A stretch of 64,000 bases of DNA from Rhodococcus sp. ABRD24 (GTDB taxonomy: Bacteria > Actinomycetota > Actinomycetes > Mycobacteriales > Mycobacteriaceae), in NCBI RefSeq assembly GCF_004328705.1, contig NZ_CP035319.1:1240001-1304000 (forward strand). Direction: 5' to 3'. Numbering within the stretch: the stretch's first letter is position 1; every line of letters begins with the position of its first letter. Below, in pieces: positions 1 through 64,000 of the stretch. The notes beneath the pieces are model-generated. The model saw only the letters and a program-made list of their open reading frames with translations, did no database searches and was not told where the DNA came from. The position numbers were made by a program, and so were the translations under genes.

Positions 1-758
1 TCGAACACCTCGAGATCGCCTGCGGCGACGATGTCGAGAACATCGTTGTCCCACTCCGGGTTCAGCGGTTTACGCGTGGAAGTTCCTGCAGCCAGGTCGA
101 TTCCGGACTGCACGACGCGCTGCTCACCCCGAGCGCGCTGCTCGGGCGTGGGCGGATTACCGAGAATCAGCGCCTCCGCGACCCGCGGCGGGGCACCCGC
201 GAGGATCGGTACCGGCGGATCGTGCGACAGACCGCCTGACGCCAGGAACAGCACACGCTTGTCGAGTAGCCTCGCCGCCTCGCCGAGCGCCTTGCCGAAC
301 TGGCGGATCCGGCGCACCGGACCGAGTGGCGCCGCAACGCCGTTGATGAATACCGGCACCACTGGGACCGACCGGATTCCGCCGAACAGCATCTCGAGCG
401 GCTGCACGAACCCGTGATCGACCACCATGCGAGCCGAGATCGTCAGATCGATGTCACGCTCGAGCACGCCCTCTGCCATCGCATTGGCCGACTCCGCGTC
501 GACCAGAATCTCCCCCTCGGCGGATCCGAAGTCGCCCACCGCGATCGCGCCCGTCGCAATCGCGAACGGGGGCATCTTCTCGTAGAAGAAGCCGTTGTAG
601 TGATCCGGCGCGAACAGCACGACGATCTCGGGATCGAACTCCTCGATGAATGTGCGGGCCCCGGCGACGGCGTGATCGACCTCGTCGAGCACCTCCTGGT
701 CCGGATCGTTGAGCCCGATCAACGGTGAATGGGACAGCGCAACCAGCGCTACTGTCAT
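1..758 (-). CDS. hppB: 2,3-dihydroxyphenylpropionate 1,2-dioxygenase-like class III extradiol dioxygenase, N-terminal part
   Basis: The gene starts with ATG at 758 and stays open to the left edge, so 252 codons are visible; the MhpB family is about 314 residues. The N-terminus MTVALVALSHSPLIG, the later ALFAPDHYNGFFYE-type stretch and the ASGGLSHDPP motif are those of the LigB/MhpB fold, in which conserved histidines bind Fe(II) and assist ring opening. The expected reaction is meta-cleavage of 3-(2,3-dihydroxyphenyl)propionate in the cytoplasm. An IclR regulator lies 61 bases upstream on the same strand, as is usual for aromatic catabolic operons. The C-terminus is outside the window, and the exact catechol substrate is inferred from family resemblance. 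Confidence 0.85.
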   Translation of the reverse strand, partial: MTVALVALSHSPLIGLNDPDQEVLDEVDHAVAGARTFIEEFDPEIVVLFAPDHYNGFFYEKMPPFAIATGAIAVGDFGSAEGEILVDAESANAMAEGVLERDIDLTISARMVVDHGFVQPLEMLFGGIRSVPVVPVFINGVAAPLGPVRRIRQFGKALGEAARLLDKRVLFLASGGLSHDPPVPILAGAPPRVAEALILGNPPTPEQRARGEQRVVQSGIDLAAGTSTRKPLNPEWDNDVLDIVAAGDLEVF

Positions 759-819
759 GAAAGACTCCTTCGCCTGAATCCGTTTCCGGCAACATTCGTT
801 CCGGGAAGTTGTGACGGCG

Positions 820-1626
820 TTACGACGCGAGTGCGCTGTGCGCGGCGCACAGCGCCCGCGATGCGGCCAGGCTCACCCTGCGCAGCGCGGGCTCGACACT
901 CGCCGGGGAGAAGCTCGACACGGGGCCCGACACCGAGAAAGCTGCTGCCACACGCAAACCCGGCCCCGCGACCGCCCCGCCGATGCAGACCAGACCGTCG
1001 CGGGTCTCCTCGCGGTCGAACGCCACCCCGGTCCGACGGACCTGGCCGAGTTCGGCACGCAGCCGGACCGCGTCCGTCACAGTGCGTTCGGTGCGGGCGA
1101 CGAGGTCCCGGCCGAGCAGACCTTCGATGTCTTCGTTCGAGTACGCAAGCAACGCCTTGCCGACCGCGGTGCAGTGGGCCGGCGAACGTCCACCCACACG
1201 CGACGGCGATGCGACGTGCCGGTGCCCGTAGAGCTTGTTGATATAGAGCACATCCGGCCCGTGGAGCACCGCGAGATGGACGGTCTGCCGCGTCGCCTCG
1301 TACAGGTCCGCGAGATACGGTGTAAGGACGTCGCGAATCACCGAGTGGTGCGGCGCGTAGACCCGCTCGCCGAGGTTGTGCAGTTCTGCCCCGAGCCGGT
1401 AGTCGCTGCCGACCCGCTCGACGGCGTGGTTGCGCTCGAGCATCCCGAGAATGCGGTGCGCGGTGGACTTACTCAACCCCGAGCGGCGGGCCAGCTCGCT
1501 GACCCCGACGCCCGAATGCGCTTCACGGCCGAAGCTGGTGAGCAGGCTCATCGCTTTGTCAACGGCCGCACGCCCGTCACGCGCCGAGCTCGAATGCGAC
1601 AGATCGGTCAGCTCCTGCACATCCAT
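820..1626 (-). CDS. IclR-family transcriptional regulator
   Basis: This 268-residue protein has the IclR layout: a winged helix at about residues 18-85 (VSELARRSGLSKSTAHRIL is the recognition helix region) and a C-terminal effector-binding domain with the typical GRSPAHCTAVGKALLA segment. Proteins of this family usually bind an aromatic acid or its breakdown product. Its place just upstream of the extradiol dioxygenase gene suggests control of phenylpropionate breakdown. ATG at 1626 is preceded by a weak GGTAGGGA. Whether it activates or represses cannot be read from the sequence. Confidence 0.9.
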   Translation of the reverse strand: MDVQELTDLSHSSSARDGRAAVDKAMSLLTSFGREAHSGVGVSELARRSGLSKSTAHRILGMLERNHAVERVGSDYRLGAELHNLGERVYAPHHSVIRDVLTPYLADLYEATRQTVHLAVLHGPDVLYINKLYGHRHVASPSRVGGRSPAHCTAVGKALLAYSNEDIEGLLGRDLVARTERTVTDAVRLRAELGQVRRTGVAFDREETRDGLVCIGGAVAGPGLRVAAAFSVSGPVSSFSPASVEPALRRVSLAASRALCAAHSALAS

Positions 1627-1817
1627 CGGTCCCTACCCATTCACTTCCGGAAACGGCCATCCCAGACGCAGCGCGTCGACGCGATCGAGTCTGCCCACCG
1701 GCCGTTTATATGTCAAGATGGACGATAGTTATATTAAAAGTGACACCCATGCTCGCTCGGCTTTAATCATGCGAAGCAGTGAGCGCATTCCCGTGACGCT
1801 CGAGGAGAGGAGGTTCG
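1627..1817. promoter_or_regulatory. Divergent promoter region with an AT-rich core
   Basis: This spacer separates the divergent IclR and XRE-cupin genes. It holds an AT-rich patch (about 1705-1740) that stands out in this GC-rich DNA, with TATATGTC and GTTATATTAAAAG and a short GTC-N6-GAC inverted repeat at 1712-1723. Such a patch is a plausible site for one or both promoters and for regulator binding. The repeat is too short to assign to a protein. Confidence 0.4.
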
Positions 1818-2402
1818 ATGGACAGCAACGGCCTGATCGCACGCAACGTGCAGCGGTTCCGCGGCGAACGGCAAATGAGCATGGGCGAACTCGCCAAGCG
1901 CGCCAACCTGTCCAAGCAGACCCTCTCGAAGATCGAACAGGGCGTAGGCAATCCGACGGTGGAGACTATCGACGCGATCGCAGAGGCCCTCGACGTCCCA
2001 CTGCGTCGCCTCGTTACCGAATGGGGCACCAGAGTCTTCATCGTCCGCGCCAGCGAAGGCACCTGGGCCGGCAAGCCCGGCGGAGCCACCAAGGTGCTCG
2101 ACCAGATCTACGGCTCCGGCTATGTACGCACCAGCCTGACTCGACTACGCGCGGCGGACGACGCCGAACTGCTCCGGACCCCCGATTCCACCGGGACGCT
2201 GATCCATGCCTATGTGATCGCCGGAAGGGTCCGCGTCGGCCCCGCGAACGAACTCACCGACCTCGACACCGGCGACTTCGTCCAGTTCCCCAGCGACGTA
2301 CCCCACGTGCTGACCGCGTTGAGCGCCGAAGCAACCGTGCACATCGTCACCACAATGCCCCAGGTTCCGCAGTTCGGCCCACTCACCGACGAGACCACCT
2401 GA
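1818..2402 (+). CDS. XRE-family regulator with C-terminal cupin domain
   Basis: This 194-residue protein has an N-terminal helix-turn-helix of the Xre/Cro type (about residues 8-62; KRANLSKQTLSKIEQG is the core) and a C-terminal cupin barrel (about 110-185; GDFVQFPSDVPH). This layout is that of small-ligand-sensing regulators of the PuuR/SutR kind. A strong AGGAGG sits 4 bases before ATG 1818. It is transcribed away from the IclR gene, so it may share control of the same promoter region or govern a separate pathway. The ligand and targets are unknown. Confidence 0.88.
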   Translation: MDSNGLIARNVQRFRGERQMSMGELAKRANLSKQTLSKIEQGVGNPTVETIDAIAEALDVPLRRLVTEWGTRVFIVRASEGTWAGKPGGATKVLDQIYGSGYVRTSLTRLRAADDAELLRTPDSTGTLIHAYVIAGRVRVGPANELTDLDTGDFVQFPSDVPHVLTALSAEATVHIVTTMPQVPQFGPLTDETT

Positions 2403-2491
2403 CCCGACACGTCACCGTAGTAACCCCGAACTGGGCTCGTACGGCTGATTCGTCCCTTACAGTGAGCGCCGTGGGCCAACATGAACATCAG

Positions 2492-4225
2492 ATGAACAGG
2501 TTGAACCGCCGCACCTTCCTCGGTGCTGCCGGTGTCGGAGCGCTCGGGCTTTCCGGGATCCCGCTCCTCGGCAGCCGCTCGTGGAATCCCCTCACCGCGC
2601 GGGCCGCGGCCGCACCGCCGACCGCTTCGATCGCCGGCACCACCCTCGAGTCGGTGGCAGTTCCCCTGGGCACCAGCGGGTATCGCCGCCTGACGGCGGG
2701 GCCCGGCTGGCCACTGGTGGTCCGCACCGACCTGGCCGCGCCACAATCGGGGCGCGAAGACCGACGCACGGCGCTCGCCTCCGTCGTCCAGCTCACCGAC
2801 GTCCACGTGCTCGACTCCCAGTCGCCCGTGCGTTTCGAATACGTCCATCCTTTCCAGGGCGCCGCGTTCCGGCCTCAGGAGACGATGACGGCACAGGGCC
2901 TGATCTCACTGATCTCCCGCGTGAACTCGCTGCGGATGGGCCCCCACACCCGTCGCGACTTCGACGCCGTGGTCACCACCGGCGACAACTCCGACAACAA
3001 GGAGTTCGTGGAACTCGGCTGGTTCCTCACCGCTCTCAACGGCGGCACGATCACCCCCAACACAGGCGATCCGACGCGGTACGAGGGCGTGCAGAACTCG
3101 GGTGCCGACCTGTACTGGAACCCCGAATCGTCGATCCGCGACATCTACAAGAAGGTCGGCTTCCCGGAGATCCCGGGTTTGCTGTCCGCAGCCCTGCAGC
3201 CCGTCACCAGCCCCGGACTACAGACCAAGTGGTACAGCGTATTCGGCAATCACGACGACTCCGTCGAGGGCACTCTCCCCAGCGGAATCCCCCCGCTCGA
3301 GGCGATGTACACGGGCGACAAGAAGTTCGAGGTCCCGGACTCGTCCGAGCAGTCGGCGCAGATCTCCAGCGCGCTCAGCTCGGACCCGACCGCGCTGCTC
3401 AATCTGCTGTCCGCGATCACGACCCCGCCACGCATCGTCACCCCTGATGCCCGGCGCAAGCCGTTCACCCCGCGCGAGTACATTGCGGCGCACCTGGATC
3501 CGGCGAACAAGGGTCCCGGCCCGATCGGGCACGGATTCGCGCCCGATGCCGCCGAGACCGGAATCGGCTACTACACCTTCGAGATCGCACCCGGCGTCAT
3601 CGGGATCAGCATGGACTCGACCAACCGTGCCGGTTTCGTCGACGGCTCGCTGGGTGAGGCACAGTTCAAGTGGATCGAACAGGTCCTGCTGGCCGGCAGT
3701 AGCAAGTACTACGACACCAATGGCGCGCTGGTCACGCAAAGCCGCACCGACACCTACTTCGTCCTGTTCAGCCACCACACGAGCACGACGATGGCGAACA
3801 CGCTCCCCGATCCGGAGCGTCCACTCGAGCCGCGCTACAAGGGCGCCCAGCTCGTGGATATGCTGCACCGCTTCCCGAATGTGCTCGCCTGGGTCAACGG
3901 TCACACCCACGAGAACCGGATCACCCCGCAGGTGGGACAGACCCCGGCCCAGGGCTTCTGGGAGATCAACACGGCCTCGCACATCGACTTCCCGCAGCAG
4001 GGGCGCATCATCGAGGTAGTCGACAACGCGGACGGCACGGTCTCGCTGCTGACCACGCTGATCGAGGCCGACAGCCCCTATCAGGCCGACTACGACGACT
4101 TCTCCCAGCTCGGACTCGCGTCGCTGTACCGCGAGCTGTCGTTCAACGACATCCATGCCGACCCGAAGCTGCTGGGCGGTTCGCCGGACCACAACGTCGA
4201 ACTGGTCCTGGCCACACTGCGCTAG
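2492..4225 (+). CDS. Tat-exported calcineurin-like metallophosphoesterase (TIGR03767-type)
   Basis: The 577-residue protein begins with a twin-arginine signal (NRRTFLGAAGVGALGLSG, Arg6-Arg7) that ends near an Ala-rich cleavage region at about 38-41, so it is predicted to act outside the membrane. Metal-ligand motifs of the calcineurin-like fold follow in order: DVH at about 103-105, TTGDNSDN, FGNHDD, SHHTST and VNGHTHENR. The substrate is unknown; family members hydrolyse phosphoesters. The frame stays open far upstream, but the signal peptide places the start at ATG 2492 (GTG 2471, seven codons earlier, is possible). Its stop overlaps the stop of the convergent channel gene. Confidence 0.85.
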   Translation: MNRLNRRTFLGAAGVGALGLSGIPLLGSRSWNPLTARAAAAPPTASIAGTTLESVAVPLGTSGYRRLTAGPGWPLVVRTDLAAPQSGREDRRTALASVVQLTDVHVLDSQSPVRFEYVHPFQGAAFRPQETMTAQGLISLISRVNSLRMGPHTRRDFDAVVTTGDNSDNKEFVELGWFLTALNGGTITPNTGDPTRYEGVQNSGADLYWNPESSIRDIYKKVGFPEIPGLLSAALQPVTSPGLQTKWYSVFGNHDDSVEGTLPSGIPPLEAMYTGDKKFEVPDSSEQSAQISSALSSDPTALLNLLSAITTPPRIVTPDARRKPFTPREYIAAHLDPANKGPGPIGHGFAPDAAETGIGYYTFEIAPGVIGISMDSTNRAGFVDGSLGEAQFKWIEQVLLAGSSKYYDTNGALVTQSRTDTYFVLFSHHTSTTMANTLPDPERPLEPRYKGAQLVDMLHRFPNVLAWVNGHTHENRITPQVGQTPAQGFWEINTASHIDFPQQGRIIEVVDNADGTVSLLTTLIEADSPYQADYDDFSQLGLASLYRELSFNDIHADPKLLGGSPDHNVELVLATLR

Positions 4226-4803
4226 CTGTCGGCGCGGGCGTCCTCCGGGGCGTCCGCGCCGCCTTCGTTCTCCCGCCGGGCCTTACCCCATTTCGCAGCC
4301 TGCAGCAGGAGTTTCACGCCGACTGCAATCATCACCAGGTTGCCCATGATCTGCACCGTGACGACCGCGCGCGCCGTCTGGCCGATAGCCACGATGTCGC
4401 CGAAGCCGACGGTACCGAACACGGTGAGGGTGAAGTAGAGGGCATCCAGTCGGGTCAGCGGCTCATTGAACGACTCGTGATCCAACTGTGCCAGCAGGAA
4501 ATCCGCAGTTGCCGAACCCAGGAGATAGATCGGCAACGTCACCAGAAGTGCCTGAGCGGCGCGCAGTGCGGGGGTCTTCGATCGAATGATCCGCCACACC
4601 TGCCACGCGCACAGGGCAACCACGGATCCGAGACCACTGAACAGGACGACGACCGCGCCGGTGTCGGACAATCGGTCCATCGGCAAGGTGAAGTACGCGA
4701 CGGTCAGCACAACAACCAGGACCGACGGCCGCACGAACATCACCCACACGAGCCGCAGCCGACCCCCCGTACTCAGCTCCTTCAATGTGTGCCTGTCGGC
4801 CAT
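4222..4803 (-). CDS. Two-helix potassium channel protein
   Basis: The 193-residue protein has four hydrophobic stretches (about 25-40, 49-70, 84-105 and 142-165). The last pair flanks a pore loop with the selectivity signature TVGFGD at about 131-136, as in the Ion_trans_2 family. K+ is therefore the likely ion; no cytosolic RCK/TrkA-N domain follows, only a short charged tail. ATG 4803 is preceded by AAGGTGGG at good distance and is preferred over an upstream in-frame start that would add an Arg-rich, non-family leader. It runs convergent to the metallophosphoesterase gene. Confidence 0.85.
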   Translation of the reverse strand: MADRHTLKELSTGGRLRLVWVMFVRPSVLVVVLTVAYFTLPMDRLSDTGAVVVLFSGLGSVVALCAWQVWRIIRSKTPALRAAQALLVTLPIYLLGSATADFLLAQLDHESFNEPLTRLDALYFTLTVFGTVGFGDIVAIGQTARAVVTVQIMGNLVMIAVGVKLLLQAAKWGKARRENEGGADAPEDARADS

Positions 4804-4998
4804 ACCAACCCACCTTGCCACCCACCTGTGCGATGTGCGGCGACATCCTCGACATCCTCGAACCCAGCACCGAGGCGCGATGTTCTGTAACGTTCGGGTA
4901 ACGACGCCCAACGCCTGGAAGGGAAGTATCTCAGCTTTCGAGTATCTGCGGAGCCGGACGAGTCGGATTCGCAGACGCCGACAAGCAGGAGGTGGACA

Positions 4999-6270
4999 AT
5001 GCGAAACTCACTCGGAATCTCTGCAGGAGCAGCGGGCGTGTGCACCGCACTCGTCACCACCGACGAGTCGGGAACTCATTACGTCGAGTACCGGACACTG
5101 TCCCTGGACACGGGCTCGGACACCGGGCTCGGTGATCTGACGCTCTCTGCCATCGATCTGATGACCATCCAGGTGCCGGACTGCAGGATCGAACCGGACG
5201 CGATCGCGGTCGCCTACCGTTCGGAGAGCCATGCGTCCACGCTGCGTTCGGCGGCGAAGCGTCAGCGGCGCGACATCCGTCTCGTGCCGGAGACCGTCGC
5301 GACCCTCACCTATCTACGCAGCACCGGACTCGTCGATCGGTACGGAACCATCGGGATCGTCGACCTCGGCGCGTCCGGGCTCACCGTCACAGTCGTCGAC
5401 CGGGCCGAGGGGACCGTCCATCGCCGCGAACGGACCCATGACGTCAGCGGCGACGCAGCGGCCACGACGCCCGGTTCCACAATCGGCGAGCGCGTAGCGG
5501 AGTTCACCAACCGGATCTGTCGGCAGGCACTCCGCGTACCCGAGGCCGTCGTTCTGGTTGGCGGCGGAGCAAACATCCCCGAAGTCGGTCAGACCCTCGA
5601 ACCCGAATTCGAGGGCCCGGTGATCATGGTTCCCGAGCCCGAGGCCGCCACCGCAAAAGGCACCGCGCTACTTGCGGTATCGGGTGAGCGACAGGAGTAT
5701 CCGGTGGTCGCCGGGACAGGGGGCCACGTATCCGGCGCGCTGATCGGTGCGCTGGTGGTCGGACTGCTGGTCCTCGGGTACGGCCTTCGGACCGTCGTGC
5801 CGCGGAGCCCGGAGAACTTCGCTCCCACCAGCAGCGATGTCGTGCAGGTCCCCGACGATGTGCCGGCGGTCCTGCCGGAGGAAACCGGCATCCCCACCGA
5901 AGATCCGGACCCGACATCCGAGCAGCCGCTGCCGTACACGCCGCCGATCGTGACAACTGCCCCGATGTCGTCGCACACGAGCACCGCCGTTCCCCCTCGG
6001 ACGGTCACATCGGAAACCCCGTCTACCAAGCCCGAACTGCCGTGGATCCCGCCGAAGTGGCCCGAACTGCCGACCGGCCTGCCTGACCTGGTGCCGCCAC
6101 CGACCTCGAGTTCACAGCAACCGAGTCAGACTCCGACGACGTCACCAACGGTATCCACCACACCGTCGGCGCCCGAAACGTCGGCCAGCGTGGAACTCCC
6201 CACGACCGAGGTCGATCCGCCAGTCAGTCCCGAATCTGGCTCACCGACACCGGAAGCCCCGGATTCGTAG
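4999..6270 (+). CDS. Membrane-anchored Hsp70/actin-like protein with Pro/Ser/Thr-rich tail
   Basis: The 423-residue protein has an N-terminal half (about 1-230) with Hsp70/actin-fold features: IVDLGASG at about 120-127 matches the phosphate-2 loop, [11 protein letters not shown] at about 184-194 the adenosine loop, and [14 protein letters not shown] the helix after it. A single transmembrane segment follows (about 246-263), then some 160 residues rich in Pro, Ser and Thr, presumably outside the cell. The Hsp70 substrate-binding domain is absent. AGGAGGTGG precedes ATG 4999. The last 47 bases overlap tsaD on the other strand. No function can be named; related layouts occur beside type VII genes. 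Confidence 0.7.
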
Positions 6271-7264
6271 CCGAGGTGAACTCGGACGGCTCCGCGCCGC
6301 CTGCGATGATGTGAGCGCCCAGCGCCGCAATCATCACGCCGTTGTCGGTGCACAGCCTGGGACTCGGCACGCGCAGAGTCAATCCAGCTGCGGCACAGCG
6401 TTCCTCGGCCAGTGACCGGATCCGGGAATTCGCGGTGGCTCCGCCGCCGAGGACCAGAGTGTCGACGCCGACGTCTCGGGCCGCACGCACCGCCTTCATC
6501 GTCAGCACGTCCGCGACGGACTCCTGGAATCCCGCCGCGACATCGGCCATCGGAACCTGTTCACCGGCGCGCTCCTTCGCCTCGACGAACCGGGCGACTG
6601 CCGTCTTGAGGCCGGAGAACGAGAAGTCGTGCCGCGCGTCCCGCGATCCGGTCATGCCGCGCGGGAAGACGATCGCCTCGCGGTCCCCCTGCTGTGCAAG
6701 GCGATCCAACGCCGGACCACCCGGGAACCCGAGCCCCAGCAACCGGGCCACCTTGTCGAACGCCTCGCCGGCGGCGTCGTCGACGGTGGTGCCCAGCTCG
6801 ACGATCGGCTTGCGTCCCAGCTCCTCCACGTGCAGCAGATGGGTGTGACCGCCCGAAACTAGCAGGGCCACGCATGGCGGCATCGGCCCGTGCTCGATGG
6901 TGTCGACCGCAACGTGCCCACCGAGATGATTGATCGCATAGAAGGGCACATTCCACGCCGCCGCGTACGCCTTCGCGGCCGCGACCCCGACCAGCAACGC
7001 GCCCGCCAGTCCGGGGCCGATGGTCACCGCAAGCGCGTCCGGCTTCTCGATGCCCGCCGCCGCGAGCGCGCGGCGCATGGTCGGCACCATTGCCTCGAGG
7101 TGCGCGCGCGAAGCCACCTCGGGCACGACGCCGCCGTAGCGGGCATGCTGATCGACGCTGGAGGCCACCTCGTCGGCGAGCAACTCGCAGTGCCCGCCGT
7201 CGAGCCACCGGACGATGCCGACTCCGGTCTCGTCGCAAGAGCTTTCGATACCCATCACGATCAT
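6224..7264 (-). CDS. tsaD: tRNA N6-threonylcarbamoyladenosine transferase subunit TsaD
   Basis: This 346-residue protein is full length for TsaD (Kae1/Gcp), which moves the threonylcarbamoyl group from its adenylate to A37 of ANN-reading tRNAs, working with TsaB and TsaE in the cytoplasm. It has the ASKHA-fold start [13 protein letters not shown], the metal-binding HLGGH (His113, His117) and LVSGGHTH. It is the last gene of a tsaB-rimI-tsaD run, starting 2 bases after the rimI stop. Its 3' end overlaps the convergent Hsp70-like gene by 47 bases. Confidence 0.97.
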
Positions 7265-7266
7265 GG

Positions 7267-7740
7267 CTATGACTCCTCGCCCCGCACCGGGCGGCGCATT
7301 GTGTACGCGTCCGCGCCGCTCGGCTGGTAGTACCTCTTCCTGGTCCCGACGATCTCGAAGCCCTCACGCTCGTAGAGCGCGATCGCCGGGGCATTGTCGG
7401 TGCGGACCTCGAGGAACACCGGCCCGCCCCACTTGTCCGCCACGCGCAACAGCTCGGCCAGCAGCGCCGTGCCGATGCCGCCGCGCTGCGCGGACGGGTC
7501 GACCCCGATCGTGTGGACCTCGGCCTCGGGGATCACGCTGCTGCCGAGCAGGGACACCCCCGCGTATCCGATGAGTGTGTCGGCACCGTCCCGCGCCGTG
7601 AAGTAGTGGTTGTGCCCACCCGCAAGTTCCGACCGGAACGCGTGCGCCGTCCACGGATCGTCACCGGGGAACAGCACCTGCTCGAGTTCGGCGCACCGGT
7701 CGGCGTCGGCGTCGGTCATCGGCACGATCCGGATGCTCAT
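7267..7740 (-). CDS. rimI: Ribosomal protein S18 alanine N-acetyltransferase RimI
   Basis: This 157-residue GNAT protein carries the acetyl-CoA loop motif as [15 protein letters not shown], followed by [20 protein letters not shown] typical of RimI. The family acetylates the N-terminal alanine of ribosomal protein S18, though many actinobacterial members are broad. ATG 7740 overlaps the tsaB stop as ATGA. The frame is open far upstream inside tsaB, but that extension has no GNAT character. It lies between tsaB and tsaD, the standard actinobacterial order. Confidence 0.93.
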
Positions 7741-8393
7741 TTCTTCCGGTCCGCCAACTCCACCGCGTCCGGGCGGCGCAGGTAGAGCGGCACCAGCGGT
7801 TCCGGCTCCACACCGACGCGCAACGCCTGCGCCGCGACCGCCACCAGACCAGCGGGAGACGGCGTCTCGACCGGCTCGACCGGCAGATCGAACATGTCCA
7901 CGTGCGACGCCGATCCGGCGATCACCCGAGACGGGGCTGCATCGAGTTCGGACGGCTTGATCACGTCCGGCCCCGCCACCCGCTCGCCACCCGAGTAGCG
8001 AGCCCAGTACACCTCGCGGCGCCGGGCATCGGTGACCACCAGCAGGTCCCCGTCGCCGGCGACGTCGGCGGCGATCGCATCCAAGCTGCACACGCCGTGG
8101 ACCGGGATGCCCAGCGCATCACCGAACGCCGCGGCGGTCGCCATCCCGACACGCAGACCGGTGAACGGTCCGGGACCGACACCGACGACGACGGCATCCA
8201 GATCGGCAGCGGTATGCCCCGATTCCGTGAGGCACTCGAGGACCTGCGGGGTCAGGACCTCCGCGTGCGCGCGGGCGTCGACGGTGATCCGGACCGCGAG
8301 TAGCCGGGCATCACCGGAATCCGAATCACGGTCGAGGCTCACAACACCCGCGGTGACGGCGGGAGTGGAGGTATCGATGGCAAGGACAAGCAC
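7737..8393 (-). CDS. tsaB: t6A37 biosynthesis protein TsaB
   Basis: This 218-residue protein begins LVLAIDTSTPAVTAGVV and contains VVGVGPGPFTGLRVGMATA, both hallmarks of TsaB, the catalytically inactive ASKHA paralogue that dimerises with TsaD. GTG 8393 is the start. It overlaps rimI by 4 bases. Upstream the run is broken: an MpaB-like gene on the other strand separates it from tsaE, so tsaB-rimI-tsaD must have its own promoter in 8394-8570. Confidence 0.95.
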   Translation of the reverse strand: MLVLAIDTSTPAVTAGVVSLDRDSDSGDARLLAVRITVDARAHAEVLTPQVLECLTESGHTAADLDAVVVGVGPGPFTGLRVGMATAAAFGDALGIPVHGVCSLDAIAADVAGDGDLLVVTDARRREVYWARYSGGERVAGPDVIKPSELDAAPSRVIAGSASHVDMFDLPVEPVETPSPAGLVAVAAQALRVGVEPEPLVPLYLRRPDAVELADRKK

Positions 8394-8570
8394 GATGTAC
8401 CAGGCTACTCGCCATTCGAGTGGCTTCCCGGACCGGCCGACCGACGCACCCGCCGCGAACTCGTCCGCGCGTCACGCTTGGTACAAACGTCCAACTTCGG
8501 GACGATCACTCTCGATGCCCGCCGGGCAGTCTCATCACAGCGCAGTTGCATCAGACGGAAGGGACCACCA

Positions 8571-9449
8571 ATGAGCGAGGCGGTCGGGAACATTGCAGAC
8601 CAGGAACCGAGCCGACGGCAGGACGACGGGCTCTTCGGCCCGGACAGCATCACCTGGCGCCTGTTCGCCGATCCGGCGTCCTCGCTGGGCGCGGTCTGCG
8701 GCATCCTGCTCCAGACCCTGAACCCTGACATGATGACGCTGTTCAGCAAGGTCTCCGACAACTACGGCGATCCGGCAGGCCGGGCGGCGCGCACCGTCAA
8801 GTACCTCGACACCACCGTCTTCGGGGACACCGCGCACGCCCTCGCTGCCGGCGAAGCGGTGCGGCGCATGCACCGCCACGCCAAGTGGACCGACGAGCGC
8901 ACCGGCCGCGTCCTGGTCGCCGACGAGCCCGACTGGCTCGTGTGGACGCACAACACCCTCGTGTGGGGCATCCTGCGCAGCTCCGAACTGTACGGACCGA
9001 GCCTCACGGCGGCCGAACGCGACCGCTTCGTCGTCGAGCAGCACAAGGCGGCCGAACTCGTCGGCATCGACCCGGCGACGCTGGCCTCCACCGAGGCCGA
9101 ACTCGACGCCTACATCCATGCCCAGGTGGAGTGGCTGGCCGTCACGCTGCCCGCCGCGGAGGCCACCGTCGCGCTGCGCAAGCCGACGCTGAAGGGCAAC
9201 CCGATCAAGGTCGTGTCGTCGGTCGTGATCCAGGACGGCATCATCGCGCTGCTGCCCGAGTGGGCGCGCACCATGTTCGGCGTCGCCGGCCGCCCGATGA
9301 GCCTCGGCGGCGCCGCCCGGGCGACCCGCCTGCTCATGGCCGCCGCCCGGCGCAACAAGCCCTACGAGAAGCTGATCGCAGACATTCTGAAGCAGGTCGA
9401 TGCGCACCCGTACCGCAAGGTGCGCGGCATCGACGGGGTACGCCGCTGA
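8571..9449 (+). CDS. MpaB/DUF2236-type oxygenase domain protein
   Basis: This 292-residue protein matches the bacterial MpaB/DUF2236 family (related to latex-clearing protein and fungal MpaB oxygenases). Typical segments are GPDSITWRLFADP, the GDTAHALAAGEAVRRMHRH stretch and DWLVWTHNTLVWG, which supply conserved His and Arg residues thought to hold heme in studied members. There is no signal peptide. GGAAGGGA precedes ATG 8571. Its substrate is unknown. It is placed in reverse between tsaE and tsaB, and its 3' end lies only 10 bases from that of tsaE. Confidence 0.75.
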   Translation: MSEAVGNIADQEPSRRQDDGLFGPDSITWRLFADPASSLGAVCGILLQTLNPDMMTLFSKVSDNYGDPAGRAARTVKYLDTTVFGDTAHALAAGEAVRRMHRHAKWTDERTGRVLVADEPDWLVWTHNTLVWGILRSSELYGPSLTAAERDRFVVEQHKAAELVGIDPATLASTEAELDAYIHAQVEWLAVTLPAAEATVALRKPTLKGNPIKVVSSVVIQDGIIALLPEWARTMFGVAGRPMSLGGAARATRLLMAAARRNKPYEKLIADILKQVDAHPYRKVRGIDGVRR

Positions 9450-9459
9450 CCGACCCGAG

Positions 9460-9960
9460 TCAGCGGGCGGCGGGACCGGACACCCACTCCCAGCTTGCAG
9501 TACGCACGTCGGAATCTGGTTCGCGCCGCAGCCGCACCCGCAGGTGTCGCTCGGCGAGGTGTTCGACGACGCCCTCTCCCCATTCGACGACGACGACTGC
9601 ATCGGCCAGATCGGTGTCGAGATCCAGCGCGTCGAGTTCGTCGAGCATGTCGGCGGCGCTCTCACTGAGCCGATAGGCATCTACGTGAACCATCGAAACG
9701 GGTGCGCCGCCACCAGGTCTCGTCCCGGGACGGTGCTCGCGTGCGATGATGAACGTCGGCGACGTCACCCGTCCGTGGACCCCGAGTCCGGCGGCGATGC
9801 CCCGGGTCAGCGCAGTCTTACCAGCGCCGAGTGGGCCGTCGAGCACCACCAGGGCACCCGCGACCAGGTCGTGGGCCAGGCGCCGCCCGAACGCCTCGGT
9901 GTCCTCGACTGTGGGCAGCGTCACCGTGCCCTCGCTCGCCATCCGAGTGTCAGCCGGCAT
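9460..9960 (-). CDS. tsaE: tRNA t6A biosynthesis ATPase TsaE
   Basis: This 166-residue protein has the P-loop GPLGAGKTALTRG, TSPTFI, the VHVDAYRL motif and VVVEWGEGV, the TsaE signature set. TsaE is the ATPase that resets the TsaB-TsaD complex. ATG 9960 is chosen because GGAG lies about 9 bases upstream; ATG 9942 would also fit. It begins inside the end of the alpha/beta hydrolase gene (11-base overlap), so it is probably translated from the alr-hydrolase-tsaE message. Confidence 0.94.
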   Translation of the reverse strand: MPADTRMASEGTVTLPTVEDTEAFGRRLAHDLVAGALVVLDGPLGAGKTALTRGIAAGLGVHGRVTSPTFIIAREHRPGTRPGGGAPVSMVHVDAYRLSESAADMLDELDALDLDTDLADAVVVVEWGEGVVEHLAERHLRVRLRREPDSDVRTASWEWVSGPAAR

Positions 9961-11035
9961 CGCTGCGCTCCAGTTCGATTGCCGGCGCCACATTCCTTCG
10001 TATCGACACGGCGCGCCGGACCAGCCGATCGATAGCATCGGAGGTTACCTGCGGGAACTCGAGCTCCACGAGATGGCCTGCGTCGCGGACCCGGACCAGC
10101 TCCGCACACGGCAGCGCGGCGGCGAGCGACCTGGAGCTCGAGAACGGGATGATCATGTCGGCGTCGCCGCACAGCACCAGGACCGGCGTATCCGACAGCA
10201 CAGGCAGGGCCTCGGACTCGTCGTGCAGTTCGAGCGACTCGAGGAAGTTGACGATGGTCACGACTGAAGTCGAGTTGAGAATGCCCTCGGAAAAGTCCAC
10301 CAGTCGCGGGCTGACGTCCGTGCCGTACGACGCGGCCCGCAGGATCGGTGCGATCACCGCGCGCGCCGCCCCGCGTGCCTGCTGGACCATCCCGGGGGCA
10401 GTACGCACCGCGAGCCGGAAGGCGTCGATCACCGGGTTGTCGAGGTTGCGGCCAAGGCCCGACTTGTTCAGGCCCGCCGCAGTCGTCGCCAACAGGCCGA
10501 CGCCGATCACCTTGTCGTCGAACAACTCCGGGAACTGCCGAGCCATCGCGAGGATTGTCATACCACCCATCGAGTGCCCGACGAGTACCACCGGTCCGGA
10601 CGGCGCCACCTCCTCGATCACCGTCACGAGGTCGCGTCCGAGCTGCGCAATGGTGCAACTCTCCACCGCGGGCATCCCCGATTCACCGTGGCCACGCTGG
10701 TCGTAGAACACCATGCGGACATCGCTGCCCCAGAGTTCGGCGAGTTGCTGTCGCTGGAAGTGCCACGACTCCATCCGCAGGCAGTACCCGTGCACGAAGA
10801 TCACCGTGAGCGGCGCGTCATCCGGGCCGACCTCCCGCACCAGCAACGCGACGCCGTCCTCCGCCCTGACTGTCCGGCTCCGGTCCCGGGACATCGACGC
10901 GAAGTCCTCGGCACCGTAGATCTCGGGGCCGCGGCGCGTCGTCACGGCCTTGACAGCGTTGAGTCCCGCGAGCGTGCCGACGGCGGCAAGCCCCGCCACA
11001 CCTCCGAACAGGCCCAGCCTGTTCAGGATGTTCAC
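9950..11035 (-). CDS. Membrane-associated alpha/beta hydrolase
   Basis: This 361-residue protein has an N-terminal hydrophobic segment (about 5-28) that may be a signal or anchor, then an alpha/beta-hydrolase fold: oxyanion region [23 protein letters not shown], nucleophile elbow VGHSMGGM, an Asp in [12 protein letters not shown] and a His in DAGHLVELE. The catalytic triad therefore looks complete. GTG 11035 overlaps the alr stop as GTGA, so translation is coupled to alr. The substrate is unknown; the context of alr and tsaE gives no metabolic hint. Confidence 0.85.
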
Positions 11036-12246
11036 GACATACCGCCCGATCCGCCGACATAGGTTCGCACCGTTCGTCCCCGCACCGATGTCACCACTTC
11101 GTAGTGGATGGTGCCGAGGGCGTCGGCCCAGTCCTGCGCGTGCGGTACGCCGTCCTGACCACTTCCGAAGAACACCGCGGTATCCCCCTCACGGACGCCT
11201 GCACCGTCCGGCCCCAGGTCCACGATCAGCTGATCCATGCATACGCGCCCGATGCCCGGTCGCCGATCGTCGCCGAGCCAGACCTCGAACCGGCCACCGA
11301 GAGCCCGCGGAACACCGTCCGCGTATCCGACCGGCAGCAACGCGACCGTCGTGTCGTGCGGGGCCACCCATGTGTGCCCGTAGGACACACCCTCACCAGC
11401 TGCCACCTTCTTCACCAGCGCCACCCTCGATCGGAACGTCATGACCGGCCGTAGGCCGAACGTCCCCAGGTCCGGTACCGGGGACAGTCCGTATATCGCA
11501 ATTCCGGGCCGAACCATGTCGAATCGCAGGTCAGCGCGTGTGAGGGTGGCCGCCGAGTTCGACAGGTGAGCCGCCTCCGGCATCAGCCCGATCCGCTTGG
11601 CATCCGCGAGTGCACCCATGAAGCGGTCGCGTTGATCGTCGATTACCGGGTGATGCGGCTCGTCGGCGTGCGCGAGATGTGAGAAGACGCCCTTGAACCG
11701 GACGGCCCCCTCCGCCTGCACACGCGCAAGCTCCTTCAGGAAGTCGGTCCACTCTTCCCGTGAGACACCGTTGCGGTTGAGTCCGGTATCGACCTTGATC
11801 GTCACGACCGCGGCCACACCGACCTCACGCGCGGCAGCAGCGACGGCCGCGAGATGTCGCGGCGACGACAGCCCCAGCTCGACGCCCGCGGCGATCGCCG
11901 GGGCATAGTCCGAATCGGCGGTATGCAGCCACGACAGCACCGGGACGTCGATGCCCGCATTCTTGAGTTCGAGGCCTTCGGCGAGTGTCGTCACACCCAG
12001 CTCACGCGCCCCCGCCGCCAGCGCGGCCCGCGCAACCGGCACCGCACCGTGGTTGTACGCGTCCGCCTTCACTACCGCCATGACGGCCGCATCGCCCGCA
12101 TGTTCGCGCAGTATCCGGACGTTGTGGGCGACCGCGTCGAGATCGATCACCGCTTCCGCCTGCGGCGCCCCCGTCACGGTGCCGCTCGGGTTGCTGGGTT
12201 CGGTCTCGGACTCCTGCGCGGTACTCACGGCATTCGATCCTGCCAC
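11032..12246 (-). CDS. alr: Alanine racemase
   Basis: This 404-residue protein makes D-alanine from L-alanine for peptidoglycan. The PLP-binding lysine is in [12 protein letters not shown] (Lys60), and the opposing catalytic tyrosine region is GVSYGHTW, followed by CMDQ in the C-terminal beta domain. It carries about 30 extra residues before the barrel. GTG 12246 is the start. It heads an operon with the alpha/beta hydrolase and tsaE, and follows nnr by 40 bases, the same neighbourhood as in mycobacteria. Confidence 0.96.
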
Positions 12247-12286
12247 TCACCGGGACAAAGCAGGCCCGCGGGTGCACTCCGACCAG

Positions 12287-13738
12287 TCACGATTCGCACA
12301 CATGTGAGCGAAGAATCCGGACCGCCGCCCGTAAGTGCCCGAGCAGAGTCGACGCCGAGATCGGCGCAAGCCCGGCCTCTCCGGTCTCCTCGGCGCCCTC
12401 GCGCGCACCAAGGTTGGCCGCGAGTGAATGCGCCCGCGCACCCACCGCAGCGGCAAGAGCCGGTTCGAGGCCTGTCGCCATCAGGGCTCCCACGATGCCC
12501 GAGAGCACGTCGCCCGACCCGGCGGTGGCCGCCCACGAACTGCCCGCCTCGTTGACGTACACGCGGCCGTGCGGATCGGCGATCACCGTCGACCGCCCCT
12601 TCAGCAGGACCGTGACACCCCACTCGGCGGCCAGCGCCCTCGTCGCAGCCACCCGGTCCGGGGCGGGCGCTACGCCGGTGAGCCGCTCGAACTCGCCCGC
12701 ATGAGGGGTCAGTAGCGTCGCGGCACTGCGGCCACGCACCAGCTCCGGGCGCTCGGCCAGCAGGTTCAAGCCGTCAGCGTCGACCAGCACCGGCTGATCC
12801 GATGCCAGGACCGTGCGTACGTCGTCGAGCGCCACGGCGTCGGTGCCGATTCCGGGTCCGACGACCCACGCCTGCACTCGCCCGGCTTCTGCCGGAGACG
12901 GCGCCGCGACCACCTCGGGCCAGTGGTCGAGCACATGCGTGGCGGCTCGGCCCGCGTACCGCACCATGCCGGCCGTCGCGGTCACCGCGGCGCCCGAGGA
13001 CAGTACTGCGGCGCCCGGATAGCGGTCGCTCCCGGCCACGATCCCCACCACGCCCTGCGAGTACTTGTCGTCGGAGGCGCGGGGCACAGGCCACAACCGA
13101 CCCACCTCCGACGCGTCGAGCGCGGTCAGGTCGGGATCCGGCAGCTCCAGGCCGATGGGCACCAGTTCGACGCGACCGCACCGGGCGCCGGCCAGCACGT
13201 GCACGGGTTTGAGCGCCCCGAACGCGACCGTCACCTCGGCGGTGACGGCGGGACCCTCGACGGCACCGGTGTCGGGGTCGACGCCGCTCGGCAGGTCCAC
13301 CGCGACGATCGGGGCATCGAGGTCCGCGACCATCGCGGCGGCCGCAGGACGCAGCGGACCCTTGCCGGAGATCCCGACAATGCCGTCGAGCACCAGATCA
13401 GGTGTGCCCGGGTCCGATGAGACTCGGCCGCCCGCCGCGGTGAACGCCGCGAGCCCCGCTGCATGGGCACGGGCCGGGTCGAGCAGGACCGCTGTGACCG
13501 ACGCTCCCCGCCTACGCAACATCGTCCCGGCCCACAGCGCGTCTCCGCCGTTGTCGCCCGACCCCACCAGCAGCGTGACAGTGCGACCGACCACGCCGCC
13601 GGTCCGGGCACGCAGTTCCGCGGTCGCGACCCGCGCCAGCCCGTACGCTGCGCGCCGCATCAGAGCGCCGTCCGGCAGGCTCGCGAGCAGCGGCGCCTCG
13701 GCGGCTTTGACCTGCGACGTCGTGAAGTACTTCCGCAT
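12287..13738 (-). CDS. nnr: Bifunctional NAD(P)H-hydrate epimerase / ADP-dependent dehydratase
   Basis: This 483-residue protein joins two repair enzymes for hydrated NAD(P)H. The N-terminal YjeF_N epimerase (about 1-210) has VGSGDNGGDALWAG and IVAVDLPSGVDPDTG. The C-terminal ribokinase-like dehydratase (about 225-475) has VVGPGIG, LTPHAGEFERL and TAGSGDVLSGIVGAL, whose Asp is the catalytic base. The start ATG 13738 gives MRKYFTTSQVKAAE; a longer frame upstream runs into the glyoxalase-like gene and is rejected. It follows that gene by 2 bases, so both are likely co-transcribed. Confidence 0.95.
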   Translation of the reverse strand: MRKYFTTSQVKAAEAPLLASLPDGALMRRAAYGLARVATAELRARTGGVVGRTVTLLVGSGDNGGDALWAGTMLRRRGASVTAVLLDPARAHAAGLAAFTAAGGRVSSDPGTPDLVLDGIVGISGKGPLRPAAAAMVADLDAPIVAVDLPSGVDPDTGAVEGPAVTAEVTVAFGALKPVHVLAGARCGRVELVPIGLELPDPDLTALDASEVGRLWPVPRASDDKYSQGVVGIVAGSDRYPGAAVLSSGAAVTATAGMVRYAGRAATHVLDHWPEVVAAPSPAEAGRVQAWVVGPGIGTDAVALDDVRTVLASDQPVLVDADGLNLLAERPELVRGRSAATLLTPHAGEFERLTGVAPAPDRVAATRALAAEWGVTVLLKGRSTVIADPHGRVYVNEAGSSWAATAGSGDVLSGIVGALMATGLEPALAAAVGARAHSLAANLGAREGAEETGEAGLAPISASTLLGHLRAAVRILRSHVCES

Positions 13739-13740
13739 CG

Positions 13741-14520
13741 CTACCCGGCCGCCGACGGGCCGACGATCATGAACTGCGCACCGTTCGGGTCGGCGACGTT
13801 CGCCATCCGCCCGTGTTCGGAATCCCACGGATCGCGCAGCACCGTCCCGCCGAGTTCCACGAGCTTGGCGACGGCGTCGTCGGTGTTGTCTACCTGAACG
13901 AACATTTGCCAGTGCGACGGTACCTCCGCCGGCATCGCGGTGCTCGCGTCGAATATCCCGGCGAGGACGTTGTCATCGAACTTCCCTGTGGTGTAACGGA
14001 ATTCATCGGTGTCACTGAGAGATTCGAGGTTCCACCCGAACACGTCGCGGTAGAACGGCAGCGCCGCGTCGTAGTTCTTGCTGACCAGTTCGAACCACGC
14101 GGGGGCACCATGCTCACCCATCACCCCGAAGCCTTTGTGCTCGGCCGGCTGCCAGGCCCCGACGACACCACCCGACGGGTCCATGAACATCGCCATCCGG
14201 CCCGCCGCCGGCACCGTCATCGGCTCCATCATCACCTGACCGCCCGAGTCGGCCACCGCCTTCGCGGTGGCATCTGCGTCGGCAGTCGCAAGGTAGGTGG
14301 TCCAGACGTCGACATACGGATTGCCGGGCTCGCCGGGCATCATGCCGGCCACCGGCTTCGCATCCTTGAAGAACATCACATAGCCGCCGTACTCCTCGCC
14401 GGATGTCTCATGGGTCCAGCCGAACATCGCGTCGTAGAACGCTGCGGCGCGATCGACGCCGGAGGTCTGCAGATCGACCCAGCAGGGCGCGCCGAGCGGC
14501 GCGGAATCACGGGTGGGCAT
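13741..14520 (-). CDS. VOC/glyoxalase-like two-domain protein (CFP32/Rv0577-like)
   Basis: The 259-residue protein is a duplicated vicinal-oxygen-chelate fold. Each half repeats the pattern W-V/F-(D/E)-L..., FY...FGW and a closing DP-(S/N)-G motif (MDPSGGVVGAWQ; VADPNGAQFMIV). This layout and the opening PCWVDLQTSGVDRAAAFY resemble the mycobacterial 27-kDa antigen CFP32. GAGGAG lies 8 bases before ATG 14520. The enzymatic role is unproven in the family. It leads into nnr with a 2-base gap. Confidence 0.82.
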   Translation of the reverse strand: MPTRDSAPLGAPCWVDLQTSGVDRAAAFYDAMFGWTHETSGEEYGGYVMFFKDAKPVAGMMPGEPGNPYVDVWTTYLATADADATAKAVADSGGQVMMEPMTVPAAGRMAMFMDPSGGVVGAWQPAEHKGFGVMGEHGAPAWFELVSKNYDAALPFYRDVFGWNLESLSDTDEFRYTTGKFDDNVLAGIFDASTAMPAEVPSHWQMFVQVDNTDDAVAKLVELGGTVLRDPWDSEHGRMANVADPNGAQFMIVGPSAAG

Positions 14521-14580
14521 GACAACTCCTCGTGGGCTCGAGGTCAGGGACACACTCGTGCCCAGACTACGCTGAATCCC

Positions 14581-14934
14581 ATGAACCGACTGGCAACCGC
14601 CACGATCACCGGAATCACTTTGGCCGCAGTACTTTCCGGGTGCACCGACACCTCAGCCGACGAGCCCGAGGTCGGCAGCGAGCTCACGGTGAAGGTCGCG
14701 AACATGACGTACTCACCGACCTCGATCACCATCTCCGCAGGACAGAAGGTCACATGGGTCTTCGACGATCGCGGCACCCCCCACGATGTCGTCGGAGTCG
14801 GCGATGCCAAGGCCGTCCTGCGCAGTCCGCTGAAGACGTCCGGGTCCTGGGAATTCACCTTCACCCAGCCGGGTACCTACAACTACACATGCTCGCTGCA
14901 TCCGGACATGCTCGGTGTCGTCATCGTGACGTGA
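14581..14934 (+). CDS. Cupredoxin-domain lipoprotein
   Basis: This 117-residue protein has a lipoprotein signal ending LSGC (Cys21) and a single cupredoxin domain. The full type 1 copper ligand set is present: His68 in TPHDV, then Cys104-x2-His107-x2-Met110 in CSLHPDM, as in plastocyanin-like proteins. It should sit on the outer face of the membrane and carry electrons or bind copper. There is no ribosome-binding site; a TACGCT at 14568-14573 is at the right distance for leaderless transcription from near the ATG. It has no obvious redox partner nearby. Confidence 0.88.
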   Translation: MNRLATATITGITLAAVLSGCTDTSADEPEVGSELTVKVANMTYSPTSITISAGQKVTWVFDDRGTPHDVVGVGDAKAVLRSPLKTSGSWEFTFTQPGTYNYTCSLHPDMLGVVIVT

Positions 14935-14964
14935 CGACACCGAGCGTCCGGGTCTGTGTGAGTA

Positions 14965-16830
14965 CTACTCGACAGTGACGGACTTCGCGAGGTTGCGCGG
15001 CTTGTCGACATCGAGGCCTCGGGCCTGCGCAACCTCCGCCGCGAACACCTGCAGGGGCACCGTCGAGAGCAACGGTTGCAGCAGCGTCGGCGCCGCCGGA
15101 ATCTCGATCAGGTGATCGGCGTGCGCACGAACCGCCTCGTCGCCCTCCTCGGCGATGACGATCGTCTTCGCACCGCGGGCCTTGATCTCCTGAATGTTCG
15201 ACACCAGCTTCGAGTGCAGCACCGCCCGTCCCTTCGGCGACGGCATGATCACGATGACCGGCAGCCCGTCCTCGATCAGCGCGATCGGGCCGTGCTTGAG
15301 CTCGCCGGCAGCGAAACCCTCGGCGTGCATGTACGCGAGCTCCTTGAGCTTGAGCGCACCCTCGAGCGCCACCGGGTACCCCACATGGCGACCCAGGAAC
15401 AGCACCGCCGGCGACTGCGCGAACTCGCGGGCGAGCGCACGTACCGGCTCGACGGTCCCGAGCACCCGGCTCACCAGCTCCGGCATCGCAGCAAGGTCTG
15501 CATACTCACGCGCCACCTCGTCCGGATACTTGGTGCCGCGGGCCTGCGCCAAGGCCAATCCCACCAGGTAGTTCGCGGTCACCTGGGCGAGGAACGCCTT
15601 GGTGGAGGCCACAGCGATCTCCGGACCCGCCCGGGTATAGAGGACCGCGTCGGCCTCGCGCGGGATCTGCGCACCGTTGGTGTTGCAGATCGCGAGGACA
15701 CGTGCCTTCTGGTCCTTGGCGTGCTTGACGGCCTCGAGCGTGTCCGCGGTCTCGCCCGACTGCGAGATCGCGACGACAAGCGTGGAACGGTCCAGTACCG
15801 GGTCGCGGTAGCGGAACTCGCTCGCGAGCTCCACCTCGACAGGAAGCCGGGTCCAGTGCTCGATCGCGTACTTCGCGAGCAGACCCGAGTGGTACGCGCT
15901 GCCGCACGCGACGACGAAGATCTTGTCGACATCACGCAGTTCCTGATCGGAGAGCCGCTGCTCGTCGAGCACGATCCTGCCGTCCGCGAAGTGCCCGAGC
16001 AGGGTGTCGGAGACGGCCTGCGGCTGCTCCTGGATCTCCTTGAGCATGAAGTAGTCGTGACCGCCCTTCTCGGCGGCCTGCAGATCCCAGTCGATTGTGA
16101 AAGGCCGCGTCGGGACGTCCGAATTCCCGAAGAAGTCGGTGACCGCGTAGCCACCCGCAGTGATGACCACTACCTGGTCCTGACCCAACTCCACCGCGTC
16201 ACGCGTGTGTTCGATGAAGGCGGCCACATCCGAGCCGATGAACGTCTCGCCCTCTCCGACACCGATGACGAGCGGCGTCGAACGGCGGGCCGCGATGATC
16301 ATGTCGGGATGGTCGGCGTGCGTGAACACGAGCGTGAACGCACCCTCGAGCCGACGCAGCACCGACAGCGCGCTCTCCACGAAGTCACCGGCCGTCGGGC
16401 CGCTCTCGTACGCCTTCGCCACGAGGTGCACGGCCACCTCGGAGTCGGTATCGCTGAGCAGATCCACACCGGCCGCCTCGAGCTCGGCTCGCAGCAGAGC
16501 GAAGTTCTCGATGATGCCGTTGTGCACCACGGCCAGCTTGCCGCTCGCATCCCGGTGTGGATGCGCGTTGCGGTCGGTGGGCTTGCCGTGGGTCGCCCAG
16601 CGGGTGTGACCCATACCTGTGGTGCCGACGAACCTGCCGTCTCCGGTCTCGGCCAGCTCCGCCTCGAGGTTGGCCAGACGCCCTGCCTTGCGTTCGGTGG
16701 CCAGCCCGCCCGCGCCGTCTGCCACCGCGATCCCAGCAGAGTCGTAACCGCGGTATTCCATCCGCCGCAACGCCTCCACGACGACACCCAAAGCCTGGCG
16801 GTGGCCCACGTAACCCACGATTCCGCACAT
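14965..16830 (-). CDS. glmS: Glutamine--fructose-6-phosphate aminotransferase (isomerizing)
   Basis: This 621-residue enzyme makes glucosamine-6-phosphate, the first step to UDP-GlcNAc. The N-terminal class II glutaminase begins MCGIVGYVG with catalytic Cys2 and has the RRMEYRGYDSAG and TRWATHGKP motifs. Two SIS sugar-isomerase domains follow (about 290-420 and 460-600; ISQSGETADT, CNTNGAQIPREAD), ending DKPRNLAKSVTVE. The glmM gene for the next step lies about 3 kb upstream on the same strand. Confidence 0.98.
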   Translation of the reverse strand: MCGIVGYVGHRQALGVVVEALRRMEYRGYDSAGIAVADGAGGLATERKAGRLANLEAELAETGDGRFVGTTGMGHTRWATHGKPTDRNAHPHRDASGKLAVVHNGIIENFALLRAELEAAGVDLLSDTDSEVAVHLVAKAYESGPTAGDFVESALSVLRRLEGAFTLVFTHADHPDMIIAARRSTPLVIGVGEGETFIGSDVAAFIEHTRDAVELGQDQVVVITAGGYAVTDFFGNSDVPTRPFTIDWDLQAAEKGGHDYFMLKEIQEQPQAVSDTLLGHFADGRIVLDEQRLSDQELRDVDKIFVVACGSAYHSGLLAKYAIEHWTRLPVEVELASEFRYRDPVLDRSTLVVAISQSGETADTLEAVKHAKDQKARVLAICNTNGAQIPREADAVLYTRAGPEIAVASTKAFLAQVTANYLVGLALAQARGTKYPDEVAREYADLAAMPELVSRVLGTVEPVRALAREFAQSPAVLFLGRHVGYPVALEGALKLKELAYMHAEGFAAGELKHGPIALIEDGLPVIVIMPSPKGRAVLHSKLVSNIQEIKARGAKTIVIAEEGDEAVRAHADHLIEIPAAPTLLQPLLSTVPLQVFAAEVAQARGLDVDKPRNLAKSVTVE

Positions 16831-16928
16831 GGTTCACCAGCGTACTTGGGCCGCAGTGCGGAACGAACTCGGACAGGCGGACTGCCGCCACTCCCAAGTG
16901 TCGCGTGCCATCGGATAACGTCTCCCCC

Positions 16929-17795
16929 GTGGCGCAGACACCGAAGTCCCTGGTATCCAAGCTGTCCAAGCGTGGCCCACACCGGGTCCTGCGCGGCGAT
17001 CTGGCACTAGCCGGCCAGCCCGGCCTGGTCTACACGCCGGCGGAGGGCTTCAATCTCCCAGCCGTGGCCTTCGCACACGACTGGATGGTCGGCGTCGGCA
17101 ACTACGCCGACACACTCGAGCACCTCGCCTCGTGGGGCATCGTCGCGGCCGCCCCCAACACCGAACGCGGCCCGGTGCCATCGCATATCGGGCTCGCCGC
17201 CGACCTCGGCACGTGCCTGGACATCTGCACCGGTGTGCGGCTCGGGCCCGGCCGGATCAGCGTCCACCCGGACCGCCTCGCCTTCGCGGGGCACGGGATG
17301 GGCGGGGGAATCGCCGTCCTCGCCGCCGCCCAGCGCGAACAGGTCGCGGCCGTCGCGGCCCTGTTCCCTGCCCCGACCGCACCGTCGGCTGTGGTCGTCG
17401 CCGCGAGGATCACCGCACCGGGACTCGTCCTCTCCGGCTCGAAGGACGTCGATTCACTGACCAGCGACGCCCTCGCCCTCGGCGCGGCGTGGCAGGGTCC
17501 GGCGCTGCGGCGCACACTCGACAAGGCGTCCGCGTCCGGTCTGATCGAGGGCCGACGCCTGCTCGGCGCCCTCGGCATCGGGGGGTCCGAACGCCGCACC
17601 CAGCAACTCACCCGAGCGCTGCTCACCGGATTCCTGCTCTTCCACCTCACCGGCGACAAGACATACGCGCCATTCGGTGATGCGGACGCCGAATTCCCCG
17701 GCGCGCACCCGCCGGTCGCTGCGGACTCCGCCGGCGAGCCCGAGACCGCCGAGCACCGCGCCGGGGTTCAGATCAGCCAGCTGCTGGGACGGTAA
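16929..17795 (+). CDS. Dienelactone hydrolase/chlorophyllase-like alpha/beta hydrolase
   Basis: The 288-residue protein has an alpha/beta-hydrolase core: AVAFAHDWMVG for the oxyanion strand, FAGHGMGGGIAVLAA at the nucleophile elbow, and LVLSGSKDVDS near the acid position. The elbow reads G-H-G-M-G with Gly where the nucleophile Ser or Cys should be, so it may be inactive or use another residue. There is no signal peptide. GTG 16929 is taken as start; TAACGT at 16916-16921 could be a -10 box for a nearly leaderless message. The 3' end overlaps the convergent 70-residue gene by 28 bases. Confidence 0.75.
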   Translation: MAQTPKSLVSKLSKRGPHRVLRGDLALAGQPGLVYTPAEGFNLPAVAFAHDWMVGVGNYADTLEHLASWGIVAAAPNTERGPVPSHIGLAADLGTCLDICTGVRLGPGRISVHPDRLAFAGHGMGGGIAVLAAAQREQVAAVAALFPAPTAPSAVVVAARITAPGLVLSGSKDVDSLTSDALALGAAWQGPALRRTLDKASASGLIEGRRLLGALGIGGSERRTQQLTRALLTGFLLFHLTGDKTYAPFGDADAEFPGAHPPVAADSAGEPETAEHRAGVQISQLLGR

Positions 17796-17980
17796 CCCTC
17801 CGCTTCAACCTCGTCGGTTGCCGCTGCCGGCCGGGCGTCGGCAGTACTCGGCTGCTCCCCTGGCCGATTCGGCGCCGCGCCGCGCAAGGCTCCGCACGTG
17901 GTGTCGAGTTGCTCGCGGATCCGAGTGAGCGCCGCCGCGTGATCAGCCGCGATCTGCCCGAATCGACCCGCACGGCTCAC
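17768..17980 (-). CDS. Small protein coupled to the Pro-rich type VII-like gene
   Basis: This 70-residue protein starts with GTG 17980, overlapping the stop of the preceding gene as GTGA. This coupling is the main evidence that it is real. The first half is predicted helical (FGQIAADHAAALTRIREQL), the middle is Pro/Ala-rich, and it ends in a GYRPSSWLI tail. There are no membrane segments or recognised domains. It is the third member of the cassette with the EspC-like and Pro-rich proteins, so a chaperone or small-partner role is possible but unproven. Its 3' end overlaps the convergent hydrolase. Confidence 0.6.
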   Translation of the reverse strand: MSRAGRFGQIAADHAAALTRIREQLDTTCGALRGAAPNRPGEQPSTADARPAAATDEVEAEGYRPSSWLI

Positions 17981-19503
17981 AGCGGACCGGCCTCGGCGAG
18001 CGCCGGTCCCGACGCGTCAGCGCCCGGATCCTCACCTGACGGTGTGGTTCCGCCTACCTCGGCGAGTGCAGGTTCCTGCCGCGGCCGTACCGCCGGGGCC
18101 GCCGGCGGGCCCAGCACAGGCTCTGCGGGTCGCGGAGCCGCATCCATCGACTCGCCGTCACTGTCGATTCGCACGACAACGTCGACGGGCTCGTCCGTGG
18201 TGACGCGTACGGTGACGTCAGGGTCCGGCGGCGCGACGCACTCGTCGACCGGTTCCGCCGGCGCGGTGGGTTCGACGCACTCCCGGGGTTCGGGCGGCTG
18301 CGGGGGCTCGGGCGGTTCGGCGCACTCCGGGGGTTCGGTGGGCTGCGGAGGTTCGGTGGGCTGCGGGGGTTCGGTGGGCTGCGGGGGTTCGGGCGGTGGC
18401 GGTGGTGGGGGTGGCGATGGTGGGAGCTCCAGATTGAGGCTGAAGCTCCGACTCGACTCCACGATCTCGCGAACTACACCGCCGACGACGTCGATCGCCA
18501 CCCCGGCCAGGGCGCCCACCACCGAACCCAGTGCGTGAGCGGCACCATCGACGTCAGGTGCGTTCGGCACACCAGGTGGGCCCTGTGCCCCGACTGTGCC
18601 CTGCAACCCGAGCGTGCCCTGCAACCCGAGCGTGCCCTGCAACCCACCGAGCATCGGACCTGCCGCTACCGAGGTGGCCAGCGAGCCCGAGCCGCCCGGG
18701 CTCGGCGCGGGACACGATCCGCCGGAATCCGAACTGACGGCCGCGGGAGCGGGAGTGAAGGCCCGTACCGGAGCGGGCGGACACAGCGGTGCGACTGGGC
18801 CGGTGGACGCGGGCCCCGCGTCGTCAGGGACGGGATACGCACTGTCGTCGACTAGCGCGAACACCTCGGCCAGCGCGAGGTAGACGTCGTCGACGGCGGC
18901 CGCGGTGAGGTCGCACATCGTCACGAACGCCTCGGCGGCTGCGCGCACGTGCGGAACGAACTGATCGACGAGCCACTCGCGGCATGTCTCCGCCGGGGGC
19001 GCGTTCAGACCGTTGGCGAAGCCCGGCAGATACCCGGCCGCGGCGAGCATCCGGTCGATCCGCTCGAGTGGCAGACCGCCGATCGTCAGTGCATCGAGAC
19101 TTCCAGCCCACTGCGCCTTCGCGGTGACGATCTTCCTTAGCGCACAAGCAGATTCGGCGAGCGCCACCTCGAGGTCCCACGTGGACGCGCGGACCCCGTC
19201 GGCTCGTGCCAGCTGATCGGCGAGGTGGGCCGCGGCGTTGTCGGCGCCCTGCCCGGACCATGCGTCTCGCAGCTCTGCGACTACGGACGACTGGTCGTCG
19301 AGCTGCCGGTCCAGGACCGTCGCGACACGCCCCACCGCTTCGGCGTCGGCGTCGAGTACGTCAGGATTCATGCCGCGCTGTTCGAAGTAGCGGGACTGCA
19401 GCTGTTGGTACGTGATCGACATCGGCGCAACCAACCGAGCACGCGGCAGCAACTCGGCGAAGTGGCGCAGACCGATCGCGCCGGAATCGAGGATCGCGTC
19501 CAT
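17977..19503 (-). CDS. Large Pro-rich protein with WxG-type helical N-terminus (Rv3439c-like)
   Basis: The 508-residue protein has a helical N-terminal half (about 30-245) with a W-S-G turn at 82-84 (RDAWSGQGADNAA), like the helix-turn-helix of WXG100/PPE/EspA-type substrates. A low-complexity second half follows: three LQGT(L/V)G repeats, then PPQPTE repeats and an acidic tail. It has no signal peptide. ATG 19503 shares one base with the upstream stop (TAATG), and the 3' end is coupled to the 70-residue gene. By position it matches M. tuberculosis Rv3439c. A type VII substrate role is inferred from the fold pattern and its EspC-like partner. Confidence 0.72.
   Translation of the reverse strand: MDAILDSGAIGLRHFAELLPRARLVAPMSITYQQLQSRYFEQRGMNPDVLDADAEAVGRVATVLDRQLDDQSSVVAELRDAWSGQGADNAAAHLADQLARADGVRASTWDLEVALAESACALRKIVTAKAQWAGSLDALTIGGLPLERIDRMLAAAGYLPGFANGLNAPPAETCREWLVDQFVPHVRAAAEAFVTMCDLTAAAVDDVYLALAEVFALVDDSAYPVPDDAGPASTGPVAPLCPPAPVRAFTPAPAAVSSDSGGSCPAPSPGGSGSLATSVAAGPMLGGLQGTLGLQGTLGLQGTVGAQGPPGVPNAPDVDGAAHALGSVVGALAGVAIDVVGGVVREIVESSRSFSLNLELPPSPPPPPPPPEPPQPTEPPQPTEPPQPTEPPECAEPPEPPQPPEPRECVEPTAPAEPVDECVAPPDPDVTVRVTTDEPVDVVVRIDSDGESMDAAPRPAEPVLGPPAAPAVRPRQEPALAEVGGTTPSGEDPGADASGPALAEAGPL
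18333..18386 (+). repeat. 18-bp tandem repeat, three units, coding for PPQPTE
   Basis: Three adjoining units of GTTCGGTGGGCTGCGGRG are nearly identical at DNA level, with a partial fourth after them. On the minus strand they encode the PPQPTE repeats of the Pro-rich protein. The near-perfect DNA identity suggests recent unit duplication by slippage rather than selection on protein alone. Confidence 0.85.
18597..18645 (+). repeat. 18-bp tandem repeat coding for LQGT(L/V)G
   Basis: The unit TGCCCTGCAACCCGAGCG occurs twice exactly (18597-18614, 18615-18632) and a third time in its first 13 bases. On the minus strand it gives the LQGTLG repeats of the same Pro-rich protein. A more diverged copy precedes it. 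Unit number is likely to vary between strains. Confidence 0.85.
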
Positions 19504-19805
19504 TACCGCAAGCCGAATCGCGAGGTGTTCGTGGATTCCTGACGGCTGTAACCGGCCGCCGTCGAGTCGAGCACCTGCGCGGAACCTGCCGAAGCCGACG
19601 CCCACATGCCGAGTGCACGGGCCAGGCGGAGGTACCCCTCCCGGATCGCGGCGCCGTGCGCGCCGCAGTCCCGTCCGGCGACTGAGGGCCCGAACCCGCA
19701 GTCGGAGACGGTCCGTGCCGCGCCCCCGACCGCGTCAGCGCTCGTGCGCAGCGCCCGCGCCGCTGCCCGCACCTCTGCGAGATCGATCACTACCGCGTCT
19801 GCCAT
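19503..19805 (-). CDS. EspC-like small type VII protein (Rv3440c-like)
   Basis: This 100-residue protein is almost entirely helical with a central Gly-rich turn, and near its C-terminus reads STAAGYSRQES. Tyr86 and Glu90 form a YxxxE motif like the YxxxD/E secretion signal of type VII substrates. The pattern (charged helix, turn, W at 68, then L..S...Y...E) resembles the EspC/T7SS-EspC family. It precedes the W-S-G protein with a 1-base overlap, so one partner would carry the Y signal and the other the W turn. It corresponds in position to Rv3440c. Secretion is inferred. Confidence 0.7.
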   Translation of the reverse strand: MADAVVIDLAEVRAAARALRTSADAVGGAARTVSDCGFGPSVAGRDCGAHGAAIREGYLRLARALGMWASASAGSAQVLDSTAAGYSRQESTNTSRFGLR

Positions 19806-19889
19806 GGGGTCCGCCCTTCGTCTCGTCGGTCAGGATGCTTATGTCCTGTTCGACGCAGCGGGCGGTCCGGTGGTTCCCCGGGTCGTGCG

Positions 19890-21221
19890 TCAGACCGACG
19901 CAACCGTCGCAGCGAGCGTGTCCGCAATACGCTGCGCGGCCTCGAGATCGGCAGCCTCGACCATGACACGCACCAGCTGTTCGGTTCCGGACGGCCGCAA
20001 CAGCACCCGGCCGGTCTCGCCCAGCTCGGACTCTGCCTCGGCCACCGCCGCCTGCACCTGCGGCGCCGCCGCGACCGCTGCCTTGTCGGCGACGCGGACA
20101 TTGACGAGAACCTGCGGCAACGCAGTCATCGCACCCGCCAGCTCAGCGAGCGACGCGCCGGTCACCGCCATCCGGCCCATCAACCGCAGGCCGGTCAGCA
20201 CCCCGTCACCGGTCGTTCCATGTCCCGGCAGCACGACATGGCCGGACTGCTCGCCGCCGAGGCTGAATCCACCCGCACGCAACTCCTCGAGCACATACCG
20301 GTCGCCGACCGCGGTGGTGCGCAGCGCGATCCCGGCCTCCCGCATCGCGATGTGCAAACCCAGATTGCTCATCACCGTCGCGACGAGCGTGTCGGCCACC
20401 AGCTCACCGGCGTCCCGCATGGCAATTGCCAGCACCGTCATGATTGCGTCACCGTCGACCACCGCACCGGTCGCGTCGACGGCGAGGCACCGGTCCGCAT
20501 CTCCGTCGTGCGCGAGCCCGAGGTCGGCGCCGTGCTCGACCACGGCCCGCTGCAGCGTTTCGAGGTGCGTCGACCCGCAGCCATCGTTGATGTTGAGCCC
20601 GTCCGGGTCTGCGTTGATCGCGATCACGGTCGCACCCGCAGCGCGGTAGGCGGCCGGAGCGACGGTGGACGCAGCGCCGTGGGCACAGTCCACCACCACG
20701 GTGAGGCCGTCGAGTGGTGTGCTGAGGGCGGTGGCCAGATGCGCGAGATACCTGCTGGTGGCGTCGAATGCGACGTCGACGCGGCCGATGCCGGCGCCGG
20801 TCGGGCGACGTCGCGGGCCTGCGGCGATCGCGGCCTCGATCCGATTCTCGGACTCGTCGTCGAGCTTGTGGCCGCCGGCGGCGAAGATCTTGATGCCGTT
20901 ATCGGGCATCGGGTTGTGCGAGGCGGAGATCATCACACCCAGCGCGGCGCCGTACGCTCCCGTCAGATAGGCGACGGCGGGAGTCGGCAGGATTCCGGCG
21001 AGAACGACATCGACACCGGCGGCGGTGAGCCCGGCCGTCACTGCGGCCTCGAGCATCTCGCCACTCGCGCGCGGGTCGCGACCGACGACGGCCACAGGCC
21101 GCTCGGGTCCCGACGGCGCGAGCACCTCAGCGGCCGCGGCGGCCACTCTCAACGCCAACTCCGCGGTCAACTCGGCATTCGCCAAGCCGCGCACACCGTC
21201 CGTGCCGAACATTCGCCCCAT
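19890..21221 (-). CDS. glmM: Phosphoglucosamine mutase
   Basis: This 443-residue enzyme interconverts glucosamine-6- and -1-phosphate. It begins [14 protein letters not shown] and has the phosphoserine loop [13 protein letters not shown], the metal-binding DGDADRC and the phosphate-binding [12 protein letters not shown] near the C-terminus, all as in GlmM. The rplM-rpsI operon lies upstream on the same strand, but two hairpin terminators stand between them, so glmM probably has its own promoter in 21222-21253. Confidence 0.97.
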
Positions 21222-21253
21222 AGAACCGACCCTTCACATCCGGGAAAACACAA

Positions 21254-21295
21254 GAGCAGGCGTCCGGTAGCGAAGAACTCTACGAACGCCTGCTC
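21254..21295 (-). terminator. Second hairpin terminator after rpsI
   Basis: A 10-bp perfect stem (21254-21263 with 21286-21295) lies downstream of the first terminator on the minus strand and is followed there by a T-rich run (TTGTGTTTT). It would back up termination of the rplM-rpsI message before glmM. Confidence 0.7.
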
Positions 21296-21311
21296 TCGTG
21301 GAGAAACAGGT

Positions 21312-21341
21312 GCCGGAGCCGACACGAATGTCGGCTCCGGC
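21312..21341 (-). terminator. Hairpin terminator after rpsI
   Basis: A perfect 13-bp GC-rich stem (21312-21324 with 21329-21341) closes on a 4-base loop just 7 bases past the rpsI stop, followed on the minus strand by CCTGTTTCTCC. It should end the rplM-rpsI transcript. Confidence 0.8.
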
Positions 21342-21347
21342 GACACA

Positions 21348-21854
21348 TCAGCGCTTGGAGTACTGAGATGCCTTGCGGGCCTTCTTCAGACCGTACTTCT
21401 TGCGCTCGACGGCGCGGGCGTCACGCGTCAGGAAGCCGGCGCGCTTGAGCGCGGGGCGATCCTCAGCGGTGACCTCGATGAGCGCACGGGAGATGGCGAG
21501 GCGCAGCGCGCCGGCCTGTCCCGAGGGGCCGCCGCCGGTCAGCAGCGCGGTGATGTCGAACGACTCGGTGCGCTCGACCAGGACCAGCGGAGCCTTGATC
21601 AGCTGCTGGTGCACCTTGTTCGGGAAGTAGTCCTCGAGGGTGCGGCCGTTCAGCTTGAACTCACCGGTGCCGGGGGTCAGGCGGACACGGACGACCGCCT
21701 CCTTACGACGGCCGACGGTCTGGACGGGGCGATCGATCACGATCGGGGCCTGGGGAGCAGCCTCGTGCTCCTCGACAACCTCGGTCTCGGTGGTGTACTC
21801 CGAGATCTCGTCTGCCGCGACCTCGACGGCCTCGTTGAAGTCTTCGTTGCTCAC
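21348..21854 (-). CDS. rpsI: 30S ribosomal protein S9
   Basis: This 168-residue protein has an acidic, actinobacterial-type N-terminal extension of about 40 residues and then the S9 core ([35 protein letters not shown]) ending in the conserved [12 protein letters not shown] tail that reaches the P-site tRNA. GTG 21854 overlaps the rplM stop as GTGA, so the two are translated in step. Confidence 0.98.
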
Positions 21855-22294
21855 TGGGCGACCTGCTTGATCTCGAACGGAACCGGCTGCTGCGCGGCGT
21901 GGGGGTGGTTCGGGCCTGCGTAGACCTTCAGCTTGCCCGCGATGGCGCGGCCCAGCTTGTTCTTGGGGAGCATGCCGACGACGGCCTTCTCCACGAGACG
22001 ATCGGGGTTCTTCTCGAGAACCTCGCCGACCGAACGGGCCTTGAGGCCACCCGGGTGTCCGGAGTGGTGGTACAGGAACTTGTCCTGACGCTTGTTGCCG
22101 CTGATGGCAACCTTGTCGGCATTGATGATGACGACGAAGTCGCCGCCGTCAACGTGTGGTGCAAAGGTGGGCTTGTGCTTGCCGCGGAGCAGGTTTGCTG
22201 CCTGCACGGCAAGGCGACCGAGCACCACGTCTGTGGCGTCGATGACGTGCCAGGTACGGGTCACGTCTCCGGCCTTCGGGGAATACGTAGGCAC
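21851..22294 (-). CDS. rplM: 50S ribosomal protein L13
   Basis: This 147-residue protein shows L13 motifs [39 protein letters not shown] and [12 protein letters not shown] 22294 (reading PTYSPKAGD) is chosen because GAGGAAG lies at proper distance; the longer open frame upstream is not L13-like. The spacer before it (22295-22464) contains an 8-bp inverted repeat at 22347-22354/22369-22376, next to a possible -10 box, TAACGT on the minus strand. Confidence 0.98.
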
Positions 22295-22464
22295 AGAACT
22301 TCCTCGTCTGTTCGTTTTGCTGCTGGCCACACATGGCGCACAGATGGTTCTCGGCGGCCAGTTGAGACCCGAGAACGTTATCCCTCCGCACCCAAGGCAC
22401 GAGGAGAGACGGCACACCGTCGTAGAACGATACCGGTTTGGGCAGAGCAGGGTCAAAGCAGCCG

Positions 22465-23709
22465 CTATCCGACCAGCGCATCCGCAAGCTGCCCGACCGC
22501 CCAGGCGAGCTCCTCACGGGTGATCACGAGGGGCGGAGCAATCCGGATGGTGCCCTCGTGCGCGTCCTTCGCGAGCACCCGACGAGCGAGGAGCCGCTCA
22601 CAGATCACCCGCGCCGACGGCTGGCCCGGCGCTAGCTGTACCCCCGCCCACAGGCCTCGGCCGCGTACCTCGGTGACGCGGTCGGGCGGCAGTTCCTTCA
22701 GCAGGCCGTGCAGATGCTCTCCCAACTGGCGGCTGCGGCGCTGGTACTCGCCGGTCTCGAGCAACCGCACGACGCCGCTACCGACCGCGCAGGCCAGGGC
22801 ATTGCCTCCGAACGTGCTGCCGTGCCGGCCCGGGCCGATGACATCCATCACGTCCCGATCGGCGACCACCGCCGACACCGGGACGATGCCGCCACCCAGC
22901 GCCTTCCCCAGGATGTAGACATCGGGGACCACCCCCTCGTGATCGCATGCGAAGGTGTCCCCGGTCCGCCCGAGGCCGCTCTGGATCTCGTCGGCGAGCA
23001 TCAGGATCCCGTGGTCGTCGCACAACCGGCGGACACCGGCGAGGTAGCCGTCCGGCGGTACCAGTACCCCGGCCTCACCCTGGATCGGTTCGACGAGCAC
23101 CGCGACTGTGTCGGCGCTGATCGCGTTCGCCATCGCATCGAGGCTGCCGTACTCCACGGATGGGAAGCCCGCCGGGAACGGGCCGAATCCCTCGCGGGCG
23201 TCTGGGTCGGACGAGAACCCCACGATGCCGATCGTGCGGCCGTGGAAGTTTCCGGAGCACGTGATGATTTCGGCGCAGTCGGCGCGCACGCCCTTGACCT
23301 CGTATCCCCATTTACGGGCGAGCTTGAGCCCCGTTTCCACCGCCTCGGCCCCGGTGTTCATCGGCAAGACCGCATCCTTGCCGCACAGTCGCGCGACGTC
23401 GGCGCAGAACGCGGCGAACCGGTCGTGCTGGAATGCGCGGCTGGTGAGAGTGAGCCGCCCCAGTTGCTCATGAGCGATCGCGAGCAGTTCCGGATGCGCG
23501 TGACCGAAGTTGAGCGCCGAGTATCCAGCCAGGACGTCGAGGTAGTCGACGCCGTCGATGCCACGCACCCACGCCCCAGCCCCGGACTCGATCACCACCG
23601 GCAGCGGCGAATAGTTGTGCGCGCTGTGTTCGTCTGCCCGAGCGAGTGCTGCCGCCGTCTCGGCCGTGACCGGCACGAGTGCGGCATTCGGGTGTAGCTT
23701 GTCCGTCAC
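22465..23709 (-). CDS. rocD: Ornithine--oxo-acid aminotransferase
   Basis: This 414-residue class III PLP aminotransferase has [20 protein letters not shown], the PLP-stacking [30 protein letters not shown] and the PLP lysine in [13 protein letters not shown], all matching RocD/OAT. It turns ornithine and an oxo acid into glutamate semialdehyde and an amino acid. GTG 23709 is preceded by GGGAGG. It stands alone between the Esx pair and rplM; no arginine or proline genes are near. Confidence 0.92.
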
Positions 23710-23807
23710 GATCCGCCTCCCGGTCCGGCGCTCGGCGCCACCGTATTCGGATCCCGCAAGTATCCGCTCACCAGCGCTCGGCAGCAATCGTGCTCGTCCG
23801 AAACGGA

Positions 23808-23844
23808 CGTGTGCCCCGACGGCTCTCCTCCGCCGGGGCACACG
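23808..23844 (-). terminator. Hairpin terminator after the Esx pair
   Basis: An 11-bp perfect stem (23808-23818 with 23834-23844) with a short inner CGG/CCG pairing lies 18 bases past the end of the esxT-like gene. It would end the esx message and insulate rocD. No T run follows, so it is of the GC-hairpin kind common in actinobacteria. Confidence 0.7.
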
Positions 23845-23861
23845 AGTCGGACGCAGTAGAA

Positions 23862-24146
23862 CTACGCCCAGCTGTTGGCAGCGGCCGTGTTCACCTGCTG
23901 CATATCCGCGTTGCCCTGGCCGACGACCCGGCCTACGGCGTCGAGGATCTGGTTGAGCTCGAGCGCCGCAGAGTCCCACTTCGCCTGCTGCGCCTGGTAG
24001 GCCTCCGAGGCCGAACCCTCCCAATCGGCAACCATCGGCGCGACATGCGCCTTGAGGTCGTCGAGCTTCGAATTCATCTGGGCCTGGATGGAGTCGATCC
24101 GAAGCTTGAGCGCTTCGATCTGGGCGAACGAGTAACGCATGGTCAT
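23862..24146 (-). CDS. esxT: WXG100-family ESX-4 protein EsxT
   Basis: This 94-residue protein is a WXG100 helical hairpin, with W-E-G at the turn (VADWEGSASEAYQAQQ). By position in the ESX-4 locus and length it is the EsxT partner (Rv3444c). It lies 50 bases after the esxU-like gene, so both are probably made together as a heterodimer that ESX-4 exports. No clear YxxxD/E signal follows the second helix. ATG 24146 (MTMRYSF) is chosen; ATG 24140 is possible. Confidence 0.9.
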   Translation of the reverse strand: MTMRYSFAQIEALKLRIDSIQAQMNSKLDDLKAHVAPMVADWEGSASEAYQAQQAKWDSAALELNQILDAVGRVVGQGNADMQQVNTAAANSWA

Positions 24147-24196
24147 GACTACTCCTGCTTGTCCGGTGGATCAGACGGTCGATAGAGATCTCGGAA

Positions 24197-24511
24197 TCAG
24201 ATGTTCAGGCTTCCTGCGACGTTGTTGAGCGAACTCGTGTGATCCTGCTGCGCACCGTCGTAGGACACGCTGTTGGACTTGATGTTCTCGCTGATGGCCT
24301 CGAGCGCCTGGTTCAGCTTGTTGGCACTTCCGTCCCATCGCTCCATCAGACTGTGGAACGCGATGGCTGCCGACCCCTCCCAGCCGCCGCGGATCCCCTC
24401 GACCTCTCCTCTGAGGGTGCTGAGCAGACCGTGGATCTCCGCTCGCACGTCGCTGACGCGACGGGAGGTGGCCTCCATGGTCTCGACAGTGGTCCTCATC
24501 TGATCGCTCAC
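24197..24511 (-). CDS. esxU: WXG100-family ESX-4 protein EsxU
   Basis: This 104-residue protein has W-E-G at the hairpin turn (RGGWEGSAAIAFHSL) and long amphipathic helices either side. It precedes the esxT-like gene in the order of M. tuberculosis Rv3445c-Rv3444c. After the second helix it reads VSYDGAQQDHT: the Tyr is there, but the expected Asp/Glu at +4 is Gln. GTG 24511 is the start. A spacer of 156 bases separates it from the upstream gene, so the pair may have its own promoter. Confidence 0.9.
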   Translation of the reverse strand: MSDQMRTTVETMEATSRRVSDVRAEIHGLLSTLRGEVEGIRGGWEGSAAIAFHSLMERWDGSANKLNQALEAISENIKSNSVSYDGAQQDHTSSLNNVAGSLNI

Positions 24512-24667
24512 ATTGACTCCTTCGGAATCGTTCTCGCGCTTCCGCGTCCCGCTGCTGGAGCACCCGATCGACTCTTCCTCAGCCGCAGCCAGTTCGCGCC
24601 TACATATGGTTGGACGTATCCGTGTGCCGGTTCGGTTCCGTCGATCGCAAAGTTTCTCCGACGCCTG

Positions 24668-26014
24668 TCATCGACGCGGCGAAACCTCGAGGCTGCGGAG
24701 CGCCTGCTCGCAGTCGGCCGCCAGGTCGCCCCAGTCCCCTTCCAGGAACTGGCATCCCACGCTCACTTGCATACCGTCCTCGACAAGCACGTGCCACCGC
24801 ACCCGGGACACCCCATCCGGAGACTCGGTGTAGGCAATCCCACGACGACCCGCGAACCGCGCCTCCGGGTCGAACTCCGAGAACGGTCCGCCGGGTCCTC
24901 GCTCGGCGATCCTCCGTTCGAGTGCTGCTGCGACAGCAGCGGTATCGATCCACTGGTCAATGTCCTTGCCGACCAGTACGATCCGCCGATCCGGACCCGA
25001 GTCGGGAACCAGATCCAGGCGGCCACCCGCACCCGACCGCGAGCGCCAGGTTCCCGGCAGCTGCACACTCACGCGCCCCATCGCGAAGCGTTCCGGCGGC
25101 TCAGCTACGGCCTGCACCGGCGCGGGCACGGCAGCCGGACCGGCTCCGTCGGCCCGCACCTGCCACACGACCGCCGCAGCACCTGCGAGGATCAGCACGA
25201 CTACCGCCGACGCCACCAGCATTTTCGGCCGTCGCCGCGGCCGGGGCGTCGACGTCAGGTCCGGCCGTGCCTGCAACTGCGCTTGCGACTGGGCCACGGG
25301 CGCGTCGCGAAGAATCCCGTCTGCCGCGTCCGCGCTCTCGCTGGCGGCCACCAGCTCCGCGTCCGCAACCACCAGGACCGGCCGGTCGAGTCGGTCCGTG
25401 ATGACGCTGCACAGCTCGGGATCCGCGGTCACGCTCCCGGTGAGTAGGACGAGATCTGGTGTGCAGTCGCCCCCGGCGGCGTCGATCAGCCGGTCTATCA
25501 CCGCCACTCGATCACCGTCTTCGCGTATGTCCGCACTGCCGGTTTCCGGCGCAAGTTCACACGCGGCAATGCGCCGTCGGCCGTCGCGGCCCCGCTCGAT
25601 CCGCGTCACCGTGGTCGTCAGCGATGCACACTCGACGACTACGCAGCGTTCACTCTCCTGCGCCGCTGCAGCCAGGAGCGCCACTGGGACTGCCGAAGCC
25701 TCGCGGACCGTTCGCCGCGCGGCCGATTCCAGTACCGCACGCCGTCCGGCGCCCCAATGCGAGGGACACGAAAGCGTCGCCGCCTTGATGGGCTGGTTTT
25801 CGCGGCAGACTCCCTCGATCGCACGCTGAAGTACCCCGGCCAGCACCTCGACAGTTGCGCACGGCCGCCCCGACACGGTCATCGAGCGGTCGTCGATTCT
25901 GTCGATGCAGTCCCGCGCGAGGGTGTTCGGGGCACAGGTGACCATCGAACCGATTCCCACCCAGACCGCATCGTCGGTCAGGTGCAGCCGCAGATGCACT
26001 CCACCGGTCGTCAC
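24668..26014 (-). CDS. Type VII secretion-associated protein, Rv3446c family (Hsp70-like fold, membrane anchored)
   Basis: The 448-residue protein has an N-terminal half that follows Hsp70 nucleotide-domain order in degenerate form: ATLSCPSHWGAGRRAVLESA (about 79-98), VPVALLAAAA (about 109-118), VVVECASLTTTVTRI and VLLTGSVTADPE. The phosphate-binding glycines are lost, so ATP hydrolysis is doubtful. A transmembrane segment (about 265-286) leads to a C-terminal domain (about 300-448; SVQLPGTWRSRS) characteristic of the Rv3446c family. GTG 26014 overlaps the eccC stop as GTGA; GTG 26029 is an alternative. The role in ESX-4 is unknown. Confidence 0.85.
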   Translation of the reverse strand: MTTGGVHLRLHLTDDAVWVGIGSMVTCAPNTLARDCIDRIDDRSMTVSGRPCATVEVLAGVLQRAIEGVCRENQPIKAATLSCPSHWGAGRRAVLESAARRTVREASAVPVALLAAAAQESERCVVVECASLTTTVTRIERGRDGRRRIAACELAPETGSADIREDGDRVAVIDRLIDAAGGDCTPDLVLLTGSVTADPELCSVITDRLDRPVLVVADAELVAASESADAADGILRDAPVAQSQAQLQARPDLTSTPRPRRRPKMLVASAVVVLILAGAAAVVWQVRADGAGPAAVPAPVQAVAEPPERFAMGRVSVQLPGTWRSRSGAGGRLDLVPDSGPDRRIVLVGKDIDQWIDTAAVAAALERRIAERGPGGPFSEFDPEARFAGRRGIAYTESPDGVSRVRWHVLVEDGMQVSVGCQFLEGDWGDLAADCEQALRSLEVSPRR

Positions 26015-29000
26015 AGCGGCGGCAACCACGCGAGCTGCACCAGGGACGTACCGCTGCGATCAATGAAAGTTCCTCGCCCCTGCGGCATCTCGCTGGGACG
26101 GACAGCACCGATCAGGTTCCCCTCGTCACGGCTTCCACTCATCACCAATCCCGCGGACACCAGATCGCGCAGGCGCGCTACGACCGGTTCATAGAGTGCA
26201 CGCGCTGCACCGCCGGACCGGCGCGCGATGATGAGGTGGAGGCCGAGATCCTTCGCGTGCGCGAGATAGTCGAGGAGCGGCGTGAGCGGATTTCCGCTCG
26301 ATGTCGCGACGAGGTCGTAATCGTCGACCACCACGTAGATCTCGGGCCCCGACCACCAGGAGCGCTCACGCAACTGCTGCTGGGTGGTGTCCGGACCCGG
26401 CATGCGGCTGGCGAGAATTCCGGCCAGATCGTTCATCATTGTGGTGAATGTGGCTGCGGAGGCGGCGTATCCAGCGAGATGATCACCTTCGACGACCCCG
26501 AGCATGGTGCGCCGGTAGTCACCGACGATCAGTTTGGCCTGCTGCGGAGTGTTCGATTCCATGAGCCCCATGCAGATTCCGCGAAGCAGCGTCGTCTTGC
26601 CGCAGCCGCCGTCACCGAAGGCCAGGAAGTGCGGCTGATCGGCGAAGTCGAGATACACCGGTGCCAGCTCGGATTCGTTGATTCCGATCGGCACGGACAG
26701 GCAGGCGCCGCTCAGGGCGTCCGGAACCGGCCAGACTCCGGCGGTCGCCGCGACCAGTTCCTCCCGCGGAATCCGGTCCGGCAACATGCGCACCGGCGGA
26801 GCGGGGCGTCCGGATCGGAGGGCCCCGATCACGGCCACCGCGTCGGCGACTCCCACACCCAGATCGTCACTGCGGGAGATTCCGTCGATCCGCGGGAGAG
26901 CGGTCAGCAGGTGCAGCCCGTCGCGGGTGATCCCGCGTCCGGGCCGGCCCGCGGGAACGCGCATCGCCTTCGCCCGTCCCACATCGGAATCGGCGGGATC
27001 TCCCAGCCGCAGCTCGATGCGCGTGCCGAGCTGGTCCTTGAGCGCGGGCCGGATATCGGCCCAGCGTGGGGTCGCGAGCATGACGTGGACGCCGAACGAG
27101 AGCCCCTGCCCGGCGAGTGCACCGATCTGCGCCTCGAGCGCCTCGAAGTCCTGCCGGATACCAGGCCAGCCGTCGACCACGAGGAACACGTCGCCGAACG
27201 GATCGGCGGCAACACCGGAGGAGTCGGGGCCGGCATCGCCGTCCATGCCGCGCAAGCGCCGGAACTCGGCCATCGATTCGATCCCCAGTTCCCGGAACCG
27301 GCGTTCGCGCCGGCGAACCAGCGTGCTCATCTCGGCGACGGTGCGGCGCACCAGGTCCACGTCGAGACGGTTCGCCACCGACCCCACGTGCGGCAGCCCC
27401 ACCACCCCGGACAGGGTGCCACCGCCGAAATCGAGGCAGTAGAACTGAACCTGCTCCGGCGAATGCGTCGCCGCCATCGACATGATCAGCGTGCGCAAGG
27501 CGGTGGACTTCCCGGACTGCGGGCCGCCCACGACGGCCACGTTGCCGGTTGCCCCGGACAAGTCCGCGAACAGCGGATCACGCCGCTGGTCGAACGGCCG
27601 ATCGATCACACCGATCGGGGTTCGCAGCGTACTCGTCGCGGGCACCGGGCCGCTGAGCGTCGACGGCGGCAGCAGCTGATCGAGGGTCGGCGCGAACTCG
27701 AGCGGCGGCAGCCACACCTCGTGCGCGGCCGGACCGCGTCCACGGATCCGGTCGACGAGCACCTCGAGGACCGATCGGCCGTCGGAGTCGTTCTCCGGCA
27801 GAGGATCCGGAAGTACCGGCAGCTCCGGTCCGCCGTAGACCGCGAGCGGGACCGGCGCCGCGGTGAACGGCCGCGGCCTCAGGTCCACCGCAGCTTGCGC
27901 CACGCCCGCGGATCTCCGGACCCGCTCGCTCTCGTACGGCCCCGAAACGTACGCCGCAGCGAAGCGCACGATCTCGGCCGAATCGCACTTGAGGTAGCCG
28001 GCTCCGGGCGAGGCCGGCAGGTGGTACGCATCAGGTACACCGAGAACTGTTCGGGACTCGTTCGCCGAGAATGTCTTCAGCCCGATTCGGTACGACAGGT
28101 GACTGTCGAGACCGCGCAGCTTCCCTTCCTCGAGTCGCTGGCTCGCGAGCAGCAGGTGCATGTGCAACGAACGGCCGAGCCTGCCGATCGCGACGAACAA
28201 ATCCGCGAACTCAGGCTGTTGGCTGAGTAATTCGGAAAACTCGTCGACGACGATGAACAGAGCCGGCAGCGGCGGCAGTTCGGCACCGGCGGTGCGGGCC
28301 TTCTCGTAGTCGGTCACGTTCGCAAAGTTGCCGGCGGCCCGCAGCAGTTCCTGACGCCGGTTCATCTCGCCCGCCAGCGCATCCTTCATCCGGTCGACCA
28401 TGGCCAGTTCCTCGGCCAGATTCGTGATGACCGCGGCTACGTGCGGCGCCTCGTCGAGACCGAGGAACGTGGCGCCGCCCTTGAAGTCGACGAGCACGAG
28501 ATTGAGAGCCTCGGGCGAGTGGGTGGCGAGCAAGCCGAGCACGAGGGTACGCAGGAACTCGGATTTGCCCGACCCCGTAGCGCCGATGCAGAGACCGTGC
28601 GGACCCATGCCGTTCTCGGCCGCCTCCTTCAGGTCGAGCTCGACCGGGCTGCCGTCGACGCCGACCCCGATCGGCACCCGCAACCGCTCCCGCCCCTGCC
28701 GTGGCAACCATGCGCGGTCGGGATCGAACTTCCCGATGTCACCGAGTCCGAGCAGCTTGCTCCACCCCGCGGCTATCGGGATGCCGGTGCCCTCGCTGTC
28801 CGTAGACGTGCGGTCCGCAGCCCGGTACGGCGCCAATCGGCGTGCTGCCGCCCGCGCCTGCGCCTCGGTGAGCAGATCCGCCGCAGCGAACGTCTCGACG
28901 CCCGCGCCGCTGCGCGCACCGAGTGAACCGTCGGAGGCCACGAGCTGCAGACCGCGAGTGGCCGCAAGTCGCGGGCAGAAGCCGCTGAGATCGAGCAGTG

Positions 29001-30024
29001 TCACCGAATCCAGTCCGCCGTCGGCGGCCAATCCGGTTTCGCCGTCGAGAATTCCGCCGTCGATCACGACGACGATCTGCGGTACGCCGAGCGTGGGCGG
29101 CGCACTCCGCGCGAAGCGACCACGCATGGCCAGCTGCGTCCCCAGGGCGGACTCGAGCTCGAGGACCGAGCCGTAGACCATGCGGGACGGCCCGACGCCG
29201 TCGAACGCATCCGGATGCTGTGCGTGGGGCAGCCATTTCGCCCACTCCCACTCCGCCGCCGTGTCGGGGCCACACACGATCGCCAGCTGTAGCTGGTCCG
29301 GCCCGTGGAACACGCACAGTTGCAGCAGCATCGAACGCACCAGCGCACGGGCTTCGTGCCGATCACCGTCGATCGAAACCGCCGCGAATCCCCGCAACGA
29401 CACCGCCGTCGGCAGTTCCGCGACCACCGAATGCGCGCGCACGAATCGCCGTAACGACACCGCGGATACCGGCTCGAGGTCCTCGACGGGTCCGGTCTCC
29501 GGAGGAATCAGGCGCGTCGCGAGCCGCTGGCCGCCCCGCCCCACGCGCACATGGCAGTAGTCCGCATCGGTGACGCGGCGCTCCCACATCCGCCCGGTAC
29601 CGGCCAGCGTCCACAGCAACTGTGGGTCAGGGTGGCTCCACTCGAGAGCCTTGCGCTGCTGGCGCCCGGTGTCGAGTGCGTCGCGTCGCAGTTGGTCGAG
29701 GTAGCGCAGGTAGTCCTTGCGCTCCTCATTGGCCTCCGCGGCCTTCGCCCCGCCACCACGGCCCGATCCGGCCAGCATGCCCAGCATCGAGACCATCATC
29801 ATCGCCGGGAACAGCAAGGACATCGGGTTCTTCGCCATGCCCGAGGTGAACATCAGCGCGACCATTCCGATCATCGCCGCGACCATCACCAGCGGGAGCA
29901 GCTTCGTGATCAGGTTGCCGGGGGTGATCCGTGGAATCTCGGGCGGTGTCTGCAGGCTCACCTCACCGCCAGGTGTCCTCGGCGCCTCCCGACGCGCCTT
30001 CCTTACGAAACGCACGGTCCCCAC
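26011..30024 (-). CDS. eccC4: ESX-4 type VII secretion ATPase EccC
   Basis: The 1337-residue inner-membrane motor has two N-terminal transmembrane helices (about 38-85) and three FtsK/SpoIIIE ATPase domains. P-loops are GATGSGKS (Lys about 487), GGPQSGKS (Lys about 839) and GDGGCGKT (Lys about 1143). Walker B reads VVDEF in domain 1, VVDGW in domain 2 and VVDDY in domain 3, so domain 2 lacks a catalytic acid. GTG 30024 is preferred because GGGGGGTGAG precedes it; TTG 30039 is in frame. It heads a minus-strand run with the Rv3446c-type gene and is divergent from eccD. Confidence 0.95.
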   Translation of the reverse strand: MGTVRFVRKARREAPRTPGGEVSLQTPPEIPRITPGNLITKLLPLVMVAAMIGMVALMFTSGMAKNPMSLLFPAMMMVSMLGMLAGSGRGGGAKAAEANEERKDYLRYLDQLRRDALDTGRQQRKALEWSHPDPQLLWTLAGTGRMWERRVTDADYCHVRVGRGGQRLATRLIPPETGPVEDLEPVSAVSLRRFVRAHSVVAELPTAVSLRGFAAVSIDGDRHEARALVRSMLLQLCVFHGPDQLQLAIVCGPDTAAEWEWAKWLPHAQHPDAFDGVGPSRMVYGSVLELESALGTQLAMRGRFARSAPPTLGVPQIVVVIDGGILDGETGLAADGGLDSVTLLDLSGFCPRLAATRGLQLVASDGSLGARSGAGVETFAAADLLTEAQARAAARRLAPYRAADRTSTDSEGTGIPIAAGWSKLLGLGDIGKFDPDRAWLPRQGRERLRVPIGVGVDGSPVELDLKEAAENGMGPHGLCIGATGSGKSEFLRTLVLGLLATHSPEALNLVLVDFKGGATFLGLDEAPHVAAVITNLAEELAMVDRMKDALAGEMNRRQELLRAAGNFANVTDYEKARTAGAELPPLPALFIVVDEFSELLSQQPEFADLFVAIGRLGRSLHMHLLLASQRLEEGKLRGLDSHLSYRIGLKTFSANESRTVLGVPDAYHLPASPGAGYLKCDSAEIVRFAAAYVSGPYESERVRRSAGVAQAAVDLRPRPFTAAPVPLAVYGGPELPVLPDPLPENDSDGRSVLEVLVDRIRGRGPAAHEVWLPPLEFAPTLDQLLPPSTLSGPVPATSTLRTPIGVIDRPFDQRRDPLFADLSGATGNVAVVGGPQSGKSTALRTLIMSMAATHSPEQVQFYCLDFGGGTLSGVVGLPHVGSVANRLDVDLVRRTVAEMSTLVRRRERRFRELGIESMAEFRRLRGMDGDAGPDSSGVAADPFGDVFLVVDGWPGIRQDFEALEAQIGALAGQGLSFGVHVMLATPRWADIRPALKDQLGTRIELRLGDPADSDVGRAKAMRVPAGRPGRGITRDGLHLLTALPRIDGISRSDDLGVGVADAVAVIGALRSGRPAPPVRMLPDRIPREELVAATAGVWPVPDALSGACLSVPIGINESELAPVYLDFADQPHFLAFGDGGCGKTTLLRGICMGLMESNTPQQAKLIVGDYRRTMLGVVEGDHLAGYAASAATFTTMMNDLAGILASRMPGPDTTQQQLRERSWWSGPEIYVVVDDYDLVATSSGNPLTPLLDYLAHAKDLGLHLIIARRSGGAARALYEPVVARLRDLVSAGLVMSGSRDEGNLIGAVRPSEMPQGRGTFIDRSGTSLVQLAWLPPL

Positions 30025-30240
30025 AGCCTCACCCCCCAAGACGAAGTGCGGTCCGCGTCCGAACCGCCGTCACCCCGAAACCGAGTCTCCCCCACCGGTC
30101 CGGCGCGCGAAGTGAGAAACTACCGCACGGCACGCGCTGCACGCGGTCGAGGCCCCGACAGCCCGTGACGTAGAGTTCCGGTGTTTTCGTAGCGAGCGAT
30201 CCGGGTGGGGATCCGGGTCGCGGAATCCGGGGGGTCGATC
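30025..30240. promoter_or_regulatory. Divergent eccC4/eccD4 intergenic region
   Basis: This 216-base spacer must hold the promoters for the eccC run (minus) and the eccD-mycP run (plus). A ribosome-binding GGGGGG lies 6 bases before the eccD GTG. I see no strong inverted repeat or clear -35/-10 pair, so the promoters are not placed. Confidence 0.45.
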
Positions 30241-31710
30241 GTGACAGTTGTGCAGGCAGACCATGCATCGAGCGTCGGCGCGCGGCCGCGCGGGGCGGCC
30301 GACCTGTGCCGTCTGACGGTCCTCGCGCCGCGGACGCAGATCGATCTGGCCCTGCCCAATGCAGTCCCCGTCGAGTTGCTGATTCCGGGAATTGCGGATC
30401 TGATCGAAAAGCACAGCGCCACGAACGAGTTCGACGTCACGAGCGTCCGCACCGAGCCGGTCCGGTGGACGCTCTCGCGGGTGGGCCAACCGCCGCTGTC
30501 ACCCGCGATGAGCCTGCAGGAGCACGGTGTCCTCGACGGCGAACTCCTGGTGTTCGACACCGCTGAGGCGAGTGCTCCGCCACCGCTGTTCGACGACATC
30601 ATGTACAACGTCGCGGTGGCCGACGCTGGTCACAGCCATCCGTGGACGCCGCGCGCTGCGCGGCTCACCGGCTCCGCACTGGCGATCGCCGCGACTGTCG
30701 CGGGCGCGTTCGCGCTACTCCAGACCGACGGCGGCACAACGTCCGTCATCGCCGCGGCGTGCGGACTGTTCACGATGGTCCTGTTCCTCGTGGCGGGTGT
30801 CGTGAGCAGCCGAATCTACGACGACCGCGCATCCGCACTTGTGTTGGGCACCGCGGCGCTGCCCGTCGCCTTCGCGGCGGGCATCCTGCTCGTGCCCGGT
30901 GACCGGGGCGCACCCCACCTGATGCTCGGCCTTGTCATCGTCGGGGCGTCGTCCGTTCTTTCGTTGCGGGTCAGCGGTGTCGGGCCCGCCGTGTTCACCG
31001 GTGCCGCGGCTGTCGCATTGCTCGGATCCGGGGCGGCCGCGGTGGCGACCCTCACCGAACAAACCCCGCACGCGGTGGGTGCACTGCTCACCGGTGCAGC
31101 ACTCACCGGATTGGTGTTCGCACCGCGCAGTGCAATGCTGCTGGCGAAATTGCCCCTCCCGCCGGTACCCGCGCCCGGCACGTCGGTCGACCCCGCCGAG
31201 GACGACCCCGACGACAGCAGGCAGTCCCCGTCGTTCGCGACCATCGAGGCCCGCGCGGACCGCGCCCGCCGGTATCTCACGGGGCTGGTGAGCGCGATGA
31301 GTCTGCTCACCGTCTTCGGCGCCCTCCTCGCCTGCACACCATCGGGATCGTCCAGCATCTACTGGCCGGGAACGGGTCTCGCCATAGCCGCCGCATCGGT
31401 GCTGATGTTCCGGGGGCGCACCTACAGTTCCGCCGAGCAGGCAGTCGCTCTGATCGCCGGCGGCGGCGCGATCCTCGTGCTGCTGTTCGCCGGCACCGCT
31501 GTCGCGGTGCCGCATGCGGGCCTCGCCCTGTTCGTCGCGGCGACAGTGTTCGTCGCGGCCGCCCTAGCCCTGGGTATTCTCGCACCGCAGCGATCCTTCT
31601 CTCCCGTGCAGCGCCGGCTCGCGGAGTTGGTCGACTACACGGCCATCGCGGCCGTGTTGCCGCTGGTGTGCTGGGTCTCCGGCCTCTTCGCTGCCCTACG
31701 CGGCCTGTGA
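30241..31710 (+). CDS. eccD4: ESX-4 membrane channel component EccD
   Basis: The 489-residue protein starts with a ubiquitin-like YukD domain (about 20-105; LCRLTVLAPRTQIDLALP to LLVFDT), followed by about eleven transmembrane helices (from about 135 to the end), the EccD layout. Dimers of EccD form most of the membrane pore of type VII systems. GTG 30241 follows GGGGGG at good spacing; the upstream in-frame extension is Gly/Arg-rich and not needed. The stop overlaps mycP4 as GTGA. Confidence 0.93.
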   Translation: MTVVQADHASSVGARPRGAADLCRLTVLAPRTQIDLALPNAVPVELLIPGIADLIEKHSATNEFDVTSVRTEPVRWTLSRVGQPPLSPAMSLQEHGVLDGELLVFDTAEASAPPPLFDDIMYNVAVADAGHSHPWTPRAARLTGSALAIAATVAGAFALLQTDGGTTSVIAAACGLFTMVLFLVAGVVSSRIYDDRASALVLGTAALPVAFAAGILLVPGDRGAPHLMLGLVIVGASSVLSLRVSGVGPAVFTGAAAVALLGSGAAAVATLTEQTPHAVGALLTGAALTGLVFAPRSAMLLAKLPLPPVPAPGTSVDPAEDDPDDSRQSPSFATIEARADRARRYLTGLVSAMSLLTVFGALLACTPSGSSSIYWPGTGLAIAAASVLMFRGRTYSSAEQAVALIAGGGAILVLLFAGTAVAVPHAGLALFVAATVFVAAALALGILAPQRSFSPVQRRLAELVDYTAIAAVLPLVCWVSGLFAALRGL

Positions 31711-33080
31711 ACCGCGGCCTGCGGGTGTCCCTCGTCGCCGTCATCGTCACGCTCACCGCCACGCTCGGCCAGGGCAGTGCCGCCGCAGTCGTACCGGCCC
31801 CGATCGATCCCGGACGCCTACCACCGCCCAGTCGGCCGGCACCGCTCGAGCCGACCGAACAGCGCAATGCGTGTGCGTTGGCACTGCCGATGGCCGACAA
31901 CCCGGATATGCCACTGCCGCAACGGACGATGGGATTCGAGTCGGTGTGGCCACTCAGCCGCGGCCGCGGCCAGACGGTCGCCGTCATCGACACCGGGGTG
32001 TCACGACACCCACGCCTGCCGAACCTGATTCCCGGCGGCGACTACGTGTCGAACGGCGATGGCATCGGGGACTGCGACGCCCACGGCACCATCGTCGCCG
32101 GACTGATCGCCGCCGAACCGGTGCCCGGTTCCGGCTTCGCGGGTGGAGCACCCGAGGCACGGATCATCACGATCCGCCAGTCCAGCGCCAAATTCTCCGA
32201 GGCCCGGCGCCGCGAGAACACGAACGACGTGCAGAATTCCACCGGCTACGGCAATACCCAGACCATGGCGATGGCCGTCCGGCACGCCGCGGACATGGGT
32301 GCGACCGTCATCAACATCTCGGAGGTTGCCTGCCGATCCGCCGCTGACGGCATCGGTGACCAGTCCCTCGGTGCGGCAATCCAGTACGCCGCGACGGTCA
32401 AGAACGCGGTGGTGGTCGCCGCCGCCGGCAACTACGAGTCCGGCGGGTGCACGCCGCAGAACCTGTCGGCCGATCCGCTCGATCCGGGCGCCGACCTGTG
32501 GAATTCAGTGGTCACCATCGCGACACCGGCGTGGTACGACGACTACGTGCTGACCGTCGGATCCGTCGACCCCGACGGATCCTCGTCACAGTTCAGCCTC
32601 GGCGGGCCGTGGGTGGACGTCGCCGCGCCCGGAACCGGGATCGTCTCGCTCAATTCCGATGGCCGGGGCCAGACCCGCGAGTGGATCACCCCGCAAGGCC
32701 AGCAGAACGCGTTCGACGGCACCAGCTTCGCAGCTCCCCTGGTGTCCGCGACCGCCGCACTGGTCCGGGCGCGATACCCGCAGTTGACGGCACGGCAGGT
32801 CATCACACGAATCGAAGCCACCGCGCACGCTCCGGCCGAAGGCTGGAATCCCTATATGGGGCATGGCGTTGTCGATCCGCTGGCCGCTGTCAGTGACGAC
32901 ATCCCCCTGGATTTCGTCCTCGACAACGCGCCGCACTCGACCGCCCTGCCCGCTCCGAAACCGGCACCGGCACCGGATAACCGGCCGCGAACCGTGGCGC
33001 TGGCCGGGACCGGCGCAATCGTGGCGCTGGCGTTCCTCGGAGTACTCGCCTCGTTCCCCCTGCGGCGGTGGCGCCGGTAG
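31707..33080 (+). CDS. mycP4: ESX-4 mycosin, membrane-anchored subtilisin-like protease
   Basis: The 457-residue protein has a Sec signal (about 5-27), a subtilase domain with Asp95 (VAVIDTGV), His126 (CDAHGTIVAG) and Ser340 (FDGTSFAAP), and a C-terminal transmembrane anchor (about 430-450) followed by RRWRR. Mycosins sit on the outer face of the membrane and stabilise the type VII complex. All three catalytic residues are present. GTG 31707 overlaps the eccD stop; it ends 10 bases from the convergent eccB. Confidence 0.95.
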   Translation: MNRGLRVSLVAVIVTLTATLGQGSAAAVVPAPIDPGRLPPPSRPAPLEPTEQRNACALALPMADNPDMPLPQRTMGFESVWPLSRGRGQTVAVIDTGVSRHPRLPNLIPGGDYVSNGDGIGDCDAHGTIVAGLIAAEPVPGSGFAGGAPEARIITIRQSSAKFSEARRRENTNDVQNSTGYGNTQTMAMAVRHAADMGATVINISEVACRSAADGIGDQSLGAAIQYAATVKNAVVVAAAGNYESGGCTPQNLSADPLDPGADLWNSVVTIATPAWYDDYVLTVGSVDPDGSSSQFSLGGPWVDVAAPGTGIVSLNSDGRGQTREWITPQGQQNAFDGTSFAAPLVSATAALVRARYPQLTARQVITRIEATAHAPAEGWNPYMGHGVVDPLAAVSDDIPLDFVLDNAPHSTALPAPKPAPAPDNRPRTVALAGTGAIVALAFLGVLASFPLRRWRR

Positions 33081-33090
33081 CGGTGATTGC

Positions 33091-34563
33091 CTAGTTGCCC
33101 GCCGCGATCGGTGCGGCCTTTTCATCGGATGCCACGCCGTCATGGGCGACGAGTGCCTCGTCCCGGCCCAGTGTCGGTCCGGGCGCGAGTAGTTCGACGA
33201 TCCGCCAGGGTGCGGGTGGGCCGGGGACCTCGAATCCGAGCGCCTCGGCAGCGTCGGAATTCGGGATGCCGTACCGCACACCGGTGTCCGCGACGAAGAA
33301 CATTGCGCCCTTGCGCGAGCTGCCCGACTCGAGTCCGGTGGTCTGGACGAATCCGCTACTGCCCGGGCGGAAATAGACCGCGTCCGCCTTGTCTCCGGAC
33401 CCGTCCGCCTGCGCGAGCCGGACCGTACGAGCCTGCTCGGGGATCGGCAGCGCCCGCCCCGCCGACAACGACAGGGTGGCAGCGACGCGTCCGGAGTCGT
33501 CGCCCTCGGAAGTCCCCATCGGAGTCCAGGTCAGACAGCTGACCGGGTCGTCGCCATCGCCGACGAGACGCGGTGCGGACCGGGGGAATGTCGACACCTC
33601 GAGTTCATGTGCGGTCGGCGCCTTCGCGAGCGCGTCGGGGGTGACGGCGGCCATTGCCGACTGTCCCTGCGAGTCCGCGAACTGGATGAGGAAGGCGGTA
33701 GCGGCACTCACCTCCTGCACCCCGTCCCGTAGTACCACGTAATAGTGGGCGGTGTCGTCGCGCATGACCTTGACGACGGAACCGACAGTCCTGCCATTGA
33801 TGTCGAAGGTGGGGGCCGTTCCCGCACCTGGGATGACGGGCGGCGCGATCGGCAGCACTTGCGGGATGGCATTGAGCATGCCGCGGCTGACGGGCCTGGG
33901 GCGCGCGCCCTCCAACCCGAGTGCCCGGGTTACCGCCTGATCGCGAAGATCGATCGGTGCGCGTCGGCCGTCGTACACCAGGAATGTCGTCTCATCGCTC
34001 TCTACCAGCAGGGCCTCGTCCGGGTCGAGCCTGCCGACCCGATCGCTCCAGTCGGGATCTCCCACGATCACCGACGTTGCAACGGAACGGCTTCCACCTG
34101 AGGACACCGTGTTGCACACCGTCCACGGATGCCCGTCCGTGCCGCCGCTCGGCAGTGAGGAGGGTGCACCGGGTATTCCGAGGAGGGCGCCACGCGGCAT
34201 CGTGTCGAGCTCGGACTCCTTGACCGTCACCGGCTGCGCGGACTCGCCGAGGATGAGCCGCGCCGAGGCCAGATTGAGGACGGGATGCAGCGCGCCGTCG
34301 ACGACGACGAACATTGCGCCCGAGTCCTTTCCGACGACAATCGACGCGTTACCGATCTTGTCCAGCGGCCGGATCAGAGCCAGTGCAGCGCAGGCCGCAA
34401 GCCCGAGGCACGCGAGAACTGCCCCCACGGCGAGCGCCCTCGACTGCGACCGCATGGGATCGTGCAACATGCGCACATCTCTACGGACCAGCGCGTGTTC
34501 CATCCGCCGGACCAGAAACCGGTATCCGCTGACCTGCCATCGCGTCGTCGGCTGTGCTGCCAT
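33091..34563 (-). CDS. eccB4: ESX-4 core component EccB
   Basis: This 490-residue protein begins with the EccB signature TTRWQVSGYRFLVRRMEHALVRRD, then one transmembrane helix (about 43-66) and a large outer domain with repeated beta segments. EccB stands in the core complex and reaches into the cell wall. ATG 34563. It is divergent from eccE, sharing the 112-base spacer, and convergent with mycP4. Confidence 0.95.
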   Translation of the reverse strand: MAAQPTTRWQVSGYRFLVRRMEHALVRRDVRMLHDPMRSQSRALAVGAVLACLGLAACAALALIRPLDKIGNASIVVGKDSGAMFVVVDGALHPVLNLASARLILGESAQPVTVKESELDTMPRGALLGIPGAPSSLPSGGTDGHPWTVCNTVSSGGSRSVATSVIVGDPDWSDRVGRLDPDEALLVESDETTFLVYDGRRAPIDLRDQAVTRALGLEGARPRPVSRGMLNAIPQVLPIAPPVIPGAGTAPTFDINGRTVGSVVKVMRDDTAHYYVVLRDGVQEVSAATAFLIQFADSQGQSAMAAVTPDALAKAPTAHELEVSTFPRSAPRLVGDGDDPVSCLTWTPMGTSEGDDSGRVAATLSLSAGRALPIPEQARTVRLAQADGSGDKADAVYFRPGSSGFVQTTGLESGSSRKGAMFFVADTGVRYGIPNSDAAEALGFEVPGPPAPWRIVELLAPGPTLGRDEALVAHDGVASDEKAAPIAAGN

Positions 34564-34675
34564 CTTCCCTCCCCCGTGAGGCGCACGCTACGGATCCACA
34601 CAGTACAGTTCGCTGCAACACACCTTTCGACGGACAACTGCACTGTCCGTCTGGTTCAGGTATCGGGGAGGAACC

Positions 34676-36334
34676 GTGGACCATTGCCGTGTCGGACGCC
34701 GTCCACGATCGGCGGCCGTTCTGGTCGCCACGATCATCACCGGAGAGGCGCTTGCCGTTCTGGTTGCCTGTCTCGCATTGTCTGCCGGGTCTGCGGTATG
34801 GGCCGCCGTCGTGGCAGGGATCCTCGTCGGCGCACTGCCGTTCGCGCGTTTCGGGGGACGACCGGTGCTCTCCTGGGCCGAGAACGGCTGGCGGTACCTG
34901 CGTGACACCCGGCCCGACAGCGGCCGCACCGTCGACTTCCGAGCGCCCGGCCAGTCCGTGGGTCTGCATTGGAGCGGCGGGCAGGTACTCGCGGTCGTGG
35001 AGCTGATTCCGCCGTCCCGCAGCCTCACTCGCATCACACGTGAAGGCTTCGACTCCCCCGGACAGCTGCCCGTCACGACGCTTGCGCAGTGTCTGGAACA
35101 GCACGACGTGACGCTCAGCGGGATCGACGTTCTCAGCCACGGCCGACGATCCGCCCCGGGCATCCCCGCTGCCGACGTCTACGACACCCTGATCGGACCG
35201 CTTCCGGCAATCGCACAACGCAGTGTCTGGGTCGTACTCCGCTTCGACGCCGCCGACAACGCCGCCTCGGTCGCGCGCCGGGGCGGCGGCGAGGAGGGCG
35301 CTTCGCGGACCGTGACCGTAGCTGCGACCCGGATCGTCCGAGCGATCGCCGATGCCGGTTGCCACTCCCGGATACTGACCGCGTCCGAGATCGAAGCGGT
35401 CGCCGCGCGTCTCTCGCACGGCGTGAGCCCAGCCGACATGGGTCAGGAATGGTCCCACGTACCCACTCCCGGAGCACACAACGTGGGCAACGCGATCGAT
35501 CCTCGCCGCCTCACCCGCGAGTTGCTCGCCGCGGTGTGGGCGGCACCCGGGCTGGATACGACCGTCGCAATACATCTGCGTCCGGGCCGCGCGTCCCAGT
35601 CGGTACGGGTGGGCGCGACCTTCCGGCGCACGACTCGTACGCTGCCCGGACGGCTCGGCCTGCGCGGGCTGGTCTCGATGCAGGGCAGGCACCGCGACGG
35701 ACTGCTGTCCCAGCTTCCCACCGCACCACCGGAACTCGACGGCATCGCGCCGATGACCGAGGTCGATCCCCGGACACTCGACGCACTGTGCCTCCCTGTG
35801 TCCGGATGCGGTCAGCTCATCGGCTCCGACTCCGACGGACACGCGGTCTCAGCCCGGATCACGGGACCAGGTGTCTCGAATGTGCACGTCGCCGGCGAGC
35901 TGTACCTCGCGCAACAGATCGTCTTCCGCGCTGTGGCGACCGGTGCCCGAATCCTGATCCACACCGACAGACCGCACGCCTGGGCACCCCTGGTCGACGC
36001 GGTCGCCACTCCGGATCTACTGCGGATCGCGGGCGGTCCGGCGTGGTCGGACACCGGATCGTGGTCGGACACCGGATTCGACACGATCTTGCTCGACGGC
36101 ATCGGGGCTCCCCCGGCGCGCGCCGGCGTCACCACCATCCACCTGTCGAGCGATCCGGGCCTGCGGCTCTCGGCGACGACGGACGTCTCGATCGTGCAGC
36201 CGGGCGCAGGTGGCGATCGGGTAGTGCTCACCGCGGGTGAACATCGCGTCGAATTGGTGTTGGTGACGATCCCCTCGGAAACCGCGTTCATCGGACGCCC
36301 GCGCAGCGCCACCCGACTCGCTCCGGCACGCTGA
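34676..36334 (+). CDS. eccE4: Type VII secretion protein EccE
   Basis: The 552-residue protein has two N-terminal transmembrane helices (about 12-60), then the EccE start of the soluble part (GRTVDFRAPGQSVGLHWSGGQ region) and a long cytoplasmic domain with RLTRELLAAVWAAPG and VHVAGELYLAQQIVFRA. EccE sits at the rim of the membrane complex and contacts MycP. ESX-4 of M. tuberculosis has no eccE, while some other mycobacteria keep one, so this locus is of the fuller kind. GTG 34676 follows GGGGAGGAA. An 18-bp duplication near its end doubles a W-S-D-T-G motif. Confidence 0.85.
   Translation: MDHCRVGRRPRSAAVLVATIITGEALAVLVACLALSAGSAVWAAVVAGILVGALPFARFGGRPVLSWAENGWRYLRDTRPDSGRTVDFRAPGQSVGLHWSGGQVLAVVELIPPSRSLTRITREGFDSPGQLPVTTLAQCLEQHDVTLSGIDVLSHGRRSAPGIPAADVYDTLIGPLPAIAQRSVWVVLRFDAADNAASVARRGGGEEGASRTVTVAATRIVRAIADAGCHSRILTASEIEAVAARLSHGVSPADMGQEWSHVPTPGAHNVGNAIDPRRLTRELLAAVWAAPGLDTTVAIHLRPGRASQSVRVGATFRRTTRTLPGRLGLRGLVSMQGRHRDGLLSQLPTAPPELDGIAPMTEVDPRTLDALCLPVSGCGQLIGSDSDGHAVSARITGPGVSNVHVAGELYLAQQIVFRAVATGARILIHTDRPHAWAPLVDAVATPDLLRIAGGPAWSDTGSWSDTGFDTILLDGIGAPPARAGVTTIHLSSDPGLRLSATTDVSIVQPGAGGDRVVLTAGEHRVELVLVTIPSETAFIGRPRSATRLAPAR
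36044..36079 (+). repeat. 18-bp direct duplication within eccE4
   Basis: The unit TGGTCGGACACCGGAT plus two bases occurs twice in a row and encodes WSDTGS-WSDTGF. It keeps the frame. It is probably a slippage duplication in a surface loop of EccE. Confidence 0.85.
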
Positions 36335-36354
36335 CTCTCCAGTCCGGCTGCACC

Positions 36355-36903
36355 TCAGCCCGGATAGGGTGCGCGCCGCCTTTGCATCCGGAGCGCGTCC
36401 GCCCACCAGGCCAACTGGGTCAGCATCCGCTCGGCCGCGTCGTTCGCGGCGCCGTCAGCTGGGTCGAAGTGCTTGCGCGCCTGGTGAAAACTGACGCTCT
36501 CCCGGATCGAGACCATGTGCAGTTCGGCAACGACCTGACGTAGCTGCTCGACGGCACGCAAACCGCCGGACATGCCCCCGTACGCGACAAATCCGACAGG
36601 CTTGGCCCGCCATTCGTACTTGACTGTGTCGAGGGCGGTCTTCAGGGCGGCCGGGTAGCCGTGGTTGTACTCGCTGGTCACCACAACGAATGCGTCAGCC
36701 TGCCCGATACGTTCGGTGAAGCGCTCGACGCCGGGAGTGCTCGAAAGGTCCTGGGGCAGCGGAGTATCTGCGAGATCGAGGACTGTGGTGTCGAATGCGT
36801 CGCGCCCATGGGCGCGCTCGACGAACCAGTCGGCGATCGTCGGTGCGAACCGCTTCGTGCGGACGCTGCCGACGATCACTTCGAGACGCAGGGGTTCGTC
36901 CAT
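36355..36903 (-). CDS. NADPH-dependent FMN reductase-like flavoprotein
   Basis: This 182-residue protein has the flavodoxin-like fold of the FMN_red family: EVIVGSVRTKRFAPT for phosphate binding of FMN, VVTSEYNHGYPAALKTALD and VAYGGMSGGLRA. Such enzymes reduce FMN, quinones or chromate with NAD(P)H; the substrate is not readable here. It lies 29 bases downstream of the TetR gene on the same strand and is probably co-transcribed with it. Its 3' end faces that of eccE. Confidence 0.88.
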   Translation of the reverse strand: MDEPLRLEVIVGSVRTKRFAPTIADWFVERAHGRDAFDTTVLDLADTPLPQDLSSTPGVERFTERIGQADAFVVVTSEYNHGYPAALKTALDTVKYEWRAKPVGFVAYGGMSGGLRAVEQLRQVVAELHMVSIRESVSFHQARKHFDPADGAANDAAERMLTQLAWWADALRMQRRRAPYPG

Positions 36904-36932
36904 CGGCCTACTCGCTTTCCTTTTCGCCGATC

Positions 36933-37502
36933 CTAGAGGCCCTCGGTCAGCAGAATCGCCAACTCCTGGTAGGCCTGCGCATCGTCGAGCCCGGTCGACG
37001 TCGCCACCTGGCGCTGCTGGATGCGCACCATCGCCGCCGCCGCGACATCGCCCACGAAGGCCGCGTGTGCGTCCCGCAGTTCCCCGGCCTCGACGCCGTC
37101 GGTGATCAGTTCTTGCACCCGCCGCGCGGCGAACCGGGTGTTTCGCTCGTAGACCTCCCGCACGGCAGAAACCCCGGACAGGTCCTCCATGAACCGCGCG
37201 GACGCGGGACGTAGCTGCTCCCCCACGGCCTCGAGGTACGTGCGGATACGCTCCCGGGCACCGACGACCCCCTCCAGGCTCGCCTCCACCCGATCGGTTG
37301 CTCCCCGGAAGAAGTGAACAGTCGCCGCGCGGACCAGCTGGTCCTTGCTGTCGGCGAGCCGGTAGAGGGTCGACTTCGAGCAGTGCAGACGCGCCGCGAT
37401 GTCGTCCAGCGTGAGAGCCGCGAACCCTTCCGCCAGGATCAACTCGACCAGGGCATCGAACAGCGCGAACTGCCGGGCCGTCGTCTTCACAGGGGTTGCC
37501 AT
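36933..37502 (-). CDS. TetR-family transcriptional regulator
   Basis: This 189-residue protein has an N-terminal TetR helix-turn-helix (about 10-55; LTLDDIAARLHCSKSTLYRLADSKDQL) and an all-helical ligand domain. It is divergent from an acyl-CoA dehydrogenase gene, so an acyl-CoA or fatty-acid-derived ligand is likely. A 10-bp perfect palindrome lies 12 bases upstream of its ATG, a candidate operator controlling both directions. Confidence 0.92.
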   Translation of the reverse strand: MATPVKTTARQFALFDALVELILAEGFAALTLDDIAARLHCSKSTLYRLADSKDQLVRAATVHFFRGATDRVEASLEGVVGARERIRTYLEAVGEQLRPASARFMEDLSGVSAVREVYERNTRFAARRVQELITDGVEAGELRDAHAAFVGDVAAAAMVRIQQRQVATSTGLDDAQAYQELAILLTEGL

Positions 37503-37513
37503 ACGCTAGACAG

Positions 37514-37523
37514 TACTGCAGTA
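37514..37523. promoter_or_regulatory. Palindrome, candidate TetR operator
   Basis: TACTGCAGTA is a perfect palindrome in the 54-base spacer between the divergent TetR and acyl-CoA dehydrogenase genes, flanked by CTAGA and TCTAG arms that are slightly off centre. A possible -10 box (TACCAT) for the dehydrogenase lies at 37534-37539. Binding here could repress both genes. Confidence 0.5.
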
Positions 37524-37556
37524 TCGAATCTAGTACCATATTCCCGAGGAGACTAC

Positions 37557-38699
37557 GTGCCCGTCGAACGCCTGCTGCCCACACCCGAAGCCCACGACCT
37601 GATCGACCTCACCCGCGAGATTGCCGACAAGGTCCTGGCACCGCTCGTCGACGAGCACGAGAAGCACGAGACCTTCCCGGATGAAGCGTTCCCCGCGCTA
37701 GGACGGGCGGGACTGCTGAGCCTGCCCTACCCGGAGGAGTTCGGCGGCGGCAACCAGCCGTACGAGGTCTACCTGCAGGTACTCGAGGAGATCGCGGCGC
37801 GCTGGGCGGCCGTCGCCGTCGCGACGAGCGTGCACAGCCTGTCGTGCTTCGCGCTCGCGACCCACGGCACCGACGAGCAGAAGGCGCAGTGGCTTCCTGA
37901 CATGCTCGGCGGCGAGACCATCGGCGCCTACAGCCTGTCCGAACCGCAGGCCGGCTCCGACGCCGCCGCGCTGACATGCCGCGCCGCCGAGGTGGACGGC
38001 GGCTTCCGCATCAACGGCAGCAAGGCGTGGATCACCAACGGCGGCCGGGCCGACTTCTATACCCTCTTCGCTCGCACGAGCGACGAAGGTGCCCGCGGGA
38101 TCTCGTGCTTCCTCGTCCCGAAGGACACTGAGGGGCTCAGCTTCGGGAAGCCCGAGGAAAAGATGGGACTGCGCGCGGTCCCCACCACCGCCGCCCACTA
38201 CGACGACGCATTCGTCCCGGGCGAACGGCTGATCGGCAAGACCGGACAGGGCCTGCCCATCGCGTTCAGCGCGCTGGATTCCGGACGCCTCGGCATCGCC
38301 GCCGTTGCAGTCGGGCTGGCGCAGGGCGCGCTCGACGATGCCGTCGCATACGCCAAGGAGCGCAAGGCATTCGGGAAGCGAATCATCGACCATCAAGGGC
38401 TCGGGTTCGTACTCGCCGACATGGCCGCCGCCGTCGACTCGGCCCGCGCCACCTACATCGACGCTGCCCGCCGTCGTGATGCGGGGCTGCCCTACTCCCG
38501 CAACGCATCCGTAGCCAAGCTCGTCGCAACCGACGCCGCCATGAAAGTCACCACTGACGCCGTCCAGGTGTTCGGCGGCTACGGCTACACGCAGGACTTC
38601 CCCGTCGAGCGGTACATGCGGGAAGCGAAGATCACGCAGATCTTCGAGGGCACCAACCAGATTCAGCGTCTGGTGATCGCCCGGCAGCTCGCGGGCTGA
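37557..38699 (+). CDS. Acyl-CoA dehydrogenase
   Basis: This 380-residue flavoenzyme has the three family regions: helical N-domain, beta domain with GAYSLSEPQAGSDAA and KAWITNGG, and C-domain with QVFGGYGYTQDFPVERYMRE and the catalytic-base region IFEGTNQIQR. It introduces a C2-C3 double bond in an acyl-CoA; chain preference is unknown. GTG 37557 follows GAGGAG. It is divergent from a TetR gene with a shared palindrome and has no electron-transfer flavoprotein genes beside it. Confidence 0.93.
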   Translation: MPVERLLPTPEAHDLIDLTREIADKVLAPLVDEHEKHETFPDEAFPALGRAGLLSLPYPEEFGGGNQPYEVYLQVLEEIAARWAAVAVATSVHSLSCFALATHGTDEQKAQWLPDMLGGETIGAYSLSEPQAGSDAAALTCRAAEVDGGFRINGSKAWITNGGRADFYTLFARTSDEGARGISCFLVPKDTEGLSFGKPEEKMGLRAVPTTAAHYDDAFVPGERLIGKTGQGLPIAFSALDSGRLGIAAVAVGLAQGALDDAVAYAKERKAFGKRIIDHQGLGFVLADMAAAVDSARATYIDAARRRDAGLPYSRNASVAKLVATDAAMKVTTDAVQVFGGYGYTQDFPVERYMREAKITQIFEGTNQIQRLVIARQLAG

Positions 38700-38702
38700 C
38701 GC

Positions 38703-39605
38703 TCAGCCTCCGCAGCACCCGAGGCCGCCCGGATCGACCGCGCTACGCGTCTCCCGGGTGGCCTCGTTGCGCGCGGCCAGATCCTCGTCGGCGGGATAGT
38801 CCACCCGCACGAGCGACAGCCCGTGCGCCGGGGCGACCGCCACGGCGCTCGCGCGTTCACGCTCCGCGAGAAGTCCTGCGGCCCACTCGATCGAGCGACG
38901 GCCCTCGCCGACCGAGAGCATCGCGCCGACCAGGCTGCGGACCATCGACCAGCAGAACGCGTCGGCACTCACGAAGGCCGTCAACTCGTCGCCACGGCGC
39001 TCCCACTCGAAGCGCTGCAATTCGCGCACCGTCGTCGCGCCCTCCCGCCGCTTGCAGAACGCAGCGAAATCGTGCAGACCCAGCAGCCGGGACGAGGCGT
39101 CACTCATCGCGTCGAGATCCACGTCCTTGGGCCAGGCGACGGTATCCCGCGCCCGCAACGGGTCGACGCCGTACGGTGCCGTCGAGAGTCGATACTCATA
39201 GTGGCGGCGGATCGCGGAGAACCGCGCGTCGAAGTGCTCGGGCGCCAACGAGACGTTCTTCACCCGTACGTCCTTGGGCAGGAACCGCGCCAGTCGACGC
39301 ACCAGACGCGACGGATCGTCGGGGATCATATCGGCCGGGACATCCACGTGCGCGACCTGACCACTCGCATGCACACCCGCGTCGGTGCGGCCGGCGACCG
39401 TGAGTAGAACAGGGGTACGGACGATCGCGCCGATCTTCTCCTCGATCTCGCCGCACACGGTGCGGCGGCCGGGCTGACGCGCCCAGCCGGAGAAGTCGGT
39501 GCCGTCGTACGCTATGTCGAGGCGCAATCGAACGAACCCGCCGCCCCCAGCGGGGACGACGGGTTCGTTCGATTCGGCATCGTGCGAAATGTGTGCCGAA
39601 ACCAA
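38703..39605 (-). CDS. truA: tRNA pseudouridine(38-40) synthase TruA
   Basis: This 300-residue protein has the TruA catalytic motif [14 protein letters not shown] (Asp is the catalytic residue), [14 protein letters not shown] and RRHYEYRL. It modifies U38-U40 in tRNA anticodon arms. The start is TTG 39605, placed by GAAGGA located in the last codons of rplQ, 5 bases from the rplQ stop; no ATG or GTG fits before the conserved core. It is the last gene of the alpha operon. About 25 residues precede the conserved core. Confidence 0.95.
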
Positions 39606-39610
39606 GTGGA

Positions 39611-40162
39611 CTAGTCCTTCTTGGCCTCGTCGGCGTCGGCTGCGGTCGCGGTCTCGTCTTCGACGGCCTCGATCACTGCGTCAGCATTCTCGACCTCGGC
39701 CTCGGTGGCATCGGCCTCGACGGCCTCCACCACGTTCTCCGAGCTGTCGGCCGGAGCCTGCGAAGCCGCGACGCGACGAGCGCGGTCGGCCTCGGAGGTG
39801 ACGGTCTTCTCCTGCACCAGCTCGATGATCGCCATCGGAGCGTTGTCACCCTTGCGGGGGACAGTCTTGATGATGCGGGTGTAGCCGCCGTTGCGGTCGG
39901 CGTAGAACGGACCGATCTCCGCGAACAGGGTGTGCACGACATCCTTGTTGCGGATGACCTTGAGAACCTCGCGACGGTGCGCGAGCGTTCCGGCCTTGGC
40001 GTGGGTCACGAGCTTCTCGGCGTACGGACGCAGGGCCTTGGCCTTGGACTCCGTGGTGGTGATTCGGCCGTGCTCGAAGAGAGCAGTCGCCAGGTTGGCG
40101 AAGATCGCCTTCTGGTGCGAAGCCGACCCGCCGAAGCGAGCACCCTTCTTGGGCTTGGGCAT
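39611..40162 (-). CDS. rplQ: 50S ribosomal protein L17
   Basis: This 183-residue protein has the L17 core ([40 protein letters not shown]) and then a long Ala/Glu/Asp-rich tail of about 60 residues, common in actinobacteria and absent from E. coli L17. ATG 40162 follows GAGGAG. It lies between rpoA and truA. Confidence 0.98.
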
Positions 40163-40216
40163 TGGAGCTCCTCTGGGCTCGCCCAGCACATTTGCCCATG
40201 TGCCGGGTGATACGGG

Positions 40217-41281
40217 TTACAGCTGTTCGGTCTCGGCGTAGTCCTGCTCGGCGCCCTCAGCGTCGCTGAAGGTACCGCCGTCCGTGTCGCTCCACGTACC
40301 GGTCGCGGCGTCGTAGCCGGCCACGGTGGTGGGATCGAAGGACGCAGGACTGTCCTTGAGGGCGAGGCCGAGCGAATGCAGCTTGACCTTCACCTCGTCG
40401 ATGGACTTCTGTCCGAAATTGCGGATGTCCAGCAGATCGGACTCGGTGCGACCAACCAGCTCACCGACGGTGTGAACACCCTCGCGCTTGAGGCAGTTGT
40501 AGGAACGGACCGTCAGGTCCAGATCCTCGATGGGGAGTCCGAAGGAAGCGATGTGATCGGCCTCGGCGGGCGAGGGTCCGATCTCGATGCCTTCTGCTTC
40601 GACGTTCAGCTCACGGGCCAGGCCGAAGAGCTCAACCAGGGTCTTGCCCGCCGAAGCGAGCGCGTCCCGAGCGGTGATGGAATTCTTGGTCTCGACGTCA
40701 AGCACGAGCCGATCGAAGTCGGTGCGCTGCTCGACGCGAGTGGCCTCCACCTTGTAGGTGACCTTGAGCACCGGCGAGTAGATCGAGTCGACCGGGATCC
40801 GGCCGATCTCGGCGCCGGACGCCTTGTTCTGGACGGCGGGGACGTAGCCGCGACCGCGCTCGACAACGAGCTCGATCTCCAGCTTTCCCTTGTCGTTCAG
40901 GGTGGCAATGTGCAGATCCGGGTTGTTGACCGTCACACCGGCCGGGGGAACGATGTCGCCTGCCGTCACGGCCCCGGGGCCCTGCTTGCGGACGTACATG
41001 GTGACCGGCTCATCCTCTTCGGAGCTCACGACCAGGCCCTTGAGGTTCAGGATGATGTCGGTGACATCCTCCTTCACGCCGGGAACGGTGGTGAACTCGT
41101 GGAGAACGCCGTCGATACGGATGCTGGTGACAGCAGCGCCGGGGATCGACGACAGCAGGGTGCGGCGCAGCGAGTTGCCGAGGGTGTACCCGAAGCCTGG
41201 CTCGAGGGGCTCGATGACAAACTTCGAGCGGTTTTCAGCGATGACCTCTTCGGTCAGCGTAGGTCGCTGAGAAATGAGCAT
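40217..41281 (-). CDS. rpoA: DNA-directed RNA polymerase subunit alpha
   Basis: This 354-residue protein has the N-terminal assembly domain ([25 protein letters not shown]) and the C-terminal DNA- and activator-binding domain (about 245-320; [30 protein letters not shown]). ATG 41281 ([12 protein letters not shown]) is the family start. The tail after the C-terminal domain is acidic. Confidence 0.99.
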
Positions 41282-41399
41282 TGGATTTCCTCCTGTACGG
41301 ACGTCCGCTATTTGACGTCCACGATGGGAAGGGGCCTTGGGCCCGTGAGGGGCCGGCCGGTCCTGAGACCCGCCGACCACCTCACGGACACGCAGCGCC

Positions 41400-42005
41400 C
41401 TACTTCGAGTAGAACTCGACGATCAGCTGTTCCTGCAGCGGAACCTCGATCTGCGCGCGCACGGGGAGCTGGTGCACCAGGATGCGAAGACGTCCGCCGA
41501 CAACCTGCAGCCAACCCGGGATCGGGCGGTCACCCTGGGTCTCGCGGGCGATCTGGAAGGGCAGCGTCGACAGCGACTTCTCGCGGACATCGATGATGTC
41601 GTACTGCGAGACGCGGTAGCTGGGGATGTCGACCTTCTTGTTGTTCACGAGAAAGTGGCCGTGCGAGACCAGCTGACGCGCCTGGCGGCGGGTGCGAGCG
41701 AGGCCTGCGCGGTACACGACGTTGTCGAGACGTGACTCCAGGATCTGGAGGAGGTTCTCGCCGGACTTACCGGGACGGTTGATTGCCTCCTGGTAGTAGC
41801 GGCGGAACTGCTTCTCCATGACGCCGTAGGTGAAGCGAGCCTTCTGCTTCTCCTGCAGCTGGAGCAGGTACTCGCTCTCCTTGATCCGCGCGCGGCCATG
41901 CTGGCCCGGCGGGTAAGGACGACGCTCGAACGCCTGGTCGCCTCCAACGAGGTCGACGCGCAGACGACGCGACTTGCGGGTGATGGGTCCGGTATAACGT
42001 GCCAT
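41400..42005 (-). CDS. rpsD: 30S ribosomal protein S4
   Basis: This 201-residue protein has [17 protein letters not shown] and the S4 RNA-binding domain (about 90-155; [20 protein letters not shown]). It has no N-terminal zinc cysteines. S4 binds 16S rRNA early and, in some bacteria, its own alpha-operon message. It lies between rpsK (22-base gap) and rpoA (118-base gap). Confidence 0.99.
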
Positions 42006-42027
42006 TTTCTTCTACCTATCCTTCCCG

Positions 42028-42441
42028 CTAGACCCGACGCCGCTTGGGCGGACGGCAGCCGTTGTGGGGCTGGGGGGTGACATCGGAGATCGTGCCGACC
42101 TCGAGACCTGCAGCCTGGAGCGAACGGATCGCGGTCTCGCGTCCCGAGCCGGGGCCCTTGACGAAGACGTCGACCTTCTTCACGCCGTGCTCCTGCGCCT
42201 TGCGGGCGGCGTTCTCGGCGGCCAGCTGAGCAGCGAAGGGAGTCGACTTACGCGAGCCCTTGAAGCCCACGTGGCCCGACGACGCCCAGGAGATGACGTT
42301 GCCGGCCGGGTCGGTGATCGAGACGATCGTGTTGTTGAAGGTGCTCTTGATGTGAGCGGCACCGTGCGGGACGTTCTTCTTGTCCCTGCGGCGCGCCTTC
42401 TGGGTCTTCTTCGGACCGGTGCTACGTGACTTAGGGGGCAT
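42028..42441 (-). CDS. rpsK: 30S ribosomal protein S11
   Basis: This 137-residue protein shows S11 motifs [38 protein letters not shown] and the ending [18 protein letters not shown] 42441 shares a base with the rpsM stop (TAATG). Confidence 0.99.
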
Positions 42442-42815
42442 TACTTCTTCTTCTTCCCTGCGATCGTGCGCTTCGGGCCCTTACGGGTACGAGCGTTGGT
42501 CTTGGTGCGCTGTCCACGCACGGGCAGACCACGACGGTGGCGCAGGCCCTGGTAGCAGCCGATCTCGATCTTGCGGCGGATGTCGGCCTGAACCTCGCGG
42601 CGCAGGTCACCCTCGACCTTGAGTTCGGAGCCCTCGATGTAATCGCGCAGCCTCGTCAGGTCGTCGTCGCCGAGATCCTTGCTACGCAGGTCCGGGCTGA
42701 CGCCGGTCGCGTCCAGGATCTCCTTGGAACGGGTACGGCCGATGCCGTAGATGTAAGTCAGTGCGATCTCCATCCGCTTTTCGCGGGGAAGATCGACACC
42801 CATGAGACGTGCCAT
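42441..42815 (-). CDS. rpsM: 30S ribosomal protein S13
   Basis: This 124-residue protein has [34 protein letters not shown] and the Lys-rich tail ending GKKKK that reaches the A- and P-site tRNAs. It is the first gene of the alpha operon; a structured 223-base leader separates it from rpmJ. Confidence 0.99.
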
Positions 42816-43038
42816 GTCGGCATTTCCTATCGGTGTGCGGAGGTCTGCTCCCAGTCCGTCCCCTGCGTCAGAAAACTCTGCGGTTCAACATCGCAGTGGG
42901 GCCCCGGCCTCCGTGCCGGGGGTTTACCAGTACCTGCCCGAGGGCCCCGGTACTGGCTGGTGCTGAGAGGTCTTCTTTGCTTGTTGCCAAGCAGATCTTC
43001 GAAGAAGCCGATGAACTACTGGACTCAGTCCGAGAGAC
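42816..43038 (-). promoter_or_regulatory. Structured leader between rpmJ and the alpha operon
   Basis: This spacer has no gene. It holds two hairpins: 7 bp (42902-42908 with 42915-42921) and 8 bp (42927-42934 with 42949-42956). It is the natural place for an rpsM promoter and for the binding of S4, which represses the alpha operon in other bacteria. Neither is proven here. Confidence 0.5.
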
Positions 43039-43152
43039 TTAGCCCTGACGCTGCTTGTGACGCAGGTTCTCGCAGATCACCATGACGCGCCCGTTCCGGC
43101 GAATCACCTTGCACTTCTCGCAGATCTTCTTGACGCTAGGCTGAACCTTCAC
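43039..43152 (-). CDS. rpmJ: 50S ribosomal protein L36
   Basis: This 37-residue protein reads from GTG 43152 as [19 protein letters not shown] and ends RHKQRQG. Cys11, Cys14, Cys27 and His32 form the zinc ribbon, so this is the zinc-binding form of L36. AGGAGAT lies 11 bases upstream. It lies between infA and rpsM as usual. Confidence 0.97.
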
Positions 43153-43202
43153 GTTGCGTCTGATCTCCTGTTGTGTGCCCACCGGACGGTGAGCATAGTT
43201 CT

Positions 43203-43224
43203 CCCCGGCCGGATGCGGCCGGGG
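43203..43224 (-). terminator. Hairpin between infA and rpmJ
   Basis: A perfect 8-bp stem (43203-43210 with 43217-43224) of C/G only, with a 6-base loop, lies 6 bases after the infA stop. It may attenuate or process the message before rpmJ. No T run follows. Confidence 0.5.
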
Positions 43225-43230
43225 AAGCTT

Positions 43231-43452
43231 CTACTTGTAGCGGTAAACGATGCGTCCACGCGACAGGTCGTAGGGCGACAGCTCCACGACCACGCGATCC
43301 TCGGGAAGGATGCGAATGTAGTGCTGACGCATCTTGCCGCTGATGTGCGCGAGGACCTTGTGGCCGTTCTCGAGCTCAATGCGGAACATCGCATTGGGCA
43401 ACGGTTCGACAACTCGTCCCTCGACCTCGATGGCCCCGTCTTTCTTAGCCAT
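43231..43452 (-). CDS. infA: Translation initiation factor IF-1
   Basis: This 73-residue protein is a single OB fold with the family start [20 protein letters not shown] and end [14 protein letters not shown]. It binds the 30S A site during initiation. CGGAGGAT precedes ATG 43452. Upstream, the dtd gene on the other strand parts it from map, so it must have its own promoter within 43453-43710. Confidence 0.99.
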
Positions 43453-43710
43453 ATCCTCCGCGATCCGTTGAGTGGCGTTTGGATGCATCGGCTACCGTCT
43501 CCGGTATCCGCTACAGCGGTGGCCCTGAACACTGCGAAGTGCAGTTCACCGGCCGAAAACGAATCGCCGACACAAGGCCGAACGCGCAAACAACCGATAC
43601 GCAGGGCGCACCGTTGATCCATCCTACCGGGATTTGCCGACCAGGCCAAATGCTGTCTCCTGCGGCCGGACGCCCTGTGTCGCAGCCTTCCTCGAAGGGA
43701 CGTCACGCAC
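43453..43710. promoter_or_regulatory. Divergent infA/dtd promoter region
   Basis: This 258-base spacer between divergent infA and dtd has no open frame of note. It includes an imperfect inverted repeat (TGAACACTGC and TGCAGTTCA near 43525-43545). It should carry promoters in both directions; I cannot place them with confidence. Confidence 0.4.
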
Positions 43711-44148
43711 ATGCGCGCACTGGTGCAGCGAGTCACATCCGCCTCCGTCGATGTCGACGGTGAACAGGTAGCCCGGATCGCGCCACCGGCCGGCGCACAG
43801 GGCCTGCTCGTACTCGTCGGCGTCGGTCACGACGACGATCCGACATCGGCATCGAACCTTGCGCGCCGTGTGTGGCGACTGCGAATCCTCGACGGCGAGA
43901 AGTCTGCCTCCGACGTCGGCGCGCCAATTCTGGTCGTCAGCCAGTTCACACTCATGGCCGACACCCGGCGCAGCCGTCGACCCTCCTGGTCACCAGCCGC
44001 ATCCAGGCCGGTGGCCGAAGCACTCGTCGACGCGTTCGCCGACGCGCTTCGGGAGCTCGGCGCCACCGTCGAAACGGGACGCTTCGGCGAGCACATGCGG
44101 GTAAGCCTGGTCAACGACGGCCCCGTCACCGTGCTGCTCGACGCCTGA
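43711..44148 (+). CDS. dtd: D-aminoacyl-tRNA deacylase
   Basis: This 145-residue protein begins [18 protein letters not shown] and has the two active-site motifs SQFTLMAD and NDGPVTV of DTD. It removes D-amino acids (and glycine from tRNA-Ala) wrongly attached to tRNA. GAAGGGA precedes ATG 43711. It stands in reverse orientation between map and infA, and is closed by a strong two-way terminator. Confidence 0.97.
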
Positions 44149-44163
44149 CCCGCCCGAACGCAG

Positions 44164-44208
44164 AAACACCGAACGGGCAGTGACGTGATCACTGCCCGTT
44201 CGGTGTTT
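44164..44208. terminator. Bidirectional terminator between dtd and map
   Basis: A perfect 20-bp stem (44164-44183 with 44189-44208) encloses a 5-base loop. It starts with AAACACC and ends with GGTGTTT, so a T-rich end is present in both directions. It lies between convergent dtd and map and should end both messages. Confidence 0.93.
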
Positions 44209-44230
44209 CGTCGTAGAGATCGTCCCGAGC

Positions 44231-45034
44231 TCAGTTGCCGCCGGGGCGAAGCGTCAGAATCCGCGGACCGTCCTCCGTGACAGCAACCGTGTGCTCCCAA
44301 TGGGCGGCACGACTGCCGTCTGTGGTGACCACAGTCCAGTCGTCGCCCAGCACTTCGGTCTCGTGGGTGCCGAGCGTCAGCATCGGTTCGATCGCCAGGA
44401 CCGAGCCGATCACGAGATGCGGTCCCTTACCCGGCGCACCCTCGTTCGGCAGAAACGGATCCATGTGCATCTCACGACCGATCGCATGACCGCCGTAGCC
44501 GTCGACGATTCCGTAATGACGCCCGTGCGCCGACTCGGCAGCGCGCGTACCCAACTCGATTGCGTGTGAGACGTCCGTCAGGCGGTTGCCCTCGATCATC
44601 GCCGCGATGCCGGCGTCCATCGACAGCCGGGTCGCCTCGCTGAGCTGAGCATCGGCCTCGCTGAGAGTTCCGACGCCGAAAGTCCACGCCGAGTCGCCGT
44701 GCCAACCGTCGAGAATGGCCCCACAATCGACCGACACGAGGTCGCCCTCGACGAGAATGTCGTCGGCGGACGGGATGCCGTGCACCACCCGATCATTGAC
44801 CGATGAGCAGATGGATCCGCTGAATCCGTGGTAGCCGAGGAATGACGGCACCGCGCCCGCATCCCGAATCACTGCCTCGGCAACCTGATCCAGTTCGAGA
44901 GTGCTGACCCCCGGCTTGGCCGCGTCACGCACCGCCACAAGGGCGGTACCGACGATCGCGCCCGCCGCCGCCATGGCGTCGAGCTCACCCGCCGTGCGGA
45001 ACGGGACGACCTTGCGCTTGCGGCCGAATGCCAT
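44231..45034 (-). CDS. map: Methionine aminopeptidase, type I
   Basis: This 267-residue metalloenzyme removes N-terminal methionine. Metal ligands are in [20 protein letters not shown] (two Asp), [10 protein letters not shown] (His) and LAIEPML (Glu), with a last Glu in [11 protein letters not shown]. It lacks the N-terminal zinc-finger extension of the longer paralogue. ATG 45034 shares one base with the adk stop (TAATG), so it belongs to a secY-adk-map operon. Confidence 0.97.
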
Positions 45035-45579
45035 TACTTCCCCAGCGCAGCCAGCGCACGCGCGCTGACCTCTTCGACAGTGCCGACGGCATCAACGGTG
45101 ACGATCTGGCCGGCGAAGTACTCGAGCAACGGGGCGGTCTCCTCGCGGTAGACGCGCATCCGATTGCGGATGACGTCCTCCGTATCGTCTGCACGACCGC
45201 GGGCGAGCATGCGCTCCACGACAACGTCGTCATCGACGTCGAATGCCAGCACGCCGTCGAGCTTCTCACCCAGACCCTCGAGGATGCCCTCGAGCGCCTC
45301 GGCCTGATCGACTGTGCGCGGGAAACCGTCGAGCAGGAATCCGCTGGCCGCATCCGGCTCGCCCACACGCGCCTTGACCATGTTGTTGGTGATCTCGCTG
45401 GGTACCAGGTCGCCCGCGTCCAGGTACTTCTTGGCCTCGAGTCCGAGCGGGGTCTCCTGCCCGATGTTGGCGCGGAACAGATCTCCGGTGGAGATGTGCG
45501 GAACGCCGAGCTTCTCGGACAGGATCGCGGCCTGGGTGCCCTTACCGGCACCGGGAGGACCAAGGAGGACAAGTCTCAC
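45034..45579 (-). CDS. adk: Adenylate kinase
   Basis: This 181-residue enzyme is the short form without the zinc/LID insertion, as in other actinobacteria. It has the P-loop [11 protein letters not shown], the AMP-binding [12 protein letters not shown] and [17 protein letters not shown] 45579 overlaps the secY stop as GTGA. Confidence 0.98.
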
Positions 45580-46898
45580 TTGAGGAACCCTTCATAGTTT
45601 CGCTGCATTAGCTGGCTCTCGATCTGCTTCACGGTATCGAGACCCACACTGACCATAATCAGCACCGCCGTGCCGCCGAACGGCAGGTTCGCCGCGCCGC
45701 CCGAGTTGCCCATATCGAGGAACAGATTCGGCAGGACAGCGATGGTGCCGAGGTAAATGGCACCCGGCAGGGTGATGCGACTCAGGACATAGTTCAGGTA
45801 ATCGGCGGTCGGACGCCCCGGACGAATGCCCGGGATGAATCCGCCGAACTTCTTCATCTCGTCCGCGCGCTCTTCCGGATTGAAGGTGATCGCGACGTAG
45901 AAGTAGGTGAAGAAGACGATCATCCCGAAGTAGATCAGGATGTACACGGGGTTGGCCGGGTTCACCAGGTACTCGTTGATGAACCGCTGCCACCAACTCG
46001 GATCGGCATTCGTGCTGGCGCCAGTGAGCTGCGCGATGAGGTTCGGCAGGTACAACAGCGACGACGCGAAGATCACCGGGATGACGCCGGCCTGGTTGAC
46101 CTTGAGCGGGAGGTACGTCGACGAGCCGCCGTACATCTTGCGGCCGACCATCCGCTTGGCGTACTGCACGGGGATACGGCGCTGGCCCTGCTCGACGAAC
46201 ACGACACCTGCGATGATCGCCAGCGCGGCAACACACACCAGCGCGAACGTCAGCCCGCCACGGCTGTCCAGGATCGCCTTACCCTCCGACGGGATACGCG
46301 AGGCAATACCCGCGAAGATCAGCAAGGACATGCCGTTGCCGACGCCGCGTTCGGTGATGAGCTCGCCGAACCACATCACGAGGGCCGCACCGGCCGTCAT
46401 GACGAGCACGATGATGACCAGCCCGAACACGCTCTCATCGGCAATGATCGGCTGGGTACAACCCTGCAGTAGCTGGCCACGGGCGGCGAGGGCTACGATG
46501 CCGGTCGATTGCAGAATCGCCAGTGCGATCGAGAGATAACGCGTGTACTGCGTCATCTTCGCCTGCCCTGACTGGCCCTCCTTGCGAAGCTCTTCGAACT
46601 TCGGGATCACAACAGTCAGCAGCTGGACGATGATGCTCGCCGTGATGTAGGGCATGATGCCGATCGCGAACACCGACAGCTGCAGGAGCGCGCCACCGGA
46701 GAACAGGTTGATCAGCGAATAGATACCGGCCGAATCGCCGCCGGATACCTGGTCTATACATTCCCGGATATTGCCGGTGTCGACACCGGGCGACGGCAGA
46801 GTGGCACCGAGCCGATACAACGCTACGAGACCGAGAGTGAAAAGGATCTTCCGCCTCAGGTCCGGAGTCCTGAGGGCCGAGACAAAGGCGGAAAGCAA
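45576..46898 (-). CDS. secY: Protein translocase subunit SecY
   Basis: This 440-residue protein has ten transmembrane helices and SecY signatures ([31 protein letters not shown]; the cytoplasmic loop [19 protein letters not shown]). It forms the Sec channel. TTG 46898, reading [16 protein letters not shown] as in mycobacterial SecY, lies 4 bases after AGGAGG and is preferred over GTG 46913, which would place the ribosome-binding site inside the gene. It heads the secY-adk-map operon behind a hairpin. Confidence 0.96.
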
Positions 46899-47118
46899 AG
46901 ATCCTCCTGGCACGACTTAGCGGGGAGGCAGGCCGAGCGACCCGTCCCAATGGATTGAAGAACTCTAGAACTCTAACAGTGACACATGAAACTACAGCCC
47001 CGTTGCGGAGGCTGAGCCGCTCACCAGTATGCCCGTTCTCGAGCACGCCTGAGCGGCGAATGGCCGCAGTACGACCCGGAGGCTGTACTGCGGCCATTCG
47101 ACGACTAGCTGAGCGAAA
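46899..47118 (-). promoter_or_regulatory. rplO-secY spacer with 16-bp hairpin
   Basis: The spacer holds a perfect 16-bp stem (47057-47072 with 47085-47100) 18 bases past the rplO stop. It would slow or end the spc transcript. Downstream of it is an AT-richer patch with a repeated TAGAGTTC on the minus strand (46965-46985), a likely place for a secY promoter. Confidence 0.6.
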
Positions 47119-47559
47119 TCACAGCTCGGTGGCGGTACCACCAGCAGCGGCGATCTTCTCTTTGGCAGCGCCGGAGAACTTGTTCGCGGTCACCTGGACG
47201 GCGACCGTGAGCTCACCCTCGGCGAGAACCTTGACGAGCTGGTTCTTGCGAACCGCGCCCGCCGCAACGAGCTCGGCAACGCCGACCTGTCCACCCTCAG
47301 GGAACAGACGAGCGATGTCGCCGACATTGACGACCTGGTACTCCGTGCGGAACGGGTTCGTGAAGCCCTTGAGCTTGGGCAGACGCATATGCAGCGGCAT
47401 CTGTCCACCCTCGAAACCGGCCGAGACGTTCTTCCGGGCCTTGGTGCCCTTCGTACCGCGACCGGCGGTCTTGCCCTTCGAGCCCTCACCGCGGCCGACG
47501 CGAGTCTTGTCGGTCTTGGCGCCCGGCGCGGGGCGGAGGTGGTGCAACTTGATGGTCAT
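47119..47559 (-). CDS. rplO: 50S ribosomal protein L15
   Basis: This 146-residue protein has [32 protein letters not shown] Gly/Lys-rich N-terminus, [19 protein letters not shown] and a C-terminal globular part. ATG 47559 is 2 bases after the rpmD stop. Confidence 0.98.
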
Positions 47560-47561
47560 GG

Positions 47562-47741
47562 TTAGACCTCCTCAACTGTGACGAGGTGGCGCACCACGTT
47601 GATCAGACCGCGGTTCTGCGCGTTGTCCTCACGAACGACTTCCTGACGGATGCCCTTCAGGCCGAGGGTGCGCAGGCTGTCCCGCTGGTTCTGCTTCGTG
47701 CCGATGGTGCTCTTGACCTGGGTGACCTTGAGCTGTGCCAT
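47562..47741 (-). CDS. rpmD: 50S ribosomal protein L30
   Basis: This 59-residue protein reads [20 protein letters not shown] and ends LVTVEEV, the short bacterial L30 form. ATG 47741 shares one base with the rpsE stop (TAATG); it lies between rpsE and rplO as usual. Confidence 0.97.
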
Positions 47742-48388
47742 TACTTCACGCTCCCAGCCTGTGCACGAGCGCGCAGCATGCCGGCCGGTGCAACGTCCTC
47801 GATGGGGAGGCCGCGGCGAGCCGCAACCTCTTCCGGACGCTGCAGAGCCTTGAGAGCAGCAACCGTCGCGTGCACGACGTTGATCGCATTGTCGCTACCG
47901 AGCGACTTCGACAGGATGTCGTGGATTCCCGCGCACTCGAGCACGGCACGCACCGCGCCACCGGCGATGACACCGGTACCCGGGCTGGCCGGGCGCAGCA
48001 TGACCACACCGGCCGCCGCCTCACCCTGAACCGGGTGAGTGATGGTCTTGGCGATCATGGGAACGCGGAAGAAGCTCTTGCGAGCCTCCTCGACACCCTT
48101 CTGGATGGCCGCGGGAACTTCCTTGGCCTTTCCGTAACCGACGCCGACGAGTCCATTTCCGTCGCCCACGATCACCAGAGCGGTGAAGCTGAAGCGACGA
48201 CCACCCTTGACGACCTTCGAGACGCGGTTGATGGAGACAACCCGCTCGATGAAGTTCGACTTCTCGGCAGCGTTGTCGCGGCGGTTGTCGCGACGGTCAC
48301 GGCCGCCACGGTTGTCGCCACTGCCGCTGTTCGGCCCATTCTGTCCGGCGGGTCCGCTTCCGCCGTCACGCCTTTGACGTCCCGGCAT
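47741..48388 (-). CDS. rpsE: 30S ribosomal protein S5
   Basis: This 215-residue protein has a long Gly/Arg/Asp/Asn-rich N-terminal extension (about 1-45) before the S5 core ([39 protein letters not shown]). S5 helps decoding fidelity. ATG 48388. Confidence 0.98.
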
Positions 48389-48419
48389 CAGGCATTCCTT
48401 CCGTTAGTAACGTTGGTCA

Positions 48420-48827
48420 TCAGAACTTCAACCCGCCTTCGCGAGCGGCGTCAGCCAGGGCCGCGATACGACCGGTGTAGGTGTGGCCACCGCGGTCGAA
48501 GACCACGGACTCCACACCGGCTGCCTTCGCACGCTCGGCGATCAGCTGACCGACCTTGGCACCACGGGCGCTCTTGTCGCCGTCCAGCGCACGCACGTCG
48601 GCCTCGATGGTCGACGCAGCGGCGAGGGTCTTGCCGGCCAGATCGTCCACCAGCTGCACGTGGATGTGCCGCGCGGAGCGGTTCACCACCAGGCGGGGAC
48701 GCTCGGGGGTACCGGAGACCTTCTTGCGCAGACGGAAGTGACGACGCGCCTTCGACAGACGACGCGTCGTGGACGCGTCCTTGCCGAGCGGAATCCGCTT
48801 GGCCTTCTGATTTGCAGTCTGGCTCAT
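48420..48827 (-). CDS. rplR: 50S ribosomal protein L18
   Basis: This 135-residue protein binds 5S rRNA; it has [19 protein letters not shown], the HIHVQLVDD strand and [22 protein letters not shown] 48827 starts 1 base after the rplF stop; the longer open frame upstream overlaps rplF and is not part of L18. Confidence 0.98.
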
Positions 48828-48828
48828 A

Positions 48829-49365
48829 TCACTTACCCGTCTTTCCGACCTTGCGACGGACCTGCTCACCCTCGTAGCGGATGCCCTTGCCCTTGTACGG
48901 GTCGGACTTCCGCAGACGACGGATGTTGGCCGCGATCTGGCCGACCTTCTGCTTGTCGATGCCGGTGATCGAGAACCGCGTCGGCGTCTCGACAGCGAAG
49001 GTGATGCCCTCCGGAGCCTCGATCGGCACCGGGTGGCTGTAGCCGAGGGCGAACTCGAGGTCCTGGCCCTTCAGCGCCACACGGTAACCAACGCCGTGGA
49101 TCTCCATCTTGGTGGTGTAACCAGTGGTCACACCGGTGATCATGTTCTGCACCAGGGTGCGCGACAGACCGTGCAGCGCGCGGCTGCGGCGATCGTCATC
49201 GGGACGAGTGACCTGCAAGGCACCGTCCGCCTGTGCGACCGAGATCGGCTCGGAGACGGTCATCGTCAGGGTGCCCTTGGGGCCCTTGACCGCGACGTCC
49301 TGTCCGTTGATGGTCACGTCGACGCCCGCGGGGACGGCGACCGGAATCTTTCCAATACGCGACAT
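48829..49365 (-). CDS. rplF: 50S ribosomal protein L6
   Basis: This 178-residue protein has two similar RNA-binding halves, with [19 protein letters not shown] at the start and the L6 signature [20 protein letters not shown] at the end. ATG 49365 is 14 bases after rpsH. Confidence 0.99.
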
Positions 49366-49379
49366 TGTGGTGGCCTCCC

Positions 49380-49778
49380 TTACCAGACGTAGGCGAGGAC
49401 TTCCCCGCCCACTCCCTGATTGGCCGCCTGACGATCGGTGAGCAGGCCGGAAGACGTGGAGATGATCGCCACGCCGAGGCCGCCCAGGACCTTGGGCAGG
49501 TTGGTGGACTTCGCGTAAACGCGCAGACCGGGCTTGGAAACACGGCGCACGCCGGCGAGGCTGCGCTCGCGGCTCGGGCCGTACTTGAGGTCGACGATCA
49601 ACGTCTTGCCGACCTCGGCGTCCTCGGAGCGGTAGTCCGCGATGTAGCCCTCACGCTTGAGGATCTCGGCGATGTTCGCCTTGAGCTTCGAGTGCGGGAG
49701 CTTCACCTCGTCGTGGTACGCCGAGTTGGCATTACGCAGACGAGTCAAGAAGTCTGCGATCGGATCTGTCATGGTCAT
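49380..49778 (-). CDS. rpsH: 30S ribosomal protein S8
   Basis: This 132-residue protein begins [17 protein letters not shown] and ends with the S8 signature [26 protein letters not shown] 49778 follows AGGT; ATG 49772 is in frame. A large hairpin lies in the spacer upstream, so S8 may be translated at a level different from rpsN. Confidence 0.99.
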
Positions 49779-49831
49779 AGTTCGACCTGTGCACCTTTCT
49801 CGTTGCGGTTCCCATACAACACCGGTCCGCT

Positions 49832-49868
49832 CCCCCGGTCTCCCTCAGCAGGTGAGGGAGACCGGGGG
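49832..49868 (-). terminator. 16-bp hairpin between rpsN and rpsH
   Basis: A perfect 16-bp stem (49832-49847 with 49853-49868) with a 5-base loop stands within the 193-base rpsN-rpsH spacer. Short flanking ACCGG/CCGGT arms may extend it. It can act as attenuator, RNA stabiliser or processing site inside the spc operon. No T run follows. Confidence 0.7.
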
Positions 49869-49971
49869 CCGGTTCGGCCGTGGGCCTACAACGAAGTGGG
49901 TCTTACATTCACCGTTCCGCGGGTGCGGGACGGAAGTCTTTCACTCCGCGAGCGGCGCTCGGAGAAACTGA

Positions 49972-50157
49972 CTACCAGGAGCTCTTGTGAACGCCCGGCA
50001 GCTCGCCCGCGTGCGCCATCTCGCGAACGCAGATTCGGCACAGGCCGAACTTGCGGAACACGGAGTGCGGACGGCCGCAACGCTGGCAGCGGGTGTAGGC
50101 GCGCACCGCGAACTTCGGCTTCTTGTTGGCCTTGTTGACCAGTGCCTTCTTAGCCAT
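49972..50157 (-). CDS. rpsN: 30S ribosomal protein S14, zinc-binding type Z
   Basis: This 61-residue protein has Cys24-x2-Cys27 and Cys40-x2-Cys43, the zinc ribbon of type Z S14. ATG 50157 ([16 protein letters not shown]) lies 4 bases after the rplE stop. Confidence 0.98.
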
Positions 50158-50161
50158 GGGC

Positions 50162-50728
50162 TCAGTTCTCCTTGAACGGGAAGCCGAGGTGCTTGAGCAG
50201 CGCACGGCCTTCTTCGTTGTTGGTGGCGGTGGTCACGACGGTGATGTCCATACCGCGCGGACGATCGATCTTGTCCACATCGATCTCGTGGAACATCGAC
50301 TGCTCGTTGAGGCCGAACGTGTAGTTGCCATTGCCGTCGAACTGGTTGCCCGACAGACCGCGGAAGTCCCTGATACGGGGCAGCGCGATCGACACCAGGC
50401 GATCCAGGAACTCCCACATGCGGTCACCACGCAGCGTGACGCGCGCGCCGATCGGCATGCCCTCACGCAGCTTGAACTGCGCGATGGACTTGCGGGCCTT
50501 GCGGATCTCGGGCTTCTGACCGGTGATCAGAGCGAGATCGGCAACCGCGCCGTTGATCAGCTTCGCGTCGCGGGCAGCGTCGCCGACGCCCATGTTGACG
50601 ACGACCTTGACCACGCCGGGGATCTGCATGACGTTCGCGTACGCGAACTCAGCGTTCAGCGCGTCCTTGATCTCCGCACGGTAGCGGGCCTTCAAACGCG
50701 GCTGAGTCTTGTTCTCGGTGGAGGTCAT
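50162..50728 (-). CDS. rplE: 50S ribosomal protein L5
   Basis: This 188-residue 5S-rRNA-binding protein has [20 protein letters not shown], the [21 protein letters not shown] stretch and [23 protein letters not shown] 50728 ([10 protein letters not shown]) starts 1 base after the rplX stop. Confidence 0.99.
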
Positions 50729-50729
50729 G

Positions 50730-51047
50730 TCAGATGTCCTTCCCGTTCTTCCGGGAAATCCGAACGCGCTTGCCGGTCTCCTCGTCGGTCCGGTAGCCCA
50801 CCCGAGTGGGGTTACCGTCCGAGTCGACGACTGCAACGTTGGAAACGTGGATCGGGGCTTCCTGCGTCACGATGCCGCCCGAGGAGGCGCCACGCTCATT
50901 CGCAGAAACCGCGGTGTGCTTCTTGATGCGGTTCACGCCTTCGACGAGGACCTTGCTGGTCGCGGGGAAAGCCTGAATGACCTTGCCCTTCGCGCCCTTG
51001 TCCTTGCCGGCGATGACCAGCACGGTGTCACCCTTGTGCACCTTCAT
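50730..51047 (-). CDS. rplX: 50S ribosomal protein L24
   Basis: This 105-residue protein begins [21 protein letters not shown], the KOW motif of L24. ATG 51047 is preferred, 7 bases after GGAGG and sharing one base with the rplN stop; GTG 51050 would add one residue. Confidence 0.98.
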
Positions 51048-51415
51048 CACAGCACCTCCGGGGCGAGCGAAACGATCTTCATGAACTTCTTCTCGCGCAG
51101 CTCACGACCGACGGGGCCGAAGATACGAGTGCCGCGAGGATCGTTGTCCGCCTTGATGATGACGGCAGCATTCTCGTCGAACTTGATGTACGAGCCGTCC
51201 GGACGACGACGCTCCTTGGTGGTACGGACGATGACGGCCTTGACGACCTCGCCCTTCTTGACGTTTCCACCCGGGACGGCGTCCTTGACGGTGGCGACGA
51301 TGATGTCGCCGATCCCGGCGTAGCGACGGGCCGAGCCACCGAGAACGCGGATGCAAAGAATCTCCTTGGCACCCGTGTTGTCGGCGACACGCAGTCGCGA
51401 CTCCTGCTGAATCAC
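51047..51415 (-). CDS. rplN: 50S ribosomal protein L14
   Basis: This 122-residue protein begins [20 protein letters not shown] and has [20 protein letters not shown], diagnostic of L14. GTG 51415. It is the first gene of the spc group, behind a spacer with a hairpin. Confidence 0.99.
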
Positions 51416-51585
51416 TTACTTCTCCTTGACCTGGCTTGGTTCGACCGGGCGACATCCGAGGAATCGCCCAGTCTTGCGCGGCAGATTTCCGACCCGACGC
51501 GCGCGGTCTGTGCCCACCAATGGTGGGGCCGCCTCTGTTCTACACAGGGCAACCCCACCATCGTACTGGATACGCTATTCGGTGC
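51416..51585 (-). promoter_or_regulatory. rpsQ-rplN spacer with hairpin (S10/spc boundary)
   Basis: The spacer between the S10 and spc groups has a 9-bp perfect stem (51520-51528 with 51553-51561) with an inner smaller pairing, then about 100 bases to rplN. It could end part of the S10 transcript, with a separate spc promoter downstream. No promoter boxes are clear. Confidence 0.55.
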
Positions 51586-51876
51586 TTACTTGGCCTTCTC
51601 AAGGACCTCGACCAGACGCCAGCGCTTGGTGGCCGACAACGGTCGGGTCTCCATCAGCTGGACGCGGTCGCCGATGCCGGCGGTGCCGTTCTCGTCGTGC
51701 GCCTTGACCTTGGAGGTCCGACGGATGACCTTGCCGTAGAGCGGGTGCTTGACCCGGTCTTCGAGCTCGACCACGATCGTCTTCTCCATTTTGTCGGAGA
51801 CCACGTACCCGGTGCGGACCTTGCGGCTACCGCGCTCTTCGGTGCTGTTGGTGCTCACTGCCTTTTCCTCACTCAT
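51586..51876 (-). CDS. rpsQ: 30S ribosomal protein S17
   Basis: This 96-residue protein has the S17 OB-fold signature [20 protein letters not shown] and [19 protein letters not shown] 51876 overlaps the rpmC stop as ATGA. It is the last gene of the S10 group. Confidence 0.99.
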
Positions 51877-52109
51877 GCCGCGTCACCTGCGTCCGGACCA
51901 GTAGCCAGGCCGAGCTCGCGCTCACGCAGGACGGTGTAGATGCGCGCAATCTCGTGACGGACCGTGCGCAGTCGGCGGTTGTTGTCCAGCTGGCCGGTGG
52001 CCATCTGGAAACGAAGGTTGAACAGTTCTTCCTTCGCCTCACGGAGCTTGGTGACCAGTTCTTCTTCGGTCAGCTCGCGGAGCTCTGTAGCAGGGCTTGC
52101 GGTTGCCAT
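51873..52109 (-). CDS. rpmC: 50S ribosomal protein L29
   Basis: This 78-residue two-helix protein reads [20 protein letters not shown] and [20 protein letters not shown], typical of L29. ATG 52109 shares one base with the rplP stop. Confidence 0.98.
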
Positions 52110-52525
52110 CAGAACTGCTCCTCCCTCGTCACGATCCGGCACTTGCAGGGGAGCTTGTGCATCGCGCGGCGCAGGGCCTCGCGGGCGATCTCCTCGTTCG
52201 GGTAGCTCATCTCGAACAGCACCCGTCCGGGCTTGACGTTCGCGATCCACCACTCCGGCGAACCCTTACCGGAACCCATGCGGGTCTCGGCAGGCTTCTT
52301 GGTGAGCGGGCGATCCGGGAAGATGTTGATCCAGATCTTGCCGCCACGCTTGATGTGTCGGGTCATGGCGATACGAGCGGACTCGATCTGCCGGTTGGTG
52401 ATGTAGGCCGGCTCGAGAGCCTGGATGCCGTAATCGCCGAAGGTCACCTGGGTTCCACCCTTGGCGGCACCCGAACGGCTCGGATGGTGCTGCTTGCGGT
52501 GCTTGACCCGCCGTGGGATCAACAT
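52109..52525 (-). CDS. rplP: 50S ribosomal protein L16
   Basis: This 138-residue protein begins [19 protein letters not shown] and has [20 protein letters not shown] and [19 protein letters not shown]. It lies near the A site and is a known place for oligosaccharide-antibiotic resistance changes. ATG 52525. Confidence 0.99.
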
Positions 52526-52528
52526 GCG

Positions 52529-53735
<1,207 letters not shown>

Positions 53736-53739
<4 letters not shown>

Positions 53740-54017
53740 CGACGCTTGCTCTTCCGGTCGTCCTTGATGTGGCCCTTGAACGTCCTGGTCGGTGCAAACT
53801 CTCCGAGCTTGTGGCCAACCATCGCATCCGACACGAACACCGGAACGTGCTTGCGTCCGTCGTGGACGGCAAACGTGTGACCGATGAAGTCCGGGATGAT
53901 CGTGGAACGACGGGACCAGGTCTTGATGACCTGCTTGGTCCCCTTCTCGTTCTGCACGTCCACCTTCGCAAGGAGGTGGTCATCGACGAACGGGCCCTTC
54001 TTAAGGCTGCGTGGCAT
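53736..54017 (-). CDS. rpsS: 30S ribosomal protein S19
   Basis: This 93-residue protein reads [20 protein letters not shown] and has [20 protein letters not shown], diagnostic of S19. ATG 54017 is 13 bases after rplB. Confidence 0.99.
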
Positions 54018-54030
54018 CCTTCACTCCCTC

Positions 54031-54867
54031 CTAGCGCTTGTTCTTGCCGGTACGGCGACGGCGGACAATCAGCTTGTCGCTCGCCTTGTTCTTGCGGGTC
54101 CTGCCCTCGAGCTTGCCCCAGGGGCTGACCGGGTGGCGACCACCGGAGGTCTTACCCTCGCCACCACCATGCGGGTGGTCGACCGGGTTCATGACCACAC
54201 CACGAACGGTCGGGCGCTTGCCCTTCCAGCGCATGCGGCCGGCCTTGCCCCAGTTGATGTTCGACTGCTCGGCGTTGCCGACCTCGCCGACGGTGGCGCG
54301 GCAGCGCACGTCGACACGACGGATTTCGCCGGACGGCATACGCAGCGTGGCGTAGGTGCCTTCCTTGCCCAGCAGCTGAATGCTGGCGCCGGCGGAGCGA
54401 GCCATCTTGGCGCCGCCACCCGGACGCAACTCGACCGCGTGGATGGTGGTACCGGTGGGGATGTTGCGCAGCGGCAGGTTGTTGCCCGGCTTGATGTCGG
54501 CTGCAGCGCCGGACTCGATCGGGGCACCCTGCACCAGGCCCTTGGGGGCGATGATGTAGCGCTTCTCGCCGTCCGCGTAGTGCAGCAGCGCGATCCGAGC
54601 GGTGCGGTTGGGGTCGTACTCGATGTGAGCGACCTTGGCCGGCACGCCGTCCTTGTCGTTGCGACGGAAATCGATCAAGCGGTAGGCGCGCTTGTGACCG
54701 CCACCCTTGTGACGGGTGGTGATGCGACCGTGGGCGTTACGACCACCGCGACCGTGCAGCGGGCGAACCAGCGACTTCTCAGGCGTCGACCGAGTGATCT
54801 CGGCGAAGTCCGAGACACTCGAGCCACGACGGCCCGGGGTAGTCGGCTTGTACTTACGGATTGCCAT
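54031..54867 (-). CDS. rplB: 50S ribosomal protein L2
   Basis: This 278-residue peptidyl-transferase-centre protein has [39 protein letters not shown] and [20 protein letters not shown] with the conserved histidine. ATG 54867. Confidence 0.99.
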
Positions 54868-54907
54868 GAGTCTTCTCGTCCTCTATATCTCGTCAAGTCC
54901 CGTCCGC

Positions 54908-55213
54908 TTACGCGACCGGGCCTCCGAAGATCTCGATGGGCTTGCTATCGGCCGAGAGGGTCACGAGCGCACGCTTGGTGTCCTTGCGCTTGCCGTAACC
55001 AAAGCGGGTCCGCTTGCGCTTGCCCTGACGGTTAGCGGTGTTGACGCTGGTCACGGTGACGCCGAAGACCTTCTCGACGGCAATCTTGATCTGCGTCTTG
55101 TTCGAGTCCGGGTGCACCAGGAAGGTGTAGGTGCCTTCCTCGATCAGTCCGTAGGACTTTTCGGAGATGACCGGGGCCAGCAAGATGTCGCGGGGGTCGG
55201 CGATGGTGGTCAC
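54908..55213 (-). CDS. rplW: 50S ribosomal protein L23
   Basis: This 101-residue protein sits at the exit tunnel and docks trigger factor and SRP. It has [18 protein letters not shown] and [23 protein letters not shown] 55213 overlaps the rplD stop as GTGA. Confidence 0.98.
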
Positions 55214-55875
55214 TTGCTCTCCTCCTCGTTCTTGGCCGGGCCCGCGATGAAGGCGTTCAGAGCCTCGACGCTGAACACGACGTCATCGCTATTGAGCACG
55301 TCGTAGGTGTTGAGCTGGTCGGGCGCAATGGGATGCACACCTTCCAGGTTCTGCACGCTCTTCCAGGCAGCGATGTCCTCGCGCCCGACGACGAGCAGAA
55401 GCTTCTTGCGATCCGAGATCTCACCCAGGAAGGACTTCGCCGACTTGGTGGACGGGACCTGCCCGGCGACCAGCTCGGTGATGACGTGGATGCGCTCGTT
55501 GCGAGCCCGATCGGAGAGAGCGCCACGCAGTGCGGCGGCCTTCATCTTCTTGGGGGTGCGCTGGCTGTAGTCACGCGGCTGCGGACCGTGGACGATGCCA
55601 CCGCCGGCGAACTGAGGCGCACGGGTCGAGCCCTGACGGGCGCGGCCGGTGCCCTTCTGCCGGTACGGCTTCTTTCCACCACCGCGGACCTCGCCGCGGG
55701 TCTTGGTGGAATGGGTGCCCTGACGTGCGGCGGCGAGCTGCGCGACGACGACCTGATGCATCAGAGCGATGTTCGAGGTCACGTCGAAGATCTCCGCGGG
55801 GAGATCGACAGTGCCATTGGTCTGCCCACCGGCAGCCTTGACGTCCAGGGTCAGCTTGGTTGCGGTCTCGGTCAT
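55210..55875 (-). CDS. rplD: 50S ribosomal protein L4
   Basis: This 221-residue protein has the L4 loop [20 protein letters not shown] and [19 protein letters not shown] that reaches the exit tunnel. L4 represses the S10 operon in some bacteria. ATG 55875 overlaps the rplC stop. Confidence 0.99.
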
Positions 55876-56525
55876 GCCGACGCACCACCCTTCACTGCAC
55901 TCTTGACGATCACGAGGCCGCCCTTGCGGCCAGGGATCGCACCCTTGATCAGCAGCAGACCGTTCTCGGCGTCCACCTTGTGGACCGAGAGGTTCTGCGT
56001 CGTGATGCGGTCGTTACCCATCCGACCCGACATACGCATGCCTTTGAACACGCGGCCGGGGGTGGCGCAGCCACCGATGGAACCCGGGCGACGGTGAACA
56101 GCCTGCGTACCGTGGGAAGCACCCTGACCGGCGAAGCCGTGACGCTTCATGGTGCCGGCGAAGCCTTTGCCCTTGCTGGTTCCGGTGACGTCGACGTATG
56201 CGCCGTCCTCGAAGACCTCGGCGGTGAGTTCCTGGCCGACCTCGTACTCGGAGGTGTCGGCGACGCGGAACTCCACGACGTGGCGACGGGGGGTGACGCC
56301 GGCCTTGGCGAACTGGCCGGAAGTCGGCTTGTTCACCTTGCGCGGGTCAATTGCGCCGAACGCCAGCTGCACGGCGCTGTAGCCGTCGCGCTCTTCGGTA
56401 CGGATCTGGGTGACGACATTCGGTCCAGCCTTGACGACGGTGACCGGAACGACCCGGTTGTTCTCGTCGAAGACCTGGGTCATGCCGAGCTTGGTGCCCA
56501 GGATTCCCTTGATCTGATTAGTCAT
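55872..56525 (-). CDS. rplC: 50S ribosomal protein L3
   Basis: This 217-residue protein has [20 protein letters not shown] and the central loop [20 protein letters not shown] with its conserved Gln near the peptidyl-transferase centre. ATG 56525 is 28 bases after rpsJ. Confidence 0.99.
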
Positions 56526-56553
56526 TTGATATCTCCGCTGCGTCTTCCCAAGC

Positions 56554-56859
56554 TCACTGGATGTTCACGTCGACGCTGGCCGGAAGGTCGATACGCATGA
56601 GTGCGTCGACCGTCTTCGGCGTCGGGTCGAGGATGTCGATCAGCCGCTTGTGAGTACGCATCTCGAAGTGCTCGCGCGAGTCCTTGTACTTGTGCGGCGA
56701 GCGGATGACGCAGTACACGTTCTTCTCGGTAGGCAACGGCACAGGGCCGACCACACGGGCCCCGGTACGGGTCACCGTCTCGACGATCTTGCGCGCTGAC
56801 GCATCGATCGCCTCATGGTCATAGGCCTTGAGCCTGATGCGGATCTTCTGTCCCGCCAC
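56554..56859 (-). CDS. rpsJ: 30S ribosomal protein S10
   Basis: This 101-residue protein begins [20 protein letters not shown] and has [20 protein letters not shown] and [14 protein letters not shown]10 also serves as NusE in antitermination. GTG 56859. It is the first gene of the S10 operon, with a leader of about 375 bases if the promoter at 57.25 kb is right. Confidence 0.99.
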
Positions 56860-57524
56860 GCTTAGTGTCCTTTTCTTGCCGCGTTTCGTAGAACCCGAAC
56901 GAGCCGGGGACTACCTCGTCTGCACAGTCCCCCGACTGAAAACACGACACGAACAATGGAATGGCGATCGAGACATCACTCGATCCGCTGCCGCTGTTCA
57001 TCTGTCATGGTTCTCCGGTCCACGCGGTCGGGCGTGTCGCCCAGCCACTCAATCTCGGGCGCCGAGAATTTCTCCTCGAGAGCCACGAAAACTTGGACCG
57101 AATGCGCCCGTAATGGGCACAAGTATGGGTACTGCTTCCGTCTTGCATTCGCCGTGACCAGGCCTTTCGGCCCGACGCTCGACGTTCATCCAGCCCGATT
57201 CGAGTCGTGACGTATCACGTCTCAGCCAAGGCAACCCGATCAGTATGCCGTAGGCGACCCGAGAGTTCAAATCGGGTCCGGGACCACCTCGAGCCCGGCA
57301 GAATCTGGAACTGCCCGAGCAGGTGAACGAATCGGCGACTTCGGGCTGCGCCACCTGCGGCTCTCACCTCAGCGGTTCGGTCAGGGCGATGCTGCGGAAC
57401 GAATTCGATCATTCAGCCGGGTAACATTTCCGGGAAGCGATGGGAATACACGTCGACGAATGGATGGACGCGTGGACCCTGGTAAGCGGTCGCCCATCCA
57501 ACCCAGGTGAACAGCGGAGTGTCG
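56860..57524. other. 665-base gene-free region: S10 operon leader and divergent promoter area
   Basis: No convincing gene is present. Toward rpsJ it should hold the S10 operon leader; toward 57525 the promoter of the ABC exporter. It has a 6-bp hairpin ACCCGA/TCGGGT at 57256-57276 overlapping the proposed S10 promoter. Weak open frames here lack start signals and family features. tuf and fusA, often upstream of rpsJ, are not present, so this marks the end of the ribosomal block. Confidence 0.6.
57242..57270 (-). promoter_or_regulatory. Candidate promoter of the S10 operon
   Basis: On the minus strand TTGAAC (57265-57270) and CATACT (57242-57247) stand 17 bases apart, close to the sigma-70 consensus pair. 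Transcription would begin near 57235 and give a leader of about 375 bases before rpsJ. Confidence 0.55.
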
Positions 57525-58496
57525 ATGCCCAAATTCCAGGACTCAGCGGTGCTGGTCGACGATGTCCACAAGTCCTTCGGTGAGGTGAAGGCTCTGCGGG
57601 GCGTCAGTTTCCAGGCCGAGCGAGGAACGGTACTGGGCATTCTCGGGCCGAACGGCGCCGGGAAGACGACCGCGGTGAAGGTCTTGTCGACACTGCTGCG
57701 ACCCGATCGCGGACGCGCGGTGGTCGCCGGTCACGACGTGGTGAGCCACGCCGCCGAGGTCCGCCGGTCGATCATGATGACCGGTCAGTACGCGGCGCTC
57801 GACGAAACACTCTCCGGACGAGAGAACATAGAGCTCTTCGGGCGTCTGATGGGCCTCGACCGCGCGTCGGCCCGCCACCGCGCCCAGAACCTGCTCCGTG
57901 AGTTCGATCTCCTCGACGCTGGAAAGCGCGCGGTGCGGCACTACTCGGGCGGCATGCGGCGGCGGATCGACATCGCCTGCGGGCTCGTCGTCCGCCCCGA
58001 GGTGGTGTTCCTCGACGAACCGACCACCGGCCTCGATCCGCGCAGCCGTCAGGGAGTGTGGGCGCTGGTGAGTTCGCTCAAAGCACAGGGCATCACCGTG
58101 CTGTTGACCACGCAGTACCTCGAGGAGGCCGACCTGCTGAGCGACAACATCATCGTCATCGATCGCGGCACCGTCATCGCCGAAGGCACTGCCGATCAGC
58201 TCAAGGCACGAACCGGCGGCAGCTACTGCGAAGTGGTTCCGCTCGATCCGCAGCAGCTGCCGTGGGCCGTTCACGCATTGGGCGACCTCGTTCCGGCCGA
58301 TGTGCGAGCCAAGATCGCGGAGGGCGGCGACCGGCTGTCAATCCCCGCCGCGGACGGCGCAGCGACGCTGTCCGAAGCCCTCCGACGACTAGATCGAGCG
58401 GGTATCGAACTCGCCGACATAGCTCTGCGCCGCCCGTCTCTCGACGACGTCTTCCTGTCGTTGACCGGCCACTCCGCACCGGAGGTCGAGCGGTGA
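57525..58496 (+). CDS. drrA: ABC exporter ATP-binding protein, DrrA type
   Basis: This 323-residue ATPase has Walker A GPNGAGKTT (about 43-51), Q-loop MMTGQYAALDE, signature HYSGGMRRRID, Walker B VVFLDEPTTGLDPRSRQG and the DrrA-type C-terminal domain ending RRPSLDDVFLSLTGH. It powers the two permeases encoded next. ATG 57525 follows CGGAG; GTG 57507 is in frame. The family exports polyketides, glycolipids or peptides; the NRPS gene nearby suggests a peptide cargo. Confidence 0.92.
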   Translation: MPKFQDSAVLVDDVHKSFGEVKALRGVSFQAERGTVLGILGPNGAGKTTAVKVLSTLLRPDRGRAVVAGHDVVSHAAEVRRSIMMTGQYAALDETLSGRENIELFGRLMGLDRASARHRAQNLLREFDLLDAGKRAVRHYSGGMRRRIDIACGLVVRPEVVFLDEPTTGLDPRSRQGVWALVSSLKAQGITVLLTTQYLEEADLLSDNIIVIDRGTVIAEGTADQLKARTGGSYCEVVPLDPQQLPWAVHALGDLVPADVRAKIAEGGDRLSIPAADGAATLSEALRRLDRAGIELADIALRRPSLDDVFLSLTGHSAPEVER

Positions 58497-59353
58497 CGGC
58501 GACGGCAAAGAGCACCGCGACCGGTCTTACGGTGTCGTCCACCCAGCGGGCCGCCGTGAGCCTGCCCGACAAGCGCGTCGGCTCCCATCGCCGTCCTGAC
58601 CCGAACGGATTCCAGCAGTGGCTGGCGCTGACCGGGCGGACTCTCAAGACGATGGTGAAGACGGGCGAGCTCGCCGTGGCAATCATCGCCCCGCTGATCT
58701 TCACGGTCGGGTTCTACCTGCCGCTCCGGTTCGTGATGAAGCTGCAGGGCATCGACTACGCACAGTTCCTGATGCCGATCATCGTGCTGCAGGCGATGGC
58801 CTTCACGGCGATCTCGGCGTCGCAACTGGCGTCTACCGAGGCACTGCACGGCCTCACCACCCGGCTCAAGACGATGCCGGTGGCGGGTCCGGTACCACTG
58901 ATCTCACGCATGACCAGTGGGCTGGTGCGTTCCGCGATCGCGCTCACGGCAGCGCTTGCCTACGGCTACGTCATCGGATTCCGATTCAGTGCCGGCATCG
59001 GCCAGGCCGCGCTCTTCTGCCTGATGGCTCTGACCATCAGCCTGGCGCTGTCGCTGGGTGCGGATGCGATCGGAACGATGGCCAAATCGCCCGAGGCCAC
59101 TGCCCAGGCACTGACCCTGCCGCAGCTGATCCTCGGCATGCTCTCGTGCGGGTTCGTACCGGAGACAGGGTTTCCCGAGTGGATTCGGCCGTTCGTGCGA
59201 AATCAGCCGATCTCCCAGTTCTCGTTCGCGATGCGTGACATGGCCGAGGGCGGTCTGACCGCCGCGACGTTGTTCCCCGCCGTCGCGTGGTGCATCGGGT
59301 TGGCCGCGGTGTTCGCACCGCTGGCCGTATGGGCGAGTATGAGGCGCCGATGA
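58493..59353 (+). CDS. drrB: ABC-2 type permease, DrrB-like
   Basis: This 286-residue protein has a polar N-terminus of about 60 residues and six predicted transmembrane helices, with the ABC-2 motif TTRLKTMPVAGP after helix 2 and LPQLILGMLSCGFVPE. GTG 58493 overlaps the drrA stop as GTGA. It pairs with the next permease to form the channel. Confidence 0.9.
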   Translation: MTATAKSTATGLTVSSTQRAAVSLPDKRVGSHRRPDPNGFQQWLALTGRTLKTMVKTGELAVAIIAPLIFTVGFYLPLRFVMKLQGIDYAQFLMPIIVLQAMAFTAISASQLASTEALHGLTTRLKTMPVAGPVPLISRMTSGLVRSAIALTAALAYGYVIGFRFSAGIGQAALFCLMALTISLALSLGADAIGTMAKSPEATAQALTLPQLILGMLSCGFVPETGFPEWIRPFVRNQPISQFSFAMRDMAEGGLTAATLFPAVAWCIGLAAVFAPLAVWASMRRR

Positions 59354-60222
59354 CCGAGTCCACCAAGTCCACCGTCGGCGCAGCCGAACAGGCGAGCTAT
59401 GACCACGGCACCTTCGATTTCCCGCCGCCGGTCAATGTCTGGCGGGAGAATTCAACCCGGGCGCTGTGGACGCACAGCCTCATCCAGTGCAAGCGGCTGT
59501 TGACCCGCTGGGCGCGCGACCCTTCCACGATGATCCAGGCGCTGTTGTACCCGGCATTGACGCTGATCATGTTCCGCATCGTCATCGGCAACACAGTGAC
59601 TGCCGCTACCGGCCAACCCGCGATCTACGGCAATGTGCCGATGATCATCCTCGTCGGGGCGATGTTCGGCTCGATCGTCAGCGCCGTCGGATTGCGGGCC
59701 GAACGCAAGACAGGGCTCCTCTCCCGCTTCTGGACCCTGCCCGTGCACCGCGCATCCGGTCTCGTGGGCCGCATGATGGCCGAGGCCGTCCGTGTTTTCG
59801 TCACGACACTCGTGATCCTGGCAGTCGGTTTCGGGCTCGGCTTCCGAATGGATCAGGGGATTCTGCCGAGCATCCTGTTGCTGTTGCTGCCGATCCTCTT
59901 CGGAATGGGCTTCGCGATGATGGTGACGGCGCTGGCGACCGTGTCCGGTGACGCTCCGCTCGTCGAACTCGTCTCCATCGGGTGCACGCTGCTGATGTTC
60001 TTCAACTCCGGATTCGTCCCGGTCATGGCCTATCCCACGTGGCTGCAGCCGGTGGTCGCGGCCCAGCCGATGTCGGTTGCAGTGGATGCGATGCGGGGTC
60101 TCGCGCTCGGCGGTCCCGTGCTCGAGCCCGTGCTGCAGACCCTCGCATGGTCGTTCGGCATGATCGCGGTCTTCATCTATCCCGCAATCCGCGGCTACCG
60201 GCACGCGGCGGCCACCGGCTGA
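59350..60222 (+). CDS. drrC: ABC-2 type permease, DrrC-like
   Basis: This 290-residue protein has a cytoplasmic N-terminus (about 1-60) and six predicted helices, with KTGLLSRFWTLPVHRAS and CTLLMFFNSGFVPV matching the DrrB/DrrC family. ATG 59350 overlaps the drrB stop as ATGA, so drrABC is one translational unit. Confidence 0.9.
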   Translation: MTESTKSTVGAAEQASYDHGTFDFPPPVNVWRENSTRALWTHSLIQCKRLLTRWARDPSTMIQALLYPALTLIMFRIVIGNTVTAATGQPAIYGNVPMIILVGAMFGSIVSAVGLRAERKTGLLSRFWTLPVHRASGLVGRMMAEAVRVFVTTLVILAVGFGLGFRMDQGILPSILLLLLPILFGMGFAMMVTALATVSGDAPLVELVSIGCTLLMFFNSGFVPVMAYPTWLQPVVAAQPMSVAVDAMRGLALGGPVLEPVLQTLAWSFGMIAVFIYPAIRGYRHAAATG

Positions 60223-60373
60223 GGACGGCTCGTCCGAGTCTGAATCGGTTCGGCCACCGGTGCACGTTCCGGCCATGGGAAGTTTGCCGTACTCGCCCGA
60301 ATCCGGGCATGTTCGTCTGATATGAATTGCAGCGACTACACTGGACATTTCGGACCTTTTCAGGAGCACGAGT

Positions 60374-61291
60374 ATGACGCAGCGACGACGCACGGTGGCG
60401 GAGGTCCTCGCCATTGTGGTGCTTGTCCTCTTCGGGTCTGTGTGGTCGACCACCGCCACAGCTGCCGCCGATCCGAGCGGCGCCGGCGCTGATTCGGCCC
60501 CCGCGGGCTCCAATGACTGGGCCTGCCGCCCCTCGCCGCAGCACCCTCGGCCGGTGATTCTCGTGCACGGCACCGGCATGAGCATGCAGCAGAGCTGGAG
60601 CACGCTTTCCCCCGTGCTGCGGGGTGAGGGCTACTGCGTCTTCGCGTTGAACTACGGTGCTGCGGCCAAATCCTGGGGTAGCGGCGACATCCGCAACTCC
60701 GCTCGCGAACTCGCAGCCTTCGTCGACACCGTCCGTGCACGTACCGGTGCCGCACAGGTCGACATCGTCGGCCATTCCCAGGGTGGCACCACGGCCCGCC
60801 AGTACCTCCGGTTCGAAGGCGGCACCGATCCGGTTACCCCGGCCCGGAACAAGGTTCGCAGTCTCGTGATGCTCGCCCCCACCACCCACGGCACGACGTT
60901 CAACGGTATGCAGGACCTGTTCAACGCCTTCACCTCACTCCGGCTGACGGACGAGGCGACCAACCAGGCGATCGTCGAGTTCACCTTCGGTTTGGCGTCA
61001 TACCAGCAGCTGATCGGGTCGAGGTTCCTCGAGCAGCTCAACTCCGGCCGGGAAACCATGCCCGGTGTCGACTACACGGTCATCGCGTCTCAGACCGATG
61101 AGATCGTCACACCGCCAATCGGATCGTTCCTCTTGCCCGATCCCGGATCGTCGGTCCGCAACATGTGGGTACAGGATGTCTGCCCGGGCGCACGTCTGTC
61201 ACATGCCGACCTTCTGTACGATCCGCGCCCGGTCTTCCTGGTGCAAGCCGCCCTCGACCCGGCACGCGGGCAGCGAAGCGCTCCCTGCTGA
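60374..61291 (+). CDS. Secreted triacylglycerol lipase-like alpha/beta hydrolase
   Basis: This 305-residue protein has a Sec signal (about 8-32, ending at an Ala-rich site), oxyanion region PVILVHGTGMS, nucleophile elbow VGHSQGGTTARQ, a likely acid in SQTDEIVTP and a His in LSHADLL. This is the class 2 lipase/LipA pattern. Cys residues at about 50, 90 and 270 may form disulfides. AGGAGC precedes ATG 60374. It is separated from drrC by 151 bases and faces the NRPS gene across a terminator. Confidence 0.88.
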   Translation: MTQRRRTVAEVLAIVVLVLFGSVWSTTATAAADPSGAGADSAPAGSNDWACRPSPQHPRPVILVHGTGMSMQQSWSTLSPVLRGEGYCVFALNYGAAAKSWGSGDIRNSARELAAFVDTVRARTGAAQVDIVGHSQGGTTARQYLRFEGGTDPVTPARNKVRSLVMLAPTTHGTTFNGMQDLFNAFTSLRLTDEATNQAIVEFTFGLASYQQLIGSRFLEQLNSGRETMPGVDYTVIASQTDEIVTPPIGSFLLPDPGSSVRNMWVQDVCPGARLSHADLLYDPRPVFLVQAALDPARGQRSAPC

Positions 61292-61317
61292 TCCGGCCTA
61301 TCCGGTCGCGGAACACT

Positions 61318-61351
61318 CGGCGGGCCTCTCCTGGTGAGAAGGGGCCCGCCG
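61318..61351. terminator. Bidirectional terminator between lipase and NRPS genes
   Basis: A perfect 9-bp stem (61318-61326 with 61343-61351) with a further TCTC/GAGA pairing inside lies between two convergent genes, 27 bases past the lipase stop. It should end transcription from both sides. Confidence 0.8.
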
Positions 61352-61369
61352 ATTCTGTCCGACGCGGTG

Positions 61370-64000
61370 TCAGGCGCGCAGGTACCTGTCGAGTACGGGT
61401 CCGATCACCTCGAGCGCCTTCGGCGAGGTGATCTCGCGATGCAGGACGGCCACGGAAACCACGTCGACGGTCCCGCGGATCGAGTCCCGCCATCCGTCTA
61501 CGCCCGCCTCCCCCTCCAGATCCGCACTGAAGTACAGTACGTTTCCGTCGAAGTCGGCCGGACGATACCGCTCCAGCAGGGCCGACGAGTGCCGGATCCC
61601 GTCCAGGATCCGGTCCCAACGCCCTTCGGTGATCTGATCGAACGGTGCGGGCAGACCCTGCAGGATGTCCTCGACCTTCGCCGCATCGAGGTCCCGTAGA
61701 GCGACGTCTCCACCGGCGAGTTGCGCTGCGAAATCACCGAGCAGGTCGGCCAGCGACGGATCCTCCTTGACGGTGGCATCGGGATCAGCGACGTAGCTGT
61801 CGAGCATCGCGAGGGTGTGTACCTGTTCCCCCAGCGCACGCAGTTGCACGGCCATCGCGTAGGCCACCGACCCGCCCATCGACCACCCGAGCAGATGGTA
61901 GGGGCCGCTCGGCTGAATGCGGCGGATCTCCTCGACATACCGCGCCGCCCACTGCTCGATCGTGGCCGGCAGCTCGGTGTCCTCGCTCAGCGCCGGCGAC
62001 TGGATTCCGTAGATCGGGCGGTCTTCGGCGACGTAACCGGCCAGACCGGCAAATCCCCAGGACAGTCCGGTTATCGGATGGATGCAGAACAGCGGGGCCT
62101 GGTCACCCGACTCGCGGAAGGGCAGCACGACGCCGAGTCCGCCAGATTCGGTGGTGCCCGGCACGGCCGCGGCACCGGCTTCGATGCGGGCCGCGATGCT
62201 CGCGACCGTCGGATCCATGAACATCCACTGCAATGGGACATCGACATCGGCCGTGTTGCGCAAGTGGGCGACTACGGTGACAGCGACGAGCGAGTTGCCG
62301 CCGAGTTCGAAGAAGTCGTCGTCGAGACCGACCTGTTCGAGCCCGAGCACCTCGCCGAAGGCCTCGGCAACCGCCTTCTCCCACGACGTCGCGGGTGCAC
62401 GGAACTCGCGGGCCTCGATCACCGGGTCCGGTAGCGCCTTTCGGTCGATCTTGCCGTTCACGTTCAGCGGGAGCGCCCCAAGTTCGACGAACACCGACGG
62501 CACCATGTACGACGGCAATGCCTCCTCCAGTGCCGATTCGACCGCTGCGGTGTCGAGCGGGCCGGATGCGGCCGATACGACGTAGGCGACGAGACGGTCA
62601 CCGGCCCGCGAATCGGTCCACACCGTGACCACGGCCTCGGCGACGTCGTCCCGCGACCGCAGTGCGGCCTCGATCTCCCCCAGCTCGATCCGGAAGCCAC
62701 GGACCTTCACCTGGAAATCGGCTCGCCCGACGTAGTCGAGCGTGCCGTCGCGGCGCCAGGACACCACGTCTCCGGTGCGGTACATCCGGTCGCCTGCAGG
62801 ACCGTACGGGTCGGCCACGAACCGGTCGGCGGTGAGCGTCGCGAGACCGTAGTAGCCCCGGGCCAGCTGCGAACCGGCCAGATACAGCTCGCCGGGGACA
62901 CCGACCGGCACCGGACGGAGACGGTCGTCGAGCACGAGCAAGCGGGTGTTCCATTCGGGACCGCCGATCGGAACCGCGGAACCGTCCACCTCGCCGACCC
63001 GCTGCGCGGTCACCGACACCGCGGCCTCGGTGGGCCCGTAGAGGTTGAACAGCTCGGCCGCACCGGCAGTGGCAACCCGGGCCGCAGTGTCCGCAGGCAG
63101 CACCTCGCCGATCGCGAGAACGCGGCGCAGCGATTCGGGCAGCCGATCGCCCGACTCGCCGAGCAGTGCCTGCAACATCGACGGTACGACGTGCAGCGTC
63201 GTGACACCCTCGCGCCGCATGAGGGCGTTGAGATAACCGGGGTCGCGGTGACCGTCTGCAGCAGCGACGACCACGCGTCCGCCGGACGTCAGGGCAGACC
63301 AGAACTCCCACACCGACAGGTCGAACGTCGCCGCGGTCTTCAGCAATGACGCGTCCGACCCGTCCAGCCCGTACTCGTGACGTTTCCACTCGAGTTGGTT
63401 GACGATCGCCGAATGGCTCACCGCAACACCCTTGGGGCGGCCCGTCGATCCGGACGTGAAGATCACGTAGGCGGTGTTCGCAGCGCGCAGCGGCGCGGTC
63501 CGCTCGTGATCCGCGACCGGGCCGGAACCGAACTCGGCGCCGTCGAAGGTGTCGAGATACACGACGGGAAGATGCGGTTCGGCCTCGAAACCGTCACGCA
63601 CGGTGGTCAACACACAGAGTGGGTCTACGGTCTCGAGGATGTATCCGGTCCGGTCTGCGGGATGGTCCGGGTCGATCGGCACGTACGCGCCGCCTGCCTT
63701 CGAGATTGCGTACATCCCGACGAGCAGTTCGACGGAGCGGCGCATCGCCAGCACCACCCGGGACTCCGGTCCGACACCTATCGCGATCAGCCGGCGCGCG
63801 AGACGGTTGACTCGCGCATCGAACTCGGCATAGGTGAGACGCTCTCCCCCGGCGACGACAGCCGGAGCATCCGGAGTGGCCTCGACACATGCGACGAAGA
63901 GGTCGACGAGCGTCAGACTCGGGTCGAGCGCGTGCTCGGTGGCGTTCCATTCGGTCAGCGCCCGATCACGTTCACCCGGATCGATCATGGCGAGATCGCC
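61370..64000 (-). CDS. Non-ribosomal peptide synthetase, terminal A-PCP-TE module (partial)
   Basis: The frame is open for 877 codons to the right edge, so the N-terminal part (probably a condensation domain) is missing. The first visible residues [20 protein letters not shown] are a C-A linker. The adenylation domain (about 25-530) has [35 protein letters not shown] and [10 protein letters not shown]. The carrier domain has [13 protein letters not shown] (Ser about 570). The thioesterase (about 620-870) has [11 protein letters not shown] (Ser about 707). The TE marks the chain end. By alignment to GrsA the specificity residues read D-L-W-H-L-I-L-V-S-K, a code I cannot assign. Confidence 0.93.

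What the first reader, a model, noticed from the sequence alone, without database searches (positions are those of the whole stretch)
17768..19805. Coupled three-gene cassette that looks like an ESX-4 substrate pair with a small partner
Seen: a 100-residue helical protein with a C-terminal YxxxE (Tyr86-Glu90), then a 508-residue protein with a W-S-G turn (82-84) and Pro-rich repeats, then a 70-residue protein; the three overlap by 1 and 4 bases. Known: type VII substrate pairs (PE/PPE, EspC/EspA) split the YxxxD/E signal and the WxG turn between a small and a large partner. Inferred: this is a substrate pair for the ESX-4 system about 4 kb away, with the third gene as chaperone or companion. 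Few ESX-4 substrates are known, so this is worth testing.
Basis: partly seen in the sequence, partly recalled or inferred. Interest (0 to 1): 0.75.

Follow-up and report, generated by a model that had tools for sequence, protein, structure and literature searches.

The report
Likely ESX-4 secretion substrate pair
Two neighbouring genes encode a small and a large protein that look like a matched pair exported by the ESX-4 secretion machine: they carry the same kind of promoter as ESX-4's own substrate genes, and the pair has decayed in a sister species that lost ESX-4, so the poorly known job of ESX-4 becomes testable.

Summary
The three genes are as described. The 100-aa protein passes Pfam's EspC cut-off. 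Residues 1-217 of the 508-aa protein model as a helical domain with a W-S-G hairpin; its family profile finds EsxB/CFP-10 in the PDB (E 6e-7) and PPE41 tops Foldseek. Most of the rest is modelled without structure.

Four lines tie the pair to ESX-4. (1) The order ESX-4/rplM/rpsI/glmM/pair/glmS recurs in two families; in a third the pair sits behind esxT, without glmM nearby. (2) An ECF-type promoter (GGAACC-N-CGTC) precedes esxU (16/18 loci) and the small gene (17/18; 77/79 Mycobacterium loci), against 0-2 loci for each of ten neighbour genes. (3) A same-genus species without ESX-4 has lost the large gene, the promoter spacing and the acid of YxxxE. (4) This genome has a single EccC.

Best reading: a PE/PPE-like heterodimer exported by ESX-4. 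Export is untested. The positional M. tuberculosis counterpart, Rv3439c (Ppr2), binds the protease Rip1, which acts on the anti-sigma factor of SigM; that suggests, but does not show, a feedback loop. The third gene is an older companion with a C-terminal W-L signature.

The parts
19503..19805 (-). small partner, 100 aa, EspC family (PF10824), helical hairpin
   Evidence: Pfam 24.6 bits vs cut-off 23.5; AlphaFold helices 9-35 and 45-98, mean pLDDT 78.9; best Foldseek hits EsxA, WXG100, PPE4
19536..19550 (-). Y86-x-x-x-E90 motif of the small partner (putative type VII signal)
   Evidence: read; present in 17 of 18 rows of A2 (by eye)
17977..19503 (-). large partner, 508 aa: helical domain 1-217, then a tail modelled without structure except a helix at 319-353; conserved C-terminal peptide LAEAGPL
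   Evidence: model; alignments; family profile matches EsxB in PDB, E 5.9e-7
19252..19260 (-). W82-S-G84 turn of the large partner
   Evidence: W82 and G84 invariant in 15 rows; G84 invariant, W82 at least 90% in 20 rows
17768..17980 (-). third gene, 70 aa, with C-terminal YRPSSWLI
   Evidence: W-L near the end invariant in 9 rows from 9 genomes; 4-nt overlap with the large gene
19852..19877 (-). ECF-type promoter GGAACC...CGTC, ending 46 nt before the start codon of the small gene
   Evidence: relatives
24613..24639 (-). matching ECF-type promoter, ending 101 nt before the start codon of esxU
24197..24511 (-). esxU (WXG100)
   Evidence: PF06013 74.8 bits
23862..24146 (-). esxT (WXG100)
   Evidence: PF06013 59.3 bits
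24668..26029 (-). Rv3446c-type ESX-4 protein
   Evidence: TIGR03931 116.3 bits
26011..30039 (-). eccC4 ATPase, the only EccC over cut-off in the genome
   Evidence: TIGR03924/TIGR03925
30205..31710 (+). eccD4
   Evidence: TIGR03920
31668..33080 (+). mycP4 mycosin
   Evidence: TIGR03921
33091..34563 (-). eccB4
   Evidence: TIGR03919

Best explanation
The first two genes encode a substrate pair of ESX-4 built like PE/PPE pairs. The 100-aa EspC-type hairpin would pack against the WXG hairpin domain (residues 1-217) of the 508-aa protein, bringing the C-terminal YxxxE of one next to the W-S-G turn of the other, and EccC4 would take the folded pair through the membrane. The long Pro-rich tail of the large protein, with its clade-conserved last residues, would act outside the membrane. 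Shown here: family and fold class, linkage, shared ECF-type promoter, co-loss with ESX-4, a single EccC in the genome. Inferred: heterodimer, recognition by EccC4, export, site of action. The third gene is an ancestral companion of unknown task, possibly a cytosolic escort.
For: Small: PF10824 over cut-off. Large: helix 47-81, W-S-G, helix 85-134; the 9 best PDB sequence matches of its family profile are WXG100-type chains, EsxB first at 5.9e-7; Foldseek ranks 1-4 are PPE41 (E 0.07-0.15, prob 0.89-0.94). Pair kept together: small found beside large in 37 of 40 stretches and 79 of 80 Mycobacterium loci. Linkage; pair directly behind esxT in L045 and L212, no glmM in the stretch. Promoter within 200 nt: small 17/18, esxU 16/18; glmM 0/20, rpsI 0/20, rplM 0/19, glmS 0/18, esxT 0/20, eccC4 0/18, eccD4 0/18, mycP4 0/14, hydrolase 1/19, Rv3446c-type 2/18; reversed pattern 0 except esxT 3/20. 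Mycobacterium small gene 77/79, reversed pattern 0. Co-loss: G011 of the same genus has no EccC over cut-off, no Rv3446c match and a decayed pair between intact glmM and glmS. Across 201 genomes, the large gene (E <= 1e-8) is in 2 of 20 without the Rv3446c marker and 130 of 181 with it. One EccC over cut-off in this one-contig genome.
Confidence: 0.78

Rival explanations
1. The pair is an ESX-4-dependent accessory that works at the machine or in the envelope without being released, like a structural or gating part, or like the Rip1 regulator described for Rv3439c.
For: Rv3439c (Ppr2) was found as a partner of the Rip1 PDZ domain (PMC6963305, one passage). The pair mostly stays beside ESX-4 and glmM. 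The large tail has a modelled helix at 319-353.
Against: WXG and EspC folds with YxxxE are hallmarks of exported clients (recalled; the motif also in a PMC8092274 passage); a regulator outside the membrane would still need export.
Confidence: 0.25
2. The pair belongs to the glmM/glmS cell-wall sugar operon and is unrelated to ESX-4; the neighbourhood is old synteny.
For: It lies between glmM and glmS in most loci read.
Against: Own ECF-type promoter shared with esxU and not with glmM or glmS; pair behind esxT with no glmM in the stretch (L045, L212); pair decayed where ESX-4 is gone while glmM and glmS stay intact.
Confidence: 0.06
3. Small and large proteins do not pair with each other; each pairs with EsxU or EsxT, or the small one is a homodimer.
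For: The closest structural hits of the small protein include homodimeric EsxA/WXG100 proteins.
Against: Close coupling of the two genes (overlap up to 8 nt or gap up to 3 nt in 34 of 37 loci, though the script chose the start nearest the small stop) and steady co-occurrence.
Confidence: 0.1

Closest known systems
PE25-PPE41 and other PE/PPE pairs (ESX-3, ESX-5)
   Same: Small helical hairpin with YxxxD/E next to a larger helical protein with a WxG turn (pairing recalled); PPE41 is the best Foldseek match of the large domain
   Different: No PPE Pfam match; no EspG gene in this cassette; linked to ESX-4
EspC/EspA (ESX-1)
   Same: Small partner is in the EspC Pfam family
   Different: Large partner shows no EspA_EspE match; linked to ESX-4
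EsxU/EsxT (ESX-4)
   Same: Same locus and same type of promoter; WXG100-like hairpin in the large partner
   Different: Those are two short WXG100 proteins; here one partner carries a long Pro-rich tail
Rv3440c/Rv3439c of M. tuberculosis (Rv3439c = Ppr2)
   Same: Positional counterparts: next in number after Rv3441c, which is GlmM (PMC3414508 title); the pair follows glmM in the g50 (Mycobacterium) stretches and small precedes large in 79 of 80 named Mycobacterium loci
   Different: I did not fetch these two proteins; orthology rests on position. In the passage seen Rv3439c is a Rip1 PDZ partner, not an ESX-4 client

Membership tests
T7SS EspC family (PF10824) | profile score over Pfam gathering cut-off 23.5 | tested here: met
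   24.6 bits, residues 1-97; 10 of 18 rows of A2 match at E <= 0.01
WXG100 (PF06013) | large partner over cut-off 27.3 | tested here: not met
   22.0 bits full length, 25.2 for the domain alone; relative L044 passes with 27.7. Filed only as WXG100-like; as a family profile it matches WXG100 chains in the PDB at 5.9e-7
WXG100 (PF06013) | helix-W-x-G-helix hairpin | tested here: met
   model helices 47-81 and 85-134 around W82-S-G84; G84 invariant and W82 at least 90% in 20 rows
PPE family (PF00823) | Pfam profile match | tested here: not met
   no match in any of 20 domain relatives at E <= 0.01
PPE family (PF00823) | PPE fold | tested here: inconclusive
EspA/EspE family (PF18879) | Pfam profile match | tested here: not met
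   no match in 20 domain relatives at E <= 0.01
Type VII substrate pair | YxxxD/E at the end of the small partner's hairpin | tested here: met
   in the window protein; family-wide only in part
Type VII substrate pair | 1:1 heterodimer | not testable with these tools
   no complex prediction on hand
ESX-4 substrate | EccC4-dependent export | not testable with these tools
   only indirect: linkage, promoter, co-loss, single EccC
SigM regulon | transcription by SigM | not tested
   promoter type shared with esxU; esx-4 depends on SigM in M. tuberculosis (passages); which sigma factor acts here is open

The most novel reading that the evidence does not exclude
The pair closes a feedback loop: Rip1 cleaves the anti-sigma factor RsmA and frees SigM; SigM switches on ESX-4 and the pair; ESX-4 carries the large protein across the membrane, where it binds the PDZ domain of Rip1 and tunes further SigM release. 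ESX-4 would thus export a regulator of its own sigma factor, and the ECF-type promoter would mark a wider set of ESX-4 clients, here an NlpC/P60 protein, a PPE-EspG module and a WXG100_2 module.
Probability: 0.15. Interest if true: 0.92.

Novelty: new variant of a known kind. Interest (0 to 1): 0.76.

Why it matters
ESX-4 is described as the most ancestral ESX system (PMC10117145 passage), and few substrates are known: the 2025 M. abscessus study says that further ones remain to be identified (PMC11791044 passages). This pair is widespread and sits near ESX-4 in many of the genomes read, and this organism seems to have no other type VII system, so one deletion answers the question without overlap between systems. 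The promoter pattern gives a way to list further candidate clients in relatives. If the Rip1 link holds, it joins ESX-4 export to envelope stress signalling.

Tried and rejected
Single-sequence protein searches: P0002 residues 1-260 gave no hit at E <= 1e-3 among 7995 scored candidates, P0001 only itself; whole-genome searches and profiles replaced them. PDZ-ligand idea: the C-terminal LAEAGPL looked like a PDZ ligand, but the tail changes by clade (LALAGDQ, AEFAVSGS, CEIAADELPQVGx) and often ends in a charged or small residue, so I do not rest the Rip1 link on it. SigM_subfam (TIGR02950) has 12 hits, none over cut-off, so the sigma factor is unnamed. Genome-wide promoter pattern counts are only modestly above the reversed control (125 vs 51; 53 vs 28), so single sites elsewhere mean little. 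hhalign of the large domain with a PPE, with EsxU and with another WXG protein gave only 10-13% probability. G001, the other genus member without the large gene, is an assembly gap and is not counted as a loss. In the listings and passages seen no paper describes the pair as an ESX-4 client, but three SigM papers that bear most on it are not held, so this is no proof of absence in print. The tail count of 64 of 80 is biased, because one of the two search patterns was part of that tail; one search also kept only the best 80 of 138 loci.

Full report
WHAT IS THERE. Around them lie, on the minus strand, glmS, then (opposed) a hydrolase gene (Pfam DLH), the cassette, glmM, rpsI and, further up, esxT, esxU, an Rv3446c-type gene and eccC, with eccD, mycosin and eccB beyond. 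The genome is one contig of 5.1 Mb and unnamed. Its only EccC over the family cut-off is the one in the window; the next separate hit (94.8 bits) scores like the FtsK-type hits of other genomes (that these are FtsK is my reading). So ESX-4 is its only detected type VII system.

THE C-TERMINAL TAIL differs by clade but is conserved within clades: [LI]xEAG[PAS][LM] at the very end in 13 of 40 stretches and LAL[AL]G[DE]x in 11 of 40; TPCE(I/V)AA(D/E)ELP in the five Mycobacterium rows of A5. Many genus relatives also have CxC-rich stretches before the Pro-rich part, which the window protein lacks.

THE THIRD PROTEIN. In the window it overlaps the large gene by 4 nt. Counterparts with the same overlap are in L037, L038, L039, L040, L041, L042 and L044, and one 4 nt behind it in L045. 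In the nine aligned rows only W-L near the end is invariant. Nine of 40 further stretches show it, all nine with a W-L end. It was not found behind the large gene in the 10 genus relatives checked. The window copy has no Pfam or NCBIfam match at E <= 1. It looks like an ancestral companion that this species kept.

LINKAGE. In the 11 genus loci fetched the order ESX-4, rplM, rpsI, glmM, small, large, hydrolase, glmS is kept. Across 40 more stretches, from 19 genera of the family (two of the stretches from one genome), the small gene was found beside the large in 37. By my reading, 35 of the 40 also show glmM and 27 of 40 an ESX-4 gene in the 20 kb or less held. Of 20 stretches from families f14 and f2 (several genomes gave two), 13 show glmM with the large gene, 5 show neither glmM nor ESX-4, and 2 are from f2. 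In f2 (L045/L213 from one genome, L212 from another) the pair lies directly behind esxT and no glmM is in the stretch. In L042 the pair lies upstream of rplM instead of behind glmM.

PROMOTER. A GGAACC...CGTC site ends 46 nt before the small gene and 101 nt before esxU. In one search the small gene has it in 17 of 18 loci (shuffles predict 0.14) and esxU in 16 of 19 (0.34). With 200 nt and controls it is 17 of 18 and 16 of 18, against 0-2 loci for each of ten neighbouring genes; the reversed pattern gives 0 except 3 of 20 for esxT. In 12 genus loci the boxes are identical while the spacer averages 66%. In a wider set the small gene has it in 36 of 55 (expected 0.66) and esxU in 19 of 27 (expected 0.55). 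By my split of that list, the own family has it in 34 of 37 for the small gene, but f14 and f2 in only 2 of 18, L045 and L213 being the same gene. Among 80 Mycobacterium loci, 77 of 79 usable ones have it and none has the reversed pattern. That GGAAC/CGTC is the SigM type is recalled; the dependence of esx-4 on SigM in M. tuberculosis is from passages of PMC8593097 and PMC10117145. The sigma factor of this genome is not identified.

A CANDIDATE CLIENT LIST. In the same genome, EspC-type or WXG genes found by separate searches sit in pairs too: EspC with an NlpC/P60 protein (L246), YbaB-EspC-WXG100_2 with an EspG gene before it (L248), EspC-PPE-EspG (L249), a small YxxxE protein with a WXG protein (L258), and EspC with a 454-aa protein (L247). 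Four of these five have the same site shortly upstream of the first gene, L247 not; at the genome's site density the chance is about 6e-11, a rough figure.

CO-LOSS. Of 201 family genomes, 20 lack the Rv3446c marker; 2 of them have the large gene at E <= 1e-8 (G099, G132, both with EccC over cut-off), against 130 of 181 with the marker (Fisher 9e-8, not tree-corrected; at E <= 1e-3 it is 8 of 20 against 147 of 181). The marker is imperfect: 19 of the 21 genomes asked (these 20 and G001) still have an EccC over cut-off. The clearest case is G011, a same-genus species and one of the two without: no EccC over cut-off, no Rv3446c match, no esxU/T in the 20 kb at the locus, but rplM, rpsI, glmM, hydrolase and glmS in place. 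Between glmM and the hydrolase the small ORF remains open with Asn in place of the acid of YxxxD/E, the promoter boxes lie only a few bases apart, and of the large gene there is at most a possible end piece (tblastn E 0.52) (promoter and motif read by eye). The other genome without EccC, G070, has no match to the large domain either.

KNOWN OR NEW. The closest named counterparts are Rv3440c and Rv3439c, by position after Rv3441c = GlmM (PMC3414508: title, some passages) and by the same order in Mycobacterium stretches. Six papers in the library name one of them. One says Rv3439c, as Ppr2, binds the Rip1 PDZ domain and that this is thought to prevent unspecific Rip1 activation (PMC6963305, one passage). 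Rip1 cleaves the anti-SigM factor RsmA (PMC10449499, one passage). Joining these facts gives the feedback loop of the novel case; nothing here tests it. The pair works, on this reading, like a PE/PPE pair, but by Pfam it is not a PPE pair; the small partner is an EspC-family member and the large one is WXG100-like.

Noticed in passing
L249 (own genome 2791001-2811000): EspC-type gene, PPE gene (PF00823, 90 bits) and EspG gene in a row, with the ECF-type site starting 98 nt upstream, in a genome whose only EccC is ESX-4; ESX-4 is usually said to lack PE/PPE and EspG (recalled).
   Followed up: partly
L246 (own genome 1146001-1166000): EspC-type gene followed by a WxG protein ending in an NlpC/P60 domain, ECF-type site starting 64 nt upstream: a candidate exported cell-wall hydrolase.
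   Followed up: partly
L248 (own genome 1572001-1592000): EspG-family gene, then YbaB, EspC and WXG100_2 genes, with ECF-type sites before YbaB and near the EspG gene start.
   Followed up: partly
L258 (own genome 4390001-4405000): Lipoprotein-like gene (by eye), 124-aa protein with YQVAE and 511-aa WXG/Gly-rich protein, ECF-type site upstream.
   Followed up: partly
L045 11394-16877 and L212: In family f2 the ESX-4 locus continues as EspC, large, W-L tail protein, then (L045) genes that look like YbaB, EspC, WXG and EspG (by eye).
   Followed up: no
L026-L036, large genes: Cys-rich stretches such as CDCDCACDC before the Pro-rich tail in many genus relatives, absent in the window protein; possible metal binding.
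   Followed up: no
window 17768-17795: The end of the third gene overlaps the convergent hydrolase gene (ends 17795) by 28 bases.
   Followed up: no
L087, L108 (G034): Small-large pairs with neither ESX-4 nor glmM in the stretch held, in one genome with three large-domain matches.
   Followed up: no
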